DNA from: Novosphingobium organovorum
Lineage (GTDB): Bacteria; Pseudomonadota; Alphaproteobacteria; Sphingomonadales; Sphingomonadaceae
DNA: 64,000 nt
Assembly (NCBI RefSeq): GCF_022832435.1
Contig: NZ_JALHLF010000001.1
Span: forward strand, 39,020 to 103,019
Direction: 5' to 3'
A program made the position numbers and the translations under genes. Under the pieces are notes generated by a model. It did no database searches. It saw nothing but the letters and a program-made list of their open reading frames with translations, and was not told where the DNA came from. This document shows, piece by piece, positions 1-64,000 of this stretch (its first letter is position 1; every line of letters begins with the position of its first letter).

Positions 1-9
1 AAGACCGCT

Positions 10-297
10 CTAGTAGCCCAGATCGACCGGCGCACCACCGAAGAAGGTGAATGTCTGGCGCGTGATCCAGCCCTGGGTCCAGTTGAGGTAGAACAAACCA
101 CACAGCCCCGCCGCGAGGATCGTTGCGCGCAGCGCGATGCGACCGGGGCGGAAATTAACCGGCGCGGAATCCGCGTGGCCCTTCTCGACGGTGTAATCGT
201 CCACCTCATCGGGTGTGCGCAGGCCGATCGGCATGACGATGAAGGCGCTGAGCACCCAGAGCAGGCCGTAGATCGCGACCATCGATGTCCACTTCAT
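10..297 (-). CDS. DUF1467 family small membrane protein
   Basis: This 95-residue protein has two hydrophobic segments (about residues 5-25 and 54-72) joined by a charged loop with a TPDEVDDY stretch, which matches the DUF1467 family of inner-membrane proteins. No biochemical role is established. It is the last gene visible of the nuo-birA-coaX-rnj series, 82 bases downstream of rnj on the same strand. In alphaproteobacteria this family commonly sits beside RNase J, so co-transcription is likely. Family assignment rests on length, topology and context. Confidence 0.8.
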   Translation of the reverse strand: MKWTSMVAIYGLLWVLSAFIVMPIGLRTPDEVDDYTVEKGHADSAPVNFRPGRIALRATILAAGLCGLFYLNWTQGWITRQTFTFFGGAPVDLGY

Positions 298-379
298 GGC
301 GCTCGCCTCTCCTCGCCTGGGGCCGGTCGGGCTTCACACCCTGCCCTTGCAGGTACGCGAAGCCCAGGCCCATCTCTGT

Positions 380-2011
380 TTACCTATCCTGATCGAACAG
401 CAGCACCTGAACCTGCGGCTTCTTGCCCGACCAGCGTGTCGCGGCCCGGCGCGCGGCAAGGCGCACAGCTTCACGGCGATCATCGGGCAAGGCCTTGCGC
501 GAACGGGCCAGCGCGTTGGCAACGTCCTGCTCGGCCTCGGCCACGAAATCCTCGTAGTCTTCGTCGAGCGGCAGGCCGATCGCACCGACCTTGACCTTGC
601 CATCCAGCGTGGCTGCCACCGAGACAACGCCCTGATAGGAAATTCGCCGACGCATGACCATCGCCTCGCCGTCGGCTGGCGCGATAATGTCGCCATCGAG
701 GATCAGGCGCCCGGCCCGCGCCTCGCCGAACTTGCCCGGATGCCCCGGCGCGAGGCGGACAAGGTCGCCGTTCTTCTGAAACACCGCGCGCGGGATACCG
801 CAGGACAGGCCAAGCTTGGCCTGCTCCTTCATGTGGCGCACTTCGCCGTGCACCGGCATCAGGATTTCAGGACGGATCCAGCTGTAGAGCGCCTCGAGCT
901 CGGGCCGCCCCGGATGGCCCGAGACGTGGATCATGCTCTGGCGATCCGTCACGACCTGAACGCCCGCTTCCGCGAGACGGTTCTGGATACGGCCGATGGG
1001 AATTTCGTTACCGGGGATCTGACGGCTCGAGAACAGGACGACATCGCCCTTCTCCAGCTTGATCGCGTGGTTGCCATCGGCAATGCGGGCAAGCGCCGCG
1101 CGTGCCTCACCCTGGCCGCCGGTCGCGATGATGAGCACATCGTCACGCGGCAGTTCCATCGCCTCTTCCGCGTCGATAATTTCGGGAAAGTCATCGAGAT
1201 AACCGCACGACTTGGCGACCGCGATGATCCGGTCGAGCGACCGCCCGGCCACGCACAGCTGGCGCCCGGTGCGCCGCGCGACATCGCCCAGCGTCTTGAG
1301 CCGCGCCACGTTCGAGGCAAAGGTCGTGACCAGCACGCGGCGCCCTTCGTAGCGAGACACTTCGGCCAGAAGCCCTTCGTAGACCTCCCCTTCCGAACCC
1401 GAGGCGGCAGGATTGAACACGTTCGTCGAATCGCAAACGAGCGCCAGCACGCCCTCGTCGCCAATCGCGGTCAATTCGTCCTTGGTCGCCGGAACCCCGA
1501 TCTGCGGCTCGTCGTCGAGCTTCCAGTCGCCGGTGTGAAAGATGCGGCCGTAGGGGGTATCGATCAGCAGCGCGTTGCCTTCGGCGATCGAATGCGCCAG
1601 CGGAACGTAGCGCATACCGAACGGCCCGAGTTCGAAGCGATCGAGATCCTCGACCACCACCAGCTCGACATCGCCCAGGATGCCCGCTTCCTCAAGCTTG
1701 GCCGCCACCAGCTTGGCGGTGAACGGCGTTGCGTAGAGCGGGACACCCAGATCGGCCGCGAAATAGGGAACCGCGCCGATATGATCCTCATGCGCGTGGG
1801 TCAGCACGATGCCCAGCAGGTTCTCGCGCTCGGCCTCGATGAATTCGAGGTCGGCGAAGACCAGATCGACACCCGGATATTCGTTCATGCCGAAGGTCAT
1901 ACCCAGATCGACCATCAGCCACTTGCCGTGACAGCCGTAGAGATTGACGTTCATGCCAATCTCGCCCGACCCGCCCAGCGCGCAGAAAATCAGTTCCTTA
2001 CCCGGAATCAC
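380..2011 (-). CDS. rnj: Ribonuclease J
   Basis: This is a 543-residue metallo-beta-lactamase/beta-CASP nuclease. RNase J acts as a 5'-3' exoribonuclease and endonuclease in mRNA decay and rRNA maturation. The metal-binding HAHEDH motif is at residues 72-77. Later metal and beta-CASP motifs include [13 protein letters not shown] and SGHPGRPEL. Length and motif order match the full-length enzyme. The start is GTG at 2011, which overlaps the coaX stop as GTGA and implies translational coupling. It belongs to the nuo-birA-coaX-rnj unit, as in many alphaproteobacteria. Confidence 0.96.
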
Positions 2012-2787
2012 GTGTTCGAAGCCCTCTCAGCCAGCAGCGCGAGACCATCGAGCGTCAAATCCGCCTCGACGGCATCGAAAATATCGGTCGCCTTGTCGAA
2101 CAGCACGGCCAGGCCGCCGGTCGCGATGACCTTGGCCGGGCGCCCGATCTCGGCGCGCATACGGGCGATGAGGCCTTCCATCATCGCCACATAACCCCAG
2201 AACACGCCAATCAGCATCTGGTCCTCGGTGTTGCGCCCGATCACCGAATTGACCCGCGGCACCTCGATCGCGATGCGCGGCAGCTTGGCGGTGTTGCCCA
2301 CCAGCGCATCGAGCGAGAGGTTGATCCCCGGCGCGATGATCCCGCCCTTGTAGGCGCCGTTGTAGTCGATCACGTCGAACGTCGTTGCGGTTCCGAAATC
2401 GACGACGATGAGATCGCCTTCGTAGCGCGCATGCGCGGCGATCGCGTTGACCGCACGATCCGCCCCCAGCGAACGCGGATGATCGACGTCGATCTCGATA
2501 TCGAACGCCGCCTTGCCGACGCCCGCCACAAGCGGCTCGACCTCGAAATAATGGCGGCACAGGATTTCGAGATTGTGCAAGGCGCGCGGCACCACCGTCG
2601 AAATGATGACGGTGTCGATCTCGGTCTGCGCGATGCCCCGAATGGCCAGCAACTGCATCAGCCAGACCGCGTATTCGTCTCCGGTGCGCCGGGCGTCGGT
2701 GGCGATGCGCCAGCGTCCGCGAACCGTGCGCCCCTCGAACAGGGCGAACACGACGTTCGTGTTCCCGACATCAATGGCAAGTAGCAT
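2008..2787 (-). CDS. coaX: Type III pantothenate kinase
   Basis: CoaX phosphorylates pantothenate in the first step of coenzyme A synthesis; the type III enzymes use an ASKHA fold and need a monovalent cation. The 259-residue protein begins [11 protein letters not shown], the family phosphate-binding start. It also carries GADRAVNA and [11 protein letters not shown], typical substrate and ATP-site motifs. I chose the start at 2787 because homologues begin at this motif; an in-frame ATG six codons upstream adds nothing conserved. It lies 18 bases after birA and overlaps rnj by 4 bases. Confidence 0.96.
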
Positions 2788-2805
2788 TTCCAGCCAACCT
2801 CTCAC

Positions 2806-3543
2806 TCACCCTGCGTTGGAACGCAGGAAAACATCCCCGGCATGGATCAGCCGCACCGTTCCATCGCTGGTCTCAAGGCGCAAGTTGCCATCGTCCGACA
2901 GCCCTGCGAACGTGCCCTGAACCGGGCCTTCACCGGGCGGATGCACGACAAGCGCGGTCCCTTCGGGATGCGCGGCACTCTGCCAGCGGCGTAACATGGG
3001 GGCAAGGCCTGCCCCGCGCCAACGCGCCAGCTCGCGATCGAGCGTTGCGGCAAGCCGCTCGGCGAAGACATCACGCGGCACGGCAACGCCAATATCCGAC
3101 AGAGCCACCGTCTCGCGCCCCCCGATCACCGGCGCGTGCCGCAGATTGACTCCGATCCCCACGATCACCACACCCGCCACCATTTCCAGCAGGATGCCCG
3201 AAAGCTTCGCGCCATCGAGCAGAAGATCGTTGGGCCACTTGAGCCGCAGATCGCCCTGCCCGGCCAGCGCGTGCCCCGACAGCAACGGTGCGACCGCCTC
3301 GTAAACGGCAAGCCCCACGACCAACGCCAACGTTGCAGGAGGTGGCTGTCCCTCGCTCCAGCGAACGAGGCACGAGCCCATGAAATTGCCCGAACCATCA
3401 AACCAGTGACGGCCGAGGCGTCCCCGCCCGGCCGTCTGGCGATCCGCGACGAGCCATTCCCCTTCGGGAACGAACGCGCCTGCCTTCAACCGGCTCGCCA
3501 AATCGGCGTTGGTCGAGCCGGTTTCCTCGACGTAATGGATCAA
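2806..3543 (-). CDS. birA: Biotin--[acetyl-CoA-carboxylase] ligase
   Basis: The enzyme makes biotinyl-AMP and transfers biotin to the carboxyl carrier protein of acetyl-CoA carboxylase. The 245-residue chain opens with ETGSTN and carries the nucleotide loop GRGRLGRHW and the catalytic KWPNDLLLDGAKLSGIL block. The C-terminal cap domain is present. There is no N-terminal winged-helix domain, so this is a monofunctional ligase and not a DNA-binding repressor of the E. coli BirA kind. It follows nuoN by 13 bases and is probably on the nuo transcript. Confidence 0.94.
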   Translation of the reverse strand: MIHYVEETGSTNADLASRLKAGAFVPEGEWLVADRQTAGRGRLGRHWFDGSGNFMGSCLVRWSEGQPPPATLALVVGLAVYEAVAPLLSGHALAGQGDLRLKWPNDLLLDGAKLSGILLEMVAGVVIVGIGVNLRHAPVIGGRETVALSDIGVAVPRDVFAERLAATLDRELARWRGAGLAPMLRRWQSAAHPEGTALVVHPPGEGPVQGTFAGLSDDGNLRLETSDGTVRLIHAGDVFLRSNAG

Positions 3544-3556
3544 TTCAAGGTGCGGA

Positions 3557-5020
3557 TCACAGCGCTGCGAGCAGCGCCGTGGTCGCCTTTTCGGCGTTCG
3601 CGCCCAGCCACCCGGTCAGCAGGTAGCCGAAGGGCGAGATGAACAGGCACGAGAACACCAGGATGATCTTATGCCACACATCGCTCTCGCCGGTCACCAC
3701 ATCAGCGGGTTCGTCAAAGTAGAGCACCTTGACGACCTTGAGGTAATAGAACGCGCCGATTACCGAAGCCGCGATACCGATCGCCGCAAGCGCGAGCATG
3801 TCGGCCTGGACGGCGGCCTGGAACACCACGAACTTGCCCCAGAAACCGAGCAGCGGCGGGATACCGGCAAGGCTGAACATGACCATCGCCAGCGCCAGGG
3901 CGAGGCCCGGACGGGTTCGCGAAAGACCGGCCAGCTTGGCGATTTCCTCAACGTAGTTGCCGTCGGCATCCTTGAGCATGAGGATCGCGGTGAAACCGGC
4001 AACCGACATGGCGACGTAGATGGTCAGGTAAACGAGCATGCCCGTTGCCCCTGCCTGCGTCGTGGTGGCCAGGCCCACCAGGATGAACCCGACGTTGTTG
4101 ATCGACGAATAGGCCATCAGACGCTTGATGTTGGTCTGACCGATGGCGCCAAGGGCACCCACCACGATCGAGGCCAGCGCGATGAACACGATGATCTGCT
4201 GCCACGCCGCCGACTGCCCACCGAACGCATCGAGCAGGACACGCATGAGCAGACCGAAGCCCGCCACCTTGGGCGCCGTCGCGAAGAAGGTGGTCACCGG
4301 CGTCGGCGCGCCTTCGTAGACGTCGGGCGTCCACATGTGGAGCGGAACCGCGCTGATCTTGAAAGCAAGACCGATGAGCATGAACACGATGCCGAACAGC
4401 GCGCCGGTGGGCAGGCCATTGGCAAGCGCGGCGTTGATCAGCGGGAACGAAGTCGACCCCGTGAAGCCGTAGGTCAGGCTCATGCCAAAGAGCAGGATGC
4501 CCGAAGCCAGCGCGCCCAGCACGAAGTACTTGAGGCCCGCTTCGGCCGAACGCCCGTCGTTGCGCAGGAACGCAGCAAGGACATACGAGGCCAGCGACAT
4601 CATCTCAAGCCCGATGTAGAGCGTCAGAAGATCGCCTGCCGAAACCATCATGCCCATGCCGATCGAGGCGAAAATCACCAGGATCGGGTATTCCGCGCGC
4701 ATCGAATTGAAACGCTCGAAATAGCTGGGCGCCAGAACCAGCGTGATCGCGGCCGAACCGTAGATCAGGATCTTGGCGAAGCTCGAAAAGGCGTCGGCGT
4801 GGAACTGGCCGAAGAAGGCCGAAGTATCCGGCCCCATCGCCCCGCCACACAGGGCCGGAGCGACAAGCGCCATGGCCGCGACAAGCGCCGCAACCGACAG
4901 GATCGAGATCAGACGGCTTGCCTTGTCACCGCCCCAGGCGGCGACAAGGAGCAGGACCAGGCCTGCAATGCTCAGTGTTTCTTCCGGCGCGATCAGGCGC
5001 AGCGACTGCGACCAGTCCAT
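3557..5020 (-). CDS. nuoN: NADH-quinone oxidoreductase subunit N
   Basis: NuoN is one of the three antiporter-like membrane subunits of respiratory complex I and contributes a proton channel. The 487-residue protein is almost wholly hydrophobic, with about 14 helices. It contains the Mrp-antiporter-type core with FKISAVPLHMWTPDVYEGAPTP and KRLMAYSSINNVGF, whose lysines and glutamates line the proton path. Its ATG overlaps the nuoM stop by one base. It is the last nuo gene in the operon and birA follows. Confidence 0.98.
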   Translation of the reverse strand: MDWSQSLRLIAPEETLSIAGLVLLLVAAWGGDKASRLISILSVAALVAAMALVAPALCGGAMGPDTSAFFGQFHADAFSSFAKILIYGSAAITLVLAPSYFERFNSMRAEYPILVIFASIGMGMMVSAGDLLTLYIGLEMMSLASYVLAAFLRNDGRSAEAGLKYFVLGALASGILLFGMSLTYGFTGSTSFPLINAALANGLPTGALFGIVFMLIGLAFKISAVPLHMWTPDVYEGAPTPVTTFFATAPKVAGFGLLMRVLLDAFGGQSAAWQQIIVFIALASIVVGALGAIGQTNIKRLMAYSSINNVGFILVGLATTTQAGATGMLVYLTIYVAMSVAGFTAILMLKDADGNYVEEIAKLAGLSRTRPGLALALAMVMFSLAGIPPLLGFWGKFVVFQAAVQADMLALAAIGIAASVIGAFYYLKVVKVLYFDEPADVVTGESDVWHKIILVFSCLFISPFGYLLTGWLGANAEKATTALLAAL

Positions 5021-6555
5021 CAGTGTGCCCCCTCGTGCGCAGTTTCGATATGCGCAGGCTTTTCAGTGCCTGCCGTCACCTTGGCGTCACCCGCCGGAGC
5101 CGCACGCGCGATCCGGGCGTTGAGCGCGGCAATGTCGCTGCGCATCGGAGCAAGGAAGCTCTCAGGGTAGACGCCCATCCACAGAACCGAGAGACCCAGC
5201 ACGAGAACCATCAGGATCTCACGCGCGTCCAGGTCCAGCATGGCGGCGGCATCGGCGTTCTTCTGGGGGCCAAAGACCACCCGGCGATAAAGATAGAGCA
5301 TGTAGGCAGCGCCCAGGATGATGCCGGTGGTGCAGATCAGCGCCGTCCAGCTCGAAGCCTGGTAGATACCTGCAAGGCTCAGGAATTCGCCGACGAAACC
5401 GCTGGTGCCCGGAAGGCCGATCGAGGCCATCGTGAAGAGCAGGAAGAACAGCGAGTAACGCGGCATGTTGATGGCAAGACCGCCGTAACGGCTGATCTCA
5501 CGGGTGTGCAGGCGTTCGTAGATGATGCCAACGCACAGGAACAGCGCGCCCGAGACGAGGCCGTGGCTGAGCATGACCATCATCGAGCCTTCAAGCCCTT
5601 GCGTGTTGAAGGCGAACAGGCCGACCGTCACGATCGCCATGTGGGCAACCGAGGAGTAGGCGATCAGCTTCTTCATGTCGTCCTGCACCAGCGCGATGAG
5701 CGAGGTGATGACGACAGCGGCCATCGACAGGCCCCAGATCATCGGCGCGAAGTACGCCGACGCTTCGGGGAACATCGGCAACGAGAAGCGGATGAAGCCG
5801 TAACCACCCATCTTGAGCAGCACGCCGGCCAAGATGACCGACCCTGCGGTCGGCGCCTGCACGTGTGCGGCGGGAAGCCAGGTGTGGACCGGCCACATCG
5901 GCATCTTGACCGCGAAGCTCGCGAAGAAGGCCAGCCACAGCCAGGTCTGCGCCTGCGGCGAGAAATCGTAGGCCATGAGCGTGGGGATGTAGGTGGTCCC
6001 CGCCGTGTTCACCATCCACAGCATCGCGATGAGCATGAGGACCGAGCCAAGCAGCGTGTACAGGAAGAACTTGTACGAGGCGTAGATACGGTCCGCACCG
6101 CCCCAGATGCCGATGATGAGGTACATCGGGATCAGGCCAGCTTCGAAGAAGATGTAGAACAGGAACAGGTCCTGCGCCATGAACACGCCCAGAAGCAGCG
6201 CTTCGGTGACGAGGAAGGCGCACATGTACTCGCTCACCCGCTTCTCGACCGACTTCCAGCTCGCGCCGATACAGACCGGCATGAGGAAGACGGTGAGCAG
6301 GATCAGCAGCAAGGCAATGCCGTCGATACCCAGCGCGTAGCTGAAGCCCGAGAAGAGCGCATGGCTCTCCTGGAACTGCCACTGGGCACCGCCCACATCG
6401 AAGTTCAGCCAGAGGGCCACGCCAAGGACAAAGTCCACCAGCGTTGCGGCGAGCGCGAGCCAGCGCGCTCCCTTGGCATCAAGGTAAAGACACACCAGTG
6501 CCGCCGCGAGCGGCACCAGGAGCATCAGACTGAGGATCGGAAAACCACTCATCAT
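5020..6555 (-). CDS. nuoM: NADH-quinone oxidoreductase subunit M
   Basis: This is the second antiporter-like proton-pumping subunit of complex I, at 511 residues. Conserved elements include the FFEAGLIPMYLIIG segment with the key glutamate, VKMPMWPVHTWLPAAHVQAPT and KKLIAYSSVAHM. The C-terminal tail of about 35 residues is polar and rich in Ala, Glu and His. Two adjacent ATG codons begin the gene and either could serve. It is separated from nuoL by one base and overlaps nuoN by one base. Confidence 0.98.
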   Translation of the reverse strand: MMSGFPILSLMLLVPLAAALVCLYLDAKGARWLALAATLVDFVLGVALWLNFDVGGAQWQFQESHALFSGFSYALGIDGIALLLILLTVFLMPVCIGASWKSVEKRVSEYMCAFLVTEALLLGVFMAQDLFLFYIFFEAGLIPMYLIIGIWGGADRIYASYKFFLYTLLGSVLMLIAMLWMVNTAGTTYIPTLMAYDFSPQAQTWLWLAFFASFAVKMPMWPVHTWLPAAHVQAPTAGSVILAGVLLKMGGYGFIRFSLPMFPEASAYFAPMIWGLSMAAVVITSLIALVQDDMKKLIAYSSVAHMAIVTVGLFAFNTQGLEGSMMVMLSHGLVSGALFLCVGIIYERLHTREISRYGGLAINMPRYSLFFLLFTMASIGLPGTSGFVGEFLSLAGIYQASSWTALICTTGIILGAAYMLYLYRRVVFGPQKNADAAAMLDLDAREILMVLVLGLSVLWMGVYPESFLAPMRSDIAALNARIARAAPAGDAKVTAGTEKPAHIETAHEGAH

Positions 6556-6556
6556 C

Positions 6557-8605
6557 TTATCCCGCGATCACCCAGCTGATGGCGCCGACAAGGCCCAGCA
6601 GCATGACAAGAGCGTAGCTGTACAGGTAGCCCGACTGGACCTTCTGTGCGTAAGTCGAACCCTTGGCGACAACCCAGGCCGCGCCGTCGGGACCGAACCG
6701 GTCGATTATTTTGATATCCAGAACCTTCCAGAACAGCTTGCCGAACGTGAAGGCACCCTTGACGAACAGGAAGTTGTACAGTTCGTCGAACATCCACTTG
6801 CGGTAGACGAAGGTGTAGACCGGACCGATCTGCTCCGCGACCTTGGCCGGGAAGCTGGTGTTCTTGATGTAGCCGTACCAGGCGATCACAAAACCGATCA
6901 CCATCACGATGAAGGGCATGTACTTGATGATGCCAGACACGCCGTGCATCGCGTGGATCAGGTGTTCGTTGAACACGAGGCCCCCCTTCCAGAACGCACC
7001 CGTACCTTCGCTGACGAACCAATGTTCGAACACGAAACCGGCGGCGATGGCCCCGACCGACAGCAGGATCAGCGGCAAGGTCATGACCAGCGGGCTTTCA
7101 TGCGGCTGATAGCCGCCCGTACCGTCACCATGATCGCCATGCGCGTGATCGTCGTGGCCGTGGGCGTCATGGCCGTGGCCATGGTCGCCATGACCGTGCG
7201 CATCGTGCAGCGCGTGCTGGATATGCTCCGACTGCGCCCAGCGGGGCTTGCCGAAGAAGGTGAGGAACACCAGACGCCACGAGTAGAAGCTCGTCATCAG
7301 CGCCGCGGCAATGCCCATCCAGTACGCGAAGTGGCCCATGCCGGTGCCGCTTGCATAGGCGGCCTCGATGATCGAGTCCTTCGAATAGTAGCCGGCAAAA
7401 CCGACCCCGAAGAGACCCACACCGGTGATTGCCAGCGTACCGAAGGTCATCGCCCAGAAGGTGATCGGGATCTTCTTCCACAGGTTGCCGTAGTAGCGCA
7501 TGTCCTGTTCGTGGTGCATCGCGTGGATGACCGAACCGGCGCACAGGAACAGCAGGGCCTTGAAGAAGGCGTGCGTGAAGAGGTGGAACATCGCCGAGCC
7601 AAAGGCACCGACACCGATCGCGAAGAACATGTAGCCCAGCTGCGAACAGGTCGAATAGGCGATGACGCGCTTGATGTCCCACTGCGTGCAGCCAACGGTG
7701 GCGGCAAAGAAGCAGGTGGCAGCGCCCACGAAGGTGATGACCGTCATCGTCGTCTCGGACGCAGCGAACATCGGCGAAAGGCGGCAGCACATGAAGACAC
7801 CGGCGGTGACCATGGTCGCCGCGTGGATCAGCGCCGACACAGGCGTCGGGCCCTCCATCGCGTCGGGCAGCCAGGTGTGGAGACCAAGCTGGGCCGACTT
7901 ACCCATCGCGCCGATGAACAGCAGCAGGGTGATGACCGTCATGGTGTCGAACCGGAAACCGATGAAGCCGATGGTCGATCCCGCGACGCCGGGCACCGCG
8001 GCCAGGATGTCGGGGATCGAAACCGTCCCGAACACCAGATAGGTCGCGAATATGCCGAGCATGAAGCCAAGGTCACCAACGCGGTTGACGACGAAGGCCT
8101 TGATCGCGGCGGCACCGGCCGAAGGCTTGCGCAGGTAGAAGCCGATGAGCAGGTACGAAGCCAGGCCCACGCCTTCCCAGCCAAAGAACATCTGGACCAG
8201 GTTGTTCGCGGTCACCAGCATGAGCATCATGAAGGTGAACAGCGAGAGGTAGGCGAAGAAGCGCGGCTTGTCCGGCTCGTCGTCCATGTACCCCCACGAG
8301 TAGAGGTGCACGAGCGAGGAGACCGAGGTCACGACCACCAGCATGATGGCGGTCAGCGTGTCGACCCGCAGCGTCCAGTCGAACGCGAACGAGCCCGAGG
8401 CCACCCACTTGAGGACCGGCACGACCTGGGTCTGCGCGGTTTCGGTCAGGTACGGGATGAACTCGTACCACGACAGGGCGGCGGAGACGAACAGGCACAG
8501 CGTCGTGATGAGCTTGGCCGGCCCGCCTCCCAGGTCCTTGTTGCCAAGGCCGGTGACGATCGCTGCCAGAAGCGGCAGGAATACGATGATCAGGATCGGG
8601 TGCAA
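6557..8605 (-). CDS. nuoL: NADH-quinone oxidoreductase subunit L
   Basis: NuoL is the distal antiporter-like subunit with the long lateral helix of complex I. The 682-residue protein has GWEGVGLASYLLIGF, KSAQLGLHTWLPDAMEGPTPVS and KRVIAYSTCSQLGYM, all canonical. An unusual histidine-rich, low-complexity hydrophilic segment lies at about residues 462-500 (DNA roughly 7105-7220), made of HGH/HDAHGHDDH-like units, in a loop before the last helices. The rest is of normal length. The gene follows nuoK by 4 bases. Confidence 0.98.
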   Translation of the reverse strand: MHPILIIVFLPLLAAIVTGLGNKDLGGGPAKLITTLCLFVSAALSWYEFIPYLTETAQTQVVPVLKWVASGSFAFDWTLRVDTLTAIMLVVVTSVSSLVHLYSWGYMDDEPDKPRFFAYLSLFTFMMLMLVTANNLVQMFFGWEGVGLASYLLIGFYLRKPSAGAAAIKAFVVNRVGDLGFMLGIFATYLVFGTVSIPDILAAVPGVAGSTIGFIGFRFDTMTVITLLLFIGAMGKSAQLGLHTWLPDAMEGPTPVSALIHAATMVTAGVFMCCRLSPMFAASETTMTVITFVGAATCFFAATVGCTQWDIKRVIAYSTCSQLGYMFFAIGVGAFGSAMFHLFTHAFFKALLFLCAGSVIHAMHHEQDMRYYGNLWKKIPITFWAMTFGTLAITGVGLFGVGFAGYYSKDSIIEAAYASGTGMGHFAYWMGIAAALMTSFYSWRLVFLTFFGKPRWAQSEHIQHALHDAHGHGDHGHGHDAHGHDDHAHGDHGDGTGGYQPHESPLVMTLPLILLSVGAIAAGFVFEHWFVSEGTGAFWKGGLVFNEHLIHAMHGVSGIIKYMPFIVMVIGFVIAWYGYIKNTSFPAKVAEQIGPVYTFVYRKWMFDELYNFLFVKGAFTFGKLFWKVLDIKIIDRFGPDGAAWVVAKGSTYAQKVQSGYLYSYALVMLLGLVGAISWVIAG

Positions 8606-8609
8606 GGCC

Positions 8610-8915
8610 TTATCCCTTCATCCGGTTGACGTCGTCGACGGCGATGGTGCCACGGCCACGGAAGTAGATAACGAGAATCGCCAGACCAGTCGCAGCCTCG
8701 CCGGCTGCCACGGTCAGAACGAACATGGCGAAGATCTGGCCGGTCAGATCGCCCATGAAGGCGCTGAAGGCGACAAGATTGATGTTCACCGAAAGAAGGA
8801 TCAGTTCGATCGCCATGAGGACGACGATGACGTTCTTGCGGTTGAGGAAAATGCCGAGGACGCCGAGCACGAACAAGATCGAGCTCACCACGACATAGTG
8901 TTCGACGCCGATCAC
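8610..8915 (-). CDS. nuoK: NADH-quinone oxidoreductase subunit K
   Basis: This 101-residue, three-helix membrane subunit of complex I has the family length. It shows the acidic residues in helices 2 and 3 ([11 protein letters not shown] and [11 protein letters not shown]) that are part of the membrane proton path. Its start overlaps the nuoJ stop by 4 bases, so translation is probably coupled. Confidence 0.98.
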
Positions 8916-9529
8916 AGCGTTACCCCCTTGCCCACTTCGGGCTTCACGTTGACCGTCGCCTCATCGGGACGGCGTGCGTTCTGCTTGCTGATCTTCTGGC
9001 CACGGGTATCGCCACGCTGACGGTGGGTCAGCACGATGGCACCGATCATGGCGACAAGCAGGATGATGCCGGCCGCTTCGAACAGGAAGAGGTAACGGCT
9101 GTAGAGAAGAGCGCCGATCGCAGCGGTGTTCGAGACACCCGCGGCGGTGCTGGCGGTTCCCGACGGCGTGCCGAGCTGGATCCCACCGGCGTGGTAGGCA
9201 CCGATGCCCAGGACCATTTCGGCCAGCAGCACCACGGCAACCAGCGCGCCGAGCGGGAAGTAGCGCACGAAGCCGGCGCGCAGTTCGGCAAAATCGATGT
9301 CGAGCATCATCACGACGAACAGGAACAGCACCGCGACCGCGCCGACGTAGACGATGACCAGCAGCATCGCGATGAATTCAGCGCCGGCCAGGACCATCAG
9401 GCCCGCCGCGTTGAAGAACGCGAGGATCAGCCACAGGACCGAATGGACCGGGTTGCGCGAGAGGATCGTGATCGCTCCCGAGCCCACGGTCATCACCGCG
9501 AACAGGTAAAAGGCTATAATGTGGATCAT
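8912..9529 (-). CDS. nuoJ: NADH-quinone oxidoreductase subunit J
   Basis: This five-helix membrane subunit of complex I has 205 residues. The conserved third helix with the pi-bulge region is visible as [24 protein letters not shown]. After the last helix a polar basic tail of about 40 residues (from [11 protein letters not shown]) faces the cytoplasm. It starts 27 bases after nuoI and overlaps nuoK by 4 bases. Confidence 0.97.
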
Positions 9530-9556
9530 GAGACCATGTTTCCCCTCAACGAGCCC

Positions 9557-10042
9557 CTACCGGTAGGGCGCATCGGCTTCAAGATTGGCAGCGATCGCGC
9601 GCTCCCACTTGTCACCGTTCGCCAGCAGCTTGGCCTTGTCATAGAGCAGTTCCTCACGCGTTTCGGTCGCGTATTCGAAGTTCGGCCCCTCGACGATGGC
9701 ATCCACGGGGCAGGCTTCCTGGCAGAAACCGCAGTAGATGCACTTCGTCATGTCGATGTCGTAGCGCGTGGTGCGGCGCGAACCGTCCTCGCGCGGCGCG
9801 GCCTCGATCGTGATCGCCTGGGCCGGGCAGATCGCCTCGCACAGCTTGCAGGCGATGCAGCGCTCTTCGCCGTTGGGATAACGGCGCAGCGCGTGCTCGC
9901 CGCGGAAGCGGGGCGAGAGCGGATTCTTCTCGAAGGGGTAGTTGATCGTCGCCTTGGGCTTGAAGAAGTACTTCAAGGTCAGGGCGTGTGCCTTCACGAA
10001 CTCGTAGAGCGTGAAGGATTTTACGAGTTGAGCGACGCTCAT
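9557..10042 (-). CDS. nuoI: NADH-quinone oxidoreductase subunit I (8Fe ferredoxin)
   Basis: NuoI carries the N6a and N6b [4Fe-4S] clusters that pass electrons towards N2 in complex I. The 161-residue protein has the two CxxCxxCxxxCP motifs, [12 protein letters not shown] and [12 protein letters not shown]. The reading frame extends upstream, but homologues start at [10 protein letters not shown], and that ATG (10042) overlaps the nuoH stop by one base, so I use it. An amphipathic N-terminal helix probably anchors it on the membrane domain. Confidence 0.98.
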
Positions 10043-11085
10043 CAGGAATACCTCGTCAGCATCAGGTAGCCCGAGACCAGGACCACGAAGAGAAGCGATG
10101 TCGGCAGGAAGATCTTCCAGCCAAGACGCATGAGCTGGTCGTAGCGATAGCGGGGCACGGTCGCCTTCACCCAAGAGAAGACGAAGAAGAAGAAACCGAC
10201 CTTGAGCAGGAACCAGATGAAGCCCGGAACAAGGTACAGCACCGGAATGTCGAGCGGGGGCAGCCAGCCACCGAAGAACAGCGTCGTGTTGAGCGCGCAC
10301 ATCAGCAGGACGTTCGCGTATTCACCCAGCCAGTAAGCGGCAAAGGCCATCGACGAGTATTCGGTCTGGTAGCCCGCGACGAGCTCGGATTCCGCTTCGG
10401 TAAGGTCAAACGGAGCGCGCTGCGTTTCGGCGAGCGAGGAGATCAGGAACATGACCCACATCGGGAACAGCAGCGGATTGAACACGAAGCCGTTAAAGAT
10501 GCCGAGCACATGGCCCTTCTGTGCGATCACGATCTGGTTAAGGTTGAACGTGTCGGCCCACAGGACCACGCACACGATGATGAAACCGATCGAAACTTCG
10601 TAGGAGATCATCTGCGCCGAGGCGCGCATCGCCGAGAAGAACGGGTACTTCGAGTTCGACGCCCAGCCCGCCATGATCGTGCCGTAGACCCCGAGCGAAC
10701 TGATCGCGAGGATGTAGAGCAGACCGACGTTGATGTTGGCGAGGATCGCGCCCGAGTTGAACGGGATCACCGCCCAGGCCATCAGCGCCACGGTGAAGGT
10801 CACCACCGGCGCGATGAGGAAGATGCCCTTGTTCGCCGCCGAAGGAACGATGGTTTCCTGAAGGAAGACCTTGAGACCGTCGGCGAAGGACTGGAGGAGA
10901 CCGAAGGGGCCGACCACGTTCGGGCCACGGCGCAGCGCCATGGCCGCCCAGATCTTGCGGTCGACGTAGATGATCATGGCCACCGCCAGCATCAGCGGCA
11001 GCGCGATCAGCAGGATGCCGCAGATGGTCGAGACGAACCACGCCCAATCGTGCGACATGCCCAGGGACTGGAAGAAAGCGGTCAT
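10042..11085 (-). CDS. nuoH: NADH-quinone oxidoreductase subunit H
   Basis: NuoH is the membrane subunit that forms the quinone chamber with NuoB and NuoD. The 347-residue protein contains the family signatures [26 protein letters not shown] and [29 protein letters not shown]. The acidic cytoplasmic loop (E and D residues in the last motif) is the quinone/proton coupling loop. It overlaps nuoG by 4 bases and nuoI by one. Confidence 0.98.
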
Positions 11086-13100
11086 TCCGCGGCCTCCGCG
11101 ATCTCACCCGCGTGAAGCAGCTCTGCCGAGCACTGCTGCATCACCGCGCTCGCCCGCGCGATCGGGTTGGTCAGATAGAAATCCTTGATCGGATAAGCGA
11201 TCAGGCCCGATGCCGCGCCGCCACCGGCGGGCAGGTCCTGGCCATAGTCGGCCAGACCTTCGGTTCCAAGTGCGGGAACCTCAGCCGCCATTGCGCTGCG
11301 CAGGTCCTCGAAACTGTCGAAACCGACCGACACGCCGAAAGCATCGGCCATCGCGCGAAGGATCGTCCAGTCCTCGCGCGCGTCGCCGGGCGCGAAGACG
11401 GCCTTGTCCGACCACTGCACGCGCCCTTCGGTGTTGACGTAAGTGCCGTTCTTTTCGGTGTAGGCTGCGGCCGGGAGGATGACGTCGGCCGCGTGGGCGC
11501 CCTTGTCACCGTGGTGGCCGATGTAGACCACCATCGAGTTCGCGAACTTGGCGAAATCGACTTCGTCCGCGCCCAGCGCGAGCAGGACCTTGGGGCTCGC
11601 CGCGACGAGGTCGGCAATGCCGCCCTTCTGCGCGAAGCCGAGCATCAGGCCGCCCATGCGCGCAGCCGACAGGTGCAGCACATTGAAGCCGTTCCAGACC
11701 GTACCATCCTCGAGCGTGCGCACGAAGTTGAGCTGGCTGGCGATCGAGAGCGACGCCTCGAGACCGCCACGACCAATCCCGGCGCCGCCGACGATCACCG
11801 CCGGACGCTTGGCGTTCGACAGAGCTTCCCAGACATGCTGCGGAAGCGCGTTGAGGACCGAGAGATCCTCGCCGAGGAACTCGCCGCCGAAGGTGGTTTC
11901 CCACTCCGGCCCGACCAGGAACACCTTGGCGCCGCGCTTGACGGCCTTGCGCAGGCGCACGTTGACAAGCGGGGCTTCGGTGCGCACCTGGCTGCCCACG
12001 ATCAGGATCGCGTCGGCCGTCTCGATGCCCGAGAAACCCGAGTTGAAGTTGACCGCAGCCAGGCTCGAACAATCGTAGTCCATGCCCGTCTGGCGCCCTT
12101 CGAGGAGCGTCGAGCCCAGCGCGCCGAGCAGCTTCTTGGCCGCGAACATGGTCTCACAATCGAGCATGTCGCCAGCCACCGCCGCGATCGAGTTGCCGGG
12201 GTTGAGCGTGGCGATCGCCGCGAAGGCTTCGGACCAGCTGACCGGAACCAGCTTGCCGTCCTTGCGCAGGAACGGCTTGTCGAGGCGGCGCTTGGTCAGG
12301 CCATCGACCTGATAGCGCGCCTTGTCCGAGATCCACTCCTCGTTGACGTCGTCGTTGACGCGCGGAAGCACGCGAAGGACTTCGCGGCCGCGGCTGTCGA
12401 TGCGGATGTTGGCGCCGGTCGCGTCCGAAACGTCGATGCCGAGCGTCTTCTTCAGCTCCCAGGGACGCGCCTCGAAGGCGTAGGGACGCGAAGTCAGCGC
12501 ACCGACCGGGCACAGGTCGATGACGTTGGCCGACATCTCGTGCGTCGCGGCCTTTTCAAGGTAGGTCGTGATCTGCATGTTCTCGCCGCGATAGATCGCG
12601 CCGATTTCGTCCACGCCGGCGATCTCTTCCGAGAAGCGCACGCAGCGGGTGCAGTGAATGCAGCGCGTCATCGTGGTCTTGATGAGCGGGCCCATGTTCT
12701 TTGAGGTGACCGCGCGCTTGCTTTCGTCATAGCGCGAGCCGCCACGGCCATAGGCCACCGACTGGTCCTGAAGGTCGCATTCGCCGCCCTGATCGCAGAT
12801 CGGGCAATCGAGCGGGTGGTTGATCAGGAGGAACTCCATCACGCCCTCGCGCGCCTTCTTGACCATTTCGGAATCCGTACGGATTTCCTGGCCTTCGGCG
12901 GCGGGCAGCGCGCAGGAAGCCTGCGGCTTGGGCGGTCCGGGCTTCACCTCGACCAGGCACATGCGGCAATTGCCGGCAATGCTCAGGCGCTCGTGGTAGC
13001 AAAAGCGCGGGATTTCCTTACCGGCGAGTTCGCAGGCCTGCAGGACGGTAGCGCCTGCCGGAACCTCGATTTCTACGCCGTCTACTTTGACCTTGGGCAT
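11082..13100 (-). CDS. nuoG: NADH-quinone oxidoreductase subunit G
   Basis: This is the large iron-sulfur subunit of the peripheral arm. The 672-residue protein begins with a [2Fe-2S] ferredoxin domain ([15 protein letters not shown]). Next comes the His-Cys3 cluster segment ([18 protein letters not shown]) and a [10 protein letters not shown] [4Fe-4S] site. The rest is a molybdopterin-oxidoreductase-like domain that binds no cofactor in complex I. The extra N7 cluster of E. coli NuoG is not evident. It overlaps nuoF by one base and nuoH by 4. Confidence 0.97.
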
Positions 13101-14401
13101 TACTCGGCAGCCTCCGGCATGTTTTCGGCAATCCGGCGTTCCAGCTCGGGGCGGAAATGACGGATCAGACCCTGGATCGGCCAGGCAGCGGCGTCACCCA
13201 GGGCGCAGATGGTGTGGCCTTCGACCTGCTTGGTCACCTGGTAGAGCATGTCGATTTCCTCGACCTCGGCATCCCCGGTGCGCAGACGTTCCATCACGCG
13301 CCACATCCAGCCCGTGCCTTCGCGGCAGGGCGTGCACTGGCCGCAGCTCTCGTGCTTGTAGAAGTGCGAGATGCGGCTGATGGCGCGAACGATGTCGGTC
13401 GACTTGTCCATGACGATGATCGCGGCCGTGCCGAGGCCCGAACCGACCTTCTTGAGGCCGTCGTAATCCATCGGACAGTCGATGATGTCGGCAGCGGGAA
13501 CCAGCGGGACCGACGAACCGCCCGGAATTACCGCCAGCAGGTTGTCCCACCCGCCGGTGATGCCGCCGCAGTGGGTCTCGATCAGTTCGCGGAACGAGAT
13601 CGACATCTCCTCTTCCACGACGCACGGCTTGTTCACGTGGCCCGAGATCTGGAACAGCTTGGTGCCGCGGTTGTTCTCGTTGCCGAAGCTGGAGAACCAG
13701 GCCGCGCCGCGCCGCATGATGGTGGGCGCCACCGCGATCGATTCCACGTTGTTGACCGTGGTCGGGCAGCCGTACAGGCCCGCACCGGCCGGGAACGGCG
13801 GCTTGAGGCGGGGCTGGCCCTTCTTGCCTTCCAGGCTCTCGATCATCGCGGTTTCCTCACCGCAGATGTAGGCGCCCGCACCGCGGTGGACGAAGACGTC
13901 GAAGTCGTAGCCCGAACCGCAGGCGTTCTTGCCCAGCAGGCCCGCCGCGTAGGCTTCCTCGCGCGCGGCGAAGAGCACTTCGGCCTCGCGGATGTATTCG
14001 CCGCGAATGTAGATGTAGGCCGCACGCGCGCCCATCGCGAAACCGGCCACCAGCGCGCCTTCGAACAGAAGGTGCGGATCGTGGCGCATGATCTCGCGGT
14101 CCTTGCACGAGCCGGGCTCGGATTCGTCCGCGTTGATGACCAGGAAGCTGGGCTTGGGGTTGCCGTTCTGGTCAACCGGCGGCTGCTTGGGCATGAACGA
14201 CCACTTGAGGCCGGTCGGGAAGCCTGCACCACCACGGCCACGAAGGCCCGACGCCTTCATTTCCTCGATGATGGCTTCCTTGCCCTTGGCGAGGATATCC
14301 TTGGTGCCATCCCACGCGCCGCGCGCCATGGCTTCCTTCAGGTTCCAGGGCTGGAACCCGTAAAGGTTGGTGAAGATACGATCCTTGTCAGCGAGTGCCA
14401 T
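13100..14401 (-). CDS. nuoF: NADH-quinone oxidoreductase subunit F (NADH/FMN-binding)
   Basis: NuoF oxidises NADH through FMN and holds cluster N3. The 433-residue protein has the glycine-rich nucleotide site [19 protein letters not shown] near residue 55, the FMN-binding [15 protein letters not shown] and [14 protein letters not shown] blocks, and the cluster motif [15 protein letters not shown] near residue 350. Length and motifs are standard. It follows nuoE by three bases. Confidence 0.98.
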
Positions 14402-14404
14402 GAC

Positions 14405-15073
14405 TTACCACTCCCCTCGGTAATCGTGATTTTCGGTCACCATCGCCTTGAGCGAGGTCGGACCGCCCGAAGGCTCGACCGTGTGGCGACCTGGCTCCTG
14501 CGTGCCAGCCTTGGGCGTTTCGCCGCGCGCCAGCGCATCGAGCACGACATCGAGACGCTCCGGCGTGAGGTCCTCGTAGTTGTCGTCGTTGATCTGGACC
14601 ATCGGCGCCGAGGCGCAGTTGCCCATGCACTCGACCTCGGTGAACGACCACAGGCCGTCATCCGAGATGTGCCCGGCCTTCATGCCACGCTTCTTGCAGG
14701 CCGCGATAATTCCGTCCGACCCACGCAGCATGCAGGGCGTCGTACCGCAGACCTGCACGTGGAACCGGCCGATCGGCGCGATGTTGTACATCGTGTAGAA
14801 GGTCGCAACCTCGACCACGCGGATGATCGGCATGTCGAGGTAGGCGGCCACGTATTCCATCACCGGGATGGGGAGCCAGCCTTGCGTGTTTTCTTCGGCG
14901 CCGACCTGGCGCTGGGCCAGATCGAGCAGCGGCATCACCGCCGAGCGCTGGCGCCCTTCGGGATAGCGCGAGAGCACGTCCTTGGCCTTTTCGGCGTTTT
15001 CGGGCGTCCAGGCAAAATTACCCCAACGCGCCCGCAGTTCCGGCGAATCCGGTTCGATATAGCGGTCAGCCAT
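14405..15073 (-). CDS. nuoE: NADH-quinone oxidoreductase subunit E ([2Fe-2S] thioredoxin-like)
   Basis: NuoE carries the N1a [2Fe-2S] cluster beside NuoF. The 222-residue protein has the four ligands in VCGTTPCMLRGSD and ECMGNCASAPM. The C-terminal stretch of about 60 residues after the cluster domain (ARGETPKAGTQEPGRHTVEP...) is polar and probably flexible; such tails are usual in alphaproteobacterial NuoE. Its start overlaps the stop of the small membrane-protein gene by 8 bases. Confidence 0.97.
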   Translation of the reverse strand: MADRYIEPDSPELRARWGNFAWTPENAEKAKDVLSRYPEGRQRSAVMPLLDLAQRQVGAEENTQGWLPIPVMEYVAAYLDMPIIRVVEVATFYTMYNIAPIGRFHVQVCGTTPCMLRGSDGIIAACKKRGMKAGHISDDGLWSFTEVECMGNCASAPMVQINDDNYEDLTPERLDVVLDALARGETPKAGTQEPGRHTVEPSGGPTSLKAMVTENHDYRGEW

Positions 15074-15266
15074 GCTTACCCCTGCGCTTCAGCCACTGTT
15101 CCTGGCCGAAAAAGAAAATTTCAAAACCACCGATCGCGGTCGCCAGCATCACCACGGTCTGCGACGGGACACCGCCCACCGACAGCACGCCGAAATAGAA
15201 GGCCACGAGGCACAGGCCGGTCAGCCCCGCCCACACGCGGATCATCTGCACGGACGAGAGGTTCAT
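15066..15266 (-). CDS. Small two-helix membrane protein inside the nuo operon
   Basis: This predicted 66-residue protein begins [17 protein letters not shown] and has two hydrophobic segments (about residues 10-28 and 35-55) followed by a basic end, KRRGKHG. It overlaps its upstream neighbour by 4 bases and nuoE by 8, so it looks like a translated member of the nuo operon. I do not recognise a family. It may be an accessory or assembly factor for complex I, but that is inference from position only. Hydrophobic pattern, tight spacing and in-operon position support a real gene. Confidence 0.65.
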   Translation of the reverse strand: MNLSSVQMIRVWAGLTGLCLVAFYFGVLSVGGVPSQTVVMLATAIGGFEIFFFGQEQWLKRRGKHG

Positions 15267-15628
15267 CGAATGAACTCCACCCGGCTGCACTTGTCGCCCT
15301 CGAAGCTGTAGACCGCGAGAACGTCGAACGGCTCGACCAGATCGGAACCATCGCTGGCGGGCCCGCGCGTCACGTGTTCGCGAAACACCACGTAGTTGTC
15401 GGTCACCTCTTCGGAGACGACGTGCGCCGTGTTCTGCGGCCACTTGGCGAACGCAGCCTTGAGCCCCGATCGCGTGCCTTCCTTACCCTCACGCACCACC
15501 GCGCCGCGGTAGTTCGCCTCGCAGGCCTCGTCGGTCATGTACGAGACGTAAAGGTCGGCGTCCTGCGCGTTGTAGGCCGCGATCATCGCCTTGGCCGTTT
15601 CCAGCCTGGAAAGCGCCACCGCGATCAC
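15263..15628 (-). CDS. NTF2/SnoaL-like domain protein inside the nuo operon
   Basis: This predicted 121-residue protein resembles the NTF2/SnoaL-like cone fold: an N-terminal helix ([24 protein letters not shown]), then [23 protein letters not shown], then beta strands ending in [20 protein letters not shown]. The start is taken as GTG at 15628, which forms a GTGA overlap with the nuoD stop. It lies between nuoD and nuoE. SnoaL-like proteins range from isomerases to binding proteins, and no substrate can be told from the sequence. Confidence 0.8.
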
Positions 15629-16836
15629 CGGTCGCACTCCCCGAACACGATGTCGAGCGCGCCCAGAATGGCGGTCGCGTCGGGCAGCATGTGCCCCTTG
15701 CACATGAAGTCCATCGCCTGGAGGTGGCTGAACGCGGTCGGGCGGATCTTGCAGCGGTACGGCTTGTTCGAGCCGTCCGAGACGAGATAGACGCCGAACT
15801 CACCCTTGGGGCTTTCCGTCGCAACGTAGACTTCACCTTCAGGAACGTGAAAGCCTTCGGTGTAGAGCTTGAAGTGATGGATCAGCGATTCCATCGAGCT
15901 CTTCATTTCGCCGCGCTTGGGCGGACCAACCTTGCGATCGGTCGTCATGATCGGGCCTTCGGGCATCTGCGCGAGGCACTGCTTCATGATCTTGGCCGAC
16001 TGGCGCACTTCCTCCACGCGGACCATGAAGCGACCATAGCAGTCGGATTCAGTGGCGACCGGAACGTCGAACTCCATGCGATCGTAGACGTCGTAGGGCT
16101 GGCTCTTACGGATGTCCCAGGGGATGCCCGTGGCGCGGATCATCGGACCCGAGAAGCCCCAGGCCAGCGCGTCCTCGCGGCTGACCTGCGCGATGTCGAC
16201 GTTGCGTTGCTTGAAGATGCGGTTGTCGACAACGAGGCTCATGGCGTCCTCGAACAGTTCGGGCAGGCGCGTGTCGAGCCATTCGCCGATGTCGGCGAGC
16301 AGCTTGAGCGGCACGTCCTGGTGCACGCCGCCGGGACGGAACCAGGCCGAGTGCATGCGCGCGCCCGAAGCACGTTCGAAGAAGTTGAGGCAGTCCTCGC
16401 GAATTTCGAACAGCCACAGGTTCGGCGTCATCGCGCCGACGTCCATGATGTGGCTGCCGATGTTCATCATGTGGTTCGAGATGCGGGTCAGTTCCGCGAA
16501 GAGCACGCGCAGGTACTGCGCACGCAGCGGCACCTCGACGTTGAGCATCTTCTCGATCGCCAGGACGTAGCTGTATTCCATGCCGAGCGGCGAGCAGTAG
16601 TCGAGCCGGTCGAAGTAGGGCAACGCCTGGAGATAGGTCTTGTTCTCGATCAGCTTTTCGGTGCCGCGGTGGAGCAGGCCGACGTGCGGATCGATACGTT
16701 CGATGATTTCGCCGTCGAGCTCCATGACCATGCGCAGAACGCCGTGCGCCGCGGGGTGCTGGGGACCGAAGTTGATCGTGTAGTTGGTGATGACTTCATC
16801 GCCGGTGGTCGGCGACTGCTCGAGCTGCATGCTCAT
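15625..16836 (-). CDS. nuoD: NADH-quinone oxidoreductase subunit D
   Basis: This 49-kDa-type subunit of complex I is related to NiFe hydrogenase large subunits and forms the quinone site with NuoB. The 403-residue protein has [46 protein letters not shown]-type residues and the C-terminal [12 protein letters not shown]. NuoC and NuoD are separate genes here, unlike the fused form in enterobacteria. It overlaps nuoC by 4 bases and the NTF2-like gene by 4. Confidence 0.98.
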
Positions 16837-17462
16837 TTCGCGTCTCCTTCGGCCTTTTCGTCACCGGGCAGGATGTAGTCCGATCCCTCCCACGGGCTCA
16901 TGTAGTCGAAGGTGCGGAAATCCTGCGCCAGCTTGACCGGCTCGTAGACCACGCGCTTGTCTTCCTGCGAATAGCGCAGTTCGACATAGCCGGTGAGCGG
17001 GAAGTCCTTGCGGAAGGGATGCCCTTCGAAGCCGTAGTCGGTGAGGATGCGGCGCAGGTCCTTGTGCCCTGCGAAGATCACGCCGTACATGTCGAACACT
17101 TCGCGTTCCAGCCAGCCGGCGTTGTGCCACAGCGTCGTCACGGTCGGCACCGGGGTGTGTTCGGCCGCGGTGCACTTGACCAGCAGACGGTGGTTCTTGG
17201 TCACCGAAAGCAGCATGTAGACGACTTCGAAGCGCTCAGGGCGCGAGGGATAGTCGACCCCCGCCATTTCCATGAGCTGCTGGTATTCGTGCTCGTCGCG
17301 CAGCAGGCGCAGCGCGTTCTCGATCTCGCCGCGCGCGACGGTCAGGACGACCTCGCCGTGCTGCTCCTTGGCCGAAACGAGCATCGCGCCGAGCGCGGTG
17401 CCCAGTGTTTCGATGACACCTTCGTTCGATGCGAACTTGGGAGCGGAATGAAGAATGGCCAT
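16833..17462 (-). CDS. nuoC: NADH-quinone oxidoreductase subunit C
   Basis: This 30-kDa-type subunit of the peripheral arm has 209 residues. The family signature around [37 protein letters not shown] is complete. The tail after [10 protein letters not shown] is short and charged. It lies 14 bases after nuoB and overlaps nuoD by 4 bases. Confidence 0.98.
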
Positions 17463-17476
17463 GTCCGGTTCCTCCC

Positions 17477-18040
17477 TCAGCGCTCGACCGTGCCGGAACG
17501 GCGGATCTTACGCTGCAGCTGCATGATGCCGTAGAGCAGGGCTTCGGCAGTCGGCGGGCAACCGGGGACGTAGATGTCCACGGGCACGATGCGGTCGCAG
17601 CCACGCACGACGCTGTAGCTGTAGTGGTAGTAACCACCGCCGTTCGCGCACGAGCCCATCGAGATGACGTACTTGGGCTCCGACATCTGGTCGTAGACCT
17701 TGCGCAGAGCCGGCGCCATCTTGTTGCACAGCGTGCCTGCGACGATCATCACGTCCGACTGGCGCGGCGACGCGCGCGGCGCGGCGCCGAAGCGTTCCAT
17801 GTCGTAGCGCGGCATGTTGACGTGGATCATCTCGACCGCGCAGCACGCAAGACCGAACGTCATCCACCACAGCGAGCCGGTGCGGGCCCACTGGAACAGA
17901 TCCTCGGTAGAGGTAACGAGGAAGCCCTTATCGGACACTTCCTGGGTGAGATCGTTGAAAAACGCCTGGTCGGGCGGGGTCACCTGCGTGCCCTGCCCCG
18001 CTCCAAGCGGCTGTCCGGATGCGTTCACGAGCGTACTCAT
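17477..18040 (-). CDS. nuoB: NADH-quinone oxidoreductase subunit B
   Basis: NuoB holds cluster N2, the last electron carrier before quinone. The 187-residue protein has [24 protein letters not shown] and [14 protein letters not shown], which supply the cluster cysteines including the rare adjacent CC pair. I start it at [10 protein letters not shown] (18040), which overlaps the nuoA stop by 4 bases; the reading frame upstream of this lies inside nuoA and is not conserved. Confidence 0.98.
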
Positions 18041-18411
18041 TCCCAGTCCAGAGCTCCCTTCTTCCATGCATAGGCAAGGCCAATGGCCAGCTCGCCCAGG
18101 AACACCATCATCGTCGTCCAACCGGCCCAACCGGTCATCTTGAGCGAGACGGCCCAGGGGAACAGGAACGCCGCTTCAAGATCGAACACGATGAACAGGA
18201 TCGCGACGAGATAGAAGCGAACGTCGAACTGGCTGCGCGGATCTTCAAAGGCGGGAAAGCCGCATTCGTATTCGCTGAGCTTGTCGGCGTTCGGCTTGGC
18301 CGCACCGGTCAGGCGCGCCACGCTCATCGGCAGGAACACGATCACCGAGGACAGGCCTACGGCGATCACGAGGAAAATGAGTATCGGCAGATATTGCGAC
18401 AGATCAGTCAA
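18037..18411 (-). CDS. nuoA: NADH-quinone oxidoreductase subunit A
   Basis: This three-helix membrane subunit has 124 residues and is the first gene of the nuo operon. The family motif [43 protein letters not shown] is intact. No ATG is available at the expected place: the start is TTG at 18411, preceded by AAGAGG about 10 bases upstream. The operon promoter should lie in the non-coding stretch that follows. Confidence 0.96.
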
Positions 18412-19106
18412 TGGTCTCTGGCCTCTTACCGGGTGCGGCGGTGCGCCGTTGCACCGCTATGGTTTTCTGGGCGTTGTGCGGGTCCTTAGGCCAGCCCTTG
18501 GCGCATCGCAAGGTGTCCCACAGGATTATTCCGCCTTCGCCCATTGCATTGCAACAAAACAGGGCAAATCCGCAGACGCGTGCGGTGCCGAGCGATATTA
18601 TCGGCCTGCCAGAGGGAAACAATCTGCAATAATGCGCACCCAAAATTGAGCTTATTGCAACGTTCAAACGGCACGAGTCGCGTTCATTTCGGTGCGATTT
18701 GCCTTTTATTTTTGCTAATGCGACTAATTCGCATTTATTTATGGCCAGTGCCGTCGCAATTCCCGAAATCGCGCCCGGTGCCGTCATCCCCGCCGCCAAG
18801 GTCGCAACGAAGCCTTATCCCGACGCGGCCATGGCCGCAAAGCACAGCGCCATCCCGACGCGGCCATGGCCGCAAAGCACAGCGCCGGCAAATCGCTCGC
18901 ATCGGCTGTCAGCAAAGCGTCACCTGGCCAGGGCAGGATAGCCGCGGGCCTGGAACCCGACACCCCATTCAACCCTCTCCAGCCCCGTTCCGCCGCCCGC
19001 TCCGGCTTTGGTCCGCAGCGGCGTTGCAAATGGCGCATCGCGCCATTATCCCTTCTTGCGACACCCACGCATGCGGGCTCGATGCGCCCGCAAGGAAAGG
19101 CCAAGC
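18412..19106. other. Non-coding region between nuoA and the divergent thiolase gene
   Basis: About 695 bases separate the divergent nuoA and thiolase starts. Neither strand has a convincing gene; the open frames here lack recognisable protein features. The middle (about 18540-18750) is clearly more AT-rich than the surroundings and is the likely place for the nuo promoter, but I cannot name a clear -35/-10 pair. The thiolase-proximal part holds a 35-bp tandem duplication. Confidence 0.7.
18817..18886. repeat. Perfect 35-bp tandem duplication with internal palindrome
   Basis: Bases 18817-18851 and 18852-18886 are identical 35-bp units. Each contains the 14-base palindrome GCGGCCATGGCCGC. The array lies about 220 bases upstream of the thiolase start in non-coding DNA. 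It could be a doubled protein-binding site or a recent slippage event; sequence alone does not separate these. Confidence 0.9.
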
Positions 19107-20300
19107 ATGACCCAGATTTCAGCTTCCGATCCCATCGTCGTTCTCTCTTATGCGCGGACCCCGATGGGCGGATTGCAGGGCGCTCTTGCCGCTGTCGATG
19201 CGACCGAACTGGGCGCGACTGCGGTCAAGGCCGCCGTCGAACGCGCCGGCATCGCCGCCGAGGACATCGAGCGCATCTACATGGGCTGCGTGCTGCCCGC
19301 AGGCCTTGGCCAGGCACCGGCCCGCCAGGCCGCGCTCAAGGCCGGCCTGCCCCAGTCGGTCCAGGCCACCACGGTCAACAAGGTCTGCGGTTCGGGCATG
19401 CAGACGGTCATCATGGGCAGCGAGGCGCTCGCTTCGGGATCGATCGACATGATTGTGGCGGGCGGCATGGAATCGATGACCAACGCGCCCTACCTCTCCA
19501 AGAAGCACCGCTCGGGTGCGCGCGCGGGCCACGACACGCTCTACGATCACATGTTCCTCGACGGGCTCGAGGACGCCTACGAAGGCGCCTCGATGGGCTC
19601 GTTCGCGCAGGTCACCGCCGACGAGTACCAGCTCACCCGCGAAATGCAGGACGAATTCTCGATTGAGTCACTGCGCCGCGCCAACGCCGCGATCACCTCG
19701 GGCGCCTTCGCCGACGAGGTTGTCCCCGTCACGGTCAAGACCCGCAAGGGCGATGTCATCGTCGATACCGACGAACAGCCGCCCAAGGGCAATCCCGACA
19801 AGATCAAGACGCTGCGCCCCGCGTTCGCCAAGGATGGCACGATCACTGCAGCATCCTCCAGCTCGATCTCGGACGGCGCCGCCGCGCTGGTGCTGACCCG
19901 CAAGAGCGTGGCCGAGACCAAGGGCGCGACCCCGCTCGCCACGATCGTCGGCGTCGAAGCCCACGCGCACGACCCCAAGCTGTTCACCACCGCGCCGGTG
20001 GGCGCGATCTCCAAGCTGGTGAAGAAGATCGGCTGGACGCTCGACGAGGTCGACCTGTTCGAGGTCAACGAGGCTTTCGCCTGCGTCGCGATGTTCGCGA
20101 TCAAGGACCTGGGCATCCCGCACGACAAGGTCAACGTGAACGGCGGGGCGACCGCGCTGGGTCACCCGATCGGCGCCTCGGGCTCGCGCATCCTCGTCAC
20201 GCTCATCAACGCGCTCAAGGCCAAGGGGCTCAAGAAGGGCGTGGCCTCGCTGTGCATCGGCGGCGGCGAGGCGACGGCGGTCGCGGTCGAAATCGCCTGA
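19107..20300 (+). CDS. Acetyl-CoA C-acyltransferase (thiolase)
   Basis: Thiolases condense or cleave acyl-CoAs with acetyl-CoA, in fatty-acid or PHB metabolism. The 397-residue protein has all catalytic parts: C94 in NKVCGSGMQT, H353 in GHPIGASG and C383 in CIGGGEATA. The length fits the biosynthetic acetoacetyl-CoA type (PhaA/AtoB-like), though degradative thiolases cannot be excluded. The start at 19107 has an AAGGAAAGG ribosome site upstream; longer in-frame starts lie in unconserved sequence. It stands alone and ends at a strong bidirectional terminator. Confidence 0.95.
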   Translation: MTQISASDPIVVLSYARTPMGGLQGALAAVDATELGATAVKAAVERAGIAAEDIERIYMGCVLPAGLGQAPARQAALKAGLPQSVQATTVNKVCGSGMQTVIMGSEALASGSIDMIVAGGMESMTNAPYLSKKHRSGARAGHDTLYDHMFLDGLEDAYEGASMGSFAQVTADEYQLTREMQDEFSIESLRRANAAITSGAFADEVVPVTVKTRKGDVIVDTDEQPPKGNPDKIKTLRPAFAKDGTITAASSSSISDGAAALVLTRKSVAETKGATPLATIVGVEAHAHDPKLFTTAPVGAISKLVKKIGWTLDEVDLFEVNEAFACVAMFAIKDLGIPHDKVNVNGGATALGHPIGASGSRILVTLINALKAKGLKKGVASLCIGGGEATAVAVEIA

Positions 20301-20336
20301 TCGGCGCGGACACGGGCGTTTGGCCCGCGGTCCTGC

Positions 20337-20373
20337 AAAAAGCCCCTCGTCCAACCCGGACGAGGGGCTTTTT
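20337..20373. terminator. Bidirectional intrinsic terminator
   Basis: An 11-bp perfect stem (20342-20352 with 20358-20368) with a 5-base loop is flanked by five A on the left and five T on the right. It can therefore end transcription of the thiolase gene (+) and of the facing SH3-protein gene (-). Confidence 0.9.
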
Positions 20374-20414
20374 CGTTACCGAAACGCGCCTTATGCGGCG
20401 CCCGGTTCAGGACA

Positions 20415-20888
20415 TCACAGGTTCTGCGCGCCCCACAGCCGGTCCTGTTCGACAAAGCCCTTGTGCCCTGCGACCTCGAAAGCGCACCAGCCCTTGTCGC
20501 ATTCGCCGAGCAGGCCCACCACACCCGGTTCCACCTTCCACAGCACGGGGGAGCCGCTGGCGCCCGCCTGATGCATCTCGACCAGACCGTCGGCGCGCAC
20601 CATCGCGCCGCGCTGGCGCGAGAGCAGAACGTCCCGAATCCACCCGCGCGCACCGTCGGGGTCCTCGACCTGACGCCAGGGGCCTTCGCGGCGAAGGACC
20701 TTCACCGGCAGGTGGAGCCGCCGATAGACCCAGTCGATCCGGAAGGTGTTGCCCGGCCCTACGCGCATGTTGGCAACGTCGGTATCGATCGACGCCCAGT
20801 AAGGAACCTTGTCCTCGTCGGCCGAGAACGCCGGAGATCCGATGAGCGCCAGGCCAAGGGCCGCCGCAAGGAAGTATCTGCACCGCAT
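20415..20888 (-). CDS. Exported SH3-like domain protein
   Basis: This 157-residue protein has an N-terminal signal peptide (MRCRYFLAAALGLALIGSPAFSA) and then bacterial SH3-like repeats: NMRVGPGNTFRIDWVYRR with GPWRQVEDPDGARGWI, and a second half VEMHQAGASGSPVLWKVEPGVVGLLGEC with WCAFEVAGHKGFV. Such domains (SH3_4/DUF1058 type) are thought to bind cell-wall or protein ligands in the periplasm. It is divergent from the 2-hydroxyacid dehydrogenase gene 83 bases away; this pairing is familiar in sphingomonads. Confidence 0.85.
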   Translation of the reverse strand: MRCRYFLAAALGLALIGSPAFSADEDKVPYWASIDTDVANMRVGPGNTFRIDWVYRRLHLPVKVLRREGPWRQVEDPDGARGWIRDVLLSRQRGAMVRADGLVEMHQAGASGSPVLWKVEPGVVGLLGECDKGWCAFEVAGHKGFVEQDRLWGAQNL

Positions 20889-20971
20889 GGTGCGCGGTTT
20901 ACCGCTGCAAGGCCCCTCCCATCAAGACGTCTTGACCGCGAGCCTGTGGACGGCGATAGCCCTAAGACGCC

Positions 20972-21985
20972 ATGTCCAACACGAACGCTTCCACTCAGGA
21001 TCGCCCGGACCGCGTCCGCCCGCGCGTCGTCGTGACCCGGCGCCTGCCCGCTGGCGTCGAAAGCCGCATGAGCGAGCTGTTCGACACCGTGTTCAACCCG
21101 AGCGACACTCCGATGAGCCGCGAGGCGCTCCGCGCCGCGCTGGCGGCCTGCGACGTGCTGGTCCCCACGGTGACCGACACGATCGATCGCGACCTGCTTG
21201 AAAGCGCGGGACAACGTCTTGGTCTCATCGCCAATTTCGGCGCCGGGACCGAGCATATCGACCTGCGGGCCGCGCGTGAGCGGCATATCCTGGTGACCAA
21301 CACGCCGGGCGTGTTCACCGACGATACCGCCGACCTCGCCTTCGCGCTGCTGATCCTGGCCATGCGCCGCTTCGTGCCCGGCGCCCGCGCGCTTCTCGAT
21401 GGCGCCTGGCAAGGCTGGGCGCCGACCGCGATGCTCGGGCAGAGCCTGGCGGGCAAGACGCTGGCGATCGTGGGGATGGGGCGAATCGGGCAGGCCGTCG
21501 CACACCGCGCGCGCGCGTTCGGGATGCGCGTCCATTACCACAACCGCCATCGCCTGCCGCAAGCGCTCGAGAACATCCTCTCGGCGCATTACGAGCCCGA
21601 TCTGGAGCGGCTGTTCGCGACCGCCGACGCGCTTACCTTGCATTGCCCACTGGCCGCCTCCACGCGCCATCTGGTGAACGCTGAACGTCTTGCGCTGATG
21701 AAGCCGAGCGCGTGCATCATCAACACCGGACGCGGCGATCTGGTGGACGAGGAGGCGCTGGTCGCCGCGCTCGAGACCGGGCGGATCGCAGGCGCCGGGC
21801 TCGACGTCTTCGCGCACGAACCGAACATCGACCCGCGCCTTCTCGCCGCACCCAACCTCGTCGCCCTGCCCCACCTTGGCAGCGCGACTTTCGAGGGGCG
21901 CGAGACCGCGGGCGAAAAGATCATCGCGAACATCCGCTTCTGGGCCGATGGCCACCGCCCGCCCGATCAGGTCCTGCCCGAATAG
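20972..21985 (+). CDS. D-isomer-specific 2-hydroxyacid dehydrogenase (glyoxylate/hydroxypyruvate reductase-like)
   Basis: This 337-residue NAD(P)-dependent oxidoreductase reduces a 2-oxoacid, probably glyoxylate or hydroxypyruvate. The Rossmann motif is GMGRIGQAVA (168-177). The catalytic residues are R254 in NTGRGDLVDE, E283 in AHEPNID and H301 in LPHLGSAT. The first 16 residues are polar and may be shorter in vivo. The exact substrate cannot be told from these motifs. Confidence 0.92.
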   Translation: MSNTNASTQDRPDRVRPRVVVTRRLPAGVESRMSELFDTVFNPSDTPMSREALRAALAACDVLVPTVTDTIDRDLLESAGQRLGLIANFGAGTEHIDLRAARERHILVTNTPGVFTDDTADLAFALLILAMRRFVPGARALLDGAWQGWAPTAMLGQSLAGKTLAIVGMGRIGQAVAHRARAFGMRVHYHNRHRLPQALENILSAHYEPDLERLFATADALTLHCPLAASTRHLVNAERLALMKPSACIINTGRGDLVDEEALVAALETGRIAGAGLDVFAHEPNIDPRLLAAPNLVALPHLGSATFEGRETAGEKIIANIRFWADGHRPPDQVLPE

Positions 21986-22151
21986 CACTGGCCCGGACGC
22001 GCGCCCCGGCATCGCCGAACCCGAGCCTGTGGCCGGTCCGATCCACCTGCGATGGCTTACGAAACCATCCAAACGCTTGTCTTTAAGCATTTTCGTGTTC
22101 TAACCCTCGCCTGCGGTTAAGAATTACCCTGGCGGGAGTGGAACGTTCGCG

Positions 22152-23474
22152 ATGTCTAGCTGGTTTGGCCCGGTCCTGCGGCGCCCTCTTCGAACCTCTT
22201 TGGCGGTGCTTTTTATGGCGCTGGCGGCGATGGCCAGCCCGGCCTTCGCGCAGGACGGTGCGCTCGACCTGTCCGACGGGGGCGACACCGCCTGGGTGCT
22301 CGGCGCGACGTTGCTCGGTTTTCTCGCGACACTGCCCGGCCTCGTGCTGTTCACGCTGCCGCAGGCGCGCGGGCGCAACTACGCGACCTATCTCTATCAG
22401 TGCGGCGCGGTGGCGCTGCTGGCGTGCCTGCTGTGGATCGTAACCGGCTATACCCTCGCCTTCGGCACGGTCACGCATGGCTGGCTGGGCAGCGGTAACG
22501 CCTGGATGCTGATCGAGCTTGGCAATCTGCGCGCCGGGACCGGACTGCCCGAAAGCGCTTTCGTGCTGTGCGAGATGGCCTGCGCCGCGCTGGCTCCGAC
22601 GCTTGTCGTGGGCGCGCTCATCGGACGCGCGAACACCGCCTGGCTGCTGGTGTTCACCGGGTTGTGGTCACTCGTGGTCTACGCCCCGATCGCCCACTGG
22701 GTCTGGGGCGGAGGCTGGCTGGCCGCATCGGTCAGGGTCGAGGACTGGGGCGGGGGAATCGTGATCGAGACCACCGCCGGGCTCACCGCGCTCACGCTCG
22801 CCGCGATCATCGGCCCACGCCGCCAGCCGACGGCGGCCCCGGTGCCGCTCGGCGCGCTGCTCTCGCTGCTTGGCGCCTTCTTCTTCCTGATCGGGCGCAC
22901 CGCGCAAGGTGGCGCCCTCGCCCTCACCGCCAACGACGATGCGGCCGCGGCGATGATCGCGACCTTCGCGGCGGCGGCGAGCGGTGGCCTTACCTGCGTG
23001 CTCCTTGGCCATTGGGGGCCGCGCGGGTCGGGGCTGTTCCAACTGGGGCGCGGCATGATCGCGGGTCTTGCCGCCATCGCGCCCGCAGCGGGCCTGATAT
23101 CGCCCGGCGCGGCGATCGTGCTGGGCATTCTCGGCGCGCTCGCCGCGCGCGCGGCGGCGGGCATCCGGCGCAGCGGCACGATCGACGATGCGGGCGATGT
23201 CTTTGCGCTCTTTGCCACGGGTGGCATCGTCGGCACGCTGGCGCTCGGCCTGTTGCTCTCACCCGCGCTTGGCGGCGTGGGCTACGCCGCGCGCACGACG
23301 ATGACCGGCCAGGTCCTCGCCCAGGCCATCGGTCTTGCCGTCTGCGGTGTCTGGACGCTGTTCGGCACGGTCGTGCTGGCGACGATGACCTCGCTCGTCC
23401 TGCCCATGCGCGTTTCGCTCGAACGCGAGCAGGCCGGGCTCGATGCGCTGTCCGATCCCGGCCCGCAGGGCTGA
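22152..23474 (+). CDS. Divergent Amt/Mep-family membrane protein lacking both twin histidines
   Basis: This 440-residue protein has a probable signal peptide (to about residue 33) and about 11 membrane helices, as in AmtB ammonium channels. The Amt core is clear: YAPIAHWVWGGGWLA (W185 aligning with AmtB W148) and EDWGGGIVIETTAG (D198 aligning with D160). The two pore histidines are replaced: E206 at the H168 position and F354 at the H318 position (DDAGDVFALFATGG). Phe-gate residues also look changed. Fungal Mep1-type proteins have Glu at the first site, but loss of the second is unusual. It may conduct something else or sense ammonium. No glnK gene adjoins it. Confidence 0.8.
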   Translation: MSSWFGPVLRRPLRTSLAVLFMALAAMASPAFAQDGALDLSDGGDTAWVLGATLLGFLATLPGLVLFTLPQARGRNYATYLYQCGAVALLACLLWIVTGYTLAFGTVTHGWLGSGNAWMLIELGNLRAGTGLPESAFVLCEMACAALAPTLVVGALIGRANTAWLLVFTGLWSLVVYAPIAHWVWGGGWLAASVRVEDWGGGIVIETTAGLTALTLAAIIGPRRQPTAAPVPLGALLSLLGAFFFLIGRTAQGGALALTANDDAAAAMIATFAAAASGGLTCVLLGHWGPRGSGLFQLGRGMIAGLAAIAPAAGLISPGAAIVLGILGALAARAAAGIRRSGTIDDAGDVFALFATGGIVGTLALGLLLSPALGGVGYAARTTMTGQVLAQAIGLAVCGVWTLFGTVVLATMTSLVLPMRVSLEREQAGLDALSDPGPQG

Positions 23475-23510
23475 ACCTTTGCTCCCGCGCGCGTTGCGCC
23501 GCGGCCATAG

Positions 23511-23565
23511 AAAAAGGCCCCGCTGGACGATCGCCTCAGGTGGGCGCGTCCGGCCGGGCCTTTTT
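23511..23565. terminator. Bidirectional intrinsic terminator
   Basis: An AAAAAGGCCC left arm (23511-23520) pairs with GGGCCTTTTT on the right (23556-23565), with an inner GGACG/CGTCC pairing. It lies between the converging Amt-like and nitronate monooxygenase-like genes and has T tracts for both directions. Confidence 0.8.
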
Positions 23566-23593
23566 CGTTTTCGGGGCTCACGCCTTGCGGCGA

Positions 23594-25000
23594 TCAGTCG
23601 CCGGTCAGGATGCGATCGACCAGTTCCTTCACCGTCGGCGTGAAGCCGTTCGAGTAGAACGGGTCCCGCTTGAAGTGATAGGCCGCGTGGCCTGCGAACA
23701 TGAGGTTGTCATCCACCGGGCCGCCGTGCGCGATGTCCTGCAACGTCTTCTGGATGCAGAAGCTGCGCGGATCGGCGAGCCGGCCGGTGGTGTAGTCGTC
23801 ATGGTCCTTCCACGAGGAGAACCCGCAGTGCGACAGGCAACCCATGCAGTCCGCCTGGTCCTTGCGGATCATGTCGCGCTCGGTCGGCGTGACGAAGACG
23901 ATCGTGTCGTCGGGCGTGCGCAGGCCATCGGTAAAGCCTTCGTAGGACCAGCCGCGCGCGCGCTCGAGGTCCTTGGGCGTTACCCAGAAGTTCTTGCCCT
24001 TGACGCCCACGTCGAGCTTCACGGTATGCTCGCCCGCTTCGACCTTCGAATAGGGAATCTGGCGGTCCGAGCGCGCCTCGAGGCTGCGCAGGAAAGGGTT
24101 GCGCACGGCCGAGGAGTAGAACCCCGTCGGCGAGAAACGGTGCAGCAGCACGTCGCCCGGTTCCAGATCGCGCAGCGCGTCCTTCCACGCCTGCGGGATC
24201 GGACTTTCCTTGGTGAGCAGCGGACGCGTGCCGTACTGGAAGGCGATCGAACCCAGTTCGGGGTTGTCGATCCAGTCTTCCCAGTCGCGCAGGTACCACA
24301 CGCCGCCGGCCATCACGATCGGCACCTCGTCCGAGATGCCTTCCTTGCGCATCACGTCGCGCAGCGCCTTGACGCGCGGAAACGGATCTTCGGGCTTGAG
24401 CGGGTCTTCCGCGTTCGACAGGCCATTGTGGCCGCCAGCCAGCCAGGGGTCCTCGTAGACCACCGCAGCCATGAGATCCGACACCTTGTGGTAGGCCCGC
24501 TTCCACAGCGCGCGGAAGGCGCGGCCCGAACTGACGATCGGCAGGTAGCTGACGTTGAAACGCGCCGCGATCTCGGACAGCTTGTAGGGCATGCCCGCGC
24601 CGCAGGTAACGCCCGTCACCATGCCACGCGTCTTGTCCAGCACGCCTTCAAGCACCTGCTGCGCGCCGCCCATTTCCCACAGCACGTTGATGTTGATCGC
24701 GCCCTTGCCGCTGGCGATGTCGTAGGCGCGGCGCACCTGCTCGACCGCGCCGTCGATGGCGTAGCGGATCAGTTCCTCGTGGCGCTCCTTGCGCGTGAGC
24801 GCGTTGTAGACCTGCGGTACGATCTTGCCTTCAGCATCGTAGCTGTCGGCGTTGACCGCGCTGACCGTGCCGATGCCGCCCGCCGCGGCCCATGCACCCG
24901 AACTCATATGATTGGTCGCCGAAACGCCCTTGCCGCCTTCGATAAGCGGCCAGACTTCGCGTCCACCATAGTTAATCGGCTTTAAACCCTTGAAACCCAT
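23594..25000 (-). CDS. Nitronate monooxygenase-like FMN oxidoreductase with C-terminal Cys cluster
   Basis: This 468-residue protein has the TIM-barrel features of the nitronate monooxygenase/2-nitropropane dioxygenase family: MSSGAWAAAGGIGTVSA near the N-terminus, TGVTCGAGMP, and the phosphate-binding IVMAGGVWYLRD at about 228-240. It is longer than the usual 320-380-residue enzyme. The extra C-terminal part holds C385, C388, C392 and C415 (CMGCLSHC, then C22 residues later), a spacing that could bind an iron-sulfur cluster. Function is inferred as an FMN-dependent oxidoreductase; the substrate is unknown. Confidence 0.82.
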   Translation of the reverse strand: MGFKGLKPINYGGREVWPLIEGGKGVSATNHMSSGAWAAAGGIGTVSAVNADSYDAEGKIVPQVYNALTRKERHEELIRYAIDGAVEQVRRAYDIASGKGAININVLWEMGGAQQVLEGVLDKTRGMVTGVTCGAGMPYKLSEIAARFNVSYLPIVSSGRAFRALWKRAYHKVSDLMAAVVYEDPWLAGGHNGLSNAEDPLKPEDPFPRVKALRDVMRKEGISDEVPIVMAGGVWYLRDWEDWIDNPELGSIAFQYGTRPLLTKESPIPQAWKDALRDLEPGDVLLHRFSPTGFYSSAVRNPFLRSLEARSDRQIPYSKVEAGEHTVKLDVGVKGKNFWVTPKDLERARGWSYEGFTDGLRTPDDTIVFVTPTERDMIRKDQADCMGCLSHCGFSSWKDHDDYTTGRLADPRSFCIQKTLQDIAHGGPVDDNLMFAGHAAYHFKRDPFYSNGFTPTVKELVDRILTGD

Positions 25001-25110
25001 CGTAACTCTTGTCTTTCCCCCTCGGCGCCAAATTCCCGACTTAAGAACCCGGCCATGGCATTCAACGCCTGTGAATGGAATTTTTCCGCCCGAACCCGCT
25101 AGCCCAGTCT

Positions 25111-25878
25111 TTATGTTTCTTCCGCCCTGCTCGCCATACGGCAGGGTACGATGTCCTGAGGCCGGGCCCTTGCCCCCGTGGCCTCGAACTGAGCGTAGTA
25201 ACCTTGCAACGCGGGCTTACGAACAAATTGGCTCAAACGGAAGCCTAGCGCTGAAAATTCGCAAAACAGCAACGCGGGCGGGATGCCGTGCGTGTCGCTT
25301 GCGCGATCCGCATCGACCACGATAACCTTGCCACCCTCGCGCAGCGCCGGCCGCAATCGCCACAGGAACGCATAAGGCTCATCCACTTCATGGTACACGT
25401 GGGCAAGGAAAATGCGATCGAAACTGCCTTGCGGCAAGCGCGGATCGTCGGAAGCCCCCAGCTTGATCGCAGTGTTCTGGAGGTTTTCACGCTCAACCCG
25501 AAGGCCCAGCCGCTCGACCACCTCGGGCACGACATCCTCCCCCAGGACACGCCCCCTGGGGCCGACGCGCCGGGCCAGGCGCACCGTATAGTACCCTGCC
25601 CCCGCACCGAGGTCCGCCACCGTCATGCCCGAACGCACGTCGGCAAGGTCCATGACCAGCGTGGCTTCCTGCGCCTGGTCGCGCTGGTCCTCGGCCGCGT
25701 AGTCAGTCGGCCCGCCGCGCGAGACGGGGCGGTCGGCCCGAGGGAAGGCCCGCGCACTGGCCGGACGATCCCGATTCGCATCGTCGTGCAGCGTGCACCC
25801 CCCCGCCGCCAGGAGAAGCGCCGAACCGACCAGCGGTAGCCAGCGCGAACGCCTCCCGCCTGCAGCAGCCCCGTTCAA
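25111..25878 (-). CDS. Lipoprotein with class I SAM methyltransferase domain
   Basis: The N-terminus has a basic region, a hydrophobic stretch and a lipobox ending AAGGC (about residue 28), so the 255-residue protein is probably lipidated and exported. From about residue 75 it is a Rossmann-type methyltransferase: motif I DLGAGAGYYTVRLA, then the acidic strand GRVLGEDVVPE and FDRIFLAHVYHEV. SAM is not known to be abundant outside the cytoplasm, so activity is puzzling; families of this kind exist in proteobacteria with no proven role. It starts 5 bases after the prfB stop on the same strand, so the two may be co-transcribed. Confidence 0.82.
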   Translation of the reverse strand: MNGAAAGGRRSRWLPLVGSALLLAAGGCTLHDDANRDRPASARAFPRADRPVSRGGPTDYAAEDQRDQAQEATLVMDLADVRSGMTVADLGAGAGYYTVRLARRVGPRGRVLGEDVVPEVVERLGLRVERENLQNTAIKLGASDDPRLPQGSFDRIFLAHVYHEVDEPYAFLWRLRPALREGGKVIVVDADRASDTHGIPPALLFCEFSALGFRLSQFVRKPALQGYYAQFEATGARARPQDIVPCRMASRAEET

Positions 25879-25883
25879 AACGA

Positions 25884-27011
25884 TCAGTCCACGTCCTCGA
25901 TTTCGACCTTTTCGCCCGTCACGCGCTGCGAGAGTGCCGCGGCCATGAACGGATCGAGCTCGCCGTCGAGCACGTCGTCGGGCGAGGTCGAGACCACGCC
26001 GGTGCGCAAGTCCTTGACCTGCTGGTAGGGCTGAAGAACGTAGGAGCGAATCTGGTGGCCCCAGCCGATGTCGCTCTTGCTCGCGTGCTCGGCGCTGGCG
26101 GCTTCCTCGCGCTTGCGCATTTCTTCCTCGAACAGGCGCGACTTGAGCATGCCCATCGCGATTTCACGGTTCTTGTGCTGCGAACGGTCGATCTGACTGG
26201 CCACCACGATGCCCGAGGGCTGGTGGGTGATGCGCACGGCCGAGTCCGTCGTGTTGACGTGCTGGCCGCCCGCACCCGAGGCGCGGTAGGTATCGATGCG
26301 CAGATCGGCGGGGTTGATCTCGATCTCGAAGCTGTCGTCGATCACCGGGTAGACCCAGACCGAGGAGAAGCTGGTGTGACGCCGCGCCGAGCTGTCGTAG
26401 GGGCTGATGCGGACCAGACGGTGGACACCGCTTTCGGTCTTGGCCCAGCCGTAGGCGTTCTCGCCCTTGAGCAGCAGCGTGCAGCTTTTGATGCCCGCCG
26501 CTTCGCCCGCGTGGTATTCGACCAGCTCGACCTTGAAGCCCTTGCGCTCACCCCAGCGCATGTACATGCGCTGCAGCATCTCGGCCCAGTCCTGGCTTTC
26601 CGTGCCGCCCGCACCAGCGTGGACTTCAAGATAGGTGTCGTTGGCGTCGGCTTCCCCCGAAAGCAGCGCCTGGACCTTGTCGCGATCGGCGCGTTCGGCA
26701 AGCGCGGCAAGCGCGGCAAGACCTTCGTTGATGGTCTCCTCGTCGCTTTCCATCTCCCCCAGTTCGACGAATTCGACCGCGTCGTTCATCTCGGCCGTGA
26801 TCTGGTTGACCGCGCCGATCGACGCCTCGAGCCGCCGACGTTCGCGCATGACCGCTTCGGCTTCCTTGGGCTTGTCCCACAGCGTGGGGTCCTCGACGCG
26901 GGCGTTCAGCTCGTCGAATCGGCGCAGGGCACGATCCCAGTCGAGCGACTTGCGCACGAGCGCGAGCGCCTTTTCGATGCGGTCAATATGGGCCTGCCCC
27001 TCGGCACGCAT
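25884..27011 (-). CDS. prfB: Peptide chain release factor 2
   Basis: RF2 ends translation at UGA and UAA. The 375-residue protein has the GGQ motif at 248-250 (GAGGQHVNTTDSAVR), whose glutamine reaches the peptidyl-transferase centre. The stop-codon recognition tripeptide, SPF in E. coli, reads SPY at 203-205 here. The reading frame is continuous with no in-frame UGA, so the autoregulatory frameshift of enterobacterial prfB is absent. Confidence 0.97.
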   Translation of the reverse strand: MRAEGQAHIDRIEKALALVRKSLDWDRALRRFDELNARVEDPTLWDKPKEAEAVMRERRRLEASIGAVNQITAEMNDAVEFVELGEMESDEETINEGLAALAALAERADRDKVQALLSGEADANDTYLEVHAGAGGTESQDWAEMLQRMYMRWGERKGFKVELVEYHAGEAAGIKSCTLLLKGENAYGWAKTESGVHRLVRISPYDSSARRHTSFSSVWVYPVIDDSFEIEINPADLRIDTYRASGAGGQHVNTTDSAVRITHQPSGIVVASQIDRSQHKNREIAMGMLKSRLFEEEMRKREEAASAEHASKSDIGWGHQIRSYVLQPYQQVKDLRTGVVSTSPDDVLDGELDPFMAAALSQRVTGEKVEIEDVD

Positions 27012-27243
27012 GGCGGATTACTCCAAAAAACGGCGACGACCCGCCCTTGCCGGACGGGCCTTGCGATGTCGGGTGCCGGCGCACGCAGCGCCCGCTTCAA
27101 ACTGCGCCCCATATCCGGTTATGGGAACAGGGTTCAAGCCCTGTCGCACGCCAGCGCGGCTTGACGCGCAACGCACGCGGTCCGGCGCCGGTCACGGCCC
27201 GGTTCAGGCACGGGTGGGCGCAGACGCGCTGCGCTCGCAAGGG

Positions 27244-27786
27244 TTACTTCTTGCGCAGCGCCTTGACCGCTTCGAGCGCAAGCGTGACGTGATCGCGGTA
27301 ATCGGGATCGGAGTGGACTTCCACGATCTTTCCACTTTGCGCGATGACGTAGCTGACGCGCGCGGTCACCCCATCGGGCACGCCGGGGCGGTTCATCGCC
27401 GCATCGTAGCCCTTGACCACGGCCGGCGAGGCGGTGGCCACCGCGAACTTGTCACGGCATTCCTCGGTCGAGAATTTCTGCAGCGTGGGCAGGTCGTCGG
27501 CCGACATGCCCACCACCGTCGCGCCCAGCCTGGCGAATTCGGGCGTGGCTTCGGCGAAGGCATGCGCCTCGAGCGTGCAGCCTTGCGTGAAGGCCTTGGG
27601 GTAGAAGTAGAGCACGACCGGCCCCTTCTTCAGCGCGGCGGCGAGATCGAAATCCATCACCTTGCCCGCCTTGGCCCCCTTGGTCTTGAACAGCGGCGCC
27701 TTCGCGCCGACCGGCAGGGCCGCATGCGCCGCCAGCGGCAGGGAGGTCAGCCCGAGGGCGGCGAGCGTGAGGAATGTCTTGCGCAT
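27244..27786 (-). CDS. Exported peroxiredoxin (AhpC/TSA, BCP/PrxQ-like)
   Basis: This 180-residue thiol peroxidase has a signal peptide (MRKTFLTLAALGLTSLPLAAHA), so it should act in the periplasm. The peroxidatic Cys is C70 in FTQGCTLEA, a variant of the usual FTPGCT. C110 in STEECRDKF is a possible second cysteine. VVLYFYPKAFT and VVGMSADDLPTLQKF are typical peroxiredoxin strands. The much longer frame upstream of the chosen ATG (27786) is antisense to neighbouring genes and was discarded. Confidence 0.92.
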   Translation of the reverse strand: MRKTFLTLAALGLTSLPLAAHAALPVGAKAPLFKTKGAKAGKVMDFDLAAALKKGPVVLYFYPKAFTQGCTLEAHAFAEATPEFARLGATVVGMSADDLPTLQKFSTEECRDKFAVATASPAVVKGYDAAMNRPGVPDGVTARVSYVIAQSGKIVEVHSDPDYRDHVTLALEAVKALRKK

Positions 27787-27874
27787 GGGCCGCAGTGTTA
27801 CCCGGCACGGCGCGCGTGTCCAGACGGCTTGGAGCGCACACCCGAGAAAAATCTGAAGGGCAAAAGCCGCCGTC

Positions 27875-28005
27875 AAAAGAAAAACCGCCCCGCCGGCCAT
27901 CGCATTGCTTGCGATCCGATCGGAGCGGCCGGTACGACCCGAAGAGTTCCCCGTGCCGAGTAGGAGAGAGAGTGTGTGAGAGAGACCACGGCACGGGATA
28001 CATCG
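27875..28005 (-). ncRNA. Candidate structured small RNA with CU-rich loop and terminator-like 3' end
   Basis: Read on the minus strand, a 9-bp stem (27989-27997 with 27950-27958, CCCGTGCCG/CGGCACGGG) displays a 30-nt loop made almost only of C and U runs (UCUCUCUC...CUCUCUCUCCU), which could pair with purine-rich ribosome-binding sites. Downstream comes a second stem set (27927-27932 with 27893-27898; inner 6-bp hairpin 27899-27904/27910-27915). It ends in a GC-rich arm followed by UUUUUCUUUU (27884-27875), a Rho-independent-terminator-like tail. The element sits in the 381-base gap between the peroxiredoxin and CitE-like genes and ends about 90 bases before the former. Further pairing (AUCGUUU/AAACGAU, 28002-28072) suggests the RNA may begin further upstream. 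No family is recognised and expression is unproven. Confidence 0.4.
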
Positions 28006-28167
28006 TTTTCTTTTCGGACGCCTCGGAGGCTTGGCGTCGACAAGGACTCCTCTAGCACCCGGTTCAAACGATTGCACTGAGACTTTGGAACAATGCCCCG
28101 CCGCCCCGCGCGCTTGACCGAGCCTCCCCCCGGACGCAAGGAAGCGTGCAATCAGGAGATGACCGCC

Positions 28168-29082
28168 ATGCCCGCCCCCCTGCCTATTTCGACGCCCATT
28201 TCGACGCCCGCATCCACGCCGATCCGTCCGCGCCGCAGCGCGCTCTATCTGCCCGCCTCGAACCCACGCGCGATCGAAAAAGCGCGCACCCTGCCCTGCG
28301 ACATCGTCGTGCTCGATCTTGAGGATGCGGTGGCGCCCGAGGCCAAGGACGAGGCCCGTGCGGCCGCCATCGGAGCGATCGCGCAAGGCGGCTTCGGCCC
28401 GCGCGAAGTGGCGGTGCGCACCAACGGGATCGACACCGAATGGGGCGCGGCCGACCTCGCGGCCCTTGCGGACTCGAAGGCCGACGCGGTGCTGGTGCCC
28501 AAGATAGGCTGCACGCAGGACATCGGCCGCTACGAGGAAGCGCTCGAGCGCGCGCCGGCCAGCCTTCAGCTCTGGGCGATGATCGAGACGTGCGAGGCGG
28601 TGTTCAACCTGCCCGCCCTCGCCGCGATGGCGCGCACGACGCGCCTTTCCCTGTGGATCATGGGCACCAACGATCTTGCCAAGGAAATGCGCGCGCAGCT
28701 CACCCCGGCGCGCACGCCCTTCCTGCCGTTCCTTGCCCAGGCGGTCGCCGCCGCGCGCCTCCACGGCCTCACCATCCTCGACGGGGTGTGCAACGAGTTT
28801 CGCGATCTCGACGCCTTCACCGCCGAAGCGCGCCAGGGGCTTGAATTCGGCTTTGACGGCAAGAGCCTGATCCACCCCGCGCAGATCGAGGCGTGCAACG
28901 CGGTGTTCAGCCCCGATGCACAGACCATTGCCTGGGCGCGCAGCGTCATCGCGGCCTTCGCCCTTCCCGAAAACCAGGGCAAGGGGGCGATCCGCGTCGA
29001 GGGCAAGATGACCGAGCTGCTCCACCGCGATCAGGCCGAGCAGATCCTCGCCGTCGCGCAGAGCATCGCCGAACTGGCCTGA
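28168..29082 (+). CDS. CitE/HpcH-type CoA ester lyase
   Basis: This 304-residue TIM-barrel protein belongs to the HpcH/HpaI and CitE-like superfamily, whose members cleave or form CoA esters such as malyl-, citramalyl- or citryl-CoA using Mg2+. It shows RRSALYLPASNPRAIEKA, CDIVVLDLEDAV (Mg-binding D/E), VLVPKIG and IETCEAVFNLP. I start it at 28168, nine bases after AGGAG; an ATG three codons upstream is also possible. A short Pro-Ile-Ser-Thr repeat sits at the extreme N-terminus. The substrate cannot be assigned. Confidence 0.9.
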   Translation: MPAPLPISTPISTPASTPIRPRRSALYLPASNPRAIEKARTLPCDIVVLDLEDAVAPEAKDEARAAAIGAIAQGGFGPREVAVRTNGIDTEWGAADLAALADSKADAVLVPKIGCTQDIGRYEEALERAPASLQLWAMIETCEAVFNLPALAAMARTTRLSLWIMGTNDLAKEMRAQLTPARTPFLPFLAQAVAAARLHGLTILDGVCNEFRDLDAFTAEARQGLEFGFDGKSLIHPAQIEACNAVFSPDAQTIAWARSVIAAFALPENQGKGAIRVEGKMTELLHRDQAEQILAVAQSIAELA

Positions 29083-29231
29083 GGCCGCCCTCCCACCCCG
29101 GCCAGGCTCACGTTTGCCCCGCACATGCCGCGCGTTTGCCCCGTGGCAGGTACGGCGCCGCTTGCAGCCGCTCGGCCGGGTCTGTAAGGGCCAAGATCAA
29201 TTTCCGCATCGAACAAGATTTAGAGGACCGC

Positions 29232-30911
29232 ATGGCCGCCCAATACGCCTTCGTCATGAAGGACATGACCAAGACCTTCCCCGGCGCTCCCAAGCCGGTG
29301 CTTTCCAACATCAACCTGCAGTTCTACCAGGGCGCCAAGATCGGCATCGTGGGCCCGAACGGCGCGGGCAAGTCGACGCTCATGAAGATCATGGCGGGCA
29401 TCGACAAGGACATCACGGGCGAAGCCTGGCCGGGTGAGAACATCACCGTGGGCTATCTCCCGCAGGAACCCCAGCTCGACGAGAGCAAGACGGTGCTCGA
29501 AAACGTCAAGGACGGCGCGCGCGAAGTGGCCGACATGGTCGACCGCTTCAACGCGATCTCGGCCGAGATGGGCGATCCGCAGGACGACACCGATTTCGAC
29601 GCGCTCATGGAGGAAATGGGCACGCTGCAGGACAAGATCGACGCGGTCGATGGCTGGACGCTCGACAACCAGCTCGAAGTGGCGATGGAAGCGCTGCGCT
29701 GCCCGCCCAGCGACTGGGAGGTCAAGAGCCTGTCGGGCGGTGAAAAGCGCCGCATCGCGCTGACCCGCCTGCTGATCCAGAAGCCGGACATCCTGCTGCT
29801 CGACGAACCGACCAACCACCTCGATGCCGAAAGCGTCGACTGGCTGGAAAACCACCTCAAGGAATACCACGGCGCGGTGCTGATGATCACCCACGACCGC
29901 TACTTCCTCGACAACGTGGTGGGCTGGATCCTCGAGATCGACCGCGGCAAGTACTTCCCGTACGAAGGCAACTACTCGACCTACCTCGAGAAGAAGGCCA
30001 AGCGTCTCGAACAGGAAGACCGCGAGGCGACCGGCCGCCAGAAGGCGCTCAAGGACGAGCTCGAGTGGATCCGCGCCGGTGTCAAGGGCCGCCAGACCAA
30101 GTCCAAGGCGCGTATCCGCAAGTTCGAGGAACTGCAGAACGCCCAGGACCAGCGCACCCCCGGCAAGGCCCAGATCGTCATCCAGGTGCCCGAGCGCCTG
30201 GGCGGCAAGGTCATCGAAGCCAAGGGCATTTCGAAGGCGTTCGGCGACAAGCTGCTGTTCGAGGACCTCTCGTTCATCCTTCCGCCGGGCGGCATCGTGG
30301 GTGTCATCGGCCCCAACGGTGCGGGTAAGTCGACGCTGTTCAAGCTGCTCACCGGGCAGGAACAGCCCGACACCGGCACCATCGAAATCGGCCAGACGGT
30401 CCACTTGGGCTACGTCGATCAGAACCGTAACCACCTCAACGACAAGCACAACGTCTGGGAAGAAATCTCCGACGGGCTCGACTACATGAAGGTCAACGGG
30501 CACGACACCTCGACCCGTGCCTACGTCGGTGCGTTCAACTTCAAGGGCCAGGACCAGCAGAAGAACGTCGGCAAGCTCTCGGGCGGTGAACGCAACCGCG
30601 TTCACCTCGCCAAGATGCTCAAGCAGGGCGGCAACGTGCTGCTGCTCGACGAACCGACCAACGACCTCGACGTCGAAACGCTCGGCGCGCTCGAAGAGGC
30701 GATCGAGAACTTCGCAGGCTGCGCGGTGGTCATCAGCCACGACCGCTTCTTCCTCGACCGTCTCGCCACACATATCCTCGCCTTCGAGGGCAACAGCCAC
30801 GTCGAATGGTTCGAAGGCAACTTCGAAGCCTACGAAGAAGACAAGCGCCGCCGCCTGGGCGATGCGGCCGACCGTCCGACCGCACTGGCCTACAAGAAGC
30901 TCACCCGCTGA
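29232..30911 (+). CDS. ettA: Energy-dependent translational throttle protein EttA (ABC-F)
   Basis: EttA is a soluble ABC-F ATPase that binds the ribosomal E site and gates early elongation according to the ATP/ADP ratio. The 559-residue protein has two ABC domains with Walker A GPNGAGKST (41-49 and about 360), signatures LSGGEKRR and LSGGERNR, and Walker B LLLDEPTNHLD and LLLDEPTNDLD. The linker (KKAKRLEQEDREATGRQK) and arm are of EttA type. The start at 29232 follows AGAGG; the frame upstream overlaps the CitE-like gene and is not conserved. Confidence 0.97.
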   Translation: MAAQYAFVMKDMTKTFPGAPKPVLSNINLQFYQGAKIGIVGPNGAGKSTLMKIMAGIDKDITGEAWPGENITVGYLPQEPQLDESKTVLENVKDGAREVADMVDRFNAISAEMGDPQDDTDFDALMEEMGTLQDKIDAVDGWTLDNQLEVAMEALRCPPSDWEVKSLSGGEKRRIALTRLLIQKPDILLLDEPTNHLDAESVDWLENHLKEYHGAVLMITHDRYFLDNVVGWILEIDRGKYFPYEGNYSTYLEKKAKRLEQEDREATGRQKALKDELEWIRAGVKGRQTKSKARIRKFEELQNAQDQRTPGKAQIVIQVPERLGGKVIEAKGISKAFGDKLLFEDLSFILPPGGIVGVIGPNGAGKSTLFKLLTGQEQPDTGTIEIGQTVHLGYVDQNRNHLNDKHNVWEEISDGLDYMKVNGHDTSTRAYVGAFNFKGQDQQKNVGKLSGGERNRVHLAKMLKQGGNVLLLDEPTNDLDVETLGALEEAIENFAGCAVVISHDRFFLDRLATHILAFEGNSHVEWFEGNFEAYEEDKRRRLGDAADRPTALAYKKLTR

Positions 30912-30937
30912 GCGCTACGCCAACGGCGTCGAGAAGA

Positions 30938-30966
30938 CGGCCCGCCTTCGCGCGGGCCGTTTTTGC
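30938..30966 (+). terminator. Intrinsic terminator of ettA
   Basis: A perfect 9-bp stem (30938-30946 with 30953-30961) and a 6-base loop end in TTTTT about 27 bases after the ettA stop. Confidence 0.88.
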
Positions 30967-31194
30967 TTGGGTGGATGCCCCGCCGATGGACGCGCCGCGC
31001 CATCGCCGCAATCAGGCCGACGGTCGTTCATGTAAAATTTGGTAAAGCTGAACGAAGCGACACCAAGCAATTCATATTCCCGTCAGTTGCCACGGCGTAA
31101 CGTGATGACACATCATGAAACAACTCCGGGTGAAGACCCGGCCGAAAGGGTCGATGGCGGATCCCGATCGGGACAGGAAAAGGGTTCGGCGACT

Positions 31195-32040
31195 ATGACA
31201 CGCAAGCTTTTGAGAACCGGCACCTGGGGTGCCATGCTGCTGGCGACCACCGGCATGATCGCGCCCGATATCGCCAGTGCGCAACAGCGATCGCATCAGG
31301 AAGGCGGCCAGCGCCAGAGCCGCGCCGAGCGCGTGCACGGTGACAACCAGCCGCGTGAGCAGCGTTCTTCTGCCCGGCCCCAGCAGCGGCCCCAGTCCCA
31401 ATCGCGCCCCCAACAGCGCACGTTTGCACAATCGGGCGACCAGCGCGGCAACAATGCCGGACGCGACATGCGCGCCCCATCACCGCGCGGCGACGCCCGC
31501 CCGGACAGCAGGGGCCCGGACCGCCCTGGCGCGGGTGATCGCACGCAGGGACGCAACGATCGCTCGGGAGACAACCGGCAGGGCAACCGCCGGGACCATC
31601 GCGACGATAATCGAAACGACGGGCGGAACGGCGGCCGCAACGATGCGCGCAACAACGGCTGGAACGGCGGACGAAACGGCGGGCGCGATGATCGACGCGA
31701 CGAACGTCGGTTCGCCCGTTCGGACGGTCGCTGGGATCGCAACGAATGGCGCCGTGACAACCGTTACGACTGGCGCGATTTTCGGGCCCACAACCGTTCG
31801 ACCTACCGGCTCGGACGCTACTATTCGCCCTACCGCGGCTACGCCTACCGCCGTCTGGATACCGGCTTCTTCCTCAGTTCGCTGTTCTACGGAAGCCGTT
31901 ACTGGATCAACGACCCCTGGGCCTATCGCCTGCCCGACGTCTATGGCCCCTACCGCTGGGTGCGTTACTACGACGACGTCCTGCTGGTGAATGTCTATAC
32001 CGGCGAAGTCGTCGACGTGATCTACGACTTCTTCTGGTAA
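31195..32040 (+). CDS. RcnB-family periplasmic protein with Asn/Arg/Gly-rich middle
   Basis: The predicted 281-residue protein has a signal peptide ending near SAQQ (residue 31). A low-complexity middle (about 35-195) is dominated by R, N, G, D and Q with repeated GGRND/GRN units. The conserved C-terminal domain (about 200-281) contains YDWRDFRAHNRSTYRLGRYYSPYRGYAYRRL and ends LVNVYTGEVVDVIYDFFW, the pattern of RcnB-like proteins linked in E. coli to nickel/cobalt homeostasis. No efflux gene adjoins it, so the metal role is not supported by context. An upstream in-frame start at 31039 is possible but adds no signal-like sequence. Confidence 0.82.
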   Translation: MTRKLLRTGTWGAMLLATTGMIAPDIASAQQRSHQEGGQRQSRAERVHGDNQPREQRSSARPQQRPQSQSRPQQRTFAQSGDQRGNNAGRDMRAPSPRGDARPDSRGPDRPGAGDRTQGRNDRSGDNRQGNRRDHRDDNRNDGRNGGRNDARNNGWNGGRNGGRDDRRDERRFARSDGRWDRNEWRRDNRYDWRDFRAHNRSTYRLGRYYSPYRGYAYRRLDTGFFLSSLFYGSRYWINDPWAYRLPDVYGPYRWVRYYDDVLLVNVYTGEVVDVIYDFFW

Positions 32041-32053
32041 GCATCGCGGCCAT

Positions 32054-32111
32054 GCCGGCCTGTAAAACGCCCCGTAGCGCCCTCGCGCTGCGGGGCGTTT
32101 TACAGGCCGGC
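32054..32111 (+). terminator. Very long perfect hairpin after the RcnB-like gene
   Basis: Two 27-base arms (32054-32080 and 32085-32111) are complementary throughout with a single G-U wobble and a CCTC loop. The core carries an A tract and a T tract (AAAACGCCCC/GGGGCGTTTT), so the inner part can act as a terminator for either strand. The length far exceeds an ordinary terminator. Confidence 0.85.
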
Positions 32112-32157
32112 AAAATGCGCGATTGATCCGACGCGCCTGCGCTGTAGTCTGAGGGGC

Positions 32158-32823
32158 ATGGATTCAACGGGCAACTGCGATTGCGACGTGCTCGCCCGGC
32201 TCGGGTCGCGCGTGCGCACCCGGCTCGACGCGGTGTTCGACGCGCGCCGCCTCAACGATCCGCGCGCCGAGATCTATTGCATCGACCGTTTTCTCGGCCC
32301 GGCTCACTGCCGCCACCTGATCGACCTGATCGACACCGTGGCCGAGCCATCCTGCCTCGTCGACGACAGCGACCAGACCCGAACCCGGACCAGCTACTCG
32401 AGCGACATCGACCCCGACGATCGCCTCGTGCGCCGGCTCGACGCACGCCTCTGCGCGCTGACCGGCATCGCCGCCTCGCGCAGCGAAGCGCTGCAAGGGC
32501 AGCGCTACGAACGCGGCCAGTTCTTCCAGGAGCATTGCGACTGGTTCGACACCCAGGCCGCCTACTGGCCGCGCGAGCGGCGCTGCGGGGGCCAGCGCAG
32601 CTGGACGGCCATGATCTACCTCAACGCGGTCGACGAAGGCGGGACCACCGATTTCACCCGCCTGGCGCTTAGCGTCACCCCGTGGACCGGCGGTCTTCTG
32701 TTGTGGAACAACGCCTTGCCAGACGGGCGCCCCAATCCCTACACGATGCACGCGGCGCGCCCGGTGGTGCGCGGCGTGAAGTACATCATCACCAAATGGT
32801 TCCGGACGCACGACTGGCAATGA
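32158..32823 (+). CDS. 2-oxoglutarate/Fe(II) oxygenase (prolyl 4-hydroxylase-like)
   Basis: This 221-residue protein has the double-stranded beta-helix signature of P4H-type dioxygenases: the Fe ligands H and D in FFQEHCDWF, the strand TAMIYLNAVDEGGTTDF, and the distal H with the 2-oxoglutarate-binding basic residue in TMHAARPVVRGVKYIITKWF. Substrates of bacterial members are mostly unknown. Its stop overlaps the start of the DUF885 gene by 4 bases (ATGA), so the two are translated together. Confidence 0.92.
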   Translation: MDSTGNCDCDVLARLGSRVRTRLDAVFDARRLNDPRAEIYCIDRFLGPAHCRHLIDLIDTVAEPSCLVDDSDQTRTRTSYSSDIDPDDRLVRRLDARLCALTGIAASRSEALQGQRYERGQFFQEHCDWFDTQAAYWPRERRCGGQRSWTAMIYLNAVDEGGTTDFTRLALSVTPWTGGLLLWNNALPDGRPNPYTMHAARPVVRGVKYIITKWFRTHDWQ

Positions 32824-34775
32824 CATTTCGCACCGTGCGAGCGTTCCCTCCGACGCCGCGCCACGCCGCGCGCGCGGCCCTCGCGGCAAGCCTGCTGGCG
32901 CTCACCTTCAACGCGCCCCTGCCCGCCCGCGCGGCCACTCTGGCGCGCTGCGATCCAGCGCTTTCCGTGCCCCCGGCACGCCGCAACTCGGCGACCGCCG
33001 CGCTCACCGCCCTGTTCGATGAGGATGCCGAACGCGAGGATGCGCTCGATCCACTGAGCGCGCTCTATCGCGGCGACGTGACGCACGACACCGCGCTGGC
33101 GCGCATCTTCACCGACGCCCTCGAACGCGACCGGCTCGCCTCGGCACGCCGCAGCCTCGAGCACCTGGCGCAGATCCCCGCCTGCGATCTCGTCCCCGCG
33201 CTGCAACTGTCCGACACCCTGTTCGCCTGGCGCAAGGAGCGCGAAGTCGCCGACTTGCGCCCCGAAGTGCGCGCCTTCGAAGGCGTGCGTCCGTTCAACC
33301 ACTTCGGTGGCATCGCGCTCGACTTTCCCTCGCTCATCGCGCCGGGCGGCGCCTTCGCCTACCGCACGCCCGACGATTACGCGCGCGCGCTGATCGCGCT
33401 TCACGCCTTTCCCACGGTGATCGACAACGCCATCGCGCGGTTCCGGCAAGGCATCGCGCAAGGCCAGGTCGAGCCACGCGTCACGGTCGAGCACATGATC
33501 GCGCAAACCGATGCGCTGCTCGCCCAGACGCGCGCCGCCTCGCCGTTTCTCGAACCGATCGCCGACATGCCCGCCGACATGCCCGCCGACCAGCGCGCGC
33601 ACTACACGGCGGCGATCGAGTCCAGTGCCGCGCACGATGTCCTGCCCGCCTACGCCCGCCTGCGCGCCTTTCTCCACGACACCTACCTGCCTGCGGCACG
33701 CTCCAGCATCGGCCTTTGCGACACGCCCGGCGGCGACGGGCTCTACCGCACGCTCATCACGCGCGAGACGACGCTTACGCTCGATCCCGCGGACATCCAT
33801 GCGCTGGGCCTGCGCGAAGTCGCCCGGATCGAAGCGGAAATGACCGAGGTCGCCCGCCAGCTGGGGCATACCGGTTCGCTTGCCAGCTTCTTCGAGGCCA
33901 TCCGCAGCGATCCGCGCTTCCACCCGACAAGCGCGCAGGACCTCCAGCACCGTTTCGAACTGGTGGCCGACACCGTCGATGCGCTCCTGCCCGACTATTT
34001 CGCGAAGCTGCCGGAGACGCCGCTGGTGCTCGCCCCCTACCCCGGCTACCGCGCGCGCTATGAAGCGGGCGGCTCCTACGCCGAGGCCAGCGACGAGGAC
34101 GGCAGCCCGGCGACGTTCTTCTACAACACCTACGATCTCAAGCACCGCTTCATCTCGGGCATCACCACGCTTTACCTGCACGAAGGAATGCCGGGGCACC
34201 ACCTGCAGATCAGCCTGGCCCGCGAAAACGCCCAGCTGCCCGCCTTCCAGCGCTATTCGGACAACGATGCCTTCGTCGAAGGCTGGGCGCTCTACGCCGA
34301 GACGCTGGGCTACCCCATGGGGCTCTACAAGGACCCGCTCCAGCACTGGGGCAATCTGGATGACGAGATGCTGCGCGCGATGCGTCTCGTCGTCGATACC
34401 GGCATTCACGCCCAGCACTGGACGCGCCAGCAGGCGATCGACTACATGCTGGCGCATTCGGGCATGGGGCGCACCGACGCCGAGACCGAGGTCGATCGCT
34501 ACATCGCAATGCCCGCGCAGGCGCTGTCCTACAAGATCGGCGCGCTGACCATCGAGCGGCTGCGCCACGAGGCCGAGACCGCGCTCGGCCCGCGCTTCGA
34601 CATCAAGGCCTTCCACGAGCAAGTCATCGGATCGGGCGCGATGCCGCTGGGCATCCTGCAGGAGCGGGTCGCGCGCTGGATCGCGGCACGGCAGAGCCTG
34701 CCGCAGCCGGCGCGCGTTCAGGCCTCCTCGCCGGCCTCCGCGCTCTTTCGCGCCTCAAGCGTTTCGAGCAGGTAG
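32820..34775 (+). CDS. Exported DUF885 family protein (putative zinc metallopeptidase)
   Basis: This 651-residue protein has an N-terminal signal sequence (hydrophobic stretch ending PARAAT near residue 39) and the DUF885 fold. The metal-binding motif HEGMPGHH starts at H454, with a downstream glutamate in FVEGWALYAETLG. The C-terminal domain (GMGRTDAETEVDRYIAMPAQALSYKIG) is conserved in the family. It is probably a periplasmic carboxypeptidase-like enzyme. A DMPADMPAD duplication occurs near residue 252. Its 3' end overlaps the facing DUF1003 gene by 58 bases. Confidence 0.92.
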   Translation: MTFRTVRAFPPTPRHAARAALAASLLALTFNAPLPARAATLARCDPALSVPPARRNSATAALTALFDEDAEREDALDPLSALYRGDVTHDTALARIFTDALERDRLASARRSLEHLAQIPACDLVPALQLSDTLFAWRKEREVADLRPEVRAFEGVRPFNHFGGIALDFPSLIAPGGAFAYRTPDDYARALIALHAFPTVIDNAIARFRQGIAQGQVEPRVTVEHMIAQTDALLAQTRAASPFLEPIADMPADMPADQRAHYTAAIESSAAHDVLPAYARLRAFLHDTYLPAARSSIGLCDTPGGDGLYRTLITRETTLTLDPADIHALGLREVARIEAEMTEVARQLGHTGSLASFFEAIRSDPRFHPTSAQDLQHRFELVADTVDALLPDYFAKLPETPLVLAPYPGYRARYEAGGSYAEASDEDGSPATFFYNTYDLKHRFISGITTLYLHEGMPGHHLQISLARENAQLPAFQRYSDNDAFVEGWALYAETLGYPMGLYKDPLQHWGNLDDEMLRAMRLVVDTGIHAQHWTRQQAIDYMLAHSGMGRTDAETEVDRYIAMPAQALSYKIGALTIERLRHEAETALGPRFDIKAFHEQVIGSGAMPLGILQERVARWIAARQSLPQPARVQASSPASALFRASSVSSR

Positions 34776-35263
34776 TCCATGCGCCGGTGCAGGCGCAGGA
34801 TCTCCAGCTGGGTGCGCAGGTTCACCTCGTAATCGTGGCGCGCGGCGATGCGGTCCTTGTCGGACTGGCGGTTCTGGCTCATCATGATGACCGGCGCCTG
34901 GATCGCCGCCAGCATCGAGAGCATCAGGTTGAGAAAGATGTAGGGATAGGCGTCAAAGGGATGGACGCCGAAGTATTCGAGCACCCGGCTGTTGACCAGC
35001 ATCCAGACCACAAGCACCAGCCCGAAGCCGATGATGAAGCCCCACGAGCCGCCGATCGCGGCCACGCGGTCCGCCAGCCGGTCCCCGACCGAGGCGCGCG
35101 AGGCGGCCAGTTCGTCGGCGTCCTGGCCGATCACCGTGCCCGAGGCGATCCGCCCCAGGACGCGCTGTTCCTCCGCATCGAGATCCTCGAAGCGGCGCCC
35201 CAGCAGGTCCTGGGCGAGCTGCTCAGGCGTTCGCGGCGTCGTGAGCACCCAGCGCCTCGGCAA
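34718..35263 (-). CDS. DUF1003 family membrane protein
   Basis: This 181-residue protein has a cytoplasmic N-terminal part, then two membrane helices (GSWGFIIGFGLVLVVWMLVNS and YPYIFLNLMLSMLAAIQAPVIMMSQNRQ) and a coiled-coil-like C-terminus, as in DUF1003. Function is unknown. The ATG at 35263 lies 41 bases inside lysK; a GTG at 35248 is an alternative. It overlaps both neighbours, convergent with DUF885 and in tandem with lysK. Confidence 0.88.
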   Translation of the reverse strand: MPRRWVLTTPRTPEQLAQDLLGRRFEDLDAEEQRVLGRIASGTVIGQDADELAASRASVGDRLADRVAAIGGSWGFIIGFGLVLVVWMLVNSRVLEYFGVHPFDAYPYIFLNLMLSMLAAIQAPVIMMSQNRQSDKDRIAARHDYEVNLRTQLEILRLHRRMDYLLETLEARKSAEAGEEA

Positions 35264-36875
35264 TCAGCGTGCGGGTTTCGGCAACACCGTAAAGCGCGAT
35301 GAAGCTGCCCATGCGCGGCCCGGCTGAGGAGCCGAGCAGCGTTTCGTACTGCGCGCGGAACCAGTCGCGCAGGGTCTCGAAGCCGTAGCGTTCGTCCTTG
35401 CCGATCTCGTAGACGATGTTCTGGAGATCCTCGGCGCTGGCATCGGCGGGCACTTTGGCGAGCTGCGCGTCGAGTTCGGTGAGCGCGGCCACCTCGCCGC
35501 CCACCGGCGCGCGGCGCCGGAGCGTGGGAGCGATGTAGTCGCGGTTGTAATTGAGCGCGCAGGCCACCATCGCATCGAGCGCGGGGTGCGCCGCCGGATC
35601 GGCGTTCGCGACGTAGTTTTCAAGGTACGACCAGACCTGTTCGCGCGTGGCGTTGGCACCCAGTACGCCGACGAGATTGAGCAGCAGCGCGAACGTCACC
35701 GGCGGAACCGGCGTCTGCGTGTCCGCTTCGCCGTTGGTGCGCAGCAGGTGCCAGACCGGGTTGCCCAGTTGCTTGTCGAGCGCCTGCCCCGGCAGGTTGC
35801 CGTAGAATTGCCAGTACTCGTCCACCGCCTTGGGGATCACGCCGATGTGCAGCTGCTTGGCGCTCTTGGGCTCACGGAAGAGATAGAACCCCAGCGATTC
35901 CTCGGTGCCGTAAGTCAGCCACTGCTCGATCGTCAGGCCGTTGCCCTTGGACTTGGAGATCTTTTCGCCGTTCTCATCGAGGAACAGCTCATAGATCAGG
36001 CCTTCAGGGCGGCGGCCGCCCAGGATCTTGGCGATCTTGCCCGACTGGGTGCCCGAATCGGTCAGGTCCTTGCCGTACATCTCGTAATCGACGCCAAGCG
36101 CCACCCAGCGCATCGCCCAGTCGACCTTCCACTGAAGCTTCGCCTGTCCGCCGAACGCGCTCTGTTCGACCACCGAGCCATCCTCGTCGGTGAAGCGGAT
36201 GAGCCCCGTCGCCGGGTCAAGCACCTCGACCGGGACCTGGAGCACGACGCCGCTGGTCGGCGAGACGGGAAGCACGGGCGAATAGGTCTGGCGCCGCTCT
36301 TCGCGCAGCGTTGGCAGCATCACGCCCATGATCGCATCGTACTGCGTCAGAACGCCTTCCAGCGCCTTGTCGAACTGGCCCGAATTGTAGCGGTCGCTCG
36401 CCGCCACGAATTCGTAGTCGAACCCGAAACGGTTGAGGAAATCGCGCAGCATCGCGTTGTTATGATGCGCAAAACTTTCGAACTTGCCGAACGGATCGGG
36501 AATTCGGCTGAGCGGCTTGCCAAGGTTCGCGGCCAGCAGATCGGCCTGCGGCACGTTATCGGGAACCTTGCGCAGCCCGTCCATGTCGTCCGAGAAGGCG
36601 ATCAGCCGCGTCGCGCCGTCACCCGGCTTCGCGCCAATCAGCGCTTCATAGGCGCGGCGCACCAGCGTGGTGCGCAGCACTTCCTGGAAGGTGCCGATAT
36701 GCGGCAGGCCCGAGGGACCGTATCCCGTTTCGAACAGGATCGGCTCTGGAGAACCATCCGCACCGCTCTTGCCATTTGGATAGCGCTTGAGCAGTTTCTG
36801 GGCCTCCTGGAAGGGCCAGGCCTTGGACACACGGGCGGCTTCGGTCAGGGCATTTTCAGTCATGCGCGCGCTCAT
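35223..36875 (-). CDS. lysK: Lysyl-tRNA synthetase, class I
   Basis: This enzyme charges tRNA-Lys using the class I (archaeal-type) fold, found in alphaproteobacteria in place of the class II LysS. The 550-residue protein has the HIGH-type motif GPSGLPHIGTFQE and the KMSKS-type motif GEKISKSKGNGL. I chose the ATG at 36875, which has GGGA six bases upstream; ATGs at 36899 and 36863 are alternatives. Its 3' end overlaps the DUF1003 gene. Confidence 0.96.
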   Translation of the reverse strand: MSARMTENALTEAARVSKAWPFQEAQKLLKRYPNGKSGADGSPEPILFETGYGPSGLPHIGTFQEVLRTTLVRRAYEALIGAKPGDGATRLIAFSDDMDGLRKVPDNVPQADLLAANLGKPLSRIPDPFGKFESFAHHNNAMLRDFLNRFGFDYEFVAASDRYNSGQFDKALEGVLTQYDAIMGVMLPTLREERRQTYSPVLPVSPTSGVVLQVPVEVLDPATGLIRFTDEDGSVVEQSAFGGQAKLQWKVDWAMRWVALGVDYEMYGKDLTDSGTQSGKIAKILGGRRPEGLIYELFLDENGEKISKSKGNGLTIEQWLTYGTEESLGFYLFREPKSAKQLHIGVIPKAVDEYWQFYGNLPGQALDKQLGNPVWHLLRTNGEADTQTPVPPVTFALLLNLVGVLGANATREQVWSYLENYVANADPAAHPALDAMVACALNYNRDYIAPTLRRRAPVGGEVAALTELDAQLAKVPADASAEDLQNIVYEIGKDERYGFETLRDWFRAQYETLLGSSAGPRMGSFIALYGVAETRTLIAEALGAHDAANA

Positions 36876-36986
36876 CTGCGATCCCGCGCGATTTCGCAAG
36901 CGCCTTCGGGCGGTTTGCCCAACATGGAACCTGCCTCACGCCTCGGCAGTTAGGTGCAAAAGGCACCGGAAGGACGGATTTTCTTC

Positions 36987-37868
36987 GTGAATTATATTGA
37001 TACGCTGAGCAAAGAACTGGAGAGCATGGGCAAGGGCTTCATGCAGATGTTGCCCTCGCTGGTCATTGCCCTGCTCATCATGCTCGTCACCCGCGTGGTG
37101 GTGGGGATCGTGCTGCGCATCGTCGGGCGCGTGACCAAACGCGCGAACCTGCGCACCGATCTGCAACAACTGTTCGAGACGATCACCCGGCTGGTGGTGT
37201 GGATCATCGGCACGCTGATCGCGCTCACCGTCGCAATCCCCAGCTTCACGCCCGCCGGGGCCTTCGCCAGCCTTGGCGTCGGCGCTCTGGCCGTGGGCTT
37301 TGCGTTTCAGGACATCTTCGAGAATTTCCTCGCCGGCGTGCTCATCATGCTGCGCGAGAAGATGAACATCGGCGATGCGATCGAGTGCAACGGCATTACC
37401 GGCTCGGTCGAACGCATCACGCTGCGCGAGACTTACGTGCGCCAGTTCTCGGGCGAACTGACCGTGGTGCCCAACTCGATGCTGTTCAAGAATCCGGTCG
37501 ACATCTTCAACGACCAGCACCTGCGCCGCGATCAGGTGGTCATCGGCGTGTCCTACGACAGCGATCTCGAACAATCCGAAGGCGTGATCAAGCAAGCGGT
37601 CGAAGCCCTCCCCGCGATCGACGAGGGCAAGGGCGTGCTCGTCTTCGCACAGGAATTCGGCGCCAGCTCAGTCGATTTCCTGGTCCTGTGGTGGAGCGAT
37701 ACCGCCGCGCAGGACAAGCGCCTGACCAAGAGCCAGGTCGTCAAGGCCATCAAGGCCGCGCTCGACGAGGCGGGAATCGAGATCCCCTTCCCCTACGTCA
37801 CCAACACCTTCAAGGAACCACTCCGGATCGCGCGCGCGCAGCCGCTCAAGGAGAACAGCCCGGCGTGA
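36987..37868 (+). CDS. Small-conductance mechanosensitive channel (MscS family)
   Basis: This 293-residue protein has three membrane helices followed by the pore-lining segment ASLGVGALAVGFAFQDIFENFLAGVLIML and the cytoplasmic beta domain (DAIECNGITGSVERITLRETYVR, VVPNSMLFKNPV). It opens under membrane tension to release solutes. The start is taken as GTG at 36987 downstream of AAGGA; another GTG at 36954 is possible. It stands alone. Confidence 0.94.
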   Translation: MNYIDTLSKELESMGKGFMQMLPSLVIALLIMLVTRVVVGIVLRIVGRVTKRANLRTDLQQLFETITRLVVWIIGTLIALTVAIPSFTPAGAFASLGVGALAVGFAFQDIFENFLAGVLIMLREKMNIGDAIECNGITGSVERITLRETYVRQFSGELTVVPNSMLFKNPVDIFNDQHLRRDQVVIGVSYDSDLEQSEGVIKQAVEALPAIDEGKGVLVFAQEFGASSVDFLVLWWSDTAAQDKRLTKSQVVKAIKAALDEAGIEIPFPYVTNTFKEPLRIARAQPLKENSPA

Positions 37869-37951
37869 GTGCGGGCGAGCGACGAACTGGGCCTTGGGCA
37901 TGACGCAAGTTTTCCTTCGAGGTGAACGCTGACGGACGACGAAACGCGGAC

Positions 37952-37976
37952 AACCGGCGGCCTCAGGCCGCCGGTT
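37952..37976. terminator. GC-rich hairpin overlapping the DUF2218 stop codon
   Basis: AACCGGCGGCCT and AGGCCGCCGGTT are perfectly complementary around a single central base. The structure lies between two convergent genes and contains the stop codon of the DUF2218 gene. There is no T tract, so it may act as an RNA-stabilising or bidirectional barrier hairpin. Confidence 0.55.
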
Positions 37977-38262
37977 CGACCCATTCCCAACGGTAGGTCA
38001 ACGGCGCCTCGCGAAAGGCGAAGCGATCGATGTGCCGCGCGACGACATCGCCCAGCGGTTCGACCGCCGCCCTGTCCTCCCCCGAGATCGTGATGACGAT
38101 CGCCTCGGGCCCGGCGGCAAGCACGGCCGTAGCCGAGGGGAACGTGACCGTGCCAACGTCCCCCTCCACTTTGGTGTCGAGCTTGTGGCTCCAGTGCTTG
38201 CACAGCTGGCGCATGTACTTGCCAGCGTTCGGCGTGGCGACGGTTGCCGTGAGCGCGCTCAT
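37963..38262 (-). CDS. DUF2218 family protein
   Basis: This 99-residue protein matches the small DUF2218 family: ATVATPNAGKYMRQLCKHWSHK at the start, GTVTFPSATAVLAAGPEAIVITISG, and the end RHIDRFAFREAPLTYRWEW. Members often occur beside siderophore-related genes, but function is unproven. It overlaps the PadR gene by 4 bases, so PadR probably controls it as part of one transcript. Confidence 0.88.
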   Translation of the reverse strand: MSALTATVATPNAGKYMRQLCKHWSHKLDTKVEGDVGTVTFPSATAVLAAGPEAIVITISGEDRAAVEPLGDVVARHIDRFAFREAPLTYRWEWVEPAA

Positions 38263-39128
38263 TGCCCGGTCCCCTTGGCCTGTGCCCCTGCCTCAAGACG
38301 CTCGACGGTGCGCGTCGCCTCATCGAGCGTATCGGCAATGGCGAGAACGAGGTCACGATCCGCCCCGTCCTGCGACAGCCGGTCGATGACCGCGGTGCGC
38401 AGGGCGTGGAGCGCGCGGCGAACCGGCGCGGGGTCAAGCCGGCCGCGCACGTCTCCCAGCGCGACCAGCCGCTTGCGGATCGCTTCGGCCTTGGACGCAT
38501 CCTGCGCGACGCGGGCCTTGCCCTCTTCGGTCACCGCGAAAGACTTGCGCGCGCCGTCTTCCTGGACAGCCGCGATCAACCCGGCCTCTTCCATGTAGGT
38601 GAGCGCGGGATAGACCACACCGGGGCTTGGCGCGTATTCGCCGTTGGTCATGCTCTCGATCTCGCGGATGAGATCGTAGCCGTGGCGCGGGGTTTCAGCG
38701 ATCAGTTCGAGCAGGACGATCTGCAGTTCGCTCTGGTCCATCACCCGGCGACGGCGTCCACCGCCGCCCGGCCCGCGACCACCGCCGCGACCGCCGCCGA
38801 AGCCAGCCCCGAAATCGTCGTCGAAGCCCCTTGGCCCCATCGCGAAGCCGCGCGAACCGCGGCCACCGTCCCGGTGCCCTCCGGGGAAACCGCCGCCAAA
38901 GCCCCCCGCCATGGCGCCGCGCTCGTCGAACGTCCGGCGACCTTCGTCGCCCGCCCGCCCGTGCCCGAAACCAAAGGCGTGGCCACGGCGACCACCGGGA
39001 CGTTCACCTCGAGCGAAATCGCCGTCAAAGTCGCCACCGCGCCGTTCGAAACGGGGATCGCCGAAAGGATTTGCGCCACCGTGACGCTTGTGATTCTTGT
39101 TACGCATTGCGTGTTCCATATTCTTCAT
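38259..39128 (-). CDS. PadR-family regulator with long Gly/Arg-rich N-terminal region
   Basis: The C-terminal two-thirds is a PadR winged-helix repressor (about residues 130-215: SELQIVLLELIAETPRHGYDLIREIE ... YAPSPGVVYPALTYMEEAGLI) followed by a helical dimerisation part. Residues 1-128 are an unusual, probably disordered segment rich in G, R, F and D with many RGG/GGR and FGxG units. The start at 39128 lies just downstream of a 10-bp palindrome that could be its operator. It is coupled to the DUF2218 gene. The effector is unknown. Confidence 0.88.
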   Translation of the reverse strand: MKNMEHAMRNKNHKRHGGANPFGDPRFERRGGDFDGDFARGERPGGRRGHAFGFGHGRAGDEGRRTFDERGAMAGGFGGGFPGGHRDGGRGSRGFAMGPRGFDDDFGAGFGGGRGGGRGPGGGGRRRRVMDQSELQIVLLELIAETPRHGYDLIREIESMTNGEYAPSPGVVYPALTYMEEAGLIAAVQEDGARKSFAVTEEGKARVAQDASKAEAIRKRLVALGDVRGRLDPAPVRRALHALRTAVIDRLSQDGADRDLVLAIADTLDEATRTVERLEAGAQAKGTGQ

Positions 39129-39138
39129 GATTGTCTCT

Positions 39139-39148
39139 AGATATATCT
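39139..39148. promoter_or_regulatory. Candidate PadR operator palindrome
   Basis: AGATATATCT is a perfect 10-bp palindrome 11 bases upstream of the padR-type start codon, in the 127-base gap to the divergent helicase gene. PadR proteins usually repress their own promoters through AT-rich inverted repeats. The site could also be part of the -10 region. Confidence 0.4.
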
Positions 39149-39255
39149 TAGAAGGATTTTCGCAAGCGCAAAAGTGTATCAGTCGGTCACATCGAACGCG
39201 GAAAAGCCGCGCCCGGCACATTTCCAAATCGCTCCTCACGTTCTAGGACAAGGCC

Positions 39256-42018
39256 ATGCCCGCGCTGTCCCTCCCTGCCCTCCACGCCAGCCACGGCGGC
39301 TGCTGGCTGGGCGATGCCAGCGGAAATTCGCGCGCAATTTCCAAGGGCCAGGCGGTCACCGCCGCAGCCGATACGCCGCACCTCATCCTCAACGCGCCGC
39401 TGCTGGCAACCCGGCTGGGCTACCCCGACCTTGCCGGTCTCGACCTGCTCGAGCTCTACGCCTTCATCCATCCGGCCCGCTTCGTGGTCCCCACCCCCAA
39501 AGGCCTCGCCGAGGCGCTGGGGCTCGATCGGGCGGAAAACGAAGCCGACGTTCCGCGGCTTTTGCAAAGCGCCGCAGCGCGCCTGCTGGAAACCTGCGCG
39601 GCGCCCGATTGGGCCGAGCGCGAGGGCGCGTGGACCTCGCTCCAGTCGCTCATCAAGCTGCGCTGGCCCTGGGCCACCCTGCTCGGCGCCCGCATCCCCA
39701 AGCCCCAGCGCGCCGAACGCTGGATTTTCACCCGCCTGCCCGAATGGGAGGAAAGCCCCGAGGCCCCGCAGCCCCGCCAGATCGACCTTGCCGAAGGCGA
39801 CGTTCTGGCCCGCCTCGCTGCCTTGACCGGCGCAGAGGCAGAGGACCGCGCGGGCCAGAAGGGCTATGCCGTGGCCGCTGCCGCCGCCTTCGCCCCGCGC
39901 CGGGCGGCCGGTCAGCCGCATCTGGTTCTGGCGCAGGCGGGAACGGGCGTCGGCAAGACGCTCGGCTACCTCGCCCCGGCCTCGCTGTGGAGCCAGCGGA
40001 GCGGCGGCACCGTCTGGGTTTCGACGTATACCAAGGCCCTGCAGCGCCAGCTGCGCAAGGAAAGCCGCCGCGCCTGGCCCGAGCATCGGCCCGATGGCAG
40101 CCAGCCCGTCGTCGTGCGCAAGGGGCGCGAGAACTACTTGTGCCTGCTCAATCTCGAAGACGCGCTGCAAGGCGGCTTTGCCGGGCGCGGCGCGGTTCTG
40201 GCCCACCTCGTCGGGCGCTGGGCGGCCTATTCGCAGGATGGCGACATGATCGGCGGCGACCTGCCCGGCTGGCTCGGCACGCTGTTTCCCAAGCGGGGCA
40301 TCGCGGCCCTCACCGACCAGCGCGGCGAATGCGTCTATGCGGGCTGCCCGCATTACCGCAAGTGCTTCATCGAACGCGCGAGCCGCGCCAGCGTGGGCGC
40401 AGACCTGGTGATCGGCAACCACGCGCTGGTCATGATCAACGCCGCACGCGGGCGCGACACCGCCTCACGCCCGACGCGCATCGTGTTCGATGAAGGCCAC
40501 CATGTCTTCGATGCCGCCGACTCGACCTTTGCCGCCGCGCTCACCGGGACCGAGATGATCGAGCTGCGCCGCTGGGTAATCGGCCCGGAAAAGAAATCGC
40601 GCGGCCGCCGCCGGGGCCTCGCCGCGCGCCTCGCCGATGTCGCCAGCTACGACGATGCAGGCGACAAGGCGATCCTTACCGCACTCTCCGCCGCCGAAGC
40701 CCTGCCGAGCGAGGGCTGGATGCAGCGCATCGCCGACAACGCGCCGTCGGGGCCGCTTGAAGAGCTGCTCGCCGCGGTGCGCGCCACGGTCTACGCGCGC
40801 GACGAAAGCGGCGGACAGGAAGCGGGCTACGGGCTCGAAACCGAGGCCGCCGGGCTCGACGGCCCCTTCGTCGAAGCCGCGCAAGCCGCGCGCCTGGCGC
40901 TGAGCGACCTGCGCCAGCCACTGATCCAGCTCGGCCTGCGGCTCGAAGCCCTCCTCGAGGACGGGCCCGACTGGCTCGACGGACAGGGCCGCGCGCGGAT
41001 CGAGGGCGCACGCCATTCGCTTTCGTGGCGAATCGATACGCTCACCGCCTGGGAAGCGCTGCTCGCCCGCATGGGCGGCCCCGCCGACCCCGAATTCGTC
41101 GACTGGCTCGCGCTCGACCGGTCCGAGGCGCGCGAATACGACATCGGCATCCACCGCCACTGGCTCGACCCGATGAAGCCCTTCGCGCGCACCGTGCTCG
41201 AACCGGCGCACGGGGTCATCATGACCTCGGCGACTTTGCGCGACGGCGACGACTGGGCGCGCGCCATCGCGCGATCGGGCGCACCGCATATCGAGGTCGC
41301 TCCCGAACTCTCGCTCAGCCCCAGCCCGTTCGACTACGCCAACCAGGCCGAAGTGCTGATCGTGCGCGACGTACCGCGCGGTGACATTGCCGCGCTCGCC
41401 GCCGCCTATGGCCGCCTGATCGAGGCCTCGCAGGGCGGCGTACTGGGCCTGTTCACCGCAATCCGGCGGCTGCGCGTGGTGCACGGCCGCGTGGCCGACC
41501 GGCTCGCGCGCGCCGGACTGCCGATCTTCTCACAGCACGTCGACCCGATCGACACCGGTACGCTGGTCGACATCTTCCGCGACGATCCGCGCGCCTCGCT
41601 GCTGGGCACCGACGCCCTGCGCGACGGGGTGGACGTGCCCGGCCACTCGCTGCGCACGGTCATCATGGAGCAAGTGCCCTGGCCGCGCCCGACGATCCTG
41701 CACCGCGCACGGCGCCTCGCCGGCGGCGGGAGCGCCTACGACGACAGCATCATCCGGGCGCGGCTGGCGCAGGCGTTCGGGCGGCTCATCCGCAGCAAGG
41801 AAGACAGCGGGCACTTCATCGTGCTCTCCTCCGCCTTCCCCACAAGGTTGCTCGACGCCTTCCCCGAAGGCACCCCTGTCCGGCGAATTTCGCTCGACGA
41901 GGCTTTACAGCGCGTCGCCGGTCATGCTTCAGGACAAACGGTATCGGGTGAAGGAGATCGGGCCGCGCGTGACGGATCGCGCAGCGCCCCGCACGACACG
42001 CCCACAAGGCAGATGTAG
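39256..42018 (+). CDS. DinG/XPD-type ATP-dependent DNA helicase
   Basis: This 920-residue superfamily 2 helicase has Walker A AQAGTGVGKT (226-235) and the DEAH-type box FDEGHH (411-416). Cysteines at 296, 359, 364 and 370 are placed between them as in the XPD/DinG [4Fe-4S] domain. C-terminal motifs include TSATLRDGDDW, DALRDGVDVPGHSLRTVI and AQAFGRLIRS. It should unwind 5' overhang DNA or R-loops. The N-terminal 200 residues resemble no domain I can name. It is divergent from padR, and the SixA-like gene follows after 15 bases. Confidence 0.9.
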   Translation: MPALSLPALHASHGGCWLGDASGNSRAISKGQAVTAAADTPHLILNAPLLATRLGYPDLAGLDLLELYAFIHPARFVVPTPKGLAEALGLDRAENEADVPRLLQSAAARLLETCAAPDWAEREGAWTSLQSLIKLRWPWATLLGARIPKPQRAERWIFTRLPEWEESPEAPQPRQIDLAEGDVLARLAALTGAEAEDRAGQKGYAVAAAAAFAPRRAAGQPHLVLAQAGTGVGKTLGYLAPASLWSQRSGGTVWVSTYTKALQRQLRKESRRAWPEHRPDGSQPVVVRKGRENYLCLLNLEDALQGGFAGRGAVLAHLVGRWAAYSQDGDMIGGDLPGWLGTLFPKRGIAALTDQRGECVYAGCPHYRKCFIERASRASVGADLVIGNHALVMINAARGRDTASRPTRIVFDEGHHVFDAADSTFAAALTGTEMIELRRWVIGPEKKSRGRRRGLAARLADVASYDDAGDKAILTALSAAEALPSEGWMQRIADNAPSGPLEELLAAVRATVYARDESGGQEAGYGLETEAAGLDGPFVEAAQAARLALSDLRQPLIQLGLRLEALLEDGPDWLDGQGRARIEGARHSLSWRIDTLTAWEALLARMGGPADPEFVDWLALDRSEAREYDIGIHRHWLDPMKPFARTVLEPAHGVIMTSATLRDGDDWARAIARSGAPHIEVAPELSLSPSPFDYANQAEVLIVRDVPRGDIAALAAAYGRLIEASQGGVLGLFTAIRRLRVVHGRVADRLARAGLPIFSQHVDPIDTGTLVDIFRDDPRASLLGTDALRDGVDVPGHSLRTVIMEQVPWPRPTILHRARRLAGGGSAYDDSIIRARLAQAFGRLIRSKEDSGHFIVLSSAFPTRLLDAFPEGTPVRRISLDEALQRVAGHASGQTVSGEGDRAARDGSRSAPHDTPTRQM

Positions 42019-42033
42019 GAAGCGGCCCAGCCC

Positions 42034-42591
42034 ATGAAGACCCTCGGAATCTTTCGCCACGCCAAATCGGACTGGAACGATGCGCGCCTGCGCGATTTCG
42101 ACCGACCGCTGAACCCGCGCGGCCGCAAGGGCGCGGCCCTCATGGGCCTGCACATCCGTGACCATGCCGTGCCCTGGGAGCGTATCCTTGCCTCCCCGGC
42201 GGTGCGCGTGACGCAGACGGTGGAACTGGCCTGCGAAGCGGCTGGCATGACCCCTTCGATCACCTGGGATCGGCGGATCTATCTTGCGAGTTCGGCCACG
42301 CTGATCGACGTGCTGCGCGAGCAGGAAGGCGATCCCGCCGCGATCATGATGATCGGTCACAATCCGGGCCTTGAAGATCTGATCTTCGATCTCGTGCCCG
42401 ACGACGGCAATTCGCCCTTGCGCGACATCGTAGAGGAAAAGCTTCCCACGGCAGCCTACGCCGTGCTCGACCTTGCGATCGACAGCTGGGACCAGATCGA
42501 CCTCAACTGCGCGACCATCACCCACCTCCAGCGCCCGCGCGATCTCGACCCGGCACTGGGACCGGACCTGGGCCCCGATTCTTTTCGCTGA
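42034..42591 (+). CDS. SixA-like histidine phosphatase
   Basis: This 185-residue protein belongs to the histidine phosphatase superfamily. The catalytic RHAKSDW (R8, H9) is at the N-terminus, with the second arginine in ASPAVRVTQT and the second histidine in MMIGHNPGLEDL, all in the family positions. SixA acts on phosphohistidine of phosphotransfer proteins; the substrate here is unknown. It lies 15 bases after the helicase gene. Confidence 0.9.
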   Translation: MKTLGIFRHAKSDWNDARLRDFDRPLNPRGRKGAALMGLHIRDHAVPWERILASPAVRVTQTVELACEAAGMTPSITWDRRIYLASSATLIDVLREQEGDPAAIMMIGHNPGLEDLIFDLVPDDGNSPLRDIVEEKLPTAAYAVLDLAIDSWDQIDLNCATITHLQRPRDLDPALGPDLGPDSFR

Positions 42592-42981
42592 TTGCGCAGG
42601 CGTGGTTGCAAGTACGGTTCGACCGCTCGCGCCCCATGGCAGACGAAGAAGGAAGGGGTTGAAGCAGGGGGCCATCGCCCCCTGCACCCCCGAAAACTGG
42701 CGGGGGTGCGCTTCACCTCAACGTTGCGCTCGGGTTCGTCGGGATACCTTTTTGTGCCTGCGGCGCCATTCGTGCCGGACGTATGGGTCGTGCCCAAACA
42801 TCGACATTTCGGGGGTCCGGGGGATCATCCCCCGGAAAATCTTGTCTGTTCTTTTACACTCCCGCCCGGCGGCTTCCCACCCAATTCAGCCGTTCCGATC
42901 ACCGCCACATTTGTCCACGCGGCCTACCTTGACGCCTTCCTCGACACATGTGCCAGAATGAGGCGCTCTACCTGGCCGGTG
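42592..42981. other. Intergenic region with several GC-rich palindromes
   Basis: This 390-base gap separates the SixA-like and MerR genes, which converge. I see no credible gene. It holds three strong hairpins (42664-42685, 42684-42709, 42817-42835) and lies where terminators for both genes would be expected. The open frame that crosses it has no recognisable protein character. Confidence 0.65.
42664..42835. repeat. Cluster of GC-rich palindromes (REP-like)
   Basis: Hairpin 1: GCAGGGGG (42664-42671) with CCCCCTGC (42678-42685). Hairpin 2: GCACCCCC (42684-42691) with GGGGGTGC (42702-42709); it shares two bases with hairpin 1, so the two compete. Hairpin 3: a 19-base palindrome centred on 42826 (CCGGGGGAT/ATCCCCCGG). 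Similar poly-G/poly-C palindromes are scattered in many alphaproteobacterial genomes. Confidence 0.6.
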
Positions 42982-43353
42982 TCACAGGGAATCGAGTGCC
43001 CGCGCCACTTTAGCGCGCAGGTTCTTGAGCGATTCGTGAAGGGTGAGTGGCTCTTTTGGAGCCGCTACAGCGCGTGTCCGCGGCGCAGGGCCTCCCTTGG
43101 CAGCGCTCGCGCGGTGCTCGAGAAAGTGACGGGCACCGCGTAACGTATACCCCTCGCCCTGAACCAGTCGGACGATTTCACCCAGAAGCTCGACGTCCTC
43201 GGGTCGGTAATAGCGCCGAGCGCCACTGCGTTTGACCGGGCGCAACATCGGAAACTGGGTTTCCCAGTAGCGCAGCACATGGTGCTTGATGCCGAGCGCC
43301 TGGCTCACTTCGCCGATCGTGCGCAAGGCACCCGGCCGCTTTTCGCTGGTCAC
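42982..43353 (-). CDS. MerR-family transcriptional regulator
   Basis: This 123-residue protein has the MerR winged-helix domain: TIGEVSQALGIKHHVLRYWETQFPMLRPVKRSGARRYYRPEDVELLGEIVRLV. The C-terminal part is short and basic and lacks the metal-binding cysteines of MerR itself. It is the last gene of the rpmF-plsX-fabH-ihfA-merR cluster, which is conserved in alphaproteobacteria. The ligand is unknown. Confidence 0.92.
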   Translation of the reverse strand: MTSEKRPGALRTIGEVSQALGIKHHVLRYWETQFPMLRPVKRSGARRYYRPEDVELLGEIVRLVQGEGYTLRGARHFLEHRASAAKGGPAPRTRAVAAPKEPLTLHESLKNLRAKVARALDSL

Positions 43354-43409
43354 GGCAATTCTTCGCTTGGGAGTATCAGGAAAGCCCAGAAAAACCGCTC
43401 CTTACGCCA

Positions 43410-43709
43410 TCAAACGCTGGAAATGCGGTCCTTGAGCATTTGGCTTGCCCGGAAGGTCAGCACGCGCCGCGGTGTGATCGGCACTTCGACCCCGGTCTTG
43501 GGATTGCGGCCCATGCGTTCCCCCTTGTCGCGAAGCAGGAAGGTGCCGAAACCCGAAATCTTCACATTTTCGCCGCTGCTCAGCGCGCCGACCATGTGCT
43601 GAAGGATCGATTCCACCATGGTCAAGGACTCCGCCCGCGACAGACCGAGCTGCCGATGGATGGAATCCGCCAATTCCGCTCGGGTCAATGTATCCACTGA
43701 CTGCATCAA
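43410..43709 (-). CDS. ihfA: Integration host factor subunit alpha
   Basis: IHF-alpha pairs with IHF-beta to bend DNA sharply at promoters, origins and recombination sites. The 99-residue protein has the HU/IHF fold with [18 protein letters not shown] and the beta-arm tip [23 protein letters not shown], with proline at the intercalating position. The second Met is as likely a start as the first. It sits between fabH and merR. Confidence 0.96.
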
Positions 43710-43816
43710 TCCTTCATCCCTCTTGTGCGTTATGCCTTAGGGGATGATATGAAAAAGTACAAAAAAAGCAATGGCGCCGCGAATAGCGGACGCAACCGAA
43801 ATGCACTTTACCGAAT

Positions 43817-44788
43817 TCAGACGCGCAACAGGCTCGCACCCCAGGTGAATCCGCCGCCCATAGCTTCCAGAACGACCAGATCGCCGCGGCCGATACGCCC
43901 GTCACGAACCGCCTGATCGAGTGCCAGCGGCACCGATGCGGCCGAAGTATTGGCGTGCTCGCCCACCGTCTTGACGACTTTCGCCGGGTCCAGTGCAAGC
44001 TTCTTGGCCGTACCATCGAGAATGCGCGCATTGGCCTGATGCGGGACCAGCCAATCGATGTCGGCTGTGGCCAACCCTTCGCTTTCGAGCACTTCGTTGA
44101 GCACTTCGGCCAGGTTCACCACCGCATGGCGAAACACTTCGCGGCCCTTCATGCGCAGCTTGCCCACAGTGCCGGTGGTCGAGGGGCCGCCATCAACAAA
44201 CAGCAACTGGTTGTGCGTGCCATCGGCGTGCAGCTTGGTGGCCAGAACGCCGCGGGCGGGTTCGCCTTCGGCCTGCTCCTGCGCTTCGAGCACGATCGCG
44301 CCCGCGCCATCGCCGAACAACACGCAGGTGGTGCGGTCTTCCCAGTCGAGAATACGGCTGAAGGTTTCCGCACCGATCACCAGCGCGCGCTCGGCCATGC
44401 CGGCGCGCAGCATCGAATCCGCGACGCCCAGAGCGTAGAGGAAGCCCGAGCACACCGCCGCGACGTCGAACGCGATGCCCCCGGTGCAGCCCAGGTTGTG
44501 CTGCACGATCGTGGCGGTCGCGGGGAAGGTCTGGTCCGGCGTTGCCGTCGCCAGCACGATCAGCCCGATCGAGGACGCCTCGATCCCGGCCGCTTCCAGG
44601 GCGCGGCGCGCCGCATCGGTGGCCAGGCTCGCGGTGGTCTCGTCGGGACCGGCGATATAGCGCTGGGTGATGCCCGTGCGCTCGACGATCCATTCATCGC
44701 TGGTGTCGACGCGCTCGGCAAGTTCGCTGTTGGTGACGACCGTTTCGGGCAGCGCGGAACCGGTGCCCAGAAGAACCGAACGGCGCAT
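43817..44788 (-). CDS. fabH: 3-oxoacyl-ACP synthase III
   Basis: FabH starts fatty acid synthesis by condensing acetyl-CoA with malonyl-ACP. The 323-residue protein has the catalytic triad C113 ([11 protein letters not shown]), H250 (VPHQANARI) and N280 (HANTSAAS), and ends [13 protein letters not shown] as expected. It overlaps plsX by one base, so the two are coupled. Confidence 0.97.
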
Positions 44789-45855
44789 CAGGCGCGCTCT
44801 TCCTGCACACCCGGCATGCGCAGCGAGGATTCGCCCACACGCGCCAGATCGGCGCTGATTCGCTCGGTCACACGCTCCTCCAGAAGACGCGCCGTCACGG
44901 CAACCGCGTTGGCCACGCCCGCAGCGCTGGCTCCACCGTGGCTTTTAACGACAATGCCGTTCAGCCCCAGGAAAACCGCACCGTTATGGTTGTTGGGATC
45001 AAGATGGTGCTTGAGCAGCTCGGTAGCCGGGCGCGAGATCAGGAATCCGATCTTCGAACGCAGCGAGCTGGAGAAGCTTCGGCGCAGAAGGTCCGCCACG
45101 AAACGCGCCGTGCCTTCGACGGCCTTGAGCGCGATATTGCCCGAGAAACCATCGGTAACGACGACATCGATGTTGCCGTGCGCCATCTTGTCGGCTTCCG
45201 TGAATCCATCGAACGAAAGCGCGAGCTCCTTTTCCGCTTCGCGCAGAATGGCCGAAGCCTCGCGCAGCAGTTCGGTGCCCTTGATTTCCTCGGTACCGAT
45301 ATTGAGCAAGCGCACGCGCGGCTCGGCACGTCCCGAAACGACACGCGCATAAGCTGCGCCCATCACCGCGAACTGCACCAGATTGCGACTGTCGCATTCG
45401 GTGTTCGCGCCGAGGTCGAGCATCACCAGATCGGTGTCGCCCAGCGTCGGGAGAAGCGCGGCGAGCGCTGGCCTGTCGATCCCCGGCATGGTGCGCAGGG
45501 TCAACTTGGAAATCGCCATCAGCGCCCCGGTGTTGCCACCGCTGACCGCCGCACCGGCATCCCCGGCCTTTACCGCCTCGATAGCCCGGCCCATCGACGT
45601 ACCCTTGGCACGCCGCAGGACCTGACTGGGCTTGTCTTCGCCGCTGATCACCCCATCAGTGTGGATGATCTCGGAGGAAGCGTGCAGATTCGGATGATCC
45701 TGCAGGGCGTCCTTGATCTTCTGCTCGTCGCCGACGAGCAGAAACTTGAACTGGTCATGACGACGGCGCGCAAGTGCAGCGCCCTCGATCATGACGCGCA
45801 CCCCCTCGTCGCCGCCCATCGCATCGATGGCGATACGCGGCAAACTCATGGACAA
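44788..45855 (-). CDS. plsX: Phosphate acyltransferase PlsX
   Basis: PlsX makes acyl-phosphate from acyl-ACP for phospholipid synthesis. The 355-residue protein starts [13 protein letters not shown] and contains [33 protein letters not shown] and [16 protein letters not shown], all family blocks. It lies 21 bases after rpmF and overlaps fabH, linking membrane-lipid genes with a ribosomal protein gene as usual. Confidence 0.97.
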
Positions 45856-45876
45856 TCTCCGAATTCGTACGAGGTC

Positions 45877-46056
45877 TTAGATTTCGACCGCGACGATCTC
45901 ACGGCCGTTGTAATGGCCGCAAGCATTGCAAAGATTGTGCGGGCGCTTCAGCTCACCACAGTTAGGGCACTCGTGGAAGGCTTCGACCTTCAGAGCGTCA
46001 TGGCTGCGGCGCATGCCCCGGCGCGAAGGGGTCGTTTTTCTTTTGGGGACTGCCAT
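45877..46056 (-). CDS. rpmF: 50S ribosomal protein L32
   Basis: This 59-residue protein begins [22 protein letters not shown] and has the zinc-ribbon [26 protein letters not shown] with both CxxC pairs. The start at 46056 is fixed by homology; the longer frame upstream is not conserved. It is the first gene of the rpmF-plsX-fabH-ihfA-merR series. Confidence 0.97.
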
Positions 46057-46251
46057 TTCGGCACCTGTTCCTGCAAAATGCGTTAATGTAAAAAAGGCCG
46101 CCTGGAACCGACATCCGGACCGGCGGCTTGCGAAGGCGGGCCTATACCCGATTTCTGGAGAGTTGCAAGTCGTTCCTCGAGACAACATGAACAAACTCAC
46201 ACCACACCGACTGCAAACAGCAGGCCACCAGCAAATCGAGCGCCACCGACC

Positions 46252-46644
46252 ATGATCCTGCAGACAACCCTCAGTCTTAGCGCCGCAGCCGTGGCAATCA
46301 ACCTCTGGTTGGGCACGCGCATTGCCGCTGTCCGCAACAAAGACAAGATCTGGCACGGCGACGGCGACAATCCCCTGCTCATGCGCCGGATGCGCGCACA
46401 GGCTAATTTCATCGAGAACACCCCCTTCCTGCTCATCCTCGCCGCCGCGATCGAGCTGAGCGGTGCTGGCGGCACCTGGCTATGGGTGGCTGGCGGCGCC
46501 TACATGCTCGCGCGGATCGCCCACGCACTGGGCATGGACGCGGCAACGCCGAACCCGGCCCGCGGGCTGGGATTTGGCGCCGGGCTGCTGGTCTCGCTAG
46601 GGCTGGCGGCGGTAGCGGTGCTGGTCGCCGTCGGGCGGTTCTAG
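46252..46644 (+). CDS. MAPEG family membrane protein
   Basis: This 130-residue protein has four hydrophobic segments and the MAPEG pattern [29 protein letters not shown] with the conserved N and E residues. The family includes glutathione-dependent membrane enzymes, but most bacterial members are uncharacterised. Its TAG stop lies inside the left arm of the following hairpin. Confidence 0.88.
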
Positions 46645-46743
46645 GGCGGTCGATCCGACTGCATCGGATCGACCGCCCTAGACCTTTGTTTTGACGCATT
46701 TTCCGAACCGTCAGGAGATTCCGCCTGACTGAAAATGCTCTAG
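46641..46743. repeat. Composite palindromic repeat bounded by CTAG
   Basis: Part 1 is a perfect 18-bp inverted repeat (46641-46658 with 46664-46681, loop CTGCA) that opens and closes with CTAG and holds the MAPEG stop codon. Part 2 is a nested hairpin: GCATTTT/AAAATGC (46696-46702/46732-46738) enclosing GTCAGG/CCTGAC (46710-46715/46724-46729), followed by TCTAG. The layout resembles interspersed TTTTGACGC-TTTTC...GAAAA-GC-TCTAG elements common in alphaproteobacterial genomes. It may also terminate the MAPEG transcript. Confidence 0.75.
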
Positions 46744-46814
46744 CGACGTGATTTCGGCATCTGCCCCCCCCCCGGCCACAGGGTGTAAAATGGCAGAACC
46801 GAACCACGAGCCCC

Positions 46815-47495
46815 TCAGGCCATCGGCATACCGCGTTCGAGCGCCTTGTCGCTGACGTAGGGGTTGGAGCGGCGCTCATCGCCAAAGGTGCTCACCGCGC
46901 CGTGACCGGGCACAAAGGTCACATCGTCCCCCAGCGGCCACAACCGTCCGGTGATCGAGTGCACCAGATCCTCAAGATTTCCGCGCGGAAAATCCCAGCG
47001 CCCGATCGCGCCCTTGAACAGCACGTCCCCCACGAAGGCGAACCGGCTCGGCGCATGGTGGAACACGACATGGCCCGGCGTGTGACCGGGACAGTGCACC
47101 ACATCCAGCTCCAGTTCGCCCACGGTGACGGTATCACCGTGCTCGAGCCAGCGATCGGGCTCGAAGGTGTGCGCTTCCATGTTCCAGCGCGGACCATCGT
47201 CATCGAGCTTGGCGATCCAGAAGCGGTCTTCCTCCTGCGGCCCCTCGATCGGTACGCCCATTTCCTTGGCGAGGACGCCCGCCTGACCGCAATGGTCGAG
47301 ATGCCCGTGCGTGACGAGGATCTTTTCCAGCGTCACCCCGGTCTTTTCGAGCGCCTGCTTGAGCTTGGGCAAGTCACCGCCGGGATCGACGAGCGCGCCG
47401 CGCATCGTGCGCGTGCACCAGACGAGCGAGCAATTCTGCTGAAGCGGCGTGACGGGAATGATGCCGACGCGCATGGGCTGTTCTGCTTGGGTCAT
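46815..47495 (-). CDS. Metallo-beta-lactamase fold hydrolase (glyoxalase II-like)
   Basis: This 226-residue protein has the zinc motif THGHLDHCG, then CPGHTPGHVVFH, GDVLFKGAIGRWDFP and VPGHG, all in order for MBL hydrolases close to YcbL/GloB. It probably hydrolyses a thioester or glutathione adduct. It ends with a tail after SNPYVSDKALE. It is followed by the S24 regulator upstream on the same strand, but the gap of 73 bases does not show coupling. Confidence 0.92.
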   Translation of the reverse strand: MTQAEQPMRVGIIPVTPLQQNCSLVWCTRTMRGALVDPGGDLPKLKQALEKTGVTLEKILVTHGHLDHCGQAGVLAKEMGVPIEGPQEEDRFWIAKLDDDGPRWNMEAHTFEPDRWLEHGDTVTVGELELDVVHCPGHTPGHVVFHHAPSRFAFVGDVLFKGAIGRWDFPRGNLEDLVHSITGRLWPLGDDVTFVPGHGAVSTFGDERRSNPYVSDKALERGMPMA

Positions 47496-47568
47496 GCACC
47501 GGACATGGCGCGCGCACCGCGCGATTGCAACCGGGCACGGCAGCGCCCACCCTTGCGCGAAGCCCCCG

Positions 47569-48243
47569 TCAGATCCGCCCGCTCTTCCACACCACGCGGC
47601 CGATTACCGCCAGATCCCCCGCCGCGCATTCGATCACGCCATAGGCCGGATTGTCGCTGCGCAGCGTCACGTGGCCGGGATGGCCGGTCTCCACCCGCTT
47701 GACCAGCAAGACCCCATCGAGGCGGACGACGTGGATTCCGTCGCGCAGCGCCTTTTGCCGCTGATCGACGAGAATTTCGTCCCCGTCGCGCAAGGTCGGC
47801 TCCATCGAATCGCCAGCGACGGTGATCGTGGCCAGATGGCCCGGCTGAAGCCCCATCGCGCGCAGCCAGCGCACCGAAAAACGGATCGAATCGAACGCCG
47901 TCTCGTCCTGATCGAGCCCCCCCGGTCCGGCCGAGGCACCGAGCACCAGCCGCGCGATCGCCACCCATTCCTCGCTTGCGCCAACAGCAGCGGAATCGCC
48001 GGACCTGGTGGAGGAAATTTCTTCCGGTCGCCCCAACTCCTCCTCGCTCACCCGGAAAAACCGGGCGAGTTTCGCACGATCCGTCTCCTCCAGCTTCCTG
48101 GGGCTGCCTTTGCGGACAAATTGCTGAAGATAGCTCGCGTTTTTGCCCAACAGCCGCGACAGCGCAGCCAGGCTCACCCCCCGCGCATCGGCGAGGTGAA
48201 GGAGACGGGCTCGGACAGGATCGCTTACCATAATGTAATCCAT
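47569..48243 (-). CDS. HTH/S24 peptidase-type repressor (CI/LexA-like)
   Basis: This 224-residue protein has an N-terminal HTH (about 10-70: VSLAALSRLLGKNASYLQQFVRKGSPRKL) and a C-terminal LexA/CI-type S24 domain. The catalytic dyad is S146 (VAGDSMEPTLRDGDE) and K182 (GVLLVKRVE), 36 residues apart as in LexA. An Ala-Gly pair at 105-106 (GASAGPGG) is a possible self-cleavage site. The start at 48243 is chosen because AGGA precedes it; ATG at 48231 is possible. It faces two small genes across a candidate operator and is probably autoregulated. Confidence 0.88.
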   Translation of the reverse strand: MDYIMVSDPVRARLLHLADARGVSLAALSRLLGKNASYLQQFVRKGSPRKLEETDRAKLARFFRVSEEELGRPEEISSTRSGDSAAVGASEEWVAIARLVLGASAGPGGLDQDETAFDSIRFSVRWLRAMGLQPGHLATITVAGDSMEPTLRDGDEILVDQRQKALRDGIHVVRLDGVLLVKRVETGHPGHVTLRSDNPAYGVIECAAGDLAVIGRVVWKSGRI

Positions 48244-48257
48244 ATCTGAAAGAAATT

Positions 48258-48273
48258 TCCTAGACAAGTAGGA
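48258..48273. promoter_or_regulatory. Candidate operator between divergent S24 repressor and mini-HTH gene
   Basis: TCCTA (48258-48262) and TAGGA (48269-48273) form an inverted repeat with a 6-base spacer. Flanking AAAT on the left and ATTT on the right extend the symmetry imperfectly. It lies 15 bases from the repressor start and 60 from the opposite start, where an autorepressor would bind. Confidence 0.45.
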
Positions 48274-48333
48274 TTTCAATTGGAACATATCATGAACACA
48301 CGCTAACCAACAAGAGAAAGGATACGGTGCGAC

Positions 48334-48534
48334 ATGCTGATCTCCCAGATCGAGCGCTTCCTGAATGCGACCAACATGCCGCGAACCACATTCGGACGCC
48401 TGGCGGCCGGCGATCCGCGCTTCGTCGAGGACCTGCGCAACGGGCGTGAGCCGCGCGAGGCCATGACCCGGCGGATCGAAGCCTTCATGAGCGGATACCG
48501 CACCACCGGCGAGGAGACCGCCCATGCACGCTGA
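48334..48534 (+). CDS. Small helix-turn-helix-like protein
   Basis: This 66-residue protein (MLISQIERFLNATNMPRTTFGRL...) has the look of a single mini-HTH unit: two helices with a FGRLAAGDPRFVEDLRNGREP centre and a closing helix RRIEAFMSGY. Similar short sequences occur in alphaproteobacteria as Cro-like or hypothetical proteins. A GAAAGGA ribosome site precedes the start. It is divergent from the S24 repressor and overlaps the next gene by 11 bases. DNA binding is inferred. Confidence 0.72.
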   Translation: MLISQIERFLNATNMPRTTFGRLAAGDPRFVEDLRNGREPREAMTRRIEAFMSGYRTTGEETAHAR

Positions 48535-48940
48535 TCTTGTCGCGGCTCCGGCCGACCGCACCGCCCCAACCGGGTCCACGCCGCTCGGCGCCCATCCGGC
48601 GCCCGGCCTGCGCCCGACACGCACGCAGCGCGGTCCCTGGCTGCAACTGCTGACGCAAGTGCTCCATCTCGCCGGACCGCGCGCCGAGTTCCTGCGCCAC
48701 GCCGAGCGCCCCTGGGCCAGCGCGACGTTCTCAGGCACGCGCCACACGATCGCGCTCGCCTTCACGGGCGCTGCGGCGCAGGACGACGGTGAACAGTTCG
48801 TGGAGGCCCTGCCCGAGCACGACTTCACCATTCCCGGCCACCTCGTCGCCGATGCGGCCCTGCGCGGGCTCGATCAGGACAACACCGGCGAGCCGCGCAT
48901 GGAGCTTGAAATCGAAGTGCTGCTGCTCGACGATCTGTGA
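48524..48940 (+). CDS. Conserved-looking hypothetical protein
   Basis: This 138-residue protein is not recognised. The first 45 residues are rich in Pro, Ala, Thr and Arg. The rest looks folded, with ATFSGTRHTIALAFTGAAAQDDGEQFVEALPEHDFTIPGHLVADA and an acidic end ELEIEVLLLDDL. It overlaps the mini-HTH gene by 11 bases, so both are probably expressed together under the S24 repressor. Confidence 0.68.
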   Translation: MHADLVAAPADRTAPTGSTPLGAHPAPGLRPTRTQRGPWLQLLTQVLHLAGPRAEFLRHAERPWASATFSGTRHTIALAFTGAAAQDDGEQFVEALPEHDFTIPGHLVADAALRGLDQDNTGEPRMELEIEVLLLDDL

Positions 48941-49034
48941 ACGCAAGCCAGACGGACCGCGTGCTCCAGGTTCAAATCCCAACCGGATGATGTTGAGGAT
49001 GAAGGCCCTTCAGGCGGTCATCCCCCTTGATCCC

Positions 49035-49085
49035 GGACGGACGACCGCACCCAGCATGGCGCGACAGCGGTGCGGTCGTCCGTCC
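49035..49085. terminator. 17-bp perfect inverted repeat between convergent genes
   Basis: Arms 49035-49051 and 49069-49085 (GGACGGACGACCGCACC and its complement) are perfectly paired across a 17-base loop. It lies between the 138-residue hypothetical gene (+) and a dehydrogenase gene (-). No T tract follows either arm, so termination is only likely. Confidence 0.5.
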
Positions 49086-49160
49086 AGCGCACGAGGGCGA
49101 TAACCCTCGAGACAAATCCTTTGGGCTTCCCGTTCCACGACGCGGCGCCCAAGCCTGCGG

Positions 49161-50117
49161 TCAGTACCCGCGCGCGTAATCTACTTCATGGACCAGCGGC
49201 TCGCCCGCCACATAGCGTTCGAGGTTGCCCGCAAAACGCTGCGCCGCGCGGCGGATGAGGCTGTCCTGCGCGAGCCCGGCCGCGTGCATCGAAATCTCGA
49301 CATTGGGGCACGACCACAAGGCGTGGTCGGCGGGAAGCGGTTCAGGATCGGTCACGTCGAGGTAGGCCCGGCCGAGCTGGCCCGAGCGCAGCGCCGCGAT
49401 CAGCGCGTCCTGGTCGACCACGTCGCCGCGCGCGACATTGACCAGCCCGGCGCCCGGCTTCATCGCCCCGAGTTCGGCCGCGCCGAACATACCGCGCGTC
49501 TCGCTCGTCGAGGGGACGATCAGGATCACCCAGTCGAACCGGCCCAGCGCGCTGCGCCATTCGCCGTTACCAAGGTCTCCCGCGCGCGGCGTACGCCGGG
49601 CCATCGTGACGCGCGCGTCGAACGCTTCGAGAATGGTGCGGATGCGCTGGCCGATCTCGCCTGCGCCGATCACCAGCACCTCAGCCTCCAGCAGCTCGCC
49701 GCGTCCGGGCGGCTGCGCCAGCCATTCGTGCCGGTCCTGCGCGCGCAGCAACGTCCCCCAGCCCTTGCCCAGCGACAGCATCCCCAGCACCGCGAATTCG
49801 GCGACCGAATGGGCGTGGAGGCCCGCACCGTTGGTCAGCCGCACGCCGTGCGCCTTGAACTGCTCGAGCGGCAACCAGTCGACACCCGAGGACATCACGC
49901 TGCACCACGTGAGCGCGTTGGCGCGCTGCATGGCCTCACCAACGGCGGCCTTGACCGAATTCTTGATCGTGAAGTCGGGCCAGATGATCTCGGCCCCGTC
50001 CATGCCTTCGCGAAAGCCTTCCGCGTTATCATACCACACCGGCGTAACAGCGGCAGGCATCGAGGGCTCGAGGAAGGGGCGAAAACGCGAATGCAGCAGG
50101 GCGCGGGTCACAGGCAT
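49161..50117 (-). CDS. D-isomer-specific 2-hydroxyacid dehydrogenase family protein
   Basis: This 318-residue NAD(P)-dependent dehydrogenase has the Rossmann motif VLVIGAGEIGQRIR, the catalytic arginine in NVARGDVVDQDAL, the glutamate in DVTDPEPLPADH and the histidine in EISMHAAG. This resembles the hydroxypyruvate/glyoxylate reductase GhrA-like branch more than the 2-hydroxyacid dehydrogenase at 21 kb. The frame extends upstream past the chosen ATG (50117), but that part is shadow sequence over the racemase gene. Confidence 0.9.
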   Translation of the reverse strand: MPVTRALLHSRFRPFLEPSMPAAVTPVWYDNAEGFREGMDGAEIIWPDFTIKNSVKAAVGEAMQRANALTWCSVMSSGVDWLPLEQFKAHGVRLTNGAGLHAHSVAEFAVLGMLSLGKGWGTLLRAQDRHEWLAQPPGRGELLEAEVLVIGAGEIGQRIRTILEAFDARVTMARRTPRAGDLGNGEWRSALGRFDWVILIVPSTSETRGMFGAAELGAMKPGAGLVNVARGDVVDQDALIAALRSGQLGRAYLDVTDPEPLPADHALWSCPNVEISMHAAGLAQDSLIRRAAQRFAGNLERYVAGEPLVHEVDYARGY

Positions 50118-50245
50118 AGTCCATCTGGCTGATAATTGCTTTGCCAGCCAAGGTATGGATGCAAAACGATTTGTCGACGCCCGGCAGGACAAGGCTGCCG
50201 TGCATCTATCGCGCCCGGACTTCAGGATAACGCAAGCGCTTGTCC

Positions 50246-50944
50246 TCAGTCCCCGTCCCATAGCACGAAATCGACCAGCGCCTGCGCGTGTAAGGCCGTG
50301 GTGTCGAACAGCGGCACCGCGCTGTCCCTGGGCCCCACCAGCAGCATGATTTCGGTACAGCCGAGCACGATCGCCTCGCAGCCCTGCTCGACAAGACGCG
50401 CGATGACCTCGCGGTAGAGCGCGCGGCTGGCCGGTTCGATCCGCCCGGCAACGAGTTCCTCGTAAATCACGCGGTGGACGACGGCGCGGTCGGCCGCGCC
50501 GGGCACGCGCACCTCCAGGCCATGGCTTTCGAGCCGTCCGCGATAGAAGTCCTGCTCCATCGTGAAGGCCGTGCCGAGCAGCCCGACACGGGTCAGACCA
50601 GCGGCCCGGATCGCGCGCGCGGCCGGGTCGGCAATATGGACGAGCGGGATGGCCACCGCCTGTTCGACCTCGCCAGCCATGCGGTGCATGGTGTTGGTGC
50701 AGATCGCCAAGCCTTGCGCGCCGGCCGCTTCCAGCCGCCGCGCCGCCTCGACCATCCTGCCGGTCAGCGCGTCCCAGTCGCCCGAGGCCTGAAGCGCCTC
50801 GATTTCGGCAAAGTCGAACGACCACAACAGGCACGGCGCCGAAACGGTCGGGCCGGTGCGATCGCGCACGCCTTCGTTGATCAGGCGGTAGTACTGCGCC
50901 GAGCTTTCCCAGCTCATCCCGCCCAGCAATCCGATCATCCGCAT
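50246..50944 (-). CDS. Aspartate/glutamate racemase family protein
   Basis: This 232-residue, cofactor-independent racemase-type protein starts MRMIGLLGGMSWESSAQYYRLIN. The two catalytic cysteines are in AICTNTMH and VLGCTEIML. The family interconverts D- and L-amino acids or acts on related substrates. It lies between the dehydrogenase and cysS genes on the same strand, with gaps too large to prove an operon. Confidence 0.92.
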   Translation of the reverse strand: MRMIGLLGGMSWESSAQYYRLINEGVRDRTGPTVSAPCLLWSFDFAEIEALQASGDWDALTGRMVEAARRLEAAGAQGLAICTNTMHRMAGEVEQAVAIPLVHIADPAARAIRAAGLTRVGLLGTAFTMEQDFYRGRLESHGLEVRVPGAADRAVVHRVIYEELVAGRIEPASRALYREVIARLVEQGCEAIVLGCTEIMLLVGPRDSAVPLFDTTALHAQALVDFVLWDGD

Positions 50945-50967
50945 GGCGTGCGCCCCTGTTCCGAGAT

Positions 50968-50986
50968 GGGCCTGACGGTCAGGCCC
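50968..50986 (-). terminator. Short hairpin directly after the cysS stop
   Basis: GGGCCTGA (50968-50975) pairs with TCAGGCCC (50979-50986) around CGG, immediately downstream of the cysS TAG. There is no T run, so it may be a weak terminator or an mRNA 3' stabiliser. Confidence 0.45.
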
Positions 50987-52438
50987 CTAACCCAGCTTCC
51001 ATTCCCAGCCGAGCGGATCGCCGTCCATCACCTCGACCCCCTGCGCGGCAAGATCGTCGCGCAGCGCGTCCGAGGTCGCAAAGTCCTTGCCGATGCGGGC
51101 CTGCTTGCGGCGCACCAGCACCTCCTCGATCGCCTCTTCGGCGATGTCGGCGGTCTTGGGACGCAGGCGTAGATCGGCGCGGGTCAGCGTGAAGAGGCCC
51201 AGACCCAGCACCGCGTCCATCCGCTCGACCACCGCGCGCTTGATCGCCGGATCGACCTTCTTGGCCGCCAGCGCATCCTCGAGCGCGGTCAGCGCGACCG
51301 CGGTATTGAGATCCTCGGCCATGGCCTTCTCGAAGGTTTCGACCATCGGCGCGAGCTTGGGATGGCTGCCCTCAGCGGCCTCGGCATCCCTGAGCCGCTC
51401 GGCCGCCATCAGCATCCGCTTGAGACGGGTGAGCGCGGCGCCCAGCCCTTCCCACGAAAACTCCAGCTCCGATCGGTAATGCGCCTGCAGGCACATCATG
51501 CGGTAGCCCAGCGGGTGGTAACCCTTGTCGATCAGCAGTTGCAGGCGCAGGAACTCGCCCGAAGATTTGCTCATCTTGCCCGAACGTTCAACCAGGAAGT
51601 TGTTGTGCATCCATATCCGCGCGCCCGAATTGGCGGGCACGTCGAGCCCGTTGGTGCAGCAAAAGGCCTGGTTCTGCGCGATCTCGTTGGGGTGGTGGAT
51701 CTCGCGGTGATCGATCCCGCCGGTGTGGATGTCGAACGGAAAGCCGAGCAGCTTGCCCGACATGACCGAGCATTCCAGATGCCAGCCCGGCGCGCCCTTG
51801 CCCCAGGGCGAATCCCATTCCATCTGGCGCGTCTCGCCAGCGGGGGTCTTGCGCCAGATCGCGAAATCGGCCGCGTTGCGCTTGCCCGCCACCGCCTCGA
51901 TCCGCCCTTCGCCCTCTTCGGTCACCGCACGCGCGAGACGGCCGTAATCCGAGACGGTCGACACGTCGAAGTAAAGCCCGCTGTCCAGCTCATAGCAGTG
52001 GCGTGGGGCGATCTCCTTGGCAAAGTCGATCATCGCATCGATGTAGTCGGTCGCGATCGACCAGTGCGCGGGCTGGCGGATGTTGAGCGCCTTGATATCC
52101 GCCCAATAGGCCTGCGTGTAATGCTGCGCGATGTCCCAGATCGACTGCGCCTTTTGCGCCGCCATCTTCTCCATCTTGTCCTCGCCGGCATCGCCATCGT
52201 CGGTCAGGTGGCCGACATCGGTGATGTTGATGACATGGGTCAGCCTCAGCCCGCGGTGGCTGAGCGTCCGGCCCAGGATGTCGGCGAAGACATAGGCGCG
52301 CATGTTGCCGATGTGGGGATAGTTGTAGACCGTCGGCCCGCAGGTATAGACCCGCGCTTCGCCTTCATGGACGGGCTCAAAGGGTTCCATCTGGCGGGTC
52401 AGGCTGTTGAACAGCGTGAGAGCGGGAAGGTCTGTCAT
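50987..52438 (-). CDS. cysS: Cysteinyl-tRNA synthetase
   Basis: This class I synthetase of 483 residues has the HIGH-type motif YTCGPTVYNYPHIGN, with the zinc-ligand cysteine, and the KMSKS motif SGKMSKSSGEFL. The zinc-binding WHLECS and GGIDHREIHHPNEIAQ segments are present. The start at 52438 begins MTDLPALTLFNSL; earlier in-frame codons are outside the conserved region. Confidence 0.97.
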   Translation of the reverse strand: MTDLPALTLFNSLTRQMEPFEPVHEGEARVYTCGPTVYNYPHIGNMRAYVFADILGRTLSHRGLRLTHVINITDVGHLTDDGDAGEDKMEKMAAQKAQSIWDIAQHYTQAYWADIKALNIRQPAHWSIATDYIDAMIDFAKEIAPRHCYELDSGLYFDVSTVSDYGRLARAVTEEGEGRIEAVAGKRNAADFAIWRKTPAGETRQMEWDSPWGKGAPGWHLECSVMSGKLLGFPFDIHTGGIDHREIHHPNEIAQNQAFCCTNGLDVPANSGARIWMHNNFLVERSGKMSKSSGEFLRLQLLIDKGYHPLGYRMMCLQAHYRSELEFSWEGLGAALTRLKRMLMAAERLRDAEAAEGSHPKLAPMVETFEKAMAEDLNTAVALTALEDALAAKKVDPAIKRAVVERMDAVLGLGLFTLTRADLRLRPKTADIAEEAIEEVLVRRKQARIGKDFATSDALRDDLAAQGVEVMDGDPLGWEWKLG

Positions 52439-52555
52439 GATGCAAGCGGCATTAGGCAGGCCGCGCCAAAGGTCAAGCCGCCGCGCGGAAGGGCCTGTCC
52501 CCGTAGCCCGCACCGGTTTTGCGTGCGAAGACCGGCAGCCCGCATGCCAGCGGTT

Positions 52556-53461
52556 TCAGCGATGCGCCAGCATCAGCACCAGAACGCCCAGCGTAATGAG
52601 CCCGAAGCCGTACCCTTCGCGCGCCGAAAGCCAGCGCCCTGACATCTGGCGCGAGACCAGCGCGACGATCGGCATCTCGATCAACGCCAGCGTGCGCACG
52701 TTGGCGGCCATGGTCAGCGAGAAGGCGATGAACCAGTTGGCCGACGCGAAGGCACCGAGCGCCCCGGCCGGGACACTCAGCCGCCACTCACGCCAGGACT
52801 GCGTGAACGCCCGCGAATCGCGAAAGACGAACCAGGCGCTCATCACCCCGGTCTGGATCGCCAGCGAGACGACCAGGATCAGCAGAGCGCGCAGCATGAA
52901 GCTGCCTTCGCCCACCGCTTCGATCGAGGCGCGAAAACAGATCGAGGTAAGCCCGAACAACCCGCCGCTCGTCACTCCCACCACCAGCGACCTCCAGTCG
53001 GCCAGCGCGCCCGCTCCGTGCCCGGGCTTGAGCGAGGCGAGGATCACCCCGACCGTCACCACCAGCACCGCCAGCCAGCCCAACCCCGGCAGCCGGTCGC
53101 CGATGAGCACCAGCCCGAGCACCGCAACCGTGACCGGCTCGGTCTTGATATAGGCATAGGCAACGCCAAAATCGCGCTTGGCCATGACTACCAGCATCAG
53201 CGCCGTCGCCGCGATCTGGAGCACCCCGCCCAGCAGCGCCCAGCCCCAGGCCGCAGGCGAAGGCGTCGGAAGGCCCTGCCCGGTTACGCCCAGATAAAGC
53301 GCCAGCAGGACGATCGCGAACGGCAGTCCATAGACGAAGCGCACCTGCGTGCCGCCCGCGGTGCCGATCCGCGCGGTCAGGCGGGACTGCAGCGCGTTGC
53401 GGAACACCTGGCCAAGCGCGGCCGCCAGCGTGAAGGGCACCCAGAGATAACCGTGGGTCAA
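52556..53461 (-). CDS. DMT superfamily (EamA-type) transporter
   Basis: This 301-residue membrane protein has about ten helices in two EamA repeats. Repeat 1 includes FVYGLPFAIVLLALYLG and GVAYAYIKTEPVTVAVLGLVLIGDRLPG; repeat 2 ends with ALIEMPIVALVSRQMSGRWLSAREGYG. The YAYIKTEPVTVAVLG and ERL-like glutamate positions are typical. It probably exports a metabolite or amino acid; the substrate is unknown. Confidence 0.88.
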   Translation of the reverse strand: MTHGYLWVPFTLAAALGQVFRNALQSRLTARIGTAGGTQVRFVYGLPFAIVLLALYLGVTGQGLPTPSPAAWGWALLGGVLQIAATALMLVVMAKRDFGVAYAYIKTEPVTVAVLGLVLIGDRLPGLGWLAVLVVTVGVILASLKPGHGAGALADWRSLVVGVTSGGLFGLTSICFRASIEAVGEGSFMLRALLILVVSLAIQTGVMSAWFVFRDSRAFTQSWREWRLSVPAGALGAFASANWFIAFSLTMAANVRTLALIEMPIVALVSRQMSGRWLSAREGYGFGLITLGVLVLMLAHR

Positions 53462-53628
53462 GGAAGGACACTTTCAGAACGCAGGGAACGGTCGAGCGGA
53501 CCCGGTGCGAACCGGGGCGCTCCTGGCAAAGGCAGACGGCGCCCGGCGGAGGCGCACCAGTTGCGGCCAGGCCAGTTGCGAGAGGCCGGTTGTGGCAGGC
53601 GCGCCGCAGGGCCGCGCGCCCGGTTGGA

Positions 53629-55443
53629 TCATTCCTCCTCGAACAGCCCGGCAAGCTGTTCGATCATCGTGCCGCCAAGCTGCTCAGCGTCCATGATGGT
53701 CACCGCGCGGCGGTAGTAGCGGGTCACGTCATGCCCGATGCCGATCGCCACGAGCTGGATCGGCGACTTGCTCTCGATCCATTCGATGACCCGGCGAAGA
53801 TGCGCCTCGAGATAGCCGGCCGAGTTCACCGAAAGGGTCGAATCGTCGACCGGCGCGCCATCCGAAATCACCATCAGGATGCGCCGGTCCTCGGTCCGCG
53901 CCAGCAGGCGTTCGTGCGCCCAGAGCAGCGCCTCGCCGTCGATGTTCTCCTTGAGCAGACCTTCGCGCATCATCAGGCCCAGGTTCTTGCGCGCGCGGCG
54001 CCAGGGCTCGTCCGCCTTCTTGTAGACGATGTGACGCAAGTCGTTGAGCCGGCCGGGATGCGCGGGCTTGCCGTTGGCCAGCCAGTGCTCGCGGCTCTGC
54101 CCACCCTTCCACGCGCGCGTCGTGAAGCCCAGGATCTCGACCTTGACCCCGCAGCGCTCGAGCGTGCGCGCCATGACGTCCGCGCTGATCGCCGCGATCG
54201 AGATCGGCCGTCCACGCATCGAGCCCGAATTGTCGAGCAGGAGCGTGACCACCGTGTCCTTGAATTCGACGTCGCGCTCGATCTTGTAGGACAGCGACTG
54301 GCCGGGCGAGACCACCACCCGCGCCAGACGCGCGGCGTCGAGCAGGCCTTCCTCCTGGTCGAAATCCCACGACCGGTTCTGCTGCGCCATGAGCCGGCGC
54401 TGGAGACGGTTGGCAAGCCGGGTCACGACGCCCTGCAACCCCTTGAGCTGGGCATCGAGATAAGCGCGCAGGCGCGTCAGTTCGGCATCGTCGCACAGAT
54501 CCGCCGCGCCAACGACCTCGTCGTAGGCGCTGGTGAAGACCTCGTAGTCGAAATCGGCGGGGATGTCGGTCCAGGGACGGTTGGGGCGCACGGGCATCAT
54601 GCCCTCCTCGCCCTCGTCGCCGTCCTGGCCTTCCTCCATGTCGTCCGAAGCGTCGCCCTCGGCCTCGCTCTCGCCTTCGTTTTCACCGCGCTGGGGCTCA
54701 GCGGCCATTTCGGACGGCTGGGGCTGCTCGCCCTGGTCCTCGCCGTCCTGCTCTTCCTCGGTCTGCTCGTCGCCGGGATTGTCGTCCATGTCCTCGGGCG
54801 GCATCTCGGTCGGCTCGAGTTTGGTCAGTTCCAGGTGCTGGAGCATGTCGAGCGAAAGCGACTGGAAGGCGCGCTGATCCTCGATCGAACCGGCCAGCGC
54901 GTCGAAATCGCGCGCGGCCTTGCTCTCGATCCAGTTGCGCACCATCTCGACGCCCGGCCGGGCCACTTCGGGCACCGGGTCGCCGGTCAGCCGCTCGCGC
55001 AGCAGCAGCGCCAGCGCCGAGGAAATCGGCACTTCGTCGGGCGCCTCGGCCCGCGCGATGGGATCGGTGGCGATCCGCGCCTCGAGCGCGGCATCGAGAT
55101 TGGCGCGCATACCCGGATAGGCGTTGGCCCCCAGCGCTTCGTACCGCACCGTCTCGATCGCATCGAAGCAGGCGCGCGCCACCGGTTCGCTCGGCATCTC
55201 GTGCATGTGCGTCTTGTCGTTGTGATGGCGCAGCCGCAGCGCGAAACTGTCGGCCTGTCCCCGCGCGCGCATCGCCGCATCGCGCGGGACATTGCGTCCA
55301 GGCATGGGAATGCGGAACAGCGATCCCGTCGAACTGGGATTGTCGGCCGTCCAGTTGACCTCGACCTCGTTGTCCTGCGCGATGGCGCGCGAGGCGATGG
55401 CAAGGGCGGACTTGAAGCGATCTGCGGGGGATTCGTCGGACAT
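53629..55443 (-). CDS. cobT: Cobaltochelatase subunit CobT
   Basis: CobT is the VWA-type subunit of the aerobic cobalt chelatase (CobN-CobS-CobT) of cobalamin synthesis. The 604-residue protein has an N-terminal part ([24 protein letters not shown]), a very acidic Glu/Asp/Gln-rich middle (about 210-275), and a C-terminal VWA domain with the MIDAS motif [11 protein letters not shown] near residue 385 and a [10 protein letters not shown] site. CobS and CobN are not in this window, and downstream genes are unrelated, so partners must be elsewhere. Confidence 0.93.
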
Positions 55444-55518
55444 GATGCACGACAGCTAGCGCATCACGCCAAGCGCCTCAATGCGATTGCCCGCCAGACA
55501 ATTGACCTTAAGCGGCGC

Positions 55519-55550
55519 GGGCCGCACGGGCATGGACTTCAGCCCGTGCG
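55519..55550. terminator. 10-bp hairpin upstream of cobT
   Basis: GCCGCACGGG and CCCGTGCGGC are perfectly complementary across a 12-base loop, between the small hypothetical gene and cobT. It may terminate the 94-residue gene's transcript, but it lacks a T tract. Confidence 0.4.
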
Positions 55551-55667
55551 GCGAGGCACGCCCGCAGCAGCCTTTCCGCCTCGCCCCCGCCAGGGCTGCG
55601 CGAACAGGTCGCCCCAGAGCCATGCCCGCTGATGTGCGGCCGGGGGTCAGCGCTCAGCCGTCAGCGG

Positions 55668-55952
55668 CTAGACGCACTTCTCGCCCGATCCCTGCCAGCG
55701 GCGACGATCGCTCGCGTCGATGACTTCGCCATCGATCGTGTCGCCGCGCACGCCAGTCAACCGGTCGTAGTCAGCAAAGGCCTTTTCGATGGCCTCGCGC
55801 TTTTCGAGGATGAGCGCGGCCACGCCGCTCGTCAAACCACCCTCATCGCCGACGCGACCCAGAATGGCGGCAATGTCGGCCACGATGGCCGTCGAGGCAG
55901 AAGTATGCAGATGCCCACGCTCATCGACGTAGGCCTCGATAATTCGAGCCAT
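55668..55952 (-). CDS. Hypothetical 94-residue protein
   Basis: This 94-residue protein starts MARIIEAYVDERGHLHTSAS after a GGGGAGA ribosome site. It is predicted to be mostly helical (AIVADIAAILGRVGDEGGLTSGVAALILEKREAIEKAFADYDRL) with no motif I recognise. It lies between cobT and the transaldolase gene. The strong ribosome site and coding-like composition support a real gene; a longer in-frame start upstream lacks one. Confidence 0.65.
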   Translation of the reverse strand: MARIIEAYVDERGHLHTSASTAIVADIAAILGRVGDEGGLTSGVAALILEKREAIEKAFADYDRLTGVRGDTIDGEVIDASDRRRWQGSGEKCV

Positions 55953-56337
55953 AGGATGTCTCCCCATGTGCCAAGCCGGGGTGTTCCCCGGCACCGATGT
56001 TCTGCGACTCAGCCTGAATGCAGGAACAAGACTAGCACAGGATTGCGCCGGACGGGGCCTATCGGAGCTAGGCTTTACACATCGAAATCGAAGCGAGTTC
56101 TCCAAGCGCGGATTTTTGGAAGCGCTTTTAATAGGTTGACGCGCGTAGGCGGGAATCCCCTGTGGCCATGAAACAACACAAGAGCGCCAAAGCCGGCCCT
56201 GTCCGACACGAAAAACGCCGGAGAATCGGGCTTTCGAACCCCATTCTCCGGCGCCTTCACCAGGTTTCTGATCCGAATGCGAACGACCCAGGCCCTAGCC
56301 CTCGCCATTCGCGTCCGAACCGGTCAGCAGGACCCGA
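55953..56337. other. Intergenic region upstream of the 94-residue gene
   Basis: These 385 bases lie between the 94-residue gene and the transaldolase gene. They hold the transaldolase terminator (56211-56254) and an AT-richer part at about 56050-56150 that probably carries the promoter of the small gene. I see no further gene. Confidence 0.6.
56211..56254 (-). terminator. Intrinsic terminator of tal
   Basis: An 11-bp stem (56216-56226 with 56243-56253, CGCCGGAGAAT) is followed on the minus strand by a run of five T. It lies about 85 bases after the tal stop. Confidence 0.85.
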
Positions 56338-56988
56338 TCAGATCGACTGTCCGGTTTTCGCCCAGTCGGCGAGGAAGCCCTCGATGCCCTTGTCGGTCAG
56401 CACGTGCTTGAACAGGCTGAGGATGACCTTGGGCGGCATCGTCGCCACGTCGGCGCCGATCTTTGCGCACTGGAGCAGGTGGATCGGATGGCGGATCGAG
56501 GCGGCGAGGATCTCGGTCTCGAACGCGTAGTTGTCGTAGATCACGCGGATGTCCTCGATCAGCTGGATGCCGTCGAAGCCGTTGTCGTCGTGACGGCCGA
56601 TGAAGGGCGAAATGAAGCTCGCGCCCGCCTTGGCCGCGAGCAGCGCCTGGTTGGCCGAGAAGCACAGCGTGACGTTGACCATCGTGCCATCCGACGTCAG
56701 CGCCTTGCAGGTCTTGAGGCCATCGACGGTGAGCGGCACCTTGATGCACACGTTGTCGGCGATCTTGCGCAGGATTTCCGCCTCGCGCATCATGCCCGCA
56801 TGGTCGAGCGCGACGACTTCGGCGCTGACCGGACCATCGACGATTTCGCAGATTTCCTTGGTGACTTCCATGAAGTCACGCCCCGACTTGGCGATCAGCG
56901 AGGGGTTGGTGGTCACGCCATCGAGCAGGCCGGTGTCGGCCAGTTCCTTGATGTCGGCGATTTCGGCGGTGTCGACGAAGAATTTCAT
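56338..56988 (-). CDS. tal: Transaldolase (short MipB/TalC type)
   Basis: This enzyme of the pentose phosphate pathway transfers dihydroxyacetone units between sugar phosphates. The 216-residue protein has the short-form motifs [16 protein letters not shown] and [12 protein letters not shown]. The Schiff-base lysine is K83 in [12 protein letters not shown]. It could act as fructose-6-phosphate aldolase in some members; the motifs here fit transaldolase. It ends at a clear terminator. Confidence 0.93.
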
Positions 56989-57128
56989 GGGAATATCCTG
57001 ACTGGGCCGGGCTGCCGGCTGGCCTTGAGCCAGACCGGAACGGTATTGCCACGGCGCGGTGGGCCTTAGCGCTTGGGCGATTCTGCGCAGCCCTATAGGC
57101 GCACCGCTGGCCCGCGGCTAGGCCCTGA

Positions 57129-57164
57129 AATCGGCGCGGCAATCGGCGCTGCAATCGGCGCTGC
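57129..57164. repeat. Three tandem 12-bp units
   Basis: AATCGGCGC(G/T)GC is repeated three times in direct tandem (57129-57140, 57141-57152, 57153-57164), the last two identical, just beyond the end of the lipoprotein gene. It is a short slippage-type array with no evident role. Confidence 0.85.
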
Positions 57165-57173
57165 GGCGCAGCG

Positions 57174-58214
57174 TCAGGCGCCGCGCCCTTCGAGCGCGAA
57201 CTCGCTGCGCCTGACGCGCTGCCAGATCGCGGCGTCGGTGGCATCGGCGATCTGCGCCGCCAGCGCCGCGCGCGCGCCGGTGTCGAGCGTCTTGAGACAG
57301 CCCATCACCGCCGGATCGCGCGAAGCTGTCAGCGCGGTATAGATACGCTCCTGCAACGTGTTGACCGACGCGCTGCCCAGCGTGCGGTGAACGAAATCGG
57401 TCACCGGCATCTGGCCCTTGAACTTTTCCTGACCGTACTTCATCGGCACTTCCTCGGCCGCCTCGGCGAGGAACGGCTCCATACTCAGCGCCGCAGCATA
57501 GGCCACCTGATTGATCGCGCGCTGAAGCGCCTCGTCCTGACCGCGTACCGCCAGGGAACCGGCCAATGAAACGGGCAGCGGCAGGCGCGAGGCACCATTC
57601 CAGAACCCGCCACTGGCGCGCAGCGCGGCAAAGGCCTGATCGACCGAAGCCTGAAGCAGCTTGCGCCCCTTGAGCCCCTTGGCGCCGACGTAGATATTGT
57701 TCTTCGCGCGCGCCGCCTCGCTGCGGCGCAGCTGCGCCAGGCGTGCTTTTTCTGCCTTTTGCTGTGCCTTGCGCGCCTGCGCCGCCGCGCGGGCCTCGGC
57801 CACCACTTGCGCGGTCTCGTTCGCCGGACGCCGGGTCTTCACCGGCTTGCCCTCGGACGCACCCTGTGGCGCGGACAAGGCCAGCGCGTCCTCGCCGGCC
57901 TGCGGCGCCGTCACGGTCGGCGTTGCGGTTTCCCGCGCGGTGGGCGCGGAAGGCGCCGCCGCCGCACGTTCGTCCTTGCGCCCGCGCGCGCTGTCACCGG
58001 CCGCATCCAGCGCACTGCGCGCCTCGTAAGCCTTGATCGATTCGTCCGAATGGAGGAGCGACTTGCATCCCGAAAGCGCGCCGAGCGCGATCAGCGCACA
58101 CCCGCCGATCAGCGCGCTGCGCAGGAAGCCTCTACCGCCGCGAACCGCGCCCGGCACCGCGGCAACGCCCCTGCAGAGCGCACCGCGCGCCAGCCCATTC
58201 GAATACACCTGCAT
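57174..58214 (-). CDS. Lipoprotein with DUF4197-like C-terminal domain
   Basis: The 346-residue protein has a lipobox, LSGC, near residue 50 after a hydrophobic stretch, then a long Ala/Lys/Arg-rich region (about 65-170), likely coiled and flexible. The C-terminal part (about 185-310: GFWNGASRLPLPVSLAG, LQRAINQVAYAAALSMEPFLAEA, FKGQMPVTDFVHRTLGSASV) has the arrangement of DUF4197. The N-region before the lipobox is unusually long, so a shorter start is possible. It may be an outer-membrane-anchored envelope protein. Confidence 0.72.
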   Translation of the reverse strand: MQVYSNGLARGALCRGVAAVPGAVRGGRGFLRSALIGGCALIALGALSGCKSLLHSDESIKAYEARSALDAAGDSARGRKDERAAAAPSAPTARETATPTVTAPQAGEDALALSAPQGASEGKPVKTRRPANETAQVVAEARAAAQARKAQQKAEKARLAQLRRSEAARAKNNIYVGAKGLKGRKLLQASVDQAFAALRASGGFWNGASRLPLPVSLAGSLAVRGQDEALQRAINQVAYAAALSMEPFLAEAAEEVPMKYGQEKFKGQMPVTDFVHRTLGSASVNTLQERIYTALTASRDPAVMGCLKTLDTGARAALAAQIADATDAAIWQRVRRSEFALEGRGA

Positions 58215-58410
58215 GTTCGCACACCTTCAATTCTAAGAATATTCAGAAACAAGCGCTAGGCACGCCACGTAACACAGGTGTTCCAGCTCTTTTGCAGTAA
58301 CGTTACCAGAGCACGCAGGCCACTGTTTCCATGCGATCGCGGCGCCATCCCCAACTGCGCGCCCCTCGTGCCTTTTCGACCGCGCATCACCATGCCTATA
58401 TGCAAGCGCG

Positions 58411-60588
58411 ATGTCCCGTGTCCGTCTCCTCGTCTTTAACGCCGCGCTGGGCGTACTCGACTACCGCGTGCCCGAGGGAATGACACTCGCGCCGGGCAGT
58501 GTGGTGATCGCCCCCCTCGGCCCCCGGCAGGTGCTCGGCGTGGTGTGGGAGCCCGAACGGCTGCCCGGCATCGACGTGCCCGAAGCCAAGCTGCGCAACA
58601 TCCTCGAGGTCCTGCCGGTCCCACCGCTCAAGGCCGAGTTGCGCCGCCTGATCGAATGGACGGCCGACTATTACTGCGCCCCGCTGTCCTCGGTCGCCCG
58701 CATGGCGCTAGGCTCGATGGCGGCGCTGCGCGGCGGCGGGACGACCACCGAATACCGCCTGACCGGGGTCGAGCCCACCCGCCTCACCCCCCAGCGCGCC
58801 GCCGCGCTCGACGCGCTCCAGCACGAGCAGGCCTCGATCCGCGAACTCGCCGAACGCGCCTCGGTTTCCGAAGGCGTGCTGCGCGGGATGGTCGGCGCCG
58901 GATTGCTCGAAGCGGTCACCGTCGATCTCGACAAGCCCTACCCGCGCGCCGACACCGCGCACCACGTGCCCCGGCTCAACGAGGAACAGCGCCGCGCCGC
59001 CGACGCCTTCATCGAGGCCGTCCACGCCGACCGGTTCACCCCCTTCCTGCTCGACGGGGTGACTGGCTCGGGCAAGACCGAGACTTATTTCGAAGCCGTC
59101 GCCGCCGCGCTCGACGCGGGCAAGCAGGTGCTCGTGCTCCTGCCCGAGATTGCGCTGACCGAAAACTTCCTGCGCCGTTTTGAAGAGCGCTTTGGCGTCG
59201 CGCCGATCCAGTGGCATTCCTCGCTCAAGGCGAGCGAGCGGCGGCGGGCCTGGCGCGCGATCGTCAACGGCCCGGCGAAAGGCGGCGCGCAAGTCGTCGT
59301 CGGCGCGCGCTCGGCCTTGTTCCTGCCTTATGCGCGCCTCGGCCTCATCGTCGTCGACGAGGCGCACGAAGTCTCGTTCAAGCAGGACGACGGGGTGCGC
59401 TACAACGCGCGCGACGTCGCGGTGATCCGGGCCCGCTTCGAAAAGGCGCCGGTCATCCTTGCCAGCGCCACGCCCGCGCTGGAATCGATGCAGCTCGCCG
59501 AAACCGGGGTCTATCGCAAGATCGAACTCGCCGCGCGCTTCGGCGGCGCCCAGCTGCCCGACATCCGCATCGTCGACTTGCGCAAGGAAGTGCCCGAGCG
59601 CGGCCGCTGGCTCGCCCCCTCGCTGGTCGCCGAGATGAAGACCCGGCTGGAGCGCGGCGAACAGTCGCTGCTGTTCCTCAACCGGCGCGGCTACGCCCCG
59701 CTCACCTTGTGCCGCAACTGCGGCCACCGCTTCCAGTGCGCGCACTGCACCGCCTGGCTAGTCGAGCACCGCTTTACCCAGCGCCTTGCCTGCCACCACT
59801 GCGGCCACGAGGAGCCCGTGCCCGACGCCTGCCCCGAATGCGGCGCGAAGGACTGCCTCGTCGCCTGTGGCCCCGGCGTTGAGCGCATTGCCGACGAAGT
59901 GGCCGAGATCCTGCCCGAGGCGCGCACCGCGCTGATTACCTCGGACACCATGAACAGCCCCGAGGCGATCGCCGAATTCGTCGCCAAGGCCGAGGGCAAG
60001 GCGATCGACGTGATCGTCGGCACCCAGCTCGTCACCAAGGGCTACCATTTCCCCGAACTCACGCTGGTCGGCGTGGTCGACGCTGATCTTGGCCTTGAGG
60101 GCGGCGACCTGCGCGCGGCCGAGCGGACCTACCAGCAGGTCGCCCAGGTCGCCGGACGCGCCGGGCGCGGCGAAAAGCCGGGCGAAGTGCTGATCCAGAC
60201 CCGCCACCCCGAGGCGCCCGTCATCGCCGCGCTGGCGGCGGGCGACCGCGACGCTTTCTACGCCGCCGAAACCGAAGCACGCCGCGACGCCGGTGCGCCG
60301 CCGTTCGGCCGCTGGGCGGCGATCATCGTCTCTTCCGAAGATCTCACCGAAGCGCGCGACGCCGCGCGCGCGATCGGCGGCACCGCGCCCGACCTGCCCG
60401 ACATGCTGGTGCTTGGCCCTGCCCCAGCCCCGCTTTCGCTGCTGCGCGGACGCCACCGCTTTCGCCTGCTCATCAACGCGCGCCGCTCGGCCGAACTGCA
60501 AAAGATTCTGCGCCAGTGGCTCGAGCCCCTGCAGTTCCCACGCGGCGTTCGGGTCAACATCGACGTCGACCCCTACAGTTTCGTCTGA
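58411..60588 (+). CDS. priA: Primosomal replication protein PriA (helicase)
   Basis: PriA restarts stalled replication forks. The 725-residue protein has Walker A TGSGKTE (218-224), the DEAH box [10 protein letters not shown], and paired zinc-binding motifs ([13 protein letters not shown] and [18 protein letters not shown]) inserted in the helicase core, as in all Pri[38 protein letters not shown] is the last helicase block. It is divergent from the lipoprotein gene and not joined to the atp operon. Confidence 0.97.
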
Positions 60589-61057
60589 AGGCCTTTCGCG
60601 CGACAGCCACCCACCTTCTTGCGAATCCTCCTCGCAAGTGCTGCGCGCCCTGTTGGACAAAAGAACGAGACCGCGCGATGAGGCCCACCCTCACCGGACG
60701 CCAGAGGTGAAATTCAACGCCGCCCAATTTCTCCTGACGCAACTGCAAAACACGACCGCGCAACACAACTTCCACCGTGTAATTGCGTACGTTTTACAGC
60801 GATTGCCGCAAGGCTTCTCAACACCTTCGGACCCTTGGCAAGGCTCTTTGCACCGTGTTACTGTGAACGCTATCTTTAAACCCCGCGCGCGCAGGTGTGA
60901 GCTCCCCCCCGCCACGACTTCGCGCACAAGCCTCTCGGCGCACCTTGCATCGTCGCACTATCGTCGCTATGCGCGCCCCGTCTGCAGGCCGGGGGGACTT
61001 GCTTTTCAAGTTTCCCTATCAGTGCCTCAGCCCACCCGATGTAAGGATAGGACACGC
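60589..61057. other. Region between priA and atpH holding the atp promoter
   Basis: These 469 bases contain no credible gene. A -35/-10 pair lies at 60848-60876. The stretch upstream of it (60600-60840) is moderately AT-rich. The long leader (about 175 bases) could hold a regulatory structure, but I see no named one. Confidence 0.65.
60848..60876 (+). promoter_or_regulatory. Candidate promoter of the atp operon
   Basis: TTGCAC (60848-60853) and TATCTT (60871-60876) are separated by exactly 17 bases, a good sigma-70-like match. It lies about 180 bases upstream of the atpH start, with no gene between. Confidence 0.55.
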
Positions 61058-63168
<2,111 letters not shown>

Positions 63169-63179
63169 GCCTTTGCGTC

Positions 63180-63255
63180 GCCCCGGTGAAAGCCGGGGCC
63201 GCACCCGGCAAGGCGAGAAGTCTGGCCGCACACGATCCCGGCTCACCGCCGGGAT
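63180..63255. repeat. Two hairpins between atpA and atpG
   Basis: GCCCCGG (63180-63186) pairs with CCGGGGC (63193-63199), and ATCCCGGC (63235-63242) pairs with GCCGGGAT (63248-63255). The second looks like the widespread ATCCCGGC...GCCGGGATGACGA repeat of proteobacterial genomes. Together they may alter the atpA/atpG mRNA ratio. Confidence 0.6.
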
Positions 63256-63274
63256 GACGAATGGAGAAAATTGA

Positions 63275-64000
63275 GTGGCTTCGCTCAAGGAACTCAAGGG
63301 CCGGATCAACTCGGTCAAGTCGACCCAGAAGATCACCAAGGCCAAGCAGATGGTCGCGGCGGCCAAGCTGCGCAAGGCGCAGGAATCGGCCGAACAGGCG
63401 CGCCCCTACGCCGCTCGCCTGACCGACGTGATGGGCTCGCTCGCGAGCAAGATCACGATCAGCGAGAACAGCCCCAAGCTTCTTGCCGGGACCGGCAGCG
63501 ACCAGGTTCACCTGCTTGTCGTCGCCAACTCGGACAAGGGCCTGTGCGGCGCGTTCAACTCGAACATCGTCAAGGCCGCGCTGACCAAGGCGCGCAGCCT
63601 CGAGGCTGAGGGCAAGACCGTGCTGTTCTACCTCGTGGGCCGCAAGGGCCGCGCGGTGATCAAGCGCGAATTCCCCAAGCAGATCGTGCACATGTTCGAC
63701 ACCTCGAACGTGCGTGAGCCCGGCTTCAACGAAGCCGAGCAGATCGCGGACGAACTGGTCGCGCTCTACGAGAAGGGCACGTACGACATCGCGCACCTGT
63801 TCTACGCGAAGTTCCGCTCGGCGCTGCTGCAGGAGCCGACCGGCCAGCAGATCATCCCCGTGCCCACCCCCGCGGCCAGCGCCAACACGGCGGCCAGCGA
63901 TGCGGTGACCCAGTACGAACCGGAGGAGGAGGAAATCCTCGCCGCACTGCTGCCGCGCTACCTCAAGACCCAGCTTTTCGGTGCCCTGCTGGAGAACGCC
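63275..64000 (+). CDS. atpG: ATP synthase F1 subunit gamma (partial)
   Basis: The gamma subunit is the central rotor stalk. The start is GTG at 63275 with GGAGA upstream, and the frame reads [36 protein letters not shown], the family start. It runs to the window edge after 242 codons, including [14 protein letters not shown]; the remaining 50 or so residues lie outside. Residues near 200-230 form a small insert ([23 protein letters not shown]) common in alphaproteobacteria. Confidence 0.97.

Follow-up and report, generated by a model that had tools for sequence, protein, structure and literature searches.

An Amt-like protein of Novosphingobium organovorum with a dismantled conduction pore, and recurrent loss of the twin-His motif among its orthologs

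The pair of pore histidines known as the twin-His motif is treated as a hallmark of the ammonium transporter (Amt) family. What, then, is to be made of an Amt-like gene that encodes neither histidine, and for what might such a gene be kept? The question is raised by an open reading frame on the + strand of the window – the whole stretch of 64,000 nucleotides of the N. organovorum genome that we analysed – which opens with ATG at 22152, closes with a stop codon ending at 23474 and encodes 440 amino acids:

22152..23474, + strand: Amt-like gene, 440 aa, with a dismantled conduction pore (open reading frame, PF00909, predicted fold)
22152..22253, + strand: probable signal peptide, residues 1-34 (end ..ASPAFAQ), by eye from the translation

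A signal peptide is likewise carried by E. coli AmtB. The protein has both the domain and the fold of the Amt/Mep/Rh superfamily: PF00909, the sole Pfam domain found over the 440 residues, scores 203.6 bits (5.5e-60), where the Pfam cut-off is 23.2, and E. coli AmtB (2nuu) matches at 5.7e-47. The best solved relatives of an AlphaFold model (mean pLDDT 85.2, pTM 0.85, 24 aligned sequences) are E. coli AmtB structures, with a Foldseek TM of 0.84 on the query for 2ns1; realignment to the latter gave a Z of 57.8 and an rmsd of 1.9 over 394 residues. As modelled, the fold is that of an ordinary Amt, just as the preliminary description of this DNA had supposed.

To read the pore positions, the protein was aligned with relatives and with E. 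coli AmtB (L113). Neither twin-His stretch contains a gap, and each is bounded by conserved motifs: DFAGGTVVHINAA / DWGGGIVIETTAG for the first and VDDPCDVFGVHGV / IDDAGDVFALFAT for the second. The alignment places no histidine at either site. E206 and F354 stand there instead, and the claim in the preliminary description that both pore histidines had been lost holds, as does its claim that the equivalents of W148 and D160 were kept. The residues, all assigned by alignment, are as follows:

22767..22769, + strand: E206, at the place of AmtB H168 (first twin-His)
23211..23213, + strand: F354, at the place of AmtB H318 (second twin-His)
22581..22583, + strand: C144, at the place of AmtB F107 (Phe-gate residue)
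22905..22907, + strand: Q252, at the place of AmtB F215 (Phe-gate residue)
22896..22898, + strand: R249, at the place of AmtB W212 (S2 site)
22917..22919, + strand: L256, at the place of AmtB S219 (S1 site)
23049..23051, + strand: R300, at the place of AmtB S263
22704..22706, + strand: W185, at the place of AmtB W148, kept
22743..22745, + strand: D198, at the place of AmtB D160, kept

The pore changes thus go beyond those first listed, with F107C, F215Q, W212R, S219L, S263R and Q104E (E141 in the window protein) to be added. S263 is a position that we take to line the pore, and the same assumption extends to some of the other columns compared. According to the available excerpts of PMC10433425, F107 and F215 constitute the Phe gate, and the S2 site is framed by H168, W212 and F215; on these roles the gate, the S2 site and the twin-His motif have all been changed, and the window protein has neither of the features – twin-His and Phe gate (F107/F215) – expected of a functional ammonium transporter.

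Such changes are not peculiar to one protein. The nearest named relatives are from Novosphingobium, some of the named contigs being identical to rows from the window's own genus, and at least 192 of the 195 genomes of that genus gave an Amt match. Our genus set is an alignment of 178 rows, of which 175 belong to the genus, the window's own row among them, and three are the named contigs L006-L008; a search of 199 genomes from other genera of the family led to 72 fetched places, two of which repeated genus rows and were dropped, and the remaining 70 bring the full set to 248 orthologs. Weak places in the genus that resembled the paralog alone, and the weaker places in the family, were left out of fetching. 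Forty-six rows of the genus set are without F215, 31 are without at least one of the twin histidines and 27 are without both, and every row with F215 (132/132) keeps the pair. Across the full set F215 is present in 185 of 248 rows, all 185 with both histidines; the 63 rows without it comprise 34 that lack at least one histidine (29 of them both), 28 that retain the two and one that is gapped. Loss of the motif was thus seen in 0 of 185 gate-intact rows versus 34 of the 62 gate-lost rows scorable at both sites (the 63rd being gapped). That 28 gate-lost rows still hold both histidines suggests that the gate was lost first.

The residue pairs at positions 168 and 318 are FA, EF, GF, HN, AF, NQ, FP, LF, FG, FF, DQ, NH, FS, HQ, RN and QS. 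D160 is retained in 248/248 orthologs; S219 is lost in 40 and F107 in 39 of the 63 altered rows. At column 263, lysine or arginine was seen in 16 of the 34 rows that lost a histidine, in 7 of the 28 altered rows that keep the twin-His pair and in 1 of 185 intact rows. As controls, both histidines and F215 were present in 72/72 more distant relatives and in 18/18 sampled second Amt copies of the genus, 15 of these 18 from genomes with an altered copy at this locus (the second copies of other altered genomes were left out). The NCBI subfamily model TIGR00836, with its cut-off of 343.3, draws the same line among the five orthologs scanned: gate-intact L115 and L122 pass (396.4 and 388.3), and gate-lost L086, L109 and L110 fail (328.7, 267.6 and 255.1), as does the window protein itself (222.1). 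Two family loci each hold one in-frame TAA, among the matches listed: L280 (G347, a twin-His copy) and L330 (G262, an F/G copy).

How often these residues were lost was counted with losses only and no regain, on a flanking-protein tree of 218 rows and on an Amt tree of 248 rows with the pore columns removed. The fewest losses of H168 are 9 on the former and 8 on the latter, and of H318 14 and 11; D160 was lost on neither, and the figure for F215 depends on the tree (20 on flanking proteins versus 2 on Amt). When 82 rows, 43 of them altered and 39 intact, were analysed in a site-mixture tree, again without the pore columns, the altered rows split into two groups lying apart. A single clade of H168 loss is rejected both on Amt without pore columns (p-AU 3.6e-77, 27 of 82 rows constrained) and on the flanking genes (p-AU 9.9e-5, 25 of 79 rows constrained), values to be read with the caution that the AU test presumes groups named before the trees, whereas ours were defined by residue, yet after the trees had been seen. 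The preliminary description had looked to phylogeny for a distinct clade; these tests reject it, and with it the notion of a single aberrant protein. In our first FastTree, which included the pore columns, the 46 altered rows of the genus set had all come out together as a single clade, a result that long branches may explain.

The surroundings of the gene bear on its history. Three neighbours are conserved:

20415..20888, - strand: SH3-domain protein gene (SH3)
20972..21985, + strand: D-2-hydroxyacid dehydrogenase gene (HADH), upstream
23594..25000, - strand: nitronate-monooxygenase-like gene (NMO), downstream

Within the fetched stretches SH3 was found in 154 of the 178 genus-set rows, HADH in 146 and NMO in 132, with none of the three in 13; nine altered rows of F/A, F/P or F/S type lack the downstream NMO. 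Because the order SH3-HADH-Amt-NMO is common to twin-His and altered copies, most altered copies are orthologs at the old place, and the same shared surroundings disfavour horizontal arrival. A plasmid copy was also set aside, since not one of the 83 plasmid records with a match covers more than 80% of the query. The twin-His orthologs without SH3-HADH-NMO in the fetched stretch are L181, L246, L159, L160, L167-L170, L173 and L175-L178, and one genome (G006) holds two copies, pore-altered at the locus (L110) and twin-His elsewhere (L181). Across the set, where found, the NMO-like neighbour is 77-93% identical to the window's copy (23594-25000) and the adjacent Amt about 38-55%, among the matches listed. 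In L188 and L197, both from genomes with the F/A pore, a 156-aa membrane-protein-like ORF, DUF805-like by eye, starts inside the Amt stop codon, an arrangement that suggests the two could be translationally coupled.

The preliminary description remarked that no glnK adjoins the gene. None does – the genome's own GlnK, used as query, found no PII match anywhere in the 64,000-nt window – but the absence has no tie to histidine loss, for glnK accompanies 0 of 248 orthologs, altered or intact, in fetched stretches of 2.4-13 kb (median 6.2 kb). Of the 20 loci fetched around other Amt copies of the genus, 19 carry a glnK/PII gene, and glnK was likewise found with 37 of 72 more distant relatives. Alongside its pore-altered Amt the window genome encodes a canonical one (P0002, in L264), which passes TIGR00836 at 414.5, keeps the twin-His motif and has a PII gene on either side (PF00543, 8.8e-31 and 2.3e-27); ammonium uptake in this genome therefore seems to be covered. 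No gene accompanying the altered form was found among the neighbours, nor anything consistent, as a partner downstream, at the 12 altered loci inspected. Upstream NtrC/sigma-54-like sites scoring at least 9 were found at 17 of 184 intact copies versus 6 of 184 shuffles, and at 2 of 63 altered copies versus 1 of 63.

Could a pore so altered still conduct ammonium? AmtB supported no growth of yeast on ammonium either as H168A/H318A or as F215A alone, according to the portions of PMC3647058 available. Given that those mutants are inactive – they carry different letters from the window protein at the changed positions – and that the window protein combines H168E and H318F with a lost gate, conduction of ammonium is unlikely, judging from the sequence. 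The preliminary description had proposed that conduction was abolished or that specificity had changed, to K+ among others: normal conduction is indeed probably gone, but the basic residues that 16 of the 34 rows with histidine loss have at column 263 do not favour K+. The sensor that it offered as a further option is no more than a candidate role.

Selection on the gene was gauged by omega. Six altered groups, which take in 37 of the 46 altered rows of the genus set, gave 0.150 (the window protein's own group, of five rows), 0.107, 0.101, 0.094, 0.079 and 0.046. Omega is thus roughly 2-3 times that of the intact orthologs, whose four groups gave 0.073, 0.049, 0.046 and 0.043 (42 of 132 intact rows). 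Medians for close pairs are 0.107 altered (4 usable pairs) versus 0.035 intact (31), with a Mann-Whitney p of 0.005. The altered genes are relaxed yet clearly constrained, under purifying selection. Where the relaxation falls can be seen from column entropies, with helix bounds taken from the predicted model and with periplasmic and cytoplasmic sides assigned on our assumption of an N-out topology for the window protein. Compared with intact rows, altered rows gain +0.07 in the periplasmic loops; within the helices the gain is +0.45 for the outer third, +0.85 for the middle and +0.93 for the inner, and it reaches +1.08 in the cytoplasmic loops and tail. The periplasmic gain is partly limited by a ceiling, since those loops, with a mean entropy of 1.49, already vary in intact rows. 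Columns that hardly vary in the intact rows have, in the altered, a mean entropy of 0.54 in periplasmic loops and 1.32 in cytoplasmic loops and tail, and of 0.88, 1.38 and 1.34 in the outer, middle and inner helix thirds. Key pore columns are relaxed in 7 of 8 instances versus 55 of 117 other near-invariant columns (Fisher p 0.03), and 25 columns are near-invariant among the altered rows. The ratio of inner to outer omega is 0.78-0.88 in the four intact groups and 0.83-1.41 in the six altered, two of the latter being unshifted: a weak shift from outer to inner.

The reading to which we give a little better than an even chance is that the window protein is an Amt that no longer conducts and is kept for some role other than transport, loss of the gate having released the histidines. 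The Amt at the SH3-HADH-Amt-NMO locus would have become spare because the genome holds another, PII-linked Amt. F215 of the Phe gate would have changed first, mostly to Leu, and its loss would have ended conduction; the twin-His motif, F107, W212 and S219, no longer needed, would then have been replaced on several independent occasions, with constraint remaining on D160 and on much of the periplasmic side. Selection would keep the fold – presumably still assembled as a trimer – and it may also keep contact with a partner or a function that faces the periplasm, so that the protein might serve as a regulatory or structural partner, or as a receptor. We count in favour the residue losses, the confinement of twin-His loss to rows without F215, its repetition, the purifying selection and the PII-linked paralog. 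Against it we count the raised omega, which relaxed selection explains too, the weakness of the outer-to-inner shift in omega, the variability of periplasmic loops even in intact rows, the dependence on the tree of the number of F215 losses, the single clade of the first FastTree and the failure to find a co-occurring gene. Losses of S219 and F107 have partly dismantled the S1 site, which disfavours a receptor working through that site in its normal form.

The main rival is slow decay: a redundant second Amt, its pore drifting, that has no new role and is heading for loss. We regard this as a real, if doubtful, contender. Omega is raised in the altered groups, as decay would have it, yet at 0.05-0.15 it lies far below 1; the histidines have given way to a varied set of residues (E, F, G, A, N, D, L, R, Q, P, S), while D160 stands in 63/63 altered rows as one mark, with the 25 near-invariant columns, of continued constraint. 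The sampled second copies are canonical (18/18) and the gene is often absent from the family, many of the 199 genomes having one Amt match alone among the matches listed, and both points favour decay; on the other hand no altered genus row has an in-frame stop among the matches listed, and long branches suggest long persistence.

A new selectivity, whereby a rebuilt and more polar pore would pass a different solute (a cation such as K+, an anion, or a small molecule without charge), strikes us as quite improbable. Polar and charged residues (E206, Q252, R249, R300, E141) do occupy pore or near-pore columns of the window protein, and single and acidic twin-His variants of AmtB leak K+, according to what is available of PMC9040831 and PMC7447429. 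On the other side, H168A/H318A AmtB binds ammonium without transporting it (PMC7447429, in the same excerpts), the replacements converge on no single chemistry, the lysine or arginine at column 263 speaks against cations, and F354 at the place of H318 could narrow the pore. Continued conduction of ammonium by a route like that of fungal Mep1/Mep3, with Glu at the first His, is more improbable again: AmtB H168E gives high ammonium currents (PMC9040831, as excerpted) and alone among 14 engineered twin-His variants carried methylammonium (PMC3647058, likewise), but here the changes extend to the second His and to the two residues of the Phe gate, F215A by itself is inactive in the yeast assay, and the closest altered relatives (L114, L120, L128, L129) have A or G, not E, at the place of H168. 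An artefact of assembly or alignment is hardly credible, with an alignment ungapped between conserved motifs and with histidine loss in 34/248 orthologs, a count that also sets aside chance and sequencing error.

Returning to the conduction-dead Amt kept for another role, its extension to the family would be that Amt proteins of the Sphingomonadaceae were repeatedly turned conduction-dead, with loss of F215 as the switch, to become – in parallel with Rh30 – regulatory or structural subunits or periplasm-facing receptors. This wider claim we put forward tentatively, as one less likely to be right than wrong by some way. The pattern beneath it is nonetheless a supposed hallmark lost repeatedly in bacteria, and only where F215 is also lost. 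We found no description of bacterial twin-His losses in the open-access literature, a search that could miss a subscription paper; PMC7447429 (2020) gives, in its available excerpts, Glu for the first His of fungal Mep as the sole natural twin-His variation, and on that account the repeated bacterial loss looks new. The repeated losses are natural replicates for testing the purpose of the gate and of the histidines, and they allow a test of whether a pore-dead Amt can hold another function. They also warn that annotations reading 'ammonium transporter' can be wrong.

Among known systems the window protein has the fold, and the W148 and D160, of E. coli AmtB and the assimilatory Amt proteins (PF00909; TIGR00836), and differs from E. 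coli AmtB in the replacement of both histidines, both Phe-gate residues, W212 and S219 and in having no glnK nearby. Its two histidine substitutions are those of the engineered AmtB variants H168E (2now) and H318F (2npg), both named in the available parts of PMC3647058, and each single change can be read in the alignment with the respective chain; these variants are laboratory single mutants with an intact gate, whereas here the two are combined in a natural, gate-lost protein. Glu for the first histidine is natural in fungal Mep1/Mep3 (PMC3647058 and PMC9040831, in excerpt), which are ammonium transporters with the first His alone named there as changed; the window protein shares the Glu, but its second position is Phe and its Phe gate is gone. 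Ks-Amt5 and Sd-Amt1, which the model matches at Z 52.7-54.6, put the Amt fold to use in sensing. The path through Ks-Amt5 is likely closed, on the excerpted text of PMC5764959; the protein keeps the twin-His motif, the Phe gate and the W/S site and has a fused kinase, in all of which the window protein differs, having PF00909 alone and no fused signalling domain. Sd-Amt1 is known here by its PDB title alone. The human Rh30 proteins (RhCE, RhD) are not known to have the twin-His motif. A non-conducting subunit that works like Rh30 would join a conducting paralog in a heterotrimer, and a canonical Amt is encoded in the window genome. They are animal proteins, whereas the window protein is bacterial and its partner subunit putative; by analogy, however, Rh30 may be both its best functional parallel and its nearest precedent.
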